Shown piece after piece: positions 1 to 41,304 of a stretch of DNA of 41,304 nucleotides. The translations under genes and the position numbers were made by a program. The notes under the pieces were generated by a model that saw nothing but the letters and a program-made list of their open reading frames with translations, was not told the origin of the DNA and searched no databases. Origin of the DNA: an uncultured Granulosicoccaceae bacterium (GTDB lineage: Bacteria; Pseudomonadota; Gammaproteobacteria; Granulosicoccales; Granulosicoccaceae); the NCBI GenBank assembly GCA_937923565.1, contig CALDTX010000171.1, positions 1 through 41,304 of the forward strand. The letters are read 5' to 3'. Numbering within the stretch: the first letter of the stretch is position 1; each line of letters begins with the position of its first letter.

Positions 1-884
1 TTAATGGTTGAGTACTCGGGCTCAATACTGACACGGGTTTCAGTAGCCGGCTTAACCAGACGTTTAACTTTAATGGTTTTGAAAACTGCAGGAACGGTAA
101 CTGTTTTAGTGGAGGCAGGCTTGTCCAGAACCGTTTTCGTAATGGTTTCATAGCGCGCTGGGATTTCTACCAAACACATGATCTCACCGGTGGTGTTATC
201 GATGCGTTCTATAGGACCACGGCCTTTTTTCCAAACACTGCGTGCAGGCTCGATAAGTACCGACTCTGTTTCAGAGCGGTAAGTGGCTGGCACATCGATT
301 ACACGTGTTGAGGCCTCTCTAACCACCACTCTTTCTTCAACGGTTTCGTATTCAGCAACAGTGACTTTAATTTCCTCACTGGCTTCTTTTTTAAGAACAC
401 GTTGCGCAGTCATTTTGTATTCAGGTGCCGTGTAATACTCTCTGAAGCACACCCCTGCCTCCACACTGGCCAAATCAATACCAGAGCGAGCAATGCCTTC
501 TAGCGCACCAGGGCTAGCAGGAACACTCTTTCCGGCAAATTGCATATTCCAACTGGACTCAGCCGCTTTCACTTCGATTTTCTCGAAAGCTTCTGTGTAC
601 TCTGCTGGAATGGTTTTAATGGTACGAGCAGCTTCTTTAACAATAATGGTTTGTTCGGCTGTTTCGTACTTGGCAGGAATGGTTTCGATGCGTTCAGACG
701 CTTCCTGAACAACCACTTCTGACGTTCGAGTAGCAAACTTTGCCGGTGTAATAACTTTGGCGTAACACTCGCCTGGTTTTGCATCAGGAAGAGTTTGAGT
801 GTTATCAGTTTCTTGTGCGAAACTGTTGGAAGCAAACAATAGACTTCCTATTGCAACGACCGCTGGTGCGTAATACTTATTCAC
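1..884 (-). CDS. Secreted repeat protein (truncated by window edge), cysteine-punctuated 'PAxYxTxxxxVxVxxA' repeats
   Basis: Open minus-strand frame from a GTG at 882-884 running off position 1; not in the ORF track because it has no stop. Starts MNKYYAPAVVAIGSLLFASNSFAQE (signal peptide), then repeats such as ITPAKFATRTSEVVVQEASERIETIPAKYETAEQTIIVKEAARTIKTIPAEY and CLVEIPARYETITKTVLDKPASTKTVTVPAVFKTIKVKRLVKPA. Confidence 0.75.
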   Translation of the reverse strand, partial: MNKYYAPAVVAIGSLLFASNSFAQETDNTQTLPDAKPGECYAKVITPAKFATRTSEVVVQEASERIETIPAKYETAEQTIIVKEAARTIKTIPAEYTEAFEKIEVKAAESSWNMQFAGKSVPASPGALEGIARSGIDLASVEAGVCFREYYTAPEYKMTAQRVLKKEASEEIKVTVAEYETVEERVVVREASTRVIDVPATYRSETESVLIEPARSVWKKGRGPIERIDNTTGEIMCLVEIPARYETITKTVLDKPASTKTVTVPAVFKTIKVKRLVKPATETRVSIEPEYSTI

Positions 885-959
885 AGAATGGCTCCGAATT
901 TGTGACTGCAGTATTAGTAACTGCCAACTCTGTGATTGTCCAATGCTATGAAGTTAATT

Positions 960-2597
960 TCAATGGCTAAACTGATAAACACACTTTTTCGTCGGAACAT
1001 TGACGCAACTTAACGCACGTCGCGACAAACTTCCGACAAGTAGTGCGAGCATAATCCAATAAGACAAACTTCCACTGCTCGATGAAGTTGATTGAGCAGT
1101 AAGCGGCATACTATCGTCACCATCAACAATGCCATCGTTATCCGTGTCAGGGTTATCCGGTAACGTACCGAGTGCTAACTCCTGCCCATCTAACAATCCA
1201 TCGTTATCGCTATCGGCCACCAACACATCAGTTGCTTCGTTAGCAACTTCTACATCATCATTTAAACCGTCGTTATCGGTGTCGGCAAGCGTTGGATTAG
1301 TGAAGTAATCTTGTAATTCTTCTGCATCGTTTAAGTTATCACCATCGGTATCAGCTAACAATGGACTCGTGCCGTGCAGGTTAACTTCTGCACCATCGTT
1401 TAGCGAGTCTTCATCTGTATCCATGATCAAAGGTTCGGTCCCCAAACCAACTTCAATACCATCGTTCAATCCATCGGTATCGCTGTCGGCCAACTGTGGG
1501 TCAGTGCCATAGACATCGCGTTCTTCACTATTACTTAAGCCATCGTTATCGAGATCAGAGTTGGTTGTGATATCCAACAACAGGGTTTCATGCGCATCCG
1601 TTTCCGGTGCACCACCTCGGCTTTTACTGCCTGCGATAACATGTAGTGTACTGCCCAGTCGCGCACCACCACCACTGTGCCTTGCTGTGGGCATACTTTG
1701 TAATTCACGCCATACCCCTGTGTTCACATTAAACGCTTCTACCGTGTCCAACGCATCGCTGGTTGTGTCTATTTCACCGCCAACCACAATCACTTCGTCG
1801 CCGGCATCAGCAGCAATAACACCTGCACGTAAGGTTGGGATATCGTTCATGCTCTGCCAGCTACCGGATACAAAGTCGTAAACATCAGTTGCAGCTACCG
1901 GGTTGGCAAACGGATTCGGTGCGCCTGATTGCCGACCAGCAGCTAGCACCAGTTTGTCGCCAAGCAACACAGCGCTGAAATGGTCGCGCGCGTTGGGTGC
2001 GTCAGGCAACACTGTCCATCGCTCAGTTACCGGATCGTACTCGTCGAACCAGCTAACAGCCCCGCCTGAATGACCCAGTGTATTACCACCCACGATATAT
2101 ATTTTGTTATTTCGAACCACGGCACCGGCGCTGCCACGAGCCCGGTTTGCAGGCATGTTGCCCACTATCGACCAACTCTGGGTAAGTGTGTCGAAAACAT
2201 GGATATCTGATACCGAGGGCTCGTTCGGATAGCAACAGGTAAACGCTGCAATGACATAAATTTTGCCGCCAATAGCCACCGGTTGAAAATGGTGCAGCTC
2301 CAATGGCATGGCGCCAAGATTGGTCCATGTTTTCGCCACTGAGTCATACATTTCGAGCGGTCTGGTAGCCCGGCCACCCAATAGATACAAGTTCGAACCA
2401 ACAGCCACAACACCGGATTCATGCCTTGGTGTGGGTGTACTGGAGTCGGCGCTAATTTCAGTATTCCAGCTGTTTTGATCGCTGGTTTGCGCATTTACAA
2501 AGCTTACGGGAAGCAGCTGAAGCAGAAACAGACCGAGGCCAGCGAAAACAGCGTTGCTACAACGAATTTTACAAGCATCAAAAGACGTGGAAGGCAT
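960..2597 (-). CDS. Secreted Kelch-repeat protein with thrombospondin type 3-like (DxDxDGLxD) calcium-binding repeats and C-terminal TM/basic tail
   Basis: Kelch-like units (GSNLYLLGGRATRPLEMYD, NNKIYIVGGNTLGHSGG, GDEVIVVGGEID) followed by DSDTDGLNDGIE, DTDNDGLNDDVE and DSDNDGLLDGQE; C-term SGSLSYWIMLALLVGSLSRRA. Start codon uncertain. Confidence 0.85.
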   Translation of the reverse strand: MPSTSFDACKIRCSNAVFAGLGLFLLQLLPVSFVNAQTSDQNSWNTEISADSSTPTPRHESGVVAVGSNLYLLGGRATRPLEMYDSVAKTWTNLGAMPLELHHFQPVAIGGKIYVIAAFTCCYPNEPSVSDIHVFDTLTQSWSIVGNMPANRARGSAGAVVRNNKIYIVGGNTLGHSGGAVSWFDEYDPVTERWTVLPDAPNARDHFSAVLLGDKLVLAAGRQSGAPNPFANPVAATDVYDFVSGSWQSMNDIPTLRAGVIAADAGDEVIVVGGEIDTTSDALDTVEAFNVNTGVWRELQSMPTARHSGGGARLGSTLHVIAGSKSRGGAPETDAHETLLLDITTNSDLDNDGLSNSEERDVYGTDPQLADSDTDGLNDGIEVGLGTEPLIMDTDEDSLNDGAEVNLHGTSPLLADTDGDNLNDAEELQDYFTNPTLADTDNDGLNDDVEVANEATDVLVADSDNDGLLDGQELALGTLPDNPDTDNDGIVDGDDSMPLTAQSTSSSSGSLSYWIMLALLVGSLSRRALSCVNVPTKKCVYQFSH

Positions 2598-2600
2598 AAC

Positions 2601-2628
2601 AAAAAAGGCCTGTTAAAACAGACCTTTT
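2601..2628 (-). terminator. Rho-independent terminator downstream of the beta-hydroxyacid dehydrogenase gene
   Basis: Minus-strand AAAAGGTCTG-TTTTAA-CAGGCCTTTTTT: 10-bp stem with one G-U pair, 6-nt loop, U tract. Confidence 0.75.
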
Positions 2629-2674
2629 AAAGCAATTTACGACCCAATATACCAGGCCTAATGTGGCAAATTGT

Positions 2675-3553
2675 TCAGCTTTTACGCTTGTCTGGCAGGC
2701 GAGCAAGCAAACTGCTGGTATCCCAACGGTTACCGCCAAGCTCCTGAACATCGCTGTAGAATTGATCTACCAGCGCTGTAACCGGCAAACTGGCACCATT
2801 TCGTCCGGCCTCATCAAGCACGATATTGAGATCTTTACGCATCCAGTCGACAGCAAAGCCATAGTCGAACTTTCTGTCTAACATGGTTTTATAGCGATTT
2901 TCCATTTGCCAGGATTGCGCGGCACCTTTGGATATGACGTCGATCACTGCGCGACCGTCAAGCCCTGCAGCTTCGGCAAAATGGATGCCCTCAGATAAGC
3001 CCTGCACCAATCCGGCTATACAAATTTGATTCACCATTTTGGTCAGCTGACCGGCACCGCTGGCACCCATTAACCGCACCGACTTGCTAAAGTGCTGCAT
3101 TAGCGGTTCAGCTTTATCGTAAGCACCCTGTTCGCCGCCAACCATGACCGTGAGTGCACCGTTTTCAGCACCAGCCTGGCCACCTGACACAGGCGCATCG
3201 AGAAATTCAACGCCCGATTGCGCAGCAAGCTCGAACAGCTCGCGCGCAACTTTTGCAGAAGCGGTAGTGTGATCAACGAACACACTACCAGAGCTCATTC
3301 CGGCAAACGCGCCCGACTCACCTAGCACGACGCTGCGTAAGTCGTCGTCGTTGCCGACACAGGCAAACACGAAATCACAACCAGTGGCAGTTTCAGCTGG
3401 CGTGCCATGCGCTGACCCGCCATGCTCGGCTACCCACGCATCAGCCTTTGCCGACGTGCGGTTGTACACCTTTACAGTGTGGCCGTTCTTGGCTAAATAG
3501 CCTGCCATGGGATAACCCATAACGCCCAAACCTAAAAATGCAACTGCAGCCAT
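2675..3553 (-). CDS. NAD(P)-dependent beta-hydroxyacid dehydrogenase (3-hydroxyisobutyrate dehydrogenase / YihU-like superfamily)
   Basis: N-term FLGLGVMGYPMAGYLAKNGHTVKVYNRT (Rossmann GxGxMG), DAPVSGGQAGAENGALTVMVGG, GAGQLTKMVNQ. Confidence 0.88.
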   Translation of the reverse strand: MAAVAFLGLGVMGYPMAGYLAKNGHTVKVYNRTSAKADAWVAEHGGSAHGTPAETATGCDFVFACVGNDDDLRSVVLGESGAFAGMSSGSVFVDHTTASAKVARELFELAAQSGVEFLDAPVSGGQAGAENGALTVMVGGEQGAYDKAEPLMQHFSKSVRLMGASGAGQLTKMVNQICIAGLVQGLSEGIHFAEAAGLDGRAVIDVISKGAAQSWQMENRYKTMLDRKFDYGFAVDWMRKDLNIVLDEAGRNGASLPVTALVDQFYSDVQELGGNRWDTSSLLARLPDKRKS

Positions 3554-3574
3554 CGTGTTATCCCTGTGTGGTTG

Positions 3575-5338
3575 TTATACGTAGTCCTTGTATTTTGCCA
3601 GATGACGTACAGGTTTGGACAGCGCGTCTTTGCGGAACGGATCGCCCAGTTCGCGGTTACACATGATTTCAACCACGGTGGTTTTGCCATCATTCATTTG
3701 CATGTCGACCGCTTTTTTCAGCGCTGCACCAACATCGCCCATTTCATCAACGGTAATGCCTTCAGAGCCCATAGAGCGACCAATCTCAGCAAAGCTTGGG
3801 CTGTCCAGTTCGCCAGCAACAAATCGGCGACCATAAAAATCAACCTGGTTTTTCTTCTCTGCACCCCATTGTCTGTTGTGGAAAACAACAGCAGTTACAG
3901 GAATATCGTGGCGAACCGCAGTTAGCACTTCATTCATGCTCATGGCCCAAGCGCCATCTCCAGCGTAAGCAATTGCCGGACGCTCAGGCGCCGCCGCTTT
4001 GGCACCAATCATAGTGGGTAGTGCATAACCACAGTTACCAAAACTCATTGGCGCGAAGAAGCTACGTGGACGGTTAAAACGCAAGTAGCTGTTTGCCACG
4101 GAGTTTATGTTACCAATGTCGGTAGACACCATAACGTCGGCCGGCAACGCATTTTCAAGTTCACGTAATACCTGACGTGGCGCCAACCAGTTACCTTCTT
4201 CTTTTTCAGCTTCGGCTAGCATGTCTTGGCTGAAGTCATCAGTTTCGTGTTTCCACGCATCAAGCTCAGCTTCCCAATCTTTCTTCTCACCCGCGATAGT
4301 GGCAGCCCGATCGGCACGATTTGCATCACAAGCCAGCGTTTTATCGCTAAGCATACGAGTTAATGCAGTTGCAGCTGAACCTGCATCACCACAGATGCCC
4401 ACAGAAATTTTCTTAACCAGACCCAGCATCTTGTGGTCGGCATCAATTTGAATGATCTTGGCATCTTTTGGCCAGTAGTCCATACCGTGCTGTGGCAATG
4501 TACCGAAAGGTCCAAGACGCGAACCCAACGCAACAATAACGTCTGCTTGTGCAATCAATTTCATCGCAGCTTTTGAACCCTGATAGCCCAAAGGTCCGCA
4601 CCACAATTCGTGATCAGCTGGGAAGGAGTCGTTGTGCAGATAACTGTTGACAACCGGTGCGCCTAAACGCTCAGCAAACGCAACACATTCTTGAACGGCA
4701 TCGGCCATAACAACACCACCGCCCGACAAAATAACCGGAAACTTGGCTTGCGCTAAAAGCTCAACCGCTTCAGCTAATACTTTTTCGCCACCGGGACCAC
4801 GATCCAGTCGCATGGGCTGTGGAATCTCAACATCGATGTCGCCATAAAAGTAATCGCGAGGAATGTTCAGCTGCGTTGGGCCAATTTCAGACATAGCGCG
4901 ATCAAAGCAACGTCCGGTGAATTCAGCCATACGGTTTGGGTTGTTAACGTGGCCTTGATATTTTACGAACTCCTGAAACATCGGTAATTGGTTTGCTTCC
5001 TGGAAACCACCTAAGCCCATGCCCATAGTGCCGGTTTCAGGCGTAATCATAACGACCGGGCTATGCGCCCAATAGGCCGCAGCTACTGCTGTTACACAGT
5101 TACTGATGCCAGGACCGTTTTGACCAATAACCACACCGTGGCGACCGCTGGCTCGTGCATAGCCGTCAGCCATGTGCGCTGCGCCTTGCTCGTGCACTAC
5201 AGGTACCAAACGAATACCTGCAGGGGCAAAAATATCCATGGCGTCCATGAACGCTGAACCCATGATGCCAAAAATATCGGTAACCCCATTGGCAACCAAG
5301 GTTTCTACGAACGCTTCCGAAGGCGTCATTCGAGCCAT
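3575..5338 (-). CDS. xsc: Sulfoacetaldehyde acetyltransferase
   Basis: 587 aa ThDP-enzyme; MARMTPSEAFVETLVANGVTDIFGIMGSAFMDAMDIF, HEQGAAHMADGYARASGRHGVVIGQNGPG, FHNRQWGAEKKNQVDFYGRRFVAGEL match Xsc rather than acetolactate synthase. Confidence 0.93.
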   Translation of the reverse strand: MARMTPSEAFVETLVANGVTDIFGIMGSAFMDAMDIFAPAGIRLVPVVHEQGAAHMADGYARASGRHGVVIGQNGPGISNCVTAVAAAYWAHSPVVMITPETGTMGMGLGGFQEANQLPMFQEFVKYQGHVNNPNRMAEFTGRCFDRAMSEIGPTQLNIPRDYFYGDIDVEIPQPMRLDRGPGGEKVLAEAVELLAQAKFPVILSGGGVVMADAVQECVAFAERLGAPVVNSYLHNDSFPADHELWCGPLGYQGSKAAMKLIAQADVIVALGSRLGPFGTLPQHGMDYWPKDAKIIQIDADHKMLGLVKKISVGICGDAGSAATALTRMLSDKTLACDANRADRAATIAGEKKDWEAELDAWKHETDDFSQDMLAEAEKEEGNWLAPRQVLRELENALPADVMVSTDIGNINSVANSYLRFNRPRSFFAPMSFGNCGYALPTMIGAKAAAPERPAIAYAGDGAWAMSMNEVLTAVRHDIPVTAVVFHNRQWGAEKKNQVDFYGRRFVAGELDSPSFAEIGRSMGSEGITVDEMGDVGAALKKAVDMQMNDGKTTVVEIMCNRELGDPFRKDALSKPVRHLAKYKDYV

Positions 5339-5397
5339 TTTATTCTCCAGTTGTTTAGATGCCAGCAGGCACCAAAATAGTTAACACTAAAATAAAT

Positions 5398-6510
5398 CTA
5401 AAGCGCGCTTTGCGCACTTTGAAAGTCTAATGACAAGGCATCGGCCACTTGTTCGTTAGTAACCACTCCCTTGCAAACGTTTAGCCCATTCAGCAAATGC
5501 GGGTCATTAAGTAACGCGTTCTTATAGCCCTTGTTGGCCAACGCAAGTACATGCGGCAAGGTTACGTTATTTAAGGCATAAGTCGATGTTTTAGGCACAC
5601 CGCCGGGCATATTTGCAACGCAATAGTGCACCACATCATCAACGACGTAGGTAGGTTCGGCGTGCGTGGTGGGCCGTGAAGTTTCACAACAGCCTCCTTG
5701 GTCGATAGCCACATCAACGATCACCGAACCGGGTTTCATTTTTTTAACCATATCAGCAGTAACCAACTTTGGTGCAGCGGCACCTGGTATCAAAACGCCT
5801 CCTATCACTAAGTCTGCTTCGAGCACGTGTTTTTCGAGCGAATCGGCTGTGGAAAAAACAGAATTCGTGCTGCGCCCAAATTGTTGCCAATGCGATTCAA
5901 TCACATCCGGGTTTCGATCGATAACCCAGGTATCGGCGCCCATACCCACGGCAATATGCGTTGCATGGGTGCCTACTACACCACCACCAATGATGACAAC
6001 CTTGGCCGGATCAACGCCGGGTACACCGCCGAGCAGCATGCCCAAACCACCATGCGGCTGTTCCAAGCAGTAAGCACCAGCCTGAATAGCCATGCGCCCT
6101 GCTACTTTAGACATTGGCGCCAGCAACGGCAAACCACCCAACGGAGAGGTTACTGTTTCATAAGCAATACAAATCGCGCCGCTTTTGATCAGATCGTGAG
6201 TTTGTTCCGGATCTGGCGCTAAATGCAGATAAGTGAACAGTATTTGGCCTTCACGAAGCATGGCACGCTCTACCGCTTGTGGCTCTTTCACTTTTACGAT
6301 CATATCGCTGCGTTGGAACACATCTGCCGCAGTACCGATGATTTCAGCACCTGCATTAATGTATTGTTGATCGTCTGAGCCAATACCCGAACCCGCAAGG
6401 GTTTCAACCAGCACTGTGTGCCCATTGGAAACCGCTTCGCGAACGCTCGTGGGCGTCATGCCAACGCGATACTCATGATTCTTAATTTCTTTTGGTACAC
6501 CAATGATCAT
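5398..6510 (-). CDS. ald: Alanine dehydrogenase
   Basis: [36 protein letters not shown]...[26 protein letters not shown]; start set at the internal Met rather than the track's 6534. Confidence 0.93.
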
Positions 6511-6631
6511 GCTAGCCGATCTCCAAATTAGCAACGCTATAAGAGCCGCAACGGTAAGCAGTTCCCGGCAAGCTTGCTAGTACCAACAGATTTGATATGG
6601 ATGTGCCAGAGAGCAAATGAACGCTTTAGGT

Positions 6632-8125
6632 TCACATTTCCCGAATAATACCTGCCAACTTGCTGATTCCTTCGGATATTTTATCTTCGTGAATCGAAGA
6701 AAATCCGAGGCGGCAATAATTGCCCGGACCTTCCCTGCTAGCGAAATAGTTGTCTCCGGCATTAATAACGATGCTTGATTCAGCAGCGCGTTTTTCCAAT
6801 TCTTGAGCGCTGATATGCTCTGGCAACCTAACCCAAAAAGACGAGCCACCGAATGCCGGTGCAATCGCAGACAATGGCTCATGAGCAGCTAGTGCCTGAT
6901 CCATGATCTGCCAACGACGCTGGAAAGTTTGCGCCAATCGAAGCAGCGCTGAATCATGGTGCCCTAGGGCCAGAAAATGGCCAACCGTTCTTTGGTTATT
7001 AGTGGGTGGATGCCGGTACATGAGTCGGCGCAGCGCCCGGGCTTTTCGAATTAACCCTGGCGGGCCCACCAAAAACCCCACACGCAAACCCGGCGCCAGC
7101 GTTTTTGACAAACTGCCGACATAAATAACACGATGCGATTGATCCAGACTCTTTAAAGCTGGCGTTGGTTTACCAATAAAATTGAGTTCAGATTCATAGT
7201 CGTCTTCAACGATATACACGTTGTGCTTCTCGGCATCATCGAGCAGCTTTTGGCGGGAAGCCAAGGGCATGGTTCGGGTTGTTGGACATTGATGGCTGGG
7301 CGTAACGTACATCAGCTTACAGTCCGCCAAACGATCATCGGTTTCAACACCTTGATCGCCAACCGGGAACGTGACGCGCTCACCGCCGAACAAACTGAAA
7401 ATATTGCGCGCATCAACGTAGCACGGATCTTCAAGGCCAAAAGACGAGGATTTATCCAATAAAAGCTGAGCGATCAGGTAAATCGCATTTTGTGCACCGC
7501 TGGTAATCAGAATTTCATCGCGATTAACCCAAACCCCTCGACGAGGTAACACGCGGGTATGTATTTGTTCTACCAGCAGTTCGTCGTCGTGATCAACTCT
7601 GTCGTGAGTCCATTGGCTAATTGCACCTACCCGTAAAGACAAACGGCAAGCTTCTCGCCAATCGTTTACAGGAAATAATGAAGGGTCTACCTGACCATAA
7701 ATAAACGGGTAATCGAATCGCTGCCAATCGAGCGGTCGCTGAATATTGCGCGACGACAATAAATCGATGGCAGTTTCCGGCCCAGCTTCAGCTTCCGGGT
7801 TCGGAGGCACGGCACGCGTTCGCACAGTTTCTTGATCAACCCTGCCCGATAAAATGGCATGGTTAACAAAATAGCCACGACGTTCATGCGCAATGAGATA
7901 GCTTTCATCGATAAGATGTTGGTAAGCGAGAACCACCGTATTCCTAGCAACATTAAGCTGCCTGGACAACTCACGTGACGACGGCAATGGCACATCAACC
8001 GGAATACGATTATCCAGAATTGCCTTAACCAAGGCTTCTCTTAACTGAGCTTGCAAACTTTGCGGTTTATCGGCATCCAGATTAAACAGCTGATGCCACA
8101 TTGGCTTTTCGTGAGTTTTACCCAC
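6632..8125 (-). CDS. MocR-family (GntR HTH plus class I aminotransferase) transcriptional regulator, TauR-like
   Basis: N-terminal wHTH PLPSSRELSRQLNVARNTVVLAYQHLIDESYL plus aminotransferase domain (ITSGAQNAIYLIAQLLLDKSSSFGLEDPCY, YVGSLSKTLAPGLRVGFLV). TauR assignment rests on adjacency to ald-xsc. Confidence 0.85.
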   Translation of the reverse strand: MGKTHEKPMWHQLFNLDADKPQSLQAQLREALVKAILDNRIPVDVPLPSSRELSRQLNVARNTVVLAYQHLIDESYLIAHERRGYFVNHAILSGRVDQETVRTRAVPPNPEAEAGPETAIDLLSSRNIQRPLDWQRFDYPFIYGQVDPSLFPVNDWREACRLSLRVGAISQWTHDRVDHDDELLVEQIHTRVLPRRGVWVNRDEILITSGAQNAIYLIAQLLLDKSSSFGLEDPCYVDARNIFSLFGGERVTFPVGDQGVETDDRLADCKLMYVTPSHQCPTTRTMPLASRQKLLDDAEKHNVYIVEDDYESELNFIGKPTPALKSLDQSHRVIYVGSLSKTLAPGLRVGFLVGPPGLIRKARALRRLMYRHPPTNNQRTVGHFLALGHHDSALLRLAQTFQRRWQIMDQALAAHEPLSAIAPAFGGSSFWVRLPEHISAQELEKRAAESSIVINAGDNYFASREGPGNYCRLGFSSIHEDKISEGISKLAGIIREM

Positions 8126-8816
8126 GATCGTTCAGCTCATCGCCCTGCGCAATTTCGAAATCAAGTTCTTCGACCGAATCGGGTAGCTCCGATTCCGCTA
8201 ATGCCGGTATATCCAACTCTTGCGCAATAATCGGAGCAACACGTGCACCGGATTTTTTAACGCCGCTGGAGCCTGGAGCCATGGTTTTTACATTAGACCA
8301 TGTTGATGATGTGTTCTTTTGCACTGCTTGATGACTACCTGTAGCGACGCGTTTATTTAAGACTGGCAACTCTTCACTGTTACCCAGATCGTCTGGACCA
8401 GCTTTCAAGCGGTGCAGTTCAGATTGTTTGTTCGCTCTAAAGCTGGCGAAGTCTCTTTGCAAACGGATCAGCTTTTCTTCGGATATCTGCAATTTGGATT
8501 TTAGGGTATTTATTTGTTGTGCTTGCAATCGGGTGTGCACATTAACCGCATCTTGTTGAGCTTTTATCTGATTACTCTTAAGCGTAGAAGCTGAGCTTTG
8601 TTTTTGAAGTAAATGCAACGCGTGCTCAGCGTTATTTTTTTGACCGTGCAAGATTTCTATGTCGCCGTTAAGGTGATCGATGGATTGTTGATGCTTCGCA
8701 CGCTCAACGCGTAATTGCCGATTACTGCGTAATCGCATTGCACTTAAGCCAATTAACAGACCCAAACACGCCGCGGCCGCCAATACCAGCAACAGTTCTA
8801 GCGTTATCGTGCTCAT
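8118..8816 (-). CDS. Membrane-anchored coiled-coil protein, unknown function
   Basis: N-terminal TM (LELLLVLAAAACLGLLIGLSAM) then a long charged/Gln-rich coiled-coil-like segment; ATGA overlap with the upstream gene. Confidence 0.6.
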   Translation of the reverse strand: MSTITLELLLVLAAAACLGLLIGLSAMRLRSNRQLRVERAKHQQSIDHLNGDIEILHGQKNNAEHALHLLQKQSSASTLKSNQIKAQQDAVNVHTRLQAQQINTLKSKLQISEEKLIRLQRDFASFRANKQSELHRLKAGPDDLGNSEELPVLNKRVATGSHQAVQKNTSSTWSNVKTMAPGSSGVKKSGARVAPIIAQELDIPALAESELPDSVEELDFEIAQGDELNDRG

Positions 8817-9592
8817 TCGTTAAATGCTTCCGCACGGATAGAAACGACGTGCGAGCCATTGGCCAAACTCAGACCGGATTCTATCTGTGTTGTAAACCGA
8901 CTTTCGTCGATTCCTCTTTCTATCAGATAAGACACAATAGCTTTATTCCTTGCCGTACTGAGCTGTTTGTTTTCCGTACCGGACGCGAGATCGGCGCTGC
9001 CCACAGATACAAAAACATCAGATTCAGCATATAAAAACAGCAGCTCAAAAATTTTATCCAGATTGGTGGTAGCCTGCAAATTGAGGCTATCGCTTGCGCT
9101 TTCGAACGAGACAGAAGACGCCATAGCCGTAATTGATTCGAGCGCTTCACGGCGCATACGTTCAAAGGCGCTTTCGGGCTCCCTTACGAGCTCTGATTCT
9201 ACACCGACCGACAAGCTCGATACAGTCGGAGCGTTCACGATTGGGTTATCCTGCACATTTGATTCGCTCAATGGTAAACGGTCGTCATTTTCGCCAAGCA
9301 ATGACTCAGATCTGTCTATTTTGCCCACCGGTAGAGAGTCTGACGATGCCGACACTAATTTTTCGGAAACGATACTGGCTGATTGGGATGGCTGAACAGC
9401 CGTTGCAACGTTTTCATTAATATCCTGAGCCTCAACCGTTGTAGTTCGCGAGAAAAGGCTTTCTGGCATCAAAACCGGTGTATTCAATAAAGACCACCCC
9501 ACCAGCACAAAAAGCCCACAGCAAGACACCGCTAGCACAAGCCAACTGCTGTTGCCGGATGGTTCCGCTGTGTAGGTAATTTGCTGGTTCAT
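8813..9592 (-). CDS. Inner-membrane anchored protein with C-terminal OmpA-like fold, unknown function
   Basis: TM near N-terminus (WLVLAVSCCGLFVLVGWSLL); C-term FVSVGSADLASGTENKQLSTARNKAIVSYLIERGIDESRFTTQIESG resembles an OmpA/MotB-type helix region. Confidence 0.55.
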   Translation of the reverse strand: MNQQITYTAEPSGNSSWLVLAVSCCGLFVLVGWSLLNTPVLMPESLFSRTTTVEAQDINENVATAVQPSQSASIVSEKLVSASSDSLPVGKIDRSESLLGENDDRLPLSESNVQDNPIVNAPTVSSLSVGVESELVREPESAFERMRREALESITAMASSVSFESASDSLNLQATTNLDKIFELLFLYAESDVFVSVGSADLASGTENKQLSTARNKAIVSYLIERGIDESRFTTQIESGLSLANGSHVVSIRAEAFNE

Positions 9593-9881
9593 TGCCTTTG
9601 CGATTGTGCCTTGGTTGGCATAACCAAGATTGAATAATCATTTGCCGTTTGACCTAAAACACGCGTGCGCAGCCAAATCGGGACGGAGATCAAATTCTGA
9701 GCGTTTTTTGACCACAAAACAAGCATATCGACCCCAATAAAACGTAACAAGTCGGCAGAATCAATGCTGCTTCACACAACACATGTTTGTGCACCTAAAC
9801 ACAGACTGATAAATCGCAAACGATAAGCTACACCCAATCGAATAAGCCTCCGCCAGCGAAGTGGACCAAGGTGAATAAAAA

Positions 9882-11273
9882 GTGAAGAAAAAAGCGGCAA
9901 TTACCCTACTGTTAACAACGACGTTATCGGCTTGTGGCTGGGTCGATTCCACCGGCCTTCAAGCCAATGATGGCAATGCCTATGCAGACCCAAGTTTGGC
10001 CATTTTAAATGATGGCGATGCCTTCGAAATGCAGGAACTATCAAATCGCGTTGCCGTCTTTAACGACAGTACCAACACGCAACAGAACTGGACATGGAAG
10101 CTACTGGATTCTCAGGCGAACATAGAAACCTGTTTGAAGTTTAGCGACTTCAAGCGTGAGCATTTAACCAATACACTGGAGAGAGCGTGCACAGATGCTA
10201 GTCGTTGTAGCGTCGACATTGTTGAAACGTTCGAGCTACAAACAACACGCTTTAAATTCAATATTCCACAGTTAAAAACGTCCGCTGCTTTAGCTTATCA
10301 AGCAAGCTCTACCGATAATGAAGGCAACACCGTTAATAAAAACCACACCGTTTGTGCCCTATCGATTAACGAAGCACCAACCGTGGAAAACGATGATTAT
10401 CAGGTATCTGAAAATGGTGATTTGATCGTTGATGGTGCTGATGCAAATAGCTTACTGGCTAACGATTACGACGACAACGATATTCGCAACACACCATTAA
10501 AAGTAAACACGACACCAGTAATAGCGCCACGCTATGCTGAGGAATTTACGTTGTATGATAACGGCAGCTTTTACTATAAACCCACTAGCGGTGTACTCCA
10601 AGCCAACGCGCAAACACTAACCGACAGCTTTAGTTATGCAGTCACCGATGGCCAGCATACGGTAGAGGCACAAGTTAACATCGACATCGTCGCATTTAAT
10701 AGCGAACCCGTACGTATAGCGCCACTACTCAACTTAGCGCTGTTCACTGAAAGCACCAACATACCGTACCAACTGGTGGACTTTAATGATTACTTTCAGG
10801 ATGCAGATGGCGATGCATTAGTGTTTAGTTTGGCGCGCGATAGTTTGCCTGAATCAGGAAATTTAACGCTCACTCGTGAAGGCTTACTACTGGGTTTTGT
10901 TGAAGCCCAAGATATCGGCCGATACAACGCTACCGTGTTTGCCACTGATGGCGGCACAGCGGTTAACGGTCAATTTACACTAAATATTACCGAATTTTTT
11001 GAACGTAATGGCAGACCAGCTGTTAGCGATATTAGAAACAAAACGGTTCGCGACTCGTTCGAATACGATGTGTCGGTGTTTTTCTCAGATGTTGATGAAG
11101 ATGTTTTAAGCTTTACGGCAGAAAATTTACCCAACGGTGTTTCGATTAGCGAACAAGGCGTCATTTCAGGAACAGCCGACAACAGCAATACCGGCACTTG
11201 GCTAGTGCGCGTAACAGCTGACGATCAACGTGGCGGTCAAACCAGTGATAGTTTCAGGCTACGCATTCGCTAA
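9882..11273 (+). CDS. Lipoprotein with VCBS/cadherin-like Ig-fold repeats
   Basis: GTG start; lipobox MKKKAAITLLLTTTLSACG; repeats YQVSENGDLIVDGADANSLLANDYDDND..DNGSFYYKPTSG and putative-Ig/dystroglycan-type cadherin units (FNDYFQDADGDALVFSL, SVFFSDVDEDVLSFTAENLPNGVSI). Confidence 0.75.
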   Translation: MKKKAAITLLLTTTLSACGWVDSTGLQANDGNAYADPSLAILNDGDAFEMQELSNRVAVFNDSTNTQQNWTWKLLDSQANIETCLKFSDFKREHLTNTLERACTDASRCSVDIVETFELQTTRFKFNIPQLKTSAALAYQASSTDNEGNTVNKNHTVCALSINEAPTVENDDYQVSENGDLIVDGADANSLLANDYDDNDIRNTPLKVNTTPVIAPRYAEEFTLYDNGSFYYKPTSGVLQANAQTLTDSFSYAVTDGQHTVEAQVNIDIVAFNSEPVRIAPLLNLALFTESTNIPYQLVDFNDYFQDADGDALVFSLARDSLPESGNLTLTREGLLLGFVEAQDIGRYNATVFATDGGTAVNGQFTLNITEFFERNGRPAVSDIRNKTVRDSFEYDVSVFFSDVDEDVLSFTAENLPNGVSISEQGVISGTADNSNTGTWLVRVTADDQRGGQTSDSFRLRIR

Positions 11274-12100
11274 GCCTGTTGAGCGATAATAGCCAGTGCC
11301 TGCTCGTGCAGTGCCGCATTGGCACTGGCTACCACAGAGCCATCGATAATGGTGGCGTTGCCCTGCCAATCGGTGATGATTCCGCCAGCACCACGCACAA
11401 TTGGAATTAAAGCTTGAATGTCGTAGGCGTTTAGATCGCATTCAACAACCAGATCAACATAGCCCATTGCCAACAAGGCATAGCAATAACAGTCACCACC
11501 AAAACGCACCATGGATGTGACAGCCTTTATTTGATTAAGAACACGTTGTTGAAAACCGGCTTTGAAATAGTCTGGGCCTGTTGTTTGTACGATGGCACTG
11601 GCTAACGATTTGGTTTTACGCGTACTTAATGAACGCACGCCATGGCGGTCATGCAATTGCGTTAGATTGGGCGTGCCTATCAGCCGTTCACCGATATAAG
11701 GTTGGTCCATTACACCCAGAATGGTCTGGTCGCCATCATAAACACCAATTAATGTACCCCACATCGGCACACCTGTTATAAAAGCGCGAGTTCCGTCGAT
11801 AGGATCAACCACCCAAACAGGTTGTTGCTTGCTGATTATTGGTGCACTTTCTTCACCCAAGAAACCGTGGTCGGGGAAATCTTGAGCGATAACGGCTTTA
11901 ATGACTTTCTCAGCGCCTTTGTCGGCCGCCGTAACAGGATCAAAGCCGCCAGAAAGGTCTTTGTTTTCTACATCGATAGGTTGACGAAAATACTGCAATG
12001 TTTGGTCAGCCGCAGCATCAGCAGCCCTATTGGCCGTGTCCCGAAGCTTATCGAGTAAATTTTCATCAATAGGCTGAGGGTCAAACTTCGGCAAACTCAT
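11270..12100 (-). CDS. hisN: Inositol monophosphatase-family protein, HisN-type histidinol-phosphatase
   Basis: GFLGEESAP, WVVDPIDGTRAFITGVPMWGTLIGVYDG, YDIQALIPIVRGAGGIITDWQG; start set at internal MSLPKF. Confidence 0.8.
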   Translation of the reverse strand: MSLPKFDPQPIDENLLDKLRDTANRAADAAADQTLQYFRQPIDVENKDLSGGFDPVTAADKGAEKVIKAVIAQDFPDHGFLGEESAPIISKQQPVWVVDPIDGTRAFITGVPMWGTLIGVYDGDQTILGVMDQPYIGERLIGTPNLTQLHDRHGVRSLSTRKTKSLASAIVQTTGPDYFKAGFQQRVLNQIKAVTSMVRFGGDCYCYALLAMGYVDLVVECDLNAYDIQALIPIVRGAGGIITDWQGNATIIDGSVVASANAALHEQALAIIAQQA

Positions 12101-12380
12101 AATCAAATTCCAAAAAATGTGGCTAGTACCATAACGCAGTCTGCCTATCCGTGCACCGTTTCCTGGATGGAGCTTTGACAGTAGGCGATTTTTCTGACGC
12201 CCATTATGCGTCAAGCGCGCCAGCGTAAAATCGAGTTATGCGTCATAAATATTAATATTCATGAAAGGTTCATAAAGAGGCCTAAATTTCCTCACCAACG
12301 TGCAATCTCGCATCTATACTCCGTGACCCTGTAAACATACGCCGTTAGTGTAAGGCTACTAAGTGGTTGACTAAAACAGC

Positions 12381-12662
12381 ATGAATAAAAGACTATTTAT
12401 ATCGCTCACACTGTTGGCGTCGTTGCTTTTATTGAAAGCCTGCGCGCAAGTAGACCTAAAACAGGCAACCTATGGTGCGCTACGCAAACATGATTGCCGA
12501 ACCAATAATCTGGAACAAATTTGTGCGCAACCCTACCGCAGAGACTACATCGAGTATGCAAAAATGCGAGAGGAACTAATGCGCCAGCATCATGATCAAA
12601 CACAGTATCAAGCTCTGGAAAACACCCAGGCTCCCACGACCTTCGCCGGAATGACGCAATGA
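12381..12662 (+). CDS. Small putative lipoprotein, unknown function
   Basis: Signal peptide with lipobox-like LLKAC; stop overlaps the next start (ATGA). Confidence 0.6.
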   Translation: MNKRLFISLTLLASLLLLKACAQVDLKQATYGALRKHDCRTNNLEQICAQPYRRDYIEYAKMREELMRQHHDQTQYQALENTQAPTTFAGMTQ

Positions 12663-13393
12663 CCGAACCTGCGCAACTTGCCCGAATTATTGCCCATAGA
12701 GGCGCATCCGCCGATGCACCAGAGAACACGCTAGCTGCTTTCGAATTAGCGGCCAGACAAGGGGCTAAATGCGTCGAGCTGGATGTATCGATTAGCTCAG
12801 ATCATATTCCTTTTGTACACCACGACGACACGCTAGAACGTTGCACCAATGGCTCAGGCTATCTGTGTGCGTATACCGCAGCGCAGCTCGACAAATTCAC
12901 AGCGGCAAATAATCACAGCGGTTTTAATAACGAGCCGATTCCCAGGCTTTCAACAACAATCGATCGGCTTAATCAATTAAACCTCGGTCTTAATCTTGAA
13001 ATAAAGCCAACGCCGGGCTTGGAAATCGAAACCACGACAGCCATTTGCGAAACCATAAAAACCCATTGGAAAAGCGATTTACCGTTGGTGCTTTCAAGTT
13101 TTAATCAGGAAGCATTAGCACTAGCAAGAGACCTTCTACCCGGCGCACCCCGAGCACTCATTGTTTGTGCAGTACCTTCGAACTGGCGACAACTTACTCA
13201 GCAATTGCTTTGCAGCAACCTGCATGTAGCTGCCGAACTACTGAACAAAGAACAGGCTACATCTGTTCTTGATGCCAGCCTTGGCTTATATTGTTTTACA
13301 GTTAATGACGTTGAACAAGCTAAACGCTTATTTGACATGGGTGTGCACGGCGTCTTTACCGACCGGCCAAAAAAGCTTCTAACTGCACTGTAA
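12659..13393 (+). CDS. Glycerophosphodiester phosphodiesterase
   Basis: IIAHRGASADAPENTLAAFELAARQGAKCVELDVSISSDHIPFVHHDDTLERCTNGSG; GLNLEIKP; VHGVFTDRP. Confidence 0.92.
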   Translation: MTEPAQLARIIAHRGASADAPENTLAAFELAARQGAKCVELDVSISSDHIPFVHHDDTLERCTNGSGYLCAYTAAQLDKFTAANNHSGFNNEPIPRLSTTIDRLNQLNLGLNLEIKPTPGLEIETTTAICETIKTHWKSDLPLVLSSFNQEALALARDLLPGAPRALIVCAVPSNWRQLTQQLLCSNLHVAAELLNKEQATSVLDASLGLYCFTVNDVEQAKRLFDMGVHGVFTDRPKKLLTAL

Positions 13394-13409
13394 TAAACGG
13401 CCTAGCCAG

Positions 13410-14276
13410 TCAGTTGCTGTCTGGCTGTTTGAATAATCGGGCATTTAAGCGTTTTGGAGATTGAGAACGAACTGCGCGCAACACCTCCGGCCAAAGCGCC
13501 AACCAACAACAGCCATGGGTAAAACCCGGCAAGCTTAACCCCCACGCATTAGTTTGATTCAAAACGAAAGGCTTGGATAACTGCGCTGGAATTACCGCAT
13601 CTGCAGTACCCAACAAATGCCATTGAACCACAGACGCTCGTAATTTCGGCTGCTTCGCCGGATTCAACGAACTGTAAAGCGGTGTGTATCCATGTAGCTT
13701 TGTCCAACCATCGGTGTCTAAATTGCCAGCAACAGTAACAAGCTCAACCACTTTATCCTGATTAGCTGCCAGCAACAAAGCAAGTGCCGCTCCCCCGCTA
13801 TGGCCAAAAAGCCTGACCTTTTTAACCTTGTGTTGTTTAATTAAAACGCGCAATGCAGCACCCATGGCGTTCACAACGGTGGGTGAGTAACGTGCTGATG
13901 TCCAGAGCTTATCGTTACATGCACTATCATTAGAATTACCGTGATAACAAGGTCTGCCCAGATAAACACTTGGCTGGGTATCCTGAGCCATAAGCTTTAG
14001 CATCAGCGGGTTACTGCCGGTGGGATCTGCCATAACAAAATAGCGGTATCGCCAAGGGGTGCCATCACCCTCCAGATAAACACTAAGAGTATCTGTGGTT
14101 TGGTCAAGATGGTGCTTGTATATCGTCAATTCGAACCCATTAACATTAATCGTCGATCGTTTGAAACCGGCATCGATAGCAACATGATCAATACGAGTTT
14201 GTGCGCTCTGGCAACCCAACAATGGGAACAGCATCACGAAAAACACCGCTACTTTGAAAAAGCGTGATGATTTCAT
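13410..14276 (-). CDS. Alpha/beta-hydrolase-fold lipoprotein
   Basis: Lipobox LFPLLGCQS; nucleophile elbow LFGHSGGAALALLLAA. Confidence 0.75.
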   Translation of the reverse strand: MKSSRFFKVAVFFVMLFPLLGCQSAQTRIDHVAIDAGFKRSTINVNGFELTIYKHHLDQTTDTLSVYLEGDGTPWRYRYFVMADPTGSNPLMLKLMAQDTQPSVYLGRPCYHGNSNDSACNDKLWTSARYSPTVVNAMGAALRVLIKQHKVKKVRLFGHSGGAALALLLAANQDKVVELVTVAGNLDTDGWTKLHGYTPLYSSLNPAKQPKLRASVVQWHLLGTADAVIPAQLSKPFVLNQTNAWGLSLPGFTHGCCWLALWPEVLRAVRSQSPKRLNARLFKQPDSN

Positions 14277-14375
14277 AGCTTATATCCACTGTAACGCTGC
14301 TCAATACGACGGCATCGGGTTAAGCAACCGATATAATAATAAAAGTAGTGATACTCAGATAGGACTGAAAAACAC

Positions 14376-15470
14376 ATGAGATTTTCCTTTCTTGCAGCTG
14401 GCATACTGGTGCTTGCACTGGGCCTTTGGATGGCCAGCGGAATGCTCAACAACAATGATAGCGAAGAAAGCGAAGAAATTAGAAATGCTGAGTCCGCCAT
14501 TTTTAAGGTCGAATACATTGATGTTGCTCTTTCCACCAAAGAACGCAATATAGTTTTACAAGGCCAATTAGAACCCATTCGACACCTGCAGCTACGCGCC
14601 GCAACCAGCAGCGATGTGCAAGAGGTTAACGTTGTTAAAGGCTCGCGCGTCAAGGCTGGCGATAAAATTGTTACGTTAGCTTTACTTGATCGCGAGTCCG
14701 ACCTGCGCGAAGCACAGGCTCGTGTGAAAACCGCCTTAAGTGAGCAAAAAGCAGCTACTTCATTACGCAAGCAAGGTTTGCAATCGCAGGTTCAACTCGA
14801 ACAAATTCAAGCACAGCTCGCTTCAGCCCGTGCACAACTGGCACGCGTGCAACGCGACATTACCAACACCACCATAACAGCCCCCTTTGACGGCATTATC
14901 AATGATATTCCGGTTGAACTCGGCCAGCTTGTTTCCAACGGCGACGTTATGGCAGAAATTGTTGATGATAGCCAATTCTTAATTACGGCCAATGCCGCTC
15001 AACAAAGCGTTGCGCAACTGCAATTAGGTAAAGCGGTTACCGCAGAACTGATCACCGGTGAAACGCTCACTGGCGAATTAAGCTTTATTGCCTCCGTCGC
15101 AGACAGCGATACTCGTAGCTTCGCCGTTGAAGCCACGTTGAAAAACCCGGGTACCAATGTGTCTTCCGGTGTCAGCGCATCCTTAGTGGCGCCCGTTGCT
15201 CAAATTGAAGCGGTGTTCCTAACACCCTCAGCCTTGTCATTGGGCGATGATGGTGAACTTGGTGTAAAAATCGTAAACAGTGAAAACATCGTAGAATTCA
15301 TACCCATCAAACTTGAAAGTACCTCACTCGATGGCGCTTGGGTAACGGGCATTCCCGACAACACCCGCGTTATAACGCTAGGTCAGGGGTTTGTAAATGC
15401 CGGGCAATTAGTCGAGCCGGTGCCAGCCGTGGTGGAGCAAGGCTTAAAGCCAGACAACCAAGAGGGTTAG
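14376..15470 (+). CDS. RND efflux periplasmic adaptor subunit (membrane fusion protein)
   Basis: LEPIRHLQLRAATSSDVQEVNVVKGSRVKAGDKIVTL; hairpin; NTTITAPFDGIINDIPVELGQLVSNGDVMAEIVD. Confidence 0.9.
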   Translation: MRFSFLAAGILVLALGLWMASGMLNNNDSEESEEIRNAESAIFKVEYIDVALSTKERNIVLQGQLEPIRHLQLRAATSSDVQEVNVVKGSRVKAGDKIVTLALLDRESDLREAQARVKTALSEQKAATSLRKQGLQSQVQLEQIQAQLASARAQLARVQRDITNTTITAPFDGIINDIPVELGQLVSNGDVMAEIVDDSQFLITANAAQQSVAQLQLGKAVTAELITGETLTGELSFIASVADSDTRSFAVEATLKNPGTNVSSGVSASLVAPVAQIEAVFLTPSALSLGDDGELGVKIVNSENIVEFIPIKLESTSLDGAWVTGIPDNTRVITLGQGFVNAGQLVEPVPAVVEQGLKPDNQEG

Positions 15471-15474
15471 GTTC

Positions 15475-18400
15475 ATGAAAGCGCTCATCGATGCGGCCTT
15501 CAACCGCAATAGAACCGTTATTATGTTGCTACTCTTTTTGGTAGCGGCAGGTATCGTGGCCTATCAGGCCATTCCAAAAGAATCCGAACCCGATGTCCCC
15601 ATTCCTATCATCTATGTATCGATGGGTCACGATGGCATATCGCCAGAAGATGCAGAACGTCTGTTGGTTCGACCAATGGAAAAAGAACTGCAGAGCATCA
15701 CCGGCATTAAGGAAATGCGCAGTACGGCCAGCGAAGGTCACGCCTCAGTACTACTGGAGTTTGATGCTGGTTTCGATGGCGAAACCGCCTTAGCTGATGT
15801 GCGCGCCCAAGTAGATGCTGCGCGATCAAAGCTACCCACCGATACCGACGAACCCAGCGTTAATGAAATTAACATTGCGTTGTTTCCGGTACTGAATATC
15901 AGTCTGTCGGGCCCAATCCCAGAACGAACGTTGGTAAAAATTGCCCGCGAACTCAAAGACCGTCTAGAAGCCTTGCCCGGTGTACTTGAAGCCGACATTG
16001 CCGGCGAACGCGAAGAAGTGCTCGAAATTGTTGTAGACCCAATGATCATGGAAACCTATGAGGTCGACTTCAATTCTCTGTTTTCTCTGATACAAAACAA
16101 CAATTTGCTGGTTGCCGCTGGCGCTATCGATACTGGTGCGGGCCGCATGGTGCTTAAAGTCCCCGGCATTATCGAGAACATCAACGACATCATGAAGTTA
16201 CCAGTAAAAGTAACCGATGATGCCGTGGTCACTTTTGGTGACGTTGCCAGCATTCGACGAACCTTTAAAGATCCAAGAGGCTTTGCCCGGCTCGACGGGC
16301 AGCCAACATTGGTTCTCGAAATCAGTAAACGGCTCGGCGCTAACATTATTGAAACCATCGATGACGTAAAAGCAACCATCGAAGAGAGTCGCAGCAGCTT
16401 GCCCGAAACTCTGGACATTGGTTTTCACCAAGACAAGTCTGCACAAACCAAAACCATGCTGGCCGACTTACAGAACAACGTGATTTCCGGGGTTGTGCTG
16501 GTCATGATCGTCATCATGGCTGCGCTGGGTATTCGCTCCAGCTTATTAGTCGGTTTTGCTATTCCGGGCTCATTTTTAACCGGCATATTGGTCATACATT
16601 CCATGGGTTTCACCATGAACGTTGTGGTGCTATTCAGTCTTATTCTGGTGGTGGGTATGTTAGTGGACGGCGCAATCATCGTAACCGAGCTGGCTGATCG
16701 TAATATCGACCAAGGCTTTGATACTGCTGAAGCTTACGCGATGGCGTCCAAGCGAATGGCTTGGCCAGTTATTGCATCTACATTTACAACGCTGGTTGTC
16801 TTTGCACCGTTGCTGTTTTGGCCAGGCATGATCGGACAATTCATGCGCTATATGCCCATCACAGTAATCTCTTGCTTGATGGCTTCATTGTTAATGGCGC
16901 TCATCTTTATTCCCGTTATTGGTAAGTTTATCGGTCGTAAGCAGCAAAAGCCGGTGGTCGAAAAAGAAGACATTGACGATCCTGCACGGGCAAACCTACG
17001 TAATGTGCTTAGAAACCCGGAAGGGCACAATTCCGTTGCTAACATCACGGCTGATGACATTCGCACTGGTGCATCTGGCTCGAAAGCCGGTTACCTGCGT
17101 ATTTTAAACGTACTGCTCAAAGCGCCAGGCCTCACCTTGCTCGCCACTTTGGTGTTCACGGTTGCTGTGTACTTTGTTTATTCCGTGGTTGGTAAAGGCG
17201 TAGAGTTCTTCCCGGATATCGAACCTGAATCTTTAGCGGTACAGGTGCTTGCACGCGGCGATCTCTCAATATACGAGCAAGATAAAATTCTTAAACGCAT
17301 CGAAGATCGACTCTTAACCCGAACAGAGTTTAAATCTGTTTACACACGCACCGGCGTAGACTCACAAGATGGTGGTGATGTTATTGGCAACATTTCTTTA
17401 GAACTTAAAGACTGGGACAAACGCGATTCAGCCGTTAACATCATTGCAGAGCTTGAAGATTTAACCAGCGATCTGGCAGGTATAAAAATAGAATTCCTCA
17501 AGAATCAGGGTGGGCCTGACGGCGGCGGCAAACCAATCAACATACAAGTTAGCGCCAACACCACTGAGAAACTCTATGAAGCCGTGCAGTATGTTAACGG
17601 GCAAATGGTTAAAGTTGGTGGCTTCTCCGGCATTGAAGATAATCGTCCGCTGCCTGGTATTGAGTGGCGTTTACAGGTTGATCGTCAACTTGCAGCTCGC
17701 TATGGCGCCAACATCGCGCTTATCGGTAACGCGGTTCAAATGATTACAACTGGCATACGAGTAGCTGGCTACCGCCCCGACGATGCCACTGATGAACTCG
17801 ATATCCGGGTGCGTTATCCAATTGATCAACGCAATTTAGACCAAATTACGCAACTGCGCGTACCCACCTCGCGTGGCATGGTACCGGTTGGTAACTTCGT
17901 TACATTGAAGCCTGCGCCAAAAACCGGCTTGATCAATCGCGTCGATGGTAACCGTGTTATCACGATTCAGTCCGATGTAGAAGAAGGCTTTCTCCCCGAT
18001 ACCCAATTGAAACTGTTGCAACAAGAGCTCGCTGACGGGCCGCAAGATCCCGATGTGTCAGTACAGTTCAAAGGCGAAGCGCAAGAACAACAAGAAACCA
18101 TGACGTTCTTAATGACTGCTTTCATTGCGGCGATCTTTTTTATGATGATCATATTAGTAACGCAATTTAACAGCATATACCAATCGATATTAGTACTCAG
18201 TGCGATCATTTTTTCTACTTCTGGCGTACTCATCGGCCTCATGGTCACCGGACAAACCTTCGGTATTGTTATGGTGGGCATCGGTATCATCGCGCTGGCA
18301 GGCATTGTTGTTAACAACAACATTGTATTAATCGATACCTACAATAACTTTCGCAATTCTGGTGCTGCGGCACTGGATGCCGCCATGCTCACAGGTTCAG

Positions 18401-18714
18401 TGCGGGCGCGCCCGGTATTCCTAACAGCACTCACCACCATTCTTGGTTTAATGCCGATGGTGCTATCGATGAATATTGATCTTATTAACAGAGAGATATC
18501 GTTTGGTGCGCCGTCAACACAATGGTGGACCCAACTCGCCAGCGCGATTGCCGGCGGTCTGGCTTTCACCACCCTACTCACTTTGTTCCTGACCCCTTGT
18601 CTATTGGTGTTGGGTGCGAAAGTGAGCGCTAAATACCGCATAAGAAAACTGAAGCGCAAACAGCGCAGTCAAAGCCGTCAACCGATGGTGGGTAAAACGA
18701 CTGCTGAAATCTAA
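15475..18714 (+). CDS. RND-family efflux transporter permease
   Basis: 1079 aa; NRTVIMLLLFLVAAGIVAYQAIPKESEPDVPIPIIYV, VDGAIIVTELADR, GIIALAGIVVNNNIVLIDTYN. Confidence 0.95.
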   Translation: MKALIDAAFNRNRTVIMLLLFLVAAGIVAYQAIPKESEPDVPIPIIYVSMGHDGISPEDAERLLVRPMEKELQSITGIKEMRSTASEGHASVLLEFDAGFDGETALADVRAQVDAARSKLPTDTDEPSVNEINIALFPVLNISLSGPIPERTLVKIARELKDRLEALPGVLEADIAGEREEVLEIVVDPMIMETYEVDFNSLFSLIQNNNLLVAAGAIDTGAGRMVLKVPGIIENINDIMKLPVKVTDDAVVTFGDVASIRRTFKDPRGFARLDGQPTLVLEISKRLGANIIETIDDVKATIEESRSSLPETLDIGFHQDKSAQTKTMLADLQNNVISGVVLVMIVIMAALGIRSSLLVGFAIPGSFLTGILVIHSMGFTMNVVVLFSLILVVGMLVDGAIIVTELADRNIDQGFDTAEAYAMASKRMAWPVIASTFTTLVVFAPLLFWPGMIGQFMRYMPITVISCLMASLLMALIFIPVIGKFIGRKQQKPVVEKEDIDDPARANLRNVLRNPEGHNSVANITADDIRTGASGSKAGYLRILNVLLKAPGLTLLATLVFTVAVYFVYSVVGKGVEFFPDIEPESLAVQVLARGDLSIYEQDKILKRIEDRLLTRTEFKSVYTRTGVDSQDGGDVIGNISLELKDWDKRDSAVNIIAELEDLTSDLAGIKIEFLKNQGGPDGGGKPINIQVSANTTEKLYEAVQYVNGQMVKVGGFSGIEDNRPLPGIEWRLQVDRQLAARYGANIALIGNAVQMITTGIRVAGYRPDDATDELDIRVRYPIDQRNLDQITQLRVPTSRGMVPVGNFVTLKPAPKTGLINRVDGNRVITIQSDVEEGFLPDTQLKLLQQELADGPQDPDVSVQFKGEAQEQQETMTFLMTAFIAAIFFMMIILVTQFNSIYQSILVLSAIIFSTSGVLIGLMVTGQTFGIVMVGIGIIALAGIVVNNNIVLIDTYNNFRNSGAAALDAAMLTGSVRARPVFLTALTTILGLMPMVLSMNIDLINREISFGAPSTQWWTQLASAIAGGLAFTTLLTLFLTPCLLVLGAKVSAKYRIRKLKRKQRSQSRQPMVGKTTAEI

Positions 18715-18716
18715 AC

Positions 18717-19130
18717 CTAGTGTGCTGCTTGTTCGTAACGCTTACGTAAAAGCGTTCGGGCTAGCAGCACCATCAGCAGGACAAACAACACGATCATCAT
18801 GCCCATGCCCTCGCGCGCGGTTTCGGTTTCCCACCACACGTCTTTGGCCCACCATTGCGGTGTTTTGGGCCAATAATAGAACATCCCCACAACAGCTGCG
18901 GCAATACTCAACGGCAATAGCCAGCTTGCCTGCGAACCCAATAGCCACCTAGGTTTTAAAGCCGCTACCGCGGCTGCAATGGCCGGAATCGCGTAATACA
19001 ACATCCAAATGGCACCGTCTGAGTCGTTATATTGCACGCCGATAAACAACAGCATCAACAGGCTCAGAATTCCACAAAAAACACGCACAGCGCTACTCCA
19101 TACAATCCAGCAATTAAAAACCTTCTGCAC
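18717..19130 (-). CDS. TMEM220-like small transmembrane protein
   Basis: Four predicted TMs; FIGVQYNDSDGAIWMLYYAIPAIAAAVAA is typical of the TMEM220 family. Confidence 0.7.
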   Translation of the reverse strand: MQKVFNCWIVWSSAVRVFCGILSLLMLLFIGVQYNDSDGAIWMLYYAIPAIAAAVAALKPRWLLGSQASWLLPLSIAAAVVGMFYYWPKTPQWWAKDVWWETETAREGMGMMIVLFVLLMVLLARTLLRKRYEQAAH

Positions 19131-19171
19131 GTTGAAGCATAGGCGGTATGCCTGAATTTCGCTGATCGTTT

Positions 19172-19200
19172 TTAGACTTTCTGTGACTATCCTCTATAGT
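19172..19200 (+). promoter_or_regulatory. Candidate sigma-70-like promoter for the ebo cluster
   Basis: Good -10 TATAGT at 19195-19200, weak -35 (TTAGAC) 17 nt upstream. Confidence 0.3.
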
Positions 19201-19302
19201 TATTAAGGAGGTGTCAAAACCTCATCGGTAGCATTGTCTGGTGCAAAAACGCCGGGCCGCTCGTTTCTGCGCAATGAATATACTGGGAAGCCCGAAGGGC
19301 CA

Positions 19303-20511
19303 ATGACCACTTTAGTTGACACAATAGTACCTATTAGCGATACCAATACGTCGTGGCAACGCTTTACGGTTAGTTACGCGTTTCCGGTCAGTTTTACGCA
19401 GGGCTTATTCGATGTTGAAAACACGCTGTTTCGCAATACGCTTACCCAAAACGAAGCAGGCAAGGTTCATCGTGTGGCGTTCTTCATCGACCGCGGTGTA
19501 CTAAACGCCTGCCCGAACCTGATCCAACACATACACAACTACTTCGATGCTCACTCAAGCACATTAAGCTTGATCGCCGAACCCATGCTACTTCCAGGTG
19601 GTGAAATCATTAAATCAGACCTTACGCATTTGCAAACCATGCAAAGTCAGGTGGTTGAACAACATATTGATCGGCATTCCTACATTGTTGGTATTGGAGG
19701 TGGCGCGTTGTTGGATGCCGTTGGATTCGTCGCCGCCACATCACACAGGGGCATACGTCATATTCGCGTACCTACCACGGTGCTTGCGCAAAACGATTCA
19801 GGCGTCGGTGTTAAAAACGGCGTTAATCTCTACGGCCAGAAAAACTACTTGGGCAGTTTCACCCCACCGTTTGCTGTGCTTAACGACTACGAGTTTATTG
19901 AACAGTTATCGAACAGAGACAAAATTGCCGGGATGGCAGAAGCCGTGAAAGTTGCACTCATTCGGGATGCCGGATTCTTTCGCTGGTTGGAAGCCCATGC
20001 AACGGCGCTTTCCGAATTCGAATCCACGGCAATGCAATACATGATTCGCAGATGCGCTGAGCTGCATATGCGTCAAATCGGCAAAGGCGGCGACCCCTTT
20101 GAATTTGGCAGCGCTCGCCCGCTGGACTACGGGCATTGGTCGGCTCACCGACTCGAGAGCATGACCAACTACGACATTCGGCACGGCGAGGCTGTAGCCA
20201 TTGGCATCGCTATTGATGCACGCTATGCCGTGCTAAAGCAGTTAATCGAACCGGGCACCGAGGAACGTATCTGTCGATTATTAGAGACCGTCGGTTTCAC
20301 ACTCTGGCACGCTGCACTGCTGCGTAAAAACAACAACAATACACTGACTATTTTGCAAGGCATAAGCGAATTTCGTGAGCACCTGGGCGGCGAACTATGC
20401 ATCACATTGTTAGAGTCCATCGGCAAAGGCATTGAAGTGCACGAAATCGACGAGCCAGCCATGGTGAAAGCCATACAGTGGTTACACAGCCGTCAAAGCC
20501 AGCTCGCTTAA
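19303..20511 (+). CDS. eboD: EboD-like 3-dehydroquinate synthase/sugar-phosphate-cyclase family protein
   Basis: GIGGGALLDAVGFVAATSHRGIRHIRVPTTVLAQNDSGVGVKNGVNLYGQKN; metal ligands retained (MAEAVKVALIRD, DYGHWSAHRLE, RHGEAVAIGIAID). ATG at 19303 preferred over the track's TTG at 19234. Confidence 0.88.
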   Translation: MTTLVDTIVPISDTNTSWQRFTVSYAFPVSFTQGLFDVENTLFRNTLTQNEAGKVHRVAFFIDRGVLNACPNLIQHIHNYFDAHSSTLSLIAEPMLLPGGEIIKSDLTHLQTMQSQVVEQHIDRHSYIVGIGGGALLDAVGFVAATSHRGIRHIRVPTTVLAQNDSGVGVKNGVNLYGQKNYLGSFTPPFAVLNDYEFIEQLSNRDKIAGMAEAVKVALIRDAGFFRWLEAHATALSEFESTAMQYMIRRCAELHMRQIGKGGDPFEFGSARPLDYGHWSAHRLESMTNYDIRHGEAVAIGIAIDARYAVLKQLIEPGTEERICRLLETVGFTLWHAALLRKNNNNTLTILQGISEFREHLGGELCITLLESIGKGIEVHEIDEPAMVKAIQWLHSRQSQLA

Positions 20512-20514
20512 ACA

Positions 20515-21378
20515 ATGAACAAAGCTATTTCCACACTGCTGTATAGCTGGATAGAAGCGCAGGCCACACCAGCTCAACTGGACTGGCTGCAGCAGCGCAA
20601 AGCACTACTGACAACAGCCGGAACAAACCGCGATCTGCATATTTCTCTAGGCTTAATACCCAGAAAAATGGGACGCAGCGATTTAATACTTAATCAGTCG
20701 CAAACAGACAATGCTCAATCTCTCGCTGATAACTGGCGCGCCACCGGTTGGAGCATCGATATGGCAGCTCGTTGCTGGTTACTGTTGGAGCAAGCCGCTA
20801 TCGACCCGGACGGCTTTGGCCAACTGTTTCAATCGCTGTGCCGAACTGCCGACTTAAACGAAAGCATTACCTATTACAAAGCCACTGCGGTTTTGCCCTA
20901 CAGCGAAGCTTTAGACTGGCAAATAGGCGAAGGCTTACGCAGTAATATGCGCGCTGTGTTCGAGGCGATTACCCACAACAACCCCTACCCCTATAAACAC
21001 TTCGAGCAAAACCGGTGGAATCATATGGTGCTAAAGGCGTTGTTTGTTGAAAGTAAATTGGCGCCGATTATCGGATTGGATGAACGTGCTAACGCTGAGC
21101 TGGCACATACGCTTTGCGACTACGCACACGAGCGCTGGGCCGCATCGCGCACTATCAGTCCGGAATTGTGGCGTTGTGTAGGTCCATTCGCAACAGATAA
21201 GCTTTTCGATGATCTGGTAAGGGCCAGTTGCAGCGAACAAGTTTCGCAACGAGCCGCCGCTGTGCTGGCCTTACAGCAAAGCCCTGATCCGCGAGCACCA
21301 AACATACTATCGAAGCACCCTCAAATGGTACAAAAGATAGCAACGAATACCCTGAGTTGGCAGGCTTTACCCGACTAG
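20515..21378 (+). CDS. eboA: EboA family protein
   Basis: Signature segments LPYSEALDWQIGEGLRSNMRAVFEAITHNNPYP.. NRWNHMVLKALFVESKLAPIIGLDERANAELAHTL.DYAHERWAASRTISPELWRCVGPF; 3 nt after eboD. Confidence 0.85.
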   Translation: MNKAISTLLYSWIEAQATPAQLDWLQQRKALLTTAGTNRDLHISLGLIPRKMGRSDLILNQSQTDNAQSLADNWRATGWSIDMAARCWLLLEQAAIDPDGFGQLFQSLCRTADLNESITYYKATAVLPYSEALDWQIGEGLRSNMRAVFEAITHNNPYPYKHFEQNRWNHMVLKALFVESKLAPIIGLDERANAELAHTLCDYAHERWAASRTISPELWRCVGPFATDKLFDDLVRASCSEQVSQRAAAVLALQQSPDPRAPNILSKHPQMVQKIATNTLSWQALPD

Positions 21379-21477
21379 TTGTTTTACATTGCTCAGTTAA
21401 GCGGCGTAATGACGAGGCTTCGCTAAGCGAAATATTCTGCAAACAAACGACAAGCACACTTTTGGAGTAATAAGTCA

Positions 21478-22404
21478 ATGATGTTCATCGACCCACATGC
21501 GCACATGATTTCACGCGTTACCGACGACTATGAAGCGATGGCGGCATCGGGTGTTGTTGCAGTCATTGAGCCCGCATTCTGGCTGGGCCAACCGCGCACG
21601 CATGTTGGCACGTACATCGATTACTTATCCAGCATTTTGGGTTTTGAACGCTTTCGTGCAGCCCAGTTCGGCATTCGCCACTACTGCACCATCGGGCTCA
21701 ATTCAAAAGAAGCCAACAACGAACCACTGGCTGAAGCGGTGATGGACATTTTGCCGCAATTCGTTTTAAAAGAAGGCGTCGTGGCTATCGGTGAAATTGG
21801 TTACGACGAACAAACCGAACTTGAAGATCGTTACTTTCGACTGCAACTCGATTTAGCCAAAGAAGTGGATTTACCAGTCATGATTCACACACCGCATCGA
21901 GATAAAAAAAGAGGCACTACCCGATCTATGGATGTGTGCGAAGAACATGGCATTGATCCGTCAATGGTTATCGTGGACCACAACAATGAAGAAACCGTCC
22001 GCGAAGTACTCGACAGAGGCTATTGGGCGGCGTTTTCTATTTACCCTTCTACGAAAATGGGCAACGCACGTATGGTCGATATTCTGCTTGAATACGGCGG
22101 AGAAAGAATTATTGTTGATTCAGCCTGCGACTGGGGTATATCAGACCCTCTGGGCGTTGCCAAAACTGCCCAATTAGCCTTAGAAAAAGGTATCCCCAAA
22201 GAACAAGTTGAACTCGTTTGCTATCGCAATGCACTCAACGCTTACGGGCAAAGTGGCCAAATGAATGAGAGCGACTGGCTTGATCCACCCAGCATAGATC
22301 AACGTACATTATTCGAGGGTAATTCGATATTGCGTGGTGGTCGGGAGCCGGTTATCAAAAACGCAACTAACGACGACACCAACACCGATTTACTGATCGA
22401 ATAA
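21478..22404 (+). CDS. eboB: EboB, TatD-family metal-dependent hydrolase
   Basis: MMFIDPHAHMISRVTDDYEAMAASGVVAVIEPAFWLGQPRT; AIGEIGYDE; MIHTPHRDK; VDSACDWG. Confidence 0.87.
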   Translation: MMFIDPHAHMISRVTDDYEAMAASGVVAVIEPAFWLGQPRTHVGTYIDYLSSILGFERFRAAQFGIRHYCTIGLNSKEANNEPLAEAVMDILPQFVLKEGVVAIGEIGYDEQTELEDRYFRLQLDLAKEVDLPVMIHTPHRDKKRGTTRSMDVCEEHGIDPSMVIVDHNNEETVREVLDRGYWAAFSIYPSTKMGNARMVDILLEYGGERIIVDSACDWGISDPLGVAKTAQLALEKGIPKEQVELVCYRNALNAYGQSGQMNESDWLDPPSIDQRTLFEGNSILRGGREPVIKNATNDDTNTDLLIE

Positions 22405-22412
22405 CACACTTT

Positions 22413-22997
22413 ATGGCTGTAACTGAACACACTATCGATGCGAACCTTCAAGAACTGATTACCGGTATAGATTTAAAAACTGACACGCAGTACCCGGTTG
22501 AAAAACTCAGCGCTCACGAACGCAACGTACCGCACCTCGCCATCTCTATTTTCATATTTAATGGTCGGCAGCTTTTACTGCAACGCAGAGCCGCCACCAA
22601 ATACCATTCGGGTGGGCTTTGGGCAAATACGGTGTGCTCGCACCCACGTTGGGAAGAGCCTATCGAAGAATGCGCGGAACGAAGACTGCAAGAAGAATTA
22701 GGTTGGTGCGTACCACTCACAGAATTTGCGCGAATCGATTACGCATCACCGGTTGGTGAGCTGTTTGAAAACGAGCGTGTGCATTGTTTCTTTGGCCGAT
22801 ACGATAACAGTTGTTCCATAGACAACTTCGACCGCGAAGAAGTATCCGAAGTTAAATGGCTCAACTTCGAACAGCTGCAATCCGAACTGTGCACTCATCC
22901 CGAAAACTTTTCAGCTTGGTTTCGCATCTACTTACGCGAACATGCATCGGTTATTTACGATCTGTTCCAAACACATGCTTTAGAACCAGCGATTTAA
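22413..22997 (+). CDS. idi: Isopentenyl-diphosphate delta-isomerase, type I (Nudix)
   Basis: AISIFIFNGRQLLLQRRAATKYHSGGLWANTVCSHPRWEEPIEECAERRLQEELGW; LFENERVHCFFGRYD. Confidence 0.93.
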   Translation: MAVTEHTIDANLQELITGIDLKTDTQYPVEKLSAHERNVPHLAISIFIFNGRQLLLQRRAATKYHSGGLWANTVCSHPRWEEPIEECAERRLQEELGWCVPLTEFARIDYASPVGELFENERVHCFFGRYDNSCSIDNFDREEVSEVKWLNFEQLQSELCTHPENFSAWFRIYLREHASVIYDLFQTHALEPAI

Positions 22998-24345
22998 AGT
23001 CGGTAGATTGCACCATGCCATCTGGCAAGTGTGCAGCGTTAGAACTAATTACTAACGGTCCATCGTTAGGGTCATCGGTGGGTCGGCCGTGAGACCCTTG
23101 CACCAGTGATGTTTCCCGCAACGAAATAACATCCAGCAAGGCGCGAAAACCCAACTTTCGTTTTAATAATCGCCAAGCAACACTGAGCATTGGCCATTTG
23201 AGTTCCGGGTCGAAGAACAACTCCACCGGATCGTAGCCAGGCTTTCGATGAATATCGACGGTGCGCGCATAATCTGGCGCCTTGTTATCATCAAGCCAAA
23301 AATAATAACTGAACCATCGATCCGACTTAGCAATAACAACCAGTTCACCGGAACGTGGATGCGCCAAGCCCCAAGCCTGTTTACCTTGTTCGTCGAGCAC
23401 ATGCTCAACACCATCAAGCTCAAGCAGCAGATTTTTCACCGATTCAATATTGCTGGCATCGTGAATATACACATGGGCTATCTGATGATCGACAACCGCA
23501 AACGCTGCCGATGCACCCGCATCAATTTGCTCTTGCGTTTTTTCAACACGTACTTGCAATAAACCGGCTTTTCGTAACGCTTGATTAATGGCAACCGCAT
23601 CGGTAGACGGCACAATACCGTACTCCGACACAATAATAATTTCTTGATCGTCTTTATCGGCCGCATCAATAAGCTCACCACATAAAGTATCCACAGCGCG
23701 TAAATCTTTTTGAATTTGAGGATGCGATAAATCAGGGCCTAAGCGCTGTAAGTTGTAATCCAGATGCGGCAAATAAGTCAGCGTTAACGTTGGCGTACGT
23801 GTTTCCATCACATGCCGCGTAGCATCACTGATCCACTTGCTCGATGTAATGTCAGCGCCGGGGCCCCAAAACTTGAACAATGGAAATTGGCCAAATTTTT
23901 CGTCAAGCTCATCGTGCAACTGCGCAGGGTAGGCATAGTGGTCTGGAATTTTCCGACCATCAGCCGGGTACATTGGGCGAGGTGTTGCACTCCAATCTGC
24001 TGAGGAATACATGTTGTACCACCAGAACATTTTGGCGCAGGTAAATTGAGCATTCCGCGCCCTACCCGCTTCCCAAATTTTTTCACCGTTAACCAAGCGA
24101 TTGGATTGACGCCATAACCAGATTTCAGATAAATCTCTAAAATACCAACCATTGGCAACAATGCCATGCTCGGATGGCAGTAAACCGGTTAGCAATGTGG
24201 TTTGCGCTGTACAGGTGACGGCAGGAGTCACCGCTTGCAACGGCCTGATGCCACCACGTTGGGCTAGCCGCTGTAGATGAGGCGTGTGCTCCCCAACCAT
24301 TGAAGGGCTAAGCCCAACAACCAATATAACCAGAGTTTGTTTCAT
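22951..24345 (-). CDS. eboF: EboF, type I phosphodiesterase/nucleotide pyrophosphatase (alkaline phosphatase superfamily)
   Basis: AVTPAVTCTAQTTLLTGLLPSEHGIVANGWYFRDLSEIWLWRQSN; TYLPHLDYNLQRLGPD; VDIHRKPGYDPVELFFDP. Overlaps the idi 3' end by 47 bp on the opposite strand. Confidence 0.87.
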   Translation of the reverse strand: MKQTLVILVVGLSPSMVGEHTPHLQRLAQRGGIRPLQAVTPAVTCTAQTTLLTGLLPSEHGIVANGWYFRDLSEIWLWRQSNRLVNGEKIWEAGRARNAQFTCAKMFWWYNMYSSADWSATPRPMYPADGRKIPDHYAYPAQLHDELDEKFGQFPLFKFWGPGADITSSKWISDATRHVMETRTPTLTLTYLPHLDYNLQRLGPDLSHPQIQKDLRAVDTLCGELIDAADKDDQEIIIVSEYGIVPSTDAVAINQALRKAGLLQVRVEKTQEQIDAGASAAFAVVDHQIAHVYIHDASNIESVKNLLLELDGVEHVLDEQGKQAWGLAHPRSGELVVIAKSDRWFSYYFWLDDNKAPDYARTVDIHRKPGYDPVELFFDPELKWPMLSVAWRLLKRKLGFRALLDVISLRETSLVQGSHGRPTDDPNDGPLVISSNAAHLPDGMVQSTDFKSLVLKHVFGTDRK

Positions 24346-24428
24346 TACAGAGTCTTTGGGCAGTCACTATTTCAAGGCAAGATGATCCACGATCTACTAT
24401 GAATATCTTTTACTACTCGTATCGATAG

Positions 24429-25643
24429 ATGAAGTTAGGCAATAATTCAAGCAGTTTGGGTCACTTAAGCTACTGTTCCAACATACACGCGGGCGAAAGT
24501 TGGCGTGAAGTATCAGACAATCTAAAGCAATATATTCCAGACATTAAAGCGAGTCTAAGCCCGAATGCAGCGTTTGGCATTGGTTTACGCCTTTCCGCAC
24601 AAGCTGCAACATCGTTAAGCGATGCCAATAACATGCAACACTTCAAATCGTTTTTACATAACAACGATTGCTATGTGTTCACGATAAACGGTTTCCCTTA
24701 TGGCCCGTTTCACGGGACCCGCGTAAAAGAAGAAGTGTACCTACCCGACTGGAAAGACCCTGAACGCCTGCGCTACACCAACGAACTGGCAGATGTCTTT
24801 GCACAGTTTCTACCCACAGGACAAACGGGCAGTATCAGCACGGTGCCCGGCGCGTTCAAAGCCAATATCCGTAATCAAGACGACTTAAACAGCATGACAG
24901 AACTTTTTGTTCGTCATGTCGCTCATCTGGTGCAACTCGAACAGCAAACCGGCGCTCACATCGTGTTGGCAATTGAACCTGAACCTTGTTGTTTTTTAGA
25001 AACCATTGAAGAGTCGGTTAATTACTTTACCCAGCATTTGTTTGCCCCAGCCGCCTGTGAGCAGCTAGCCCAACTGCTTAATATCGGCAGTAGCGAGGCT
25101 TTAACGTTGCTGCGAACCCATCTGACTTTATGTCTGGACCTATGCCACGCAGCCGTAGAATTCGAACAGTGTAAAAGCTGTCTTGATGCGATCAGCGCTG
25201 CCGGCATCACCATTGGCAAACTGCAGATCAGTGCCGGGCTAAGGATAAAAAATGTCAGCAAAAGCCAGCTTGGTTTTTTAGAGCCTTACTTAGATTCAGT
25301 GTATTTACACCAAGTGGTGGAACACAACAACGGGCAAGTGAATCGCTACACAGACTTACCCGATGCAATCGCTGCATTAAACAAAAACGCAGAGCCAAAC
25401 AACCTGCCGGAATGGCGAGTGCATTTTCATGTTCCTATATTTATGGATACATTGGCGCATTTCGATTCAACCCAGTTTTTTATTCGAGAAGCGTTGGCCA
25501 TTCACAAACACACGCCAATCAGTGAGCACCTGGAAGTAGAAACTTATACCTGGGACGTGCTACCAGAGACACTGCGATCTCTACCCATTGAAAAAGCCAT
25601 AGAGCGCGAGCTAACATGGGTAATCGATACGCTTAATGCTTAA
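24429..25643 (+). CDS. eboE: EboE, xylose isomerase-like TIM-barrel protein
   Basis: LSYCSNIHAGESWREVSDNLKQYIPDIK; FTINGFPYGPFHGTRVKEEVYLPDW; HIVLAIEPEPCCFLETIEESVNYF; LCLDLCHAAVEFE. Confidence 0.88.
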   Translation: MKLGNNSSSLGHLSYCSNIHAGESWREVSDNLKQYIPDIKASLSPNAAFGIGLRLSAQAATSLSDANNMQHFKSFLHNNDCYVFTINGFPYGPFHGTRVKEEVYLPDWKDPERLRYTNELADVFAQFLPTGQTGSISTVPGAFKANIRNQDDLNSMTELFVRHVAHLVQLEQQTGAHIVLAIEPEPCCFLETIEESVNYFTQHLFAPAACEQLAQLLNIGSSEALTLLRTHLTLCLDLCHAAVEFEQCKSCLDAISAAGITIGKLQISAGLRIKNVSKSQLGFLEPYLDSVYLHQVVEHNNGQVNRYTDLPDAIAALNKNAEPNNLPEWRVHFHVPIFMDTLAHFDSTQFFIREALAIHKHTPISEHLEVETYTWDVLPETLRSLPIEKAIERELTWVIDTLNA

Positions 25644-25664
25644 GCCTGCAACGAAACAACCAAC

Positions 25665-26591
25665 GTGAACCTAACATTTAACACATTGCTCACACTCGGT
25701 AGAGTGTCGAATCTACCCACGGTTTGGACAAACGTTTTAGCCGGAGCGGCTTTGGTGAGTAGTGGTGTTGTGCACACCAACATCAGCTGGCTTATTGTGG
25801 CGTTTTCGTTGGCTTATATAGGCGGCATGTATTTAAACGATGCCTTTGACCAGAAAATTGATGCCATTGAACGGCCTGAGCGGCCTATTCCCTCCGGGCA
25901 AATCAGCGCAAACTGGGTGTTTTACATAGGCTTTGCCTTGTTGGCACTGTGCATTTTAATGATTGCACTTTTTGCACACTATTATCATGCTCCTTTATAC
26001 CCTTCTTTGATTAGCGCTACGGCACTGGCAGGCGCTATCGTACTTTATAACGTATGGCATAAGAACAACCCGTTAAGTCCACTCATAATGGGCTTATGCC
26101 GTGTGCTTGTTTACATAACAACTGCCTTCGCGTTGCTTTACATCGTCATGGATAAGGAAACCGGGCTTGCTCTTGAACCCACACAAACGGCGGAACTCAG
26201 TCGTGAGCTATACATCGGGGTTGGCTGTTTACTGGCTTACTTAATAGGGCTTACATATACCGCCAAGCAGGAGTACACAGGCAGAGTCGGCAACTTCTGG
26301 CCATTGGCATTGCTGCTTGCACCCGTTGTATTCGGTGTATTTCACGCTGTACAAGCGCCGTTGGTTTGGGTACCAACAATGCTACTTAGCGCGTGCCTTG
26401 TGTTGGCTGTTTATTTTGTTTTAAGAAAAGCACCGGGCGACATTCCAAAGGCCGTCACACTCATGATTGCTGGCATTGCCTTAGTGGATGCCATTTTCAT
26501 TACCGTGATGGCAAACTTTACGGTGATGGTGGTTGCTATTGTGTGTTTTGCTTTAACGTTGCTCTTGCAACGTTTTATCGCCGGGACCTAA
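25665..26591 (+). CDS. eboC: EboC, UbiA-superfamily prenyltransferase-like membrane protein
   Basis: GRVSNLPTVWTNVLAGAAL; GGMYLNDAFDQKIDAIERPERPIPSGQIS (NDxxDxxxDxxxxRPIPSG); GTG start. Confidence 0.9.
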   Translation: MNLTFNTLLTLGRVSNLPTVWTNVLAGAALVSSGVVHTNISWLIVAFSLAYIGGMYLNDAFDQKIDAIERPERPIPSGQISANWVFYIGFALLALCILMIALFAHYYHAPLYPSLISATALAGAIVLYNVWHKNNPLSPLIMGLCRVLVYITTAFALLYIVMDKETGLALEPTQTAELSRELYIGVGCLLAYLIGLTYTAKQEYTGRVGNFWPLALLLAPVVFGVFHAVQAPLVWVPTMLLSACLVLAVYFVLRKAPGDIPKAVTLMIAGIALVDAIFITVMANFTVMVVAIVCFALTLLLQRFIAGT

Positions 26592-26613
26592 GCATTAGCC
26601 TGACAATCAGACA

Positions 26614-26967
26614 CTATGGGTCTAGTTTCGGCAGCTCAACTGTTACTATCATTGCTTGGTACCACTTAGCGAGTAGCTTTATCGTTTCCAGATCGAGACC
26701 GCTGGCTATAATGGACATTTGCCGATGTTGTCGCTCGCCCGATTTAAACGCACGCAGTTGTTTTTCAATATAAACCGCTGATTCGCCCGCCAAATTAGGT
26801 GCTTCTGGGTTTGTGGCCAAACCATTAGTGCCATGACAAACATTACAAGAACGCGCCGCAGCTTTCCCCGCCGCCAGGTCGGCAGCGTTTAGCACCGGGC
26901 TAAACACTGCCAAACAGATCAAAGCCAATATCGATTTACTGGAAATTAATTGTTTGTGTTTCAACAT
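26614..26967 (-). CDS. Class I cytochrome c
   Basis: Signal peptide plus CNVCHGTNGLATNPEAPNLAGESAVYIEKQLRAFKSGERQH...M, c4/c5-like. Confidence 0.9.
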   Translation of the reverse strand: MLKHKQLISSKSILALICLAVFSPVLNAADLAAGKAAARSCNVCHGTNGLATNPEAPNLAGESAVYIEKQLRAFKSGERQHRQMSIIASGLDLETIKLLAKWYQAMIVTVELPKLDP

Positions 26968-27014
26968 TTGTCTTCCTGAAAATTAATTGACTCATCATAC
27001 TCACCAAGCCCGCA

Positions 27015-28265
27015 TTATCTCGAATAAGAAATTCTGTAGATAGCACCAGCCAGATCGTCGGACACTAAGATAGAACCGTCGCGCAAGTTGGCAACATCGA
27101 CCGGTCGTCCGAGGTATTCACCGTTCTCATCCATCCAGCCTTCTGCAAACGGCACACTTTCGCCTGCACTGCCATCTTCATTAACCGTGGTAAACATCAC
27201 TCGTGCACCCACTGGCTCTGTACGATTCCACGAACCGTGTTGCGCAGAGAAAATGCCGCCACGGTATTTGGCCGGGAATTGCTTACCGGTATAAAACACC
27301 ATACCCAAATCAGCCGCATGAGCAACCTGCTCTATCACGGGGTGAACGATATCTGCAGGTGGTTCTTCAGAAGCGTATTCGTTGGTACGAACAGTACCGC
27401 CACCAAACCATGGGTGACCAAAGTGCTGACCCATGGCGGTTTGTCGATTGATTTCACCCGGTGGAATGTCGTCACCCATGCCATCTACCTGGTTATCAGT
27501 GAACCAAAGCTCACCGTTAGCAGGGTTGAAGTCGTGCCCAACGGAATTACGAATACCATAGGAATACACTTGCCTGCCTGAACCATCTCGATTCATGCGG
27601 ATCATGCCACCAATACCCGTGGATCGATACAAATCCATTTTTTCAGGTGGCGCAACATTAAACGGCTGACCTAATGAAATATAAATTTGTTTATCGTCGG
27701 GGCTAATTCTACAAACCCGGGCTGTGTGATTAAAGCTCTCTTCTTCTACAGGTATTAAATCGCCTTGTGCCACGATAGGTACTGCTACAACATCAGTGCC
27801 TTCATAGAAAAATTCGGCTGCCGGAAACATCAGCACGCGGTTCTGCTCAACGATAAACAAAAAGCCGTCTTTAGAAAAACACACACCATTAGGAATCGTG
27901 AAATCCAACGGTGGTGCAAAGTTTTTCACTTCATCGGCTATTCGATCTTTATTACGATCGGTTATCGCCCACACTTTATCTTTACGGGTTCCCACAAAGG
28001 TAACAACGCCTTGAGGACCCACCGCGATGTGTCTTGCATCGGGTACAACCGCATACAGGCTGATTTCGAATCCGGGAGGCATTTTAATCCGCTCCAAATT
28101 CTTTTTAATGCCGGCGGCATAATCACCACCTTGTTCAACCATGATGAAATCGGTAACACCAGTACCGGTTTGTTTAAAGTTTCCCAATTTTTCGAGATTA
28201 TTCGCCTGAGCAACCGATCCGAGCAAACCCAAACTAATACAACAACTGAGCGCTATCTTTTTCAT
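27015..28265 (-). CDS. PQQ-dependent sugar dehydrogenase / L-sorbosone dehydrogenase family protein
   Basis: Signal peptide; MPPGFEISLYAVVPDARHIAVGPQGVVTFVGTR; SYGIRNSVGHDFNPANGELWFTDN; FSAQHGSWNRTEPVGARV; GRPVDVANLRDGSILVSDDLAGAIYRISY. Confidence 0.88.
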   Translation of the reverse strand: MKKIALSCCISLGLLGSVAQANNLEKLGNFKQTGTGVTDFIMVEQGGDYAAGIKKNLERIKMPPGFEISLYAVVPDARHIAVGPQGVVTFVGTRKDKVWAITDRNKDRIADEVKNFAPPLDFTIPNGVCFSKDGFLFIVEQNRVLMFPAAEFFYEGTDVVAVPIVAQGDLIPVEEESFNHTARVCRISPDDKQIYISLGQPFNVAPPEKMDLYRSTGIGGMIRMNRDGSGRQVYSYGIRNSVGHDFNPANGELWFTDNQVDGMGDDIPPGEINRQTAMGQHFGHPWFGGGTVRTNEYASEEPPADIVHPVIEQVAHAADLGMVFYTGKQFPAKYRGGIFSAQHGSWNRTEPVGARVMFTTVNEDGSAGESVPFAEGWMDENGEYLGRPVDVANLRDGSILVSDDLAGAIYRISYSR

Positions 28266-28696
28266 TTCCTCTCCCTTAGTAGTAACCAGAAAACCAAAGC
28301 AACAATACTGAACTCTGAATTCAGTGAAGCCAAACTAAGTTGACAGTTATGGAGTTAGCGCACAAGCAATTGTTAGCAGCACAAGCAGCAGCTGCGATAA
28401 TCTGTCTATTTGAAAGACAGATTGGACCATAATTTAATTTCTAGGCAGTCAACATCAACATTTGCTCAGATAATCGGCGACTTCTTTATACCGCTTATCC
28501 AGCGTCGATAAAAATTGCTAGGGTATCAAAGTAGTTTTGTTCTTTATGTTTTTACCTTAAGTTCACAGAAAACAGCTCGATTAGAGCCAATGGAGAAATA
28601 ATATAAACTGTCAGCTACTCAAAAAACTGAATCGTTCAGCCCAACTCATAACGAGCTAATAAGCAATTGAAAGCGATTTAATCCAGGCGTGCATTT

Positions 28697-29581
28697 ATGT
28701 CCAGTTTTGTACAAGGTTCAGCCTTCATTGATGAAGCCTACGTGCCTATCGCAGAGGCGAAGATCTCACTTTTAGACTGGGGCTTTCTGCACTCCGACGC
28801 CACTTACGATGTTGCACATGTGCGCAACGGAAAATTCTTCAGACTCCATGATCACCTGGATCGCTTTTATGCCAGCATGCAAGCGCTGCACTTATCAATT
28901 CCGTATAGCCGCGAAGAACTCTGCAGCATCTTAAGCCACTGCGTTAGCCAGAGCGGACTGCGACATGCTTATGTCGAAATGATTACAACCAGAGGGCTAC
29001 CCGAACCCGGTTCCAGGGATCCGCGAACCTGCACTAATCGCTTTTACGCCTTTGCCATACCTTTTGTCTGGATTGCAAAACCGGGCGCATCACTGGAAGT
29101 GATCATTAGCGAGCGACAACGCATTCCATCACAGTCCGTCGACCCCACCGTTAAAAACTACCATTGGCTCGACTTGGTGATGGGGCAATTTGAAGCCTAC
29201 GATAAAAATTGCGAAAGCGCGGTGGTGGTTAATCAGGACGGCAACATTGCAGAAGGGCCGGGGTTCAATGTGTTCGCTATTAAAGATGGCATGCTAACCA
29301 CACCAGACGAAGGTGTACTGCTTGGCATAACCCGAAAAACCACCCTAGAAATTGCCACTGAACTTGGATACAAGGTTGTAGAAGGCAAACTCAGCCCGCA
29401 AGCCGCTCGTGCCGCTGACGAATTATTTGCAACCAGCACAGCAGGTGGCATCATGCCCATTAGTAAAGTTGATGGTAAGCCGATAGCGGGTGGCCAGGTT
29501 GGCCCGATTACGCAGCAACTCCAAGAGCGCTATTGGGCATTGCATAAAGATGCACGCTATACCTACAGCGTTAACTATTAA
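28697..29581 (+). CDS. Class IV (fold type IV) PLP aminotransferase; resembles (R)-selective amine transaminases
   Basis: ISLLDWGFLHSDATYDVAHVRNGKFFRLHDHLDRFYAS; SVDPTVKNYHWLDLVMGQFEAYD; AEGPGFNVFAIKDG; LGITRKTTLEIATELGYKV; ATSTAGGIMPISKVDGKP. Confidence 0.87.
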   Translation: MSSFVQGSAFIDEAYVPIAEAKISLLDWGFLHSDATYDVAHVRNGKFFRLHDHLDRFYASMQALHLSIPYSREELCSILSHCVSQSGLRHAYVEMITTRGLPEPGSRDPRTCTNRFYAFAIPFVWIAKPGASLEVIISERQRIPSQSVDPTVKNYHWLDLVMGQFEAYDKNCESAVVVNQDGNIAEGPGFNVFAIKDGMLTTPDEGVLLGITRKTTLEIATELGYKVVEGKLSPQAARAADELFATSTAGGIMPISKVDGKPIAGGQVGPITQQLQERYWALHKDARYTYSVNY

Positions 29582-29596
29582 TATTAAACCCCGGAC

Positions 29597-30013
29597 ATGC
29601 CAATGAACAGCCTGCTCTATCCCATGTTTTGTCTGGTTCTGCTGACCACGGTGGTCGCGTTAATGACGCTGGCCTGCAGAGTAAAAAGTGTTAGTAGTGG
29701 TGTTGTGAAACTGCGCTACTATCAGCTCATGCAAGGTGACGATGCCGTACCCGAGATAGTTACGCGAACAACGCGTTGCGCTAATAACCTGTTTGAGATT
29801 CCGGTGCTGTTTTATGTGGTGTGCACGCTCTACATCAGCTTAGCGGTAGAGAGTACTGCAGCGCTGGTGTTAGCTTGGCTGTTTGTGGGTTTTCGCTGTG
29901 TGCAAGCCATCATTCATTTGAGCTACAACAATGTGCTGCACCGCATGAGCGCGTTTTGGGGCGCTTTTATTTGTATGTTGCTTTTGTGGATAGTGTTGCT
30001 TGGCAAGCTATAG
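29597..30013 (+). CDS. MAPEG-family membrane protein
   Basis: RTTRCANNLFEIPVLFYVVCTLYI...WLFVGFRCVQAIIHLSYNNVLHRMSAF. Confidence 0.8.
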   Translation: MPMNSLLYPMFCLVLLTTVVALMTLACRVKSVSSGVVKLRYYQLMQGDDAVPEIVTRTTRCANNLFEIPVLFYVVCTLYISLAVESTAALVLAWLFVGFRCVQAIIHLSYNNVLHRMSAFWGAFICMLLLWIVLLGKL

Positions 30014-30101
30014 CCGATTGCCTGAACATCGGCAAAAAGCTATGCATGACTTAATGGCGAAACCGCTGAATTTTACTGACGCCATAACTCGAAGGAGGAA
30101 A

Positions 30102-30177
30102 TGGCGTCCCCTAGGGGACTCGAACCCCTGTTACCGCCGTGAAAGGGCGGTGTCCTAGGCCACTAGACGAAGGGGAC
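30102..30177 (-). tRNA. tRNA-Glu (anticodon UUC), CCA encoded
   Basis: Minus strand GTCCCCTTCGTCTAGTGGCCTAGGACACCGCCCTTTCACGGCGGTAACAGGGGTTCGAGTCCCCTAGGGGACGCCA folds as a cloverleaf with anticodon TTC. Confidence 0.98.
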
Positions 30178-30265
30178 GTAAAATTCGCTAGTAAGCCCTA
30201 GCGCCTTCGAGCCGACGATTATACCCGAAAGAAATTGTTGGGTGTGGATTTGCTGTCGAAATTTA

Positions 30266-31276
30266 TTAAGCAACGGACCCTGGGCCCGATGTACCGTCAC
30301 CGCCCGCAGGCGCTGGGGCCGGTACTGCCCGAATTTTGTTTCTGCCCGCCTGCTCTGCCAACCGCAAAGCAGAGCGTGCCCGCGCTACAAAAGATTCGCT
30401 GTCATCAGACTCATCCAACTCCGTAAGCCCGGCAGAAGCTGACAAAACAAATTGAACATTATCAATTTTTACTGCTAAATCAACCTGTTGGCGCAGCCGT
30501 TCGCTGATCGCTAAGGCACCTTCCAAATCAGTTTGGCTGAGCAGCACAAAGAACTCATCAAGCTCAGTTCGGAAAATCATATCGCTTTGACGCAATCGCG
30601 ACCCAATCGCATCAGCCACGGCATGCCATGCCCGACTACCCGCAGTTGCGCCCTGCTCGGCAGAGAGTGTTTCCAAATAGTCAATACTGAGCAGCATTGC
30701 CGCTAGCGGCTGTTGAGCTCGTCGGGCTGTGCGCATTTCACGCGGAAGCTGTTGGTCGAGCGCCAATTGATTGTGTACACCGGAGACCGCATCAGTCATC
30801 GACTTCAGCAGTAAACAATGGTGTTCTAATGCGTTATCCAGTGGATAGACCAAGCTTTCAACCAAACGCTCGGAGTCACGCTTTTCGCGCGAATTGAAAG
30901 GCTTTGCCCGCATCAACACGACTTCACCGAGTGAACTTTCGCCCAGCCTGAGTTCAAATTGCTGACGATGCTGGCGTGTTTCGCCAAGCAGCACATCATG
31001 GCCGCGATCCCGGTGAAAATAATGCAAACCATCAAACCGTACAAAGGCTTGTGCTTCGCTCAGGAAACTCTCGAACAGCAGCTCGAGGTCGAGTTTGCGG
31101 TGCAAAAGCGCATGGAACTCTAGTTGTCGTAGCTGAATATCAAGCCGCTGCTCTTTAACAGCATTCAGCGATGTAACGACGGGATGATCGAGACTAATTG
31201 TTGACATAGTGGACGCGAACACTCGGTTGGACAAGCCTTGATGTGCAAGCGATGTTCCAATCCGGTGCTTTTTCAA
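30266..31276 (-). CDS. GAF-like plus degenerate GGDEF domain protein
   Basis: DAVSGVHNQLALDQQLPREMRTARRAQQPLAAMLLSIDYL...RLRQSDMIFRTELDEFFVLLSQ; GG(D/E)EF replaced by ELDEF, RxxD I-site motif 5 residues upstream. Start may be internal Met (about 31207). Confidence 0.8.
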   Translation of the reverse strand: MKKHRIGTSLAHQGLSNRVFASTMSTISLDHPVVTSLNAVKEQRLDIQLRQLEFHALLHRKLDLELLFESFLSEAQAFVRFDGLHYFHRDRGHDVLLGETRQHRQQFELRLGESSLGEVVLMRAKPFNSREKRDSERLVESLVYPLDNALEHHCLLLKSMTDAVSGVHNQLALDQQLPREMRTARRAQQPLAAMLLSIDYLETLSAEQGATAGSRAWHAVADAIGSRLRQSDMIFRTELDEFFVLLSQTDLEGALAISERLRQQVDLAVKIDNVQFVLSASAGLTELDESDDSESFVARARSALRLAEQAGRNKIRAVPAPAPAGGDGTSGPGSVA

Positions 31277-31305
31277 TAAGCAAACTAACGTAACGAGCTA
31301 TTTCG

Positions 31306-31767
31306 TTACAGTCCGCCGGTTGAATTCAGGTACAGCACCACCGCTAGCGCACTTAAGGTGATACCCACTAGCGACCACGGAAGTACCGCGCTTGAGGTTT
31401 GCTGATTAGCGATTCCCCATTCTTGTCGAATAGCTTCCGGAACCGTATCCACTTCTGCGCGGCGTTCAACTTCTGTTGTTTCCTGCACCTGACGAGTGTC
31501 ATGGTGCGATCGAGCGTCAACAAACCGTTGCCAACCCTGATCAGAATCCAGATCGAGTAACTCTTCCGGAATAAGCTCAGGAACTTGCGTTACCGGCTCC
31601 CAAAGCTCCCCGTCTTTACTGACCCTGTCGGTGTTCCTAACACGGCCCAGTAAAAGATAGCGACCCACTTCATTGGTTGAATAGGGACCTTGAACCCGTG
31701 ATCCCTTTTGTACATACCATTGCGGGTCATCAGTCACCATGGGTTTCATCACTACCGCTGAGTCCAT
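31306..31767 (-). CDS. GYF_2-like domain protein with C-terminal TM anchor
   Basis: WYVQKGSRVQGPYSTNEVGRYLLLGRVRNTDRVSKDGELWEPV; C-term WSLVGITLSALAVVLYL. Confidence 0.65.
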   Translation of the reverse strand: MDSAVVMKPMVTDDPQWYVQKGSRVQGPYSTNEVGRYLLLGRVRNTDRVSKDGELWEPVTQVPELIPEELLDLDSDQGWQRFVDARSHHDTRQVQETTEVERRAEVDTVPEAIRQEWGIANQQTSSAVLPWSLVGITLSALAVVLYLNSTGGL

Positions 31768-32480
31768 TCGGCTAAGCGGGCTTTCAACCGGACCAAAGCC
31801 TGCCCATGAATTTGGCAGACACGCGATTCACTCACACCCAGAATCTCACCAATTTCACGTAAGTTAAGATCTTCGTCGTAATACAACGACATCACCAGAC
31901 TTTCGCGTTCTGGCAAGTTCTTGATGGCTTCAGCTAACGCATCTCGAAACGACTGATATTCGATTTGCTCACCCGGTGTTGCTTCGTTGCTTTGTGGCAG
32001 CGCAATAGACTCACCTGTGTTTTCATCAGGTTGATCAAAGCTATAAATATGAGCGGCTGAACTTTCGGTAAGAATAAGGTGATATTGACGTAGCTCAAGA
32101 CCCAGCAGCTCTGCCACCTTGGCATCTTTGGCATCTCGACCCGTTGATTGTTCCAGATTACGCAGCACTTCAGCGGCTTCACGCGATTTACGGTGTACTG
32201 AACGTGGAGTCCAATCGGAACGACGAATTTCATCTAACATAGCGCCACGAACACGTATACCAGCATAAGTTTCAAAACTGGCACCCTGTGAAGGGTCATA
32301 GTGTCTGGAAGCTTCCAGTAATCCGATCATACCGGCTTGAATCAAATCCTCCGCCTGAACACTGGGCGGTAATCGATTCATCAGGTGAAACGCAATACGC
32401 TTTACCAGATTAGCGTTCGCAGCGACCAGTCCATCTGGATCAACCGTGACCACTTCGTTATACATTGCATGTGCATTCAT
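31752..32480 (-). CDS. fliA: Flagellar RNA polymerase sigma-28 factor FliA
   Basis: RIAFHLMNRLPPSVQAEDLIQAGMIGLLEASRHYDPSQGASFETYAGIRVRGAMLDEIRRSDWTPRSVHR; C-term YYDEDLNLREIGEILGVSESRVCQIHGQALVRLK. Confidence 0.96.
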   Translation of the reverse strand: MNAHAMYNEVVTVDPDGLVAANANLVKRIAFHLMNRLPPSVQAEDLIQAGMIGLLEASRHYDPSQGASFETYAGIRVRGAMLDEIRRSDWTPRSVHRKSREAAEVLRNLEQSTGRDAKDAKVAELLGLELRQYHLILTESSAAHIYSFDQPDENTGESIALPQSNEATPGEQIEYQSFRDALAEAIKNLPERESLVMSLYYDEDLNLREIGEILGVSESRVCQIHGQALVRLKARLAEWTQR

Positions 32481-32501
32481 TATTTTTTAAATCTCACCTT
32501 C

Positions 32502-33368
32502 TCACCGAGCTTCGCATTCGGCTTGTACCAGCCGTTCCACGAAAAATTCCACATGCCCCCCAGGACTCTGTGGACGAGGCCACTTTTCTACTCTGACAGC
32601 GAGCTTCTTTAGCGCTCTTGCTGACGCAGATCGTGGATAAGCTTCAACCACTACCTGACTTTCTCTTACTGCTTGTTGCAGCTGCCTGTCGTACGGAACA
32701 GAACCGCAATAATCGAGCAAAACATCGATATGCTTTTCGGCATAACGCGTTAACTTTGTGTACAGATCCAACCCTTGCTGGGAAGATTCAACTTGATTCG
32801 CAACGATGCGAAACCGTCGTACATCTCCAGTTTCATTCAGTGCGCGAATGGTCAAAAATGCATCCTGAATAGCTGCCGGCTCATCGCAAACCACCAACAG
32901 CACTTCGCGAGCAGCTCGGGTGAAGTTGAGCACTTCATCTGACAACCCACTAGCGACATCTATGATCATTGTGTCGGCATCAACACCCAGTTGGCTGAAG
33001 AGCGCAATGAGGTTCGCGTGTTGAATTTGTGACATGCGTGACATTTCCATGACGCCATTTGCGGAAGGCACCACCATCACGTTGGCCGGGCCATCCACAC
33101 AAACATCCGATAACAACTTCTCACCGGTCATCACATGCGCAATATTGAACGTCACATCCAAATTCATTAAACAAGCCACGTTACCCTTGGCAAAATCAGC
33201 GTCGAGTAAAATGACCTTCTTACCCATGTTGCTTAACGCACACGCAAGGTTTGCAGCAATATTGGTTTTCCCAATACCACCCTTTGCACCGGCTACCGCT
33301 ATGGTTTGAACCGGCTTTAGGCAGGCATCGTTAGCGAGCGCTAAAAGCTGACTCACGAGCGCACCCAC
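32502..33368 (-). CDS. fleN: MinD-like ATPase FleN/FlhG
   Basis: IAVAGAKGGIGKTNIAANLACALSNMGKKVILLDADFAKGNVACLMNL (deviant Walker A); adjacency to fliA. Confidence 0.9.
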   Translation of the reverse strand: MGALVSQLLALANDACLKPVQTIAVAGAKGGIGKTNIAANLACALSNMGKKVILLDADFAKGNVACLMNLDVTFNIAHVMTGEKLLSDVCVDGPANVMVVPSANGVMEMSRMSQIQHANLIALFSQLGVDADTMIIDVASGLSDEVLNFTRAAREVLLVVCDEPAAIQDAFLTIRALNETGDVRRFRIVANQVESSQQGLDLYTKLTRYAEKHIDVLLDYCGSVPYDRQLQQAVRESQVVVEAYPRSASARALKKLAVRVEKWPRPQSPGGHVEFFVERLVQAECEAR

Positions 33369-33628
33369 TTCTGCAAAATTTGCGCATTGAACAACAATGC
33401 ATCCACTCCATTAATCTTTTATAAAACCAGCAAGGTAGGCAGATGCACCGAGCCGAATACGTTGGCTTGGAATTTTGCAAGCATTGAACCACCGCCAGTG
33501 TGCACAGAGCACAACTAACGAGCGATCAATCGTGGGAACTCAGAATTGGGAAATATGCCTCAATTTGGATAGAGCAAAGAGACATAACAGCAGAATTGGC
33601 ACGTGACACATGCCTAATAATTGAGGTG

Positions 33629-33658
33629 ACCAGCAGCGCCTCAACGCTGCTGGTTTGT
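33629..33658. terminator. Perfect 10-bp inverted repeat just downstream of fleQ; candidate terminator or RNA hairpin
   Basis: ACCAGCAGCG-CCTCAA-CGCTGCTGGT, followed on + by TTGTT; about 11 nt after the fleQ stop on - without a U tract there. Confidence 0.4.
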
Positions 33659-33668
33659 TCACTAACGC

Positions 33669-35120
33669 TTAAGAGACTTCTTCAGGACGCTGAATATTGT
33701 ACTTACGCATTTTCTCAACCAGTGTAGTACGACGTATCTTCAAACGATTGGCGGCATGCGCCACAACACCGGAACATTCGTCAAGCGCTTGCTCTATTAA
33801 ACTGATTTCGATATCCGTTAGATGCTGTTTTAGGTCGATGCCATCTCTGGGCAGTCGAGGCTTATCGTTCAGCGATACGTTGGTTACGCCTTGCACTAAC
33901 TCCATCGCTGGCGCACTGTCATCGCTGTTAAGCGACTGTGAACGACCATGCGGCGCCATCTTTGGTGGTAGATCACCGACATCAACAACACCATAAGGAT
34001 GCAGAATAGTCATTCGCTCCATTAGGTTAGCAAGTTCCCGCACATTACCCGGCCAGTCATAGTTGCATAACGCCATCATCGCAGCAGGTGTTAACCGAAC
34101 CGACGATTTCTTCTCGTGTTCCAGGCGCGTTATTAACTCGTTTACCAATAACGGCAGATCTTCCGCTCTGGAGCTTAACGGAGGCATCTCAACGGGAAAT
34201 ACATTGAGTCGATAGTATAAATCTTCGCGGAACGTACCCTCTTCAATGAGTGTTTCAAGGTTTCTGTGTGTTGCAGCAACCAAACGAACATCGCTTTTAA
34301 TGGTTTTATTACTGCCTACCCGTTCAAACGAGCGTTCCTGGATAACGCGCAATAGCTTCACTTGCATTGGCAATGGCATGTCACCAATTTCATCAAGAAA
34401 TATAGTGCCGCCCTCTGCCAGCTCAAAACGTCCTTCGCGCGCGCCTACGGCACCGGTAAAGGAACCTTTTTCATGTCCAAACAGTTCACTTTCCAAAAGC
34501 TCACTGGGAATTGCGCCACAGTTAATGGGCACAAACGGTTTGTTTCTGCGGTTTGAATAATAGTGAATGTTACGCGCAACAACCTCTTTACCCGTACCTG
34601 ATTCACCCAATATCAGCACTGTTGCCTCAGTTGGCGCAACCTGGTCTACCATTTTGCGCACCCTGACAATGGCGCGGCTATTACCCACCAAGCTTCTGAA
34701 TAACTCAGGGTTCTGCGTGCCCTCTTTCGACGGTGTTGTGTTTGCTGTACCCCGAACATCGGCGCGATGCAGTAAGTCAGACAACAGGCCATAACGAATA
34801 TCAGACTTCAAACAACCGATAAAGGTGCTTTCAAGCTCAGGCTGACTGATATCCGCAGGCTGATCGCCCAACATGATAATCATTGGTGGGCAGTTCTCAT
34901 GCTTGGCTTTAAGTTTATTGGCCCAATCCACTATGCCATGAAAATTGGCAACCAAAATAGCCTGATAGACACCAACATCACCCAAGCTATCCAATAGCTC
35001 TGGAGAACTGAGTATTTTTGACTCTTGATCAATAAACTCAAGCTGATGACTTAGCCGCAACGAGTTGTCAGCATTGGCATCGATAATCAGTATCTTGCGT
35101 GTTTCTTTTTTCGTGCTCAT
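33669..35120 (-). CDS. fleQ: Sigma-54-dependent flagellar master regulator FleQ/FlrA
   Basis: AAA+ domain (LILGESGTGKEVVARNIHYYSNRRNKPFVPINCGAIP, GHEKGSFTGAVGAREGRFELAEGGTIFLDEIGDMPLPMQVKLLRVIQERSFERVGS) with degenerate receiver-like N-terminus and Fis-type HTH; flanked by fleN/fliA. Confidence 0.92.
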   Translation of the reverse strand: MSTKKETRKILIIDANADNSLRLSHQLEFIDQESKILSSPELLDSLGDVGVYQAILVANFHGIVDWANKLKAKHENCPPMIIMLGDQPADISQPELESTFIGCLKSDIRYGLLSDLLHRADVRGTANTTPSKEGTQNPELFRSLVGNSRAIVRVRKMVDQVAPTEATVLILGESGTGKEVVARNIHYYSNRRNKPFVPINCGAIPSELLESELFGHEKGSFTGAVGAREGRFELAEGGTIFLDEIGDMPLPMQVKLLRVIQERSFERVGSNKTIKSDVRLVAATHRNLETLIEEGTFREDLYYRLNVFPVEMPPLSSRAEDLPLLVNELITRLEHEKKSSVRLTPAAMMALCNYDWPGNVRELANLMERMTILHPYGVVDVGDLPPKMAPHGRSQSLNSDDSAPAMELVQGVTNVSLNDKPRLPRDGIDLKQHLTDIEISLIEQALDECSGVVAHAANRLKIRRTTLVEKMRKYNIQRPEEVS

Positions 35121-35516
35121 TCGACTCTCTCCAACCTACCGTCGACTTAAATGTGGATTACATCACTAGAGGATAGAAGATGATCTGTAGAAGACAAAGA
35201 TTTGACGACTTATTTTTTGTTTTAAAGCGAATTGCATGAGCAAAGTTAACCAATTCTCACTATCAATGAAGGCAATCAGACGCCTTTTGCATTTAGTAAG
35301 AGTTAGGCACTTTGCTTTGTGAACTGACCGTATCTACCAAAAAACTAAGTTACACTTGGTGACAATTACGCCGATTCCCAATCTATCAAGTTTGGAGACG
35401 GTACCCTGCATATTGGACACAACATCCATGGCACCAACCCAATTGGTAAAACATAATAATAATAAGTATCCGAAGTCTGCGTCCCAGCAAGCTGCAGGAT
35501 CTCAAGAGGTGGAAAA

Positions 35517-35759
35517 ATGGCTCTGAATGAGAGCGGATCGCCAAAGTTTGGCAATGTGACAAACATCGCCGAAGCACGCGAATCCAGAAACGCAAAAGTT
35601 GTCAGTGCATCAACCGTCGAAAAAGACGATCCGCACAAAAATCGACGGTTCGACGCAGAAAAGGTGGCGCGTATAAAAGCTGAAATTGCCGCCGGCCAAT
35701 ACATAATCGATTCCTCCCGAGTTGCAGACAAATTTATCGAACACGAGCGCAATCAATAA
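35517..35759 (+). CDS. flgM: FlgM-like anti-sigma-28 factor
   Basis: RFDAEKVARIKAEIAAGQYIIDSSRVADKFIEHE matches the FlgM C-terminal sigma-28-binding region; SD AGAGGTGGA before ATG. Confidence 0.72.
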   Translation: MALNESGSPKFGNVTNIAEARESRNAKVVSASTVEKDDPHKNRRFDAEKVARIKAEIAAGQYIIDSSRVADKFIEHERNQ

Positions 35760-35847
35760 GTGTTCTAGCTTAACGCACACGCTAAATTGCACCACAAGCG
35801 AGCAGCTTGTGGTGTAATAACGGCACATCACTGTTGCCGGAGTTCCC

Positions 35848-36339
35848 ATGAAACTAGCCACCGCCATTGCATCTTGGGCCATTGCGCTTTGGGCTTGCTT
35901 TATATTTTTAGGCTCTTTGCCTTACAAATTTACCGATCACGCAGACACACAGCATATATTCGGCACCATTGGTGACTGGCTTGGCGGGTTCTTCGGGCAA
36001 ACCATCGGTGGGTTGTTCAGTAGCTTGGGTGCTTATGTTATTGGTAGCTTCGAACTACTCACCTCTTTGGTATTGCTGGCGCCTGCGCTTATCTGGGTGG
36101 TGCGCAAACTGTCAAAAACCCCTTTCGGCAATACACGTCGGGTTTTCCATCAAATTGGCGGACTCATGGCGTCGGCTGTTATGGCAGGGGCTGTGTTCTT
36201 CCATGTTGTTTCGCCACTGGGTATTGAGGTTCTGCACGAAGGTAATTCTGATGGTGGCAGTTTATTCAGAGCAGCAGCGTCCATTTTAGTGCTGGGTATT
36301 GTGCTGTTCTTTCTTAACCGAGGCCGAAGCACAGACTAA
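35848..36339 (+). CDS. Small multi-pass membrane protein, unknown function
   Basis: 163 aa with about four hydrophobic segments. Confidence 0.6.
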   Translation: MKLATAIASWAIALWACFIFLGSLPYKFTDHADTQHIFGTIGDWLGGFFGQTIGGLFSSLGAYVIGSFELLTSLVLLAPALIWVVRKLSKTPFGNTRRVFHQIGGLMASAVMAGAVFFHVVSPLGIEVLHEGNSDGGSLFRAAASILVLGIVLFFLNRGRSTD

Positions 36340-36370
36340 ACGCTGAAGAAGCAGTTACTGGCTCGACTAT

Positions 36371-36640
36371 TTACTTGCTGGTTCGTTTATTGACTTGTTT
36401 GCCAACTGACCGGCAAGTGGCTGCCTCCCCTTCACCAACGCGCAGCTGGCTGTGCGTGTCTAACGGGTTAGCGCCCGGATCAACAACCTCAACGACCAGT
36501 TTTAGCCTGACATGCCGGCTGTTAATAACGCGCACGCCCAAAATACACTCTGACTTCACATTACCCAGCTTGATGGCATCGAACAGCTTCGGTATGAGTT
36601 GAGCGATTTGCTCCAGAAAGGCTTGCTGATTTGCATTCAC
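36371..36640 (-). CDS. Hypothetical protein
   Basis: 89 aa; MNANQQAFLEQIAQLIPKLFDAIKLGN.. LKLVVEVVDPG; the overlapping + ORF looks less protein-like. Confidence 0.45.
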   Translation of the reverse strand: MNANQQAFLEQIAQLIPKLFDAIKLGNVKSECILGVRVINSRHVRLKLVVEVVDPGANPLDTHSQLRVGEGEAATCRSVGKQVNKRTSK

Positions 36641-36722
36641 ATTTGATCTGCCCTTAACTGTATTTTTATACAGCTATAAAGCTAACATGCGAATGATGAG
36701 ACGTAAAGCGTCGGTATTGAAT

Positions 36723-36744
36723 GGGACCAACAACTGTTGGTCCC
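36723..36744. terminator. Perfect inverted repeat downstream of hsp20, candidate terminator
   Basis: GGGACCAACA-AC-TGTTGGTCCC; no strong U tract on either strand. Confidence 0.45.
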
Positions 36745-36801
36745 AAATTTCAACTAACCCGATAAATTGTTGATACAACAGGTCAGGTTAAAACTACGCG
36801 G

Positions 36802-37260
36802 TTAAGCGACTTGCGTTTTCTGCTCAACTTTCTCGCCGGGAAACGCATTAACCGGGATTCTGCGTGGCTTCATTGCTTCTGGAATTTCCTTCACCAGCGA
36901 AATATGTAACAAGCCATTTTCCATTTGCGCATTCACCACTTCGACGTGATCCGCGAGGTTAAACTTGCGCTCAAAAGACCGACTGGCAATGCCGCGATGC
37001 AAATACCGTGAATCTTTCTTTTGATCTTCCTTCTTACCACGTACGGTTAAAACGCCTTTCTCAACCTGAACATCTAATTCGTTTTCTTGAAAACCTGCAA
37101 CCGCTAACGTGATCGCGTATTTGTTTTCATCCATTAGCTCTATGTCGTACGGAGGGTAGCCACCGGTTTGCCGCTCAGCATTAAATGCCGCGTCTAATAA
37201 TGAACCAAAGCGGTCATAGCCAACAGTGTTTGCATAGAGTGGGGTTAAATCGAGTTTCAT
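36802..37260 (-). CDS. Small heat shock protein, Hsp20/IbpA family
   Basis: PPYDIELMDENKYAITLAVAGFQENELDVQVEKGVLTVRGKK...YLHRGIASRSFERKFNLADHVEVVNAQMENGLLHISLVKEIPE. Confidence 0.96.
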   Translation of the reverse strand: MKLDLTPLYANTVGYDRFGSLLDAAFNAERQTGGYPPYDIELMDENKYAITLAVAGFQENELDVQVEKGVLTVRGKKEDQKKDSRYLHRGIASRSFERKFNLADHVEVVNAQMENGLLHISLVKEIPEAMKPRRIPVNAFPGEKVEQKTQVA

Positions 37261-37335
37261 TTTGTATTCTCCTAAAGAAGCAATATAAAGTTGTTAATTT
37301 CTATACCCGGTTCTCTCAGAGACCCCAGGTACAAA
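37261..37335 (-). promoter_or_regulatory. hsp20 5' leader; ROSE-like RNA thermometer candidate
   Basis: Minus strand ...UUGCU-UCUUU-AGGAG..8 nt..AUG: UUGCU (37279-37283) can pair with AGGA of the SD (37270-37273) across a 5-nt loop; upstream GGUCUC-UGA-GAG(A)ACC hairpin. Confidence 0.5.
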
Positions 37336-37341
37336 AGAAGA

Positions 37342-37367
37342 ATGGGGTTTTGGTTTTCTTTTTCAAG
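37342..37367 (-). promoter_or_regulatory. Sigma-32 (RpoH) heat-shock promoter of hsp20
   Basis: Minus strand CTTGAAA - 13 nt - CCCCAT. Confidence 0.85.
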
Positions 37368-37443
37368 CCCTCAAAACAGGCTTGTGGGCTTCGTGCCGAA
37401 ATTGTGATTCAGTGCGAAAAACAAAGGTGCAAAAGAATGAATA

Positions 37444-37507
37444 GAGTAAAAGCGAAAGAGTGAAAACGCGAACGAGCCAAAGAGTGAAAGAGCGAACAGG
37501 CGAAATG
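37444..37507. repeat. Degenerate 8-bp tandem repeat, about 8 copies (consensus GYGAAAGA)
   Basis: gagtaaaa gcgaaaga gtgaaaac gcgaacga gccaaaga gtgaaaga gcgaacag gcgaaatg. Confidence 0.8.
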
Positions 37508-37529
37508 TTAACGACTGCAGATTTTGTCG

Positions 37530-39578
37530 CTAGCGACGAAACAAACCACTGTCTTCATCGGCGTGCAAGCCGCGAGCCGCCAAATGCCCTGAGTAAACTG
37601 CTGCAGCCACCGTAGACGGCGCAAGACAATCCCCTACAGCTAATAGCGTTCGTACGCTGTGGTTTGCATCACCGCTCGTTTTATTTTGCAGAGATTCATA
37701 CAGTGCGTTATTCGGCGCGCGTGAGCTCACCATGATGACCGCGTCTGCATTTAACGTTGACTTATCATTACTGTAAACACATTCCAGTACAACGCCACCG
37801 GCAGTGACATCAGATAAGCCCTTACTGGTATGAACAACAACACCTGAGCGCAACAACAAACGCTGAATTTTGTGTTGCTCCAACGTATGTTCAGTCCATG
37901 CTGACACAACACCTGCTGGCGTAACCAAACTAACGCTACAGCCTTGTGCGCAAAGCTGTTCAGCAATAACACCACCCATGTAGTAGTGATCGTCATCGTA
38001 CACAACCACGTGCCCAGCCAACGTGGCGTTGCTGAATACATCTTCAGGGGTATAACACGGTATTGCGTTGTCATCCACATTAACACCCGTAGGGTATTGC
38101 CGACCACGGCCATCGTTAAGCCAGTGCGAACCTGTGGCTGTAAACACATGGTCAATCGATGCATCGATCACGTCGTCGGCACTAAGGTGATTATCCAGTA
38201 ACAATTCAACTTGGGTTGAGGTGATTAACTGTTGATATCGATAATCACGCACTCTGATATAACTTGAAAGTCCGGGTAATTGCGATTCAAATAAAAGACG
38301 ACCACCGGTTTCTTTTTTTGATTCAGCCAACACCACGTTATAACCACGGCGGGTTAGTTGCAGTGCGCACTCCAAACCCGACGGGCCTGCTCCTATAACT
38401 AATGCTGTTTCATTAGTGTGGATAGACGGCGGGCTAATTTCGGGATGCCATCCGCGCTTCCATTCCTCGCCCATGGTTGGGTTTTGTGTGCAACGAATAG
38501 GCGCTACAACGTTATCGGAAGACACACAGATATTACAGCCTATGCACTCTCTTATAGATTCAATGTCATTGTTACGTATTTTATTGGGTAAAAACGGATC
38601 GGCTATGGATGGTCTTGCAGCGCCAATAAAATCGAGAACACCCCGTTTGATTTGCGACACCATGGCATTTGGGGACGTAAATCGGCCAACGCCCACTACC
38701 GGTTGTTTAACAATTGACTTAACAAACGCTGTGTACTTTTCCTGATACCCTTCATTAGGTTCAAAGCGAGCGGTTGCCGAATCGTTATCCCAACCACTGA
38801 TGTTAACGTCCCAAAGGTCGGGAATATCGGCCAACATTTCTACCAGCTGGGCACCTTCATCCTGTGCCTGCAAGCCAGCATCGCCCATCAATTCATCCAC
38901 GGCCATGCGCAGTGCCACGGCACAGCTGTCGCCGATGGCTTCTTTGACATCCATCAGTGTTTCTTTTAGTAACCGTGCACGGTTTTCCAGTGAGCCGCCA
39001 TAGGCATCCAGACGATCGTTATAGCGAGGCAACAGAAAATGCATTAGCGTGGCCATGTTGTGCCCGGCGTACACATAGATAATGTCGTAGCCTGCCTTTT
39101 TCGAACGCAGTGCCGCGTCGACATGCCATTGCTTAAAGTTTTTTATATCCGTCAGATTCATCGCTCGCGCTTGCACCGGATGGTATAAATCGACTGGCCG
39201 GTGCGCCGGACCCATCGGAGCCACACGGCTTGCCAAATTAGCGGCATGTTGTCCGTTGTGCACCAGCTCAATACCCGCCAAAGCACCATGTTGATGAACC
39301 GCATCGGTCATGTCTCGGTGCATAGGCACGTCGTTGTCATCCCATAAACGGCCTTCCAGATAAGGCGTTAGCTCGGAGCTTGGGTGTATTTCAACCTCTT
39401 GGGTACAAACCACCCCCCAACCGCCTTCTGCCTTCATCGCGCGCAGCGCAACTTCTGCCTTCGGATGGCCATGACCCAAGCCCGTACAGTGCGGTACTTG
39501 ATAGAAGCGGTTTTTAGCCGTTACCGGCCCTATAGCCAGAGGCTCAAAAAGGCAGGCATAAGGATTGTTGGGCAGCAT
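37530..39578 (-). CDS. Trimethylamine/dimethylamine dehydrogenase-like FMN/[4Fe-4S] flavoprotein
   Basis: NRFYQVPHCTGLGHGHP (Cys equivalent to 6-S-cysteinyl-FMN Cys of TMADH), YGGSLENRARLLKETL, GAARPSIADPFLPNKI, ECIGCNICVSSDNVVAPIRCTQNPTMGEEWKRGWHPE, then dinucleotide-binding GAGPSGLECALQL. Confidence 0.87.
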   Translation of the reverse strand: MLPNNPYACLFEPLAIGPVTAKNRFYQVPHCTGLGHGHPKAEVALRAMKAEGGWGVVCTQEVEIHPSSELTPYLEGRLWDDNDVPMHRDMTDAVHQHGALAGIELVHNGQHAANLASRVAPMGPAHRPVDLYHPVQARAMNLTDIKNFKQWHVDAALRSKKAGYDIIYVYAGHNMATLMHFLLPRYNDRLDAYGGSLENRARLLKETLMDVKEAIGDSCAVALRMAVDELMGDAGLQAQDEGAQLVEMLADIPDLWDVNISGWDNDSATARFEPNEGYQEKYTAFVKSIVKQPVVGVGRFTSPNAMVSQIKRGVLDFIGAARPSIADPFLPNKIRNNDIESIRECIGCNICVSSDNVVAPIRCTQNPTMGEEWKRGWHPEISPPSIHTNETALVIGAGPSGLECALQLTRRGYNVVLAESKKETGGRLLFESQLPGLSSYIRVRDYRYQQLITSTQVELLLDNHLSADDVIDASIDHVFTATGSHWLNDGRGRQYPTGVNVDDNAIPCYTPEDVFSNATLAGHVVVYDDDHYYMGGVIAEQLCAQGCSVSLVTPAGVVSAWTEHTLEQHKIQRLLLRSGVVVHTSKGLSDVTAGGVVLECVYSNDKSTLNADAVIMVSSRAPNNALYESLQNKTSGDANHSVRTLLAVGDCLAPSTVAAAVYSGHLAARGLHADEDSGLFRR

Positions 39579-39608
39579 AAGTTTTAACGAGCGTGTGCTT
39601 TTAATGAA

Positions 39609-40517
39609 TTAAGTTATCGCCGAAACGAAATGCGGCCGAATGCCACTTTCTTCAACGCGAAGCTCAACATCCTGTTCTTTGAGTAAACCGAAATCGCGGA
39701 TAAGAATAGTTCGCCACCCAAATGCCGAGCCACCTAAGATATCGGTGTGTAAGGTATCACCCACCATAGCAATGCGGTGAGGTTCAATGTTCACAAGCTT
39801 CGGCGCCACCAGCTCAAACGCATTTGCGAAAGGCTTGCCATAGAACTCTGGCTTGCAAACGCCAGCATCAGCTAATGCATGAGAGAAAAAACCAGGCTCT
39901 AACGACATGCAGTCTTTCTGCGGCGCTACCAAATCGGGGTTGCCGACCAGTAGTGGTCGTTCACGTTGCGCTAAGGCATTGAGCAGCAGAGTTTGACGGC
40001 TCTCGGACCAGTCGGTAGCACTGAGAAAAATAAACCCGTCCACACCCTCATAAGCGGCTGCATCGTCTTCCAACAGTACGGTGTTTGATGCTAGCTGATC
40101 TAACTGCGCAAAATGTGTGGCAGCGACACCCCAGTTAAAATTCGCAGGGTAGCTTTCTAAAGCCACTTGCAAGGCATTACGGCTGGAAACGATGGCATCG
40201 AGCGCTATATCGAAACCCCACTTTTGATACTTTTCGAAGGTGCTCTGCACCGGCGATGTTGCGCCGTTAGTTAAAACAACTACCTTTTTTCCCGCTTGCT
40301 GCATTTGCGCAACCCGCTCTACTGCGTTGGGAATGGCTGTGTTACCCACATTCAAAACACCAAAGCCGTCCAACACAAAAGCGTCAAATTCATCGAACAA
40401 GTCGGCTAAACAATTCACATACTGCGAGCTATCGACTGGCACAGCAATGGGTAAACGAGGTGCAATTTCTATATAGCGGGCGATAGCGGCTGATCGGTCG
40501 AACGTGGTTGAAAGCAT
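39609..40517 (-). CDS. HAD-superfamily class IIA hydrolase
   Basis: DAFVLDGFGVLNVGNTAIPNAVERVAQMQQAGKKVVVLTNGA; AMVGDTLHTDILGGSAFGWRTILI. Confidence 0.88.
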   Translation of the reverse strand: MLSTTFDRSAAIARYIEIAPRLPIAVPVDSSQYVNCLADLFDEFDAFVLDGFGVLNVGNTAIPNAVERVAQMQQAGKKVVVLTNGATSPVQSTFEKYQKWGFDIALDAIVSSRNALQVALESYPANFNWGVAATHFAQLDQLASNTVLLEDDAAAYEGVDGFIFLSATDWSESRQTLLLNALAQRERPLLVGNPDLVAPQKDCMSLEPGFFSHALADAGVCKPEFYGKPFANAFELVAPKLVNIEPHRIAMVGDTLHTDILGGSAFGWRTILIRDFGLLKEQDVELRVEESGIRPHFVSAIT

Positions 40518-40624
40518 ATAAAGAATAAAACGCCTGGTTATCAATTGACGGTATTAATGGTTTTTAGGGTAACGCTCGCAGTGATCTTATGCAGCCGATG
40601 GGCTCTAATCTGTGCTCAGATGAG

Positions 40625-41304
40625 TTAGCAGCGAATTTGTTGCGCTGAAAAACTCTCGGCCGGGGTCGCGATGCTTAACGACCCTACGGGTGCTCGCACA
40701 TCACTCACACCGTATTCCAATGCCAATCGGAACCCAAACTTATCCAGAAACTGGTCGAACACGTTCGTGCCTGCACTACCAATAGCAAACAGTTCGCCAT
40801 TTTCGGCTTCTTCCAGAACAATTGCCGCTAAAGGAGCTGGCGCCGGCCCGGACAACACCTCGCCCCCTTTTGCGGGATCATAAACACTGCGCTCCGAACA
40901 ACAGCTGATAAGCTGATCACGTTCGGTAGCCTTGCCATCTTTCGAATAAAAGCTTATTGGCTCTTGCCTGAAATTTATATGGCTAATCGGTTTGGCCGGA
41001 TGCGACATCTTATGGCTGCAAATGGCTGAAAACGCGACCACTGAACTATCGGCACCAACACCACCTTGCCATTGCGTTGTTGGTTCTGCGATTTTTTTTA
41101 ATCGCACTAAAAAACACGGCGTTGTGACATACGGGTAACTGAATATACAACTACTGCCGGCTTGCATGCTGGCCACTGTTACCGGTGTATCGTTCTCATA
41201 CATCAGTTGAGTACGCGGATACAACGTTTGCTCATTGGCCATTAACGAGTGCGAACTGGCACCGGCTAGCATTGCCGTACATAAACGATTGAATTCACGT
41301 CGCT
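40625..41304 (-). CDS. Tat-exported Rieske-like protein (5' end beyond window)
   Basis: Frame stays open past the track's ATG to the window edge, encoding RREFNRLCTAMLAGASS (Tat-like). Rieske-like AICSHKMSHP and CCSERSVYDPAKGGEVLSGPAPAPLAAI. Confidence 0.7.
   Translation of the reverse strand, partial: RREFNRLCTAMLAGASSHSLMANEQTLYPRTQLMYENDTPVTVASMQAGSSCIFSYPYVTTPCFLVRLKKIAEPTTQWQGGVGADSSVVAFSAICSHKMSHPAKPISHINFRQEPISFYSKDGKATERDQLISCCSERSVYDPAKGGEVLSGPAPAPLAAIVLEEAENGELFAIGSAGTNVFDQFLDKFGFRLALEYGVSDVRAPVGSLSIATPAESFSAQQIRC

Follow-up and report, generated by a model that had tools for sequence, protein, structure and literature searches.

A probable two-hairpin ROSE-like RNA thermometer behind a sigma-32 promoter at an ibpA-type hsp20 gene of a marine Granulosicoccaceae bacterium

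Background

The closest described counterpart of the leader reported here is that of Pseudomonas ibpA, a two-hairpin, sigma-32-driven leader of about 62 nt in which, by experiment, hairpin II melts with heat and hairpin I does not, and in which thermal control needs no more than hairpin II (PMC3669281). According to the same paper, what the upstream hairpins of ROSE elements do is incompletely understood (PMC3669281). The E. coli ibpA leader belongs to the Rfam family ROSE_2 (RF01832); its Shine-Dalgarno (SD) hairpin carries a bulged G (CUC[G]CUG/CAGGAG) and is itself preceded by a bulged-G hairpin (CCU[G]UCC/GGAAGG); the ROSE_2 consensus already draws one upstream bulge in this species. The IbpA protein also acts on leaders of this kind: it binds its own 5' UTR and represses its translation, requires R93 for this, together with R97, K98 and Y34, and seems to favour structured RNAs such as thermometers, while the RNA feature that it binds was not established in that work (PMC10474464). 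ROSE-like and ROSE-G motifs that lie before ABC transporter genes share with our leader a UUGCU-type motif and a bulged G set against the SD, but precede other genes and, in the case of ROSE-G, have two opposed bulged Gs (PMC11342760, PMC12857270).

Here we describe a leader within a contiguous stretch of 41 kb (41,304 nt; hereafter the window) from the 3.2-Mb, 75% complete assembly of a marine Granulosicoccaceae bacterium, whose order is represented by this one family among the genomes searched. The leader resembles the Pseudomonas thermometer in having a sigma-32 promoter, a stable hairpin I, an ibpA-type gene and an SD hairpin II that contains both U(U/C)GCU and a bulged G (PMC3669281). It differs from that system in the partner of UUGCU, which is AGAA and not AGGA (U-A for U-G), in having its SD, GGAG, covered by an added CUUC within an AU-rich stem, and in a weaker predicted energy for hairpin II (-2.3 kcal/mol at 37 °C, where published values for Pseudomonas lie between -4.1 and -7.6; PMC3669281). 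With E. coli it has in common an SD hairpin whose bulged G stands in an identical register, preceded by another bulged-G hairpin, whereas the E. coli leader has an additional 5' hairpin and scores 100 bits against ROSE_2, a model for which neither the window nor the family gave any match above the cut-off. The likeness to the IbpA self-repression system (PMC10474464) extends to the gene, the kind of leader and the critical residues.

Results and discussion

The locus and its promoter

On the minus strand, a leader of about 75 nt separates a sigma-32 promoter from an IbpA-type hsp20 gene:

36802-37260, minus strand: hsp20 gene for an IbpA-type small heat shock protein of 152 aa, with its ATG at 37260
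37269-37272, minus strand: Shine-Dalgarno GGAG, 8 nt from the ATG and paired with CUUC at 37280-37277 (sequence, folding)
37279-37283, minus strand: UUGCU, the ROSE core motif, with its partner AGAA at 37270-37267 (alignment, pairing)
37265-37285, minus strand: hairpin II, UAUU[G37281]CUUC-UUUA-GGAGAAUA, 8 bp with a single bulged G (pairing, covariation, energy)
37305-37330, minus strand: hairpin I core, ACCUGG-(GG)-UCUC-UGA-GAGA-(A)-CCGGGU (folding, compensatory changes, wide conservation)
37323, minus strand: invariant G in the 2x1 internal loop of hairpin I (alignment)
37333-37336, minus strand: presumed transcription start region, from the promoter position
37342-37347, minus strand: sigma-32 -10 element CCCCAT (sequence, RpoH in the genome)
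37348-37360, minus strand: 13-nt promoter spacer (sequence)
37361-37367, minus strand: sigma-32 -35 element CTTGAAA (sequence, rarity of the pattern, conservation)

The product of the reading frame at 36802-37260 scored 83.5 bits against PF00011 (Hsp20), and its best NCBIfam match was IbpA, at 157 bits and thus under that model's cut-off of 212. It keeps the equivalents of E. coli Y34, R93, R97 and K98, the residues that mark IbpA proteins with self-repressing leaders. Directly upstream of the leader and on the same strand is a gene for an Old-yellow-enzyme-type FMN/FAD oxidoreductase (37530-39578), and the promoter sits within the gap between this gene and hsp20. Elsewhere in the window, a tRNA gene on the minus strand (30105-30177) is the sole Rfam match, and a flagellar-looking minus-strand cluster (31752-35120) encodes a FleQ-like sigma-54 activator (33669-35120), a ParA/MinD-type ATPase (32502-33368) and a sigma-70-family protein (31752-32480) that matches the RpoH model weakly and may be FliA.

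A near-ideal RpoH promoter, CTTGAAA-N13-CCCCAT, had been noted from the sequence alone, and as a predicted promoter it is well supported. The locus carries the CTTGAAA-N13-14-CCCCAT arrangement that identifies members of the sigma-32 regulon, and CTTGAA-N13-15-CCCCAT occurs once in the window against an expectation of 0.03. A looser TTGAA form has two sites in the 3.2-Mb genome (none for the reversed pattern), the second of which was discarded as it lies in coding sequence, inside the reading frame of an ABC-transporter ATPase. A gene for RpoH itself is present at another place in the genome (TIGR02392 at 388 bits, above the cut-off). The -35 element is also conserved: 40 of 42 family leaders have CTTGAA, TTGAAA or CTTGAG where it is expected, and among 117 diverse ibpA leaders 98 carry an element of the TTGAA type (8 by base shuffling).

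Structure of the leader

The earlier note had the leader ending in UUGCU-UCUUU-AGGAG, and this sequence is indeed present on the minus strand (UUGCU at 37283-37279, UCUUU at 37278-37274 and AGGAG at 37273-37269). The pairing proposed for it, UUGCU with the AGGA at 37273-37270, did not survive: its predicted energy is +2.6 kcal/mol at 25 °C, compared with -4.4 for the bulged-G stem, 62% of cells are paired, and the innermost pair is kept in 5 of 26. The true partner, AGAA, lies two to three bases beyond. A two-nucleotide register shift relative to the canonical ROSE element was considered after the genus alignment and then abandoned: diverse relatives have GGAGGAUA as the partner, and UU[G]CU/AGGA is therefore in the same register, with the window lineage simply having AGAA. 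This lineage, which has AGAA where most leaders have AGGA, uses the GGAG just upstream as its SD, covered by CUUC. Folding also allows alternative registers for hairpin II.

Hairpin II is the more uniform of the two hairpins. The block UAUUGCUUC...GGAGAAUA before the ATG, which forms the 8 bp with one bulged G, is nearly invariant in the 27 genus leaders, where hairpin II has hardly any variation and 98% of cells are paired. The bulged-G SD hairpin is kept in 27 of 27 genus leaders and in 15 other family leaders. Variation appears outside the genus, where, of 49 leaders, 29 have U-A, 12 U-G and 8 C-G as the ROSE-core pair next to the bulge, in an alignment that was fitted to the structure and is biased towards it. 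Across 117 diverse leaders, U(U/C)GCU occurs in 105, with AGGA as its partner in 95 and AGAA in 9. Within the window, the full pattern TATTGCTTC-N2-6-GGAGAATA occurs once against 0.00 expected. We discarded UUGCU near GGAG as stand-alone evidence, since genome-wide there are 122 such sites and 106 for the reversed pattern, which makes this combination uninformative by itself.

Several leaders depart from this scheme. In one family leader (G012; L029:816-893) the anti-SD block occurs twice in tandem (UUAUUGCUUCAAUAUUGCUUC) before the SD, which suggests a route by which extra hairpins of this type could arise. Two genus members (L021 and L024) have a diverged SD region (UAUUGCUC...GAGAAGG) in which the bulged-G core is kept and GGAG is lost. 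The Psychromonas ibpA leaders L105, L107 and L110 are without U(U/C)GCU before the SD (UUUACUC...AAGGAGAAC), and in these cold-adapted relatives the ROSE core may have been replaced.

The upstream hairpin, which the earlier note had also mentioned, is predicted by folding and strongly backed by covariation. Compensatory changes within the genus affect 8 of its 12 pairs, in the lower stem, which can be extended to 37336/37299. The apex GUCUC...AGA is invariant in the genus, while the 2x1 internal loop takes the forms GG/G (11), GG/A (7), UG/A (4), UG/G (3) and others (2). Hairpin I is GC-rich, with a predicted energy of -14 to -10 kcal/mol over 25-42 °C and predicted stability to 50 °C. It is under strong structural selection, and would have a role in folding, in mRNA stability or in IbpA binding.

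Conservation and covariance models

All 27 genus relatives conserve the leader, and it can be recognised throughout the family. In the genus alignment, 94.6% of cells are paired in the two-hairpin structure (84% in shuffles and 45-49% in slid controls), its covariation score is 0.332 versus 0.144, and double changes are found in 49 cells versus 15 in shuffles; the z-score from single-sequence folding is modest (-1.6). MAFFT and RNAalifold applied to a mixed family alignment recovered hairpin II alone, because hairpin I was misaligned there.

Run on the window, a covariance model built from the 49 leaders outside the genus (R2) matched this leader and nothing else (67 bits, E 1.1e-11); the whole 3.2-Mb genome gave the same single match (E 9e-10). 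Among 275 genomes of the class it gave 5 matches, each just upstream of a separately found ibpA homologue. R2 also detected ibpA leaders on Vibrio plasmids and, with weak scores, in rhizobia, and did not match other hsp20 paralogues in the family (best 13 bits, E 0.57). Rfam's own models behaved differently: the leader fell below the gathering cut-offs of ROSE_2 (RF01832) and ROSE (RF00435), the ROSE models had no match in the window and none over the cut-off in 48 family genomes, and scans of 12 family and 8 alphaproteobacterial leaders gave no ROSE match. An empty covariance-model search, alongside a lack of temperature-dependent opening, had been named in advance as counting against a thermometer, and for Rfam's models the first of these is the outcome; they also miss most true relatives, and R2 detects the element. 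The idea of a sigma-32 promoter joined to a ROSE-like leader before hsp20 holds in its main part, on conservation, covariation, R2 and RpoH, while the particular pairing and the Rfam match do not.

That the locus amounts to an ordinary heat-shock promoter, an unstructured SD and a chance UUGCU is very improbable and already contradicted by the comparative data, since the 20-nt block is near-invariant through a genus at 73-86% protein identity and covariation and detection by an independent model add to this, even if the genome has many cases of UUGCU near GGAG and Rfam has no match.

A probable thermometer and its presumed mechanism

The leader is very probably a short two-hairpin ROSE-like RNA thermometer behind a sigma-32 promoter, which would place an IbpA-type chaperone under two layers of heat control; this assessment draws on sequence, conservation, covariation and predicted energies. 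It has the features by which ROSE-like elements are recognised, with U(U/C)GCU in a 3'-proximal hairpin that pairs imperfectly around the SD and contains a bulged G, in the leader of a small heat shock gene of Proteobacteria with two to four hairpins. Its architecture and covariation make it the same kind of leader as the two-hairpin thermometer of Pseudomonas, and it is a further case of an already known type of switch, with the pairing corrected.

Heat would raise RpoH activity and, with it, transcription from this promoter. In the resulting transcript, hairpin I would stand at or near the 5' end and is predicted to be stable at all relevant temperatures. At low temperature the AU-rich 8-bp stem of hairpin II, weakened by its bulged G, would hold, with CUUC covering GGAG; on warming it would weaken and free the SD. 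For hairpin II, a predicted -4.4 kcal/mol at 25 °C rises to -1.4 at 42 °C. Use of the promoter, melting of the hairpin and translational control are presumed on these grounds. In partition functions computed over the whole leader of the window, the SD has little accessibility and hardly changes between 5 and 48 °C, although some relatives do open on warming. This near-flat response counts as a weakness, either of the prediction or of the energies in the model.

Bulged G in the upstream hairpins of ibpA leaders

In 80 named ibpA leaders of alpha-, beta- and gammaproteobacteria, minimum-energy folds of the region from -120 to -25, which leave out the SD hairpin, had a single 5'-side base bulged in 72 hairpins, and in 68 of these the bulge was a G; shuffles gave 7.8 such hairpins, 1.8 with G. 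Control regions (two coding, one far upstream) were near shuffle level and had almost no bulged G. With the criterion carried over unchanged to 37 further leaders, a G-bulge hairpin was found in 21 (0.45 by shuffling), and the 2x1 loops were NG/R in 8 of 8. Once the leaders were clustered at 70% identity, 109 remained, of which 85 had a bulged-G hairpin upstream of the SD hairpin, where shuffles gave 2.0 with a largest value of 7, and 18 had at least two. The strand that follows the bulged G is mostly pyrimidine (UCUC, CUC, CC, UCU, UCC), as in the SD hairpin. A bulged G elsewhere than opposite the SD is not discussed in PMC3669281, PMC9450479, PMC11342760 or PMC12857270.

One explanation would make hairpin I a mere 5' stabiliser and folding insulator, with a bulged G retained through shared ancestry. 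It is a reasonable candidate, although we would not bet on it: mRNA stabilisation or a folding aid was proposed by the Pseudomonas authors (PMC3669281) and the hairpin is predicted to be stable at all temperatures, yet a stabiliser alone would need no bulge. Moreover, the lower and upper stems vary freely with compensation while the bulge stays G (92 of 100 pooled single-base bulges), and 3'-side bulges are not enriched (4 in the 80 leaders and 1 in the further set).

A second explanation, to which we give rather less credence, is that the leader's main job is IbpA binding, in which bulged-G hairpins would be recognised by IbpA oligomers, which would repress their own translation until aggregates titrate them away. 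The IbpA proteins of E. coli, Cedecea and Vibrio bind their own 5' UTR and repress translation via R93 and its neighbours (PMC10474464), R93 and nearby residues are conserved in the window protein, the same bulged-G geometry recurs upstream in those 85 of 109 non-redundant leaders, and the predicted accessibility of the window SD is nearly independent of temperature. Against IbpA binding as the main job, the Pseudomonas SD hairpin by itself suffices for thermal control (PMC3669281). The two functions are not mutually exclusive, and hairpin I as an IbpA site is hypothetical; bulged-G hairpins as the feature that IbpA recognises would fit as a hypothesis.

A broader and speculative proposal, which we consider rather unlikely, is that ibpA leaders across alpha-, beta- and gammaproteobacteria may be arrays of equivalent bulged-G hairpins, each unit consisting of a G, a pyrimidine-rich strand, a loop of 3-5 nt and a purine-rich strand. 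The SD would be hidden by the last hairpin, and any hairpin before it would serve as a protein recognition site, likeliest for IbpA oligomers.

Significance

With these results, ROSE-like leaders that look functional are recorded from a further lineage, probably Granulosicoccus, which the Rfam models miss, and R2 recognises many such leaders. The main interest of the finding is that the upstream hairpin has conserved its bulged G, which offers a single-base test both for the role of these hairpins and for the feature bound by IbpA. If the array proposal is true, a single leader would read temperature as well as chaperone occupancy.
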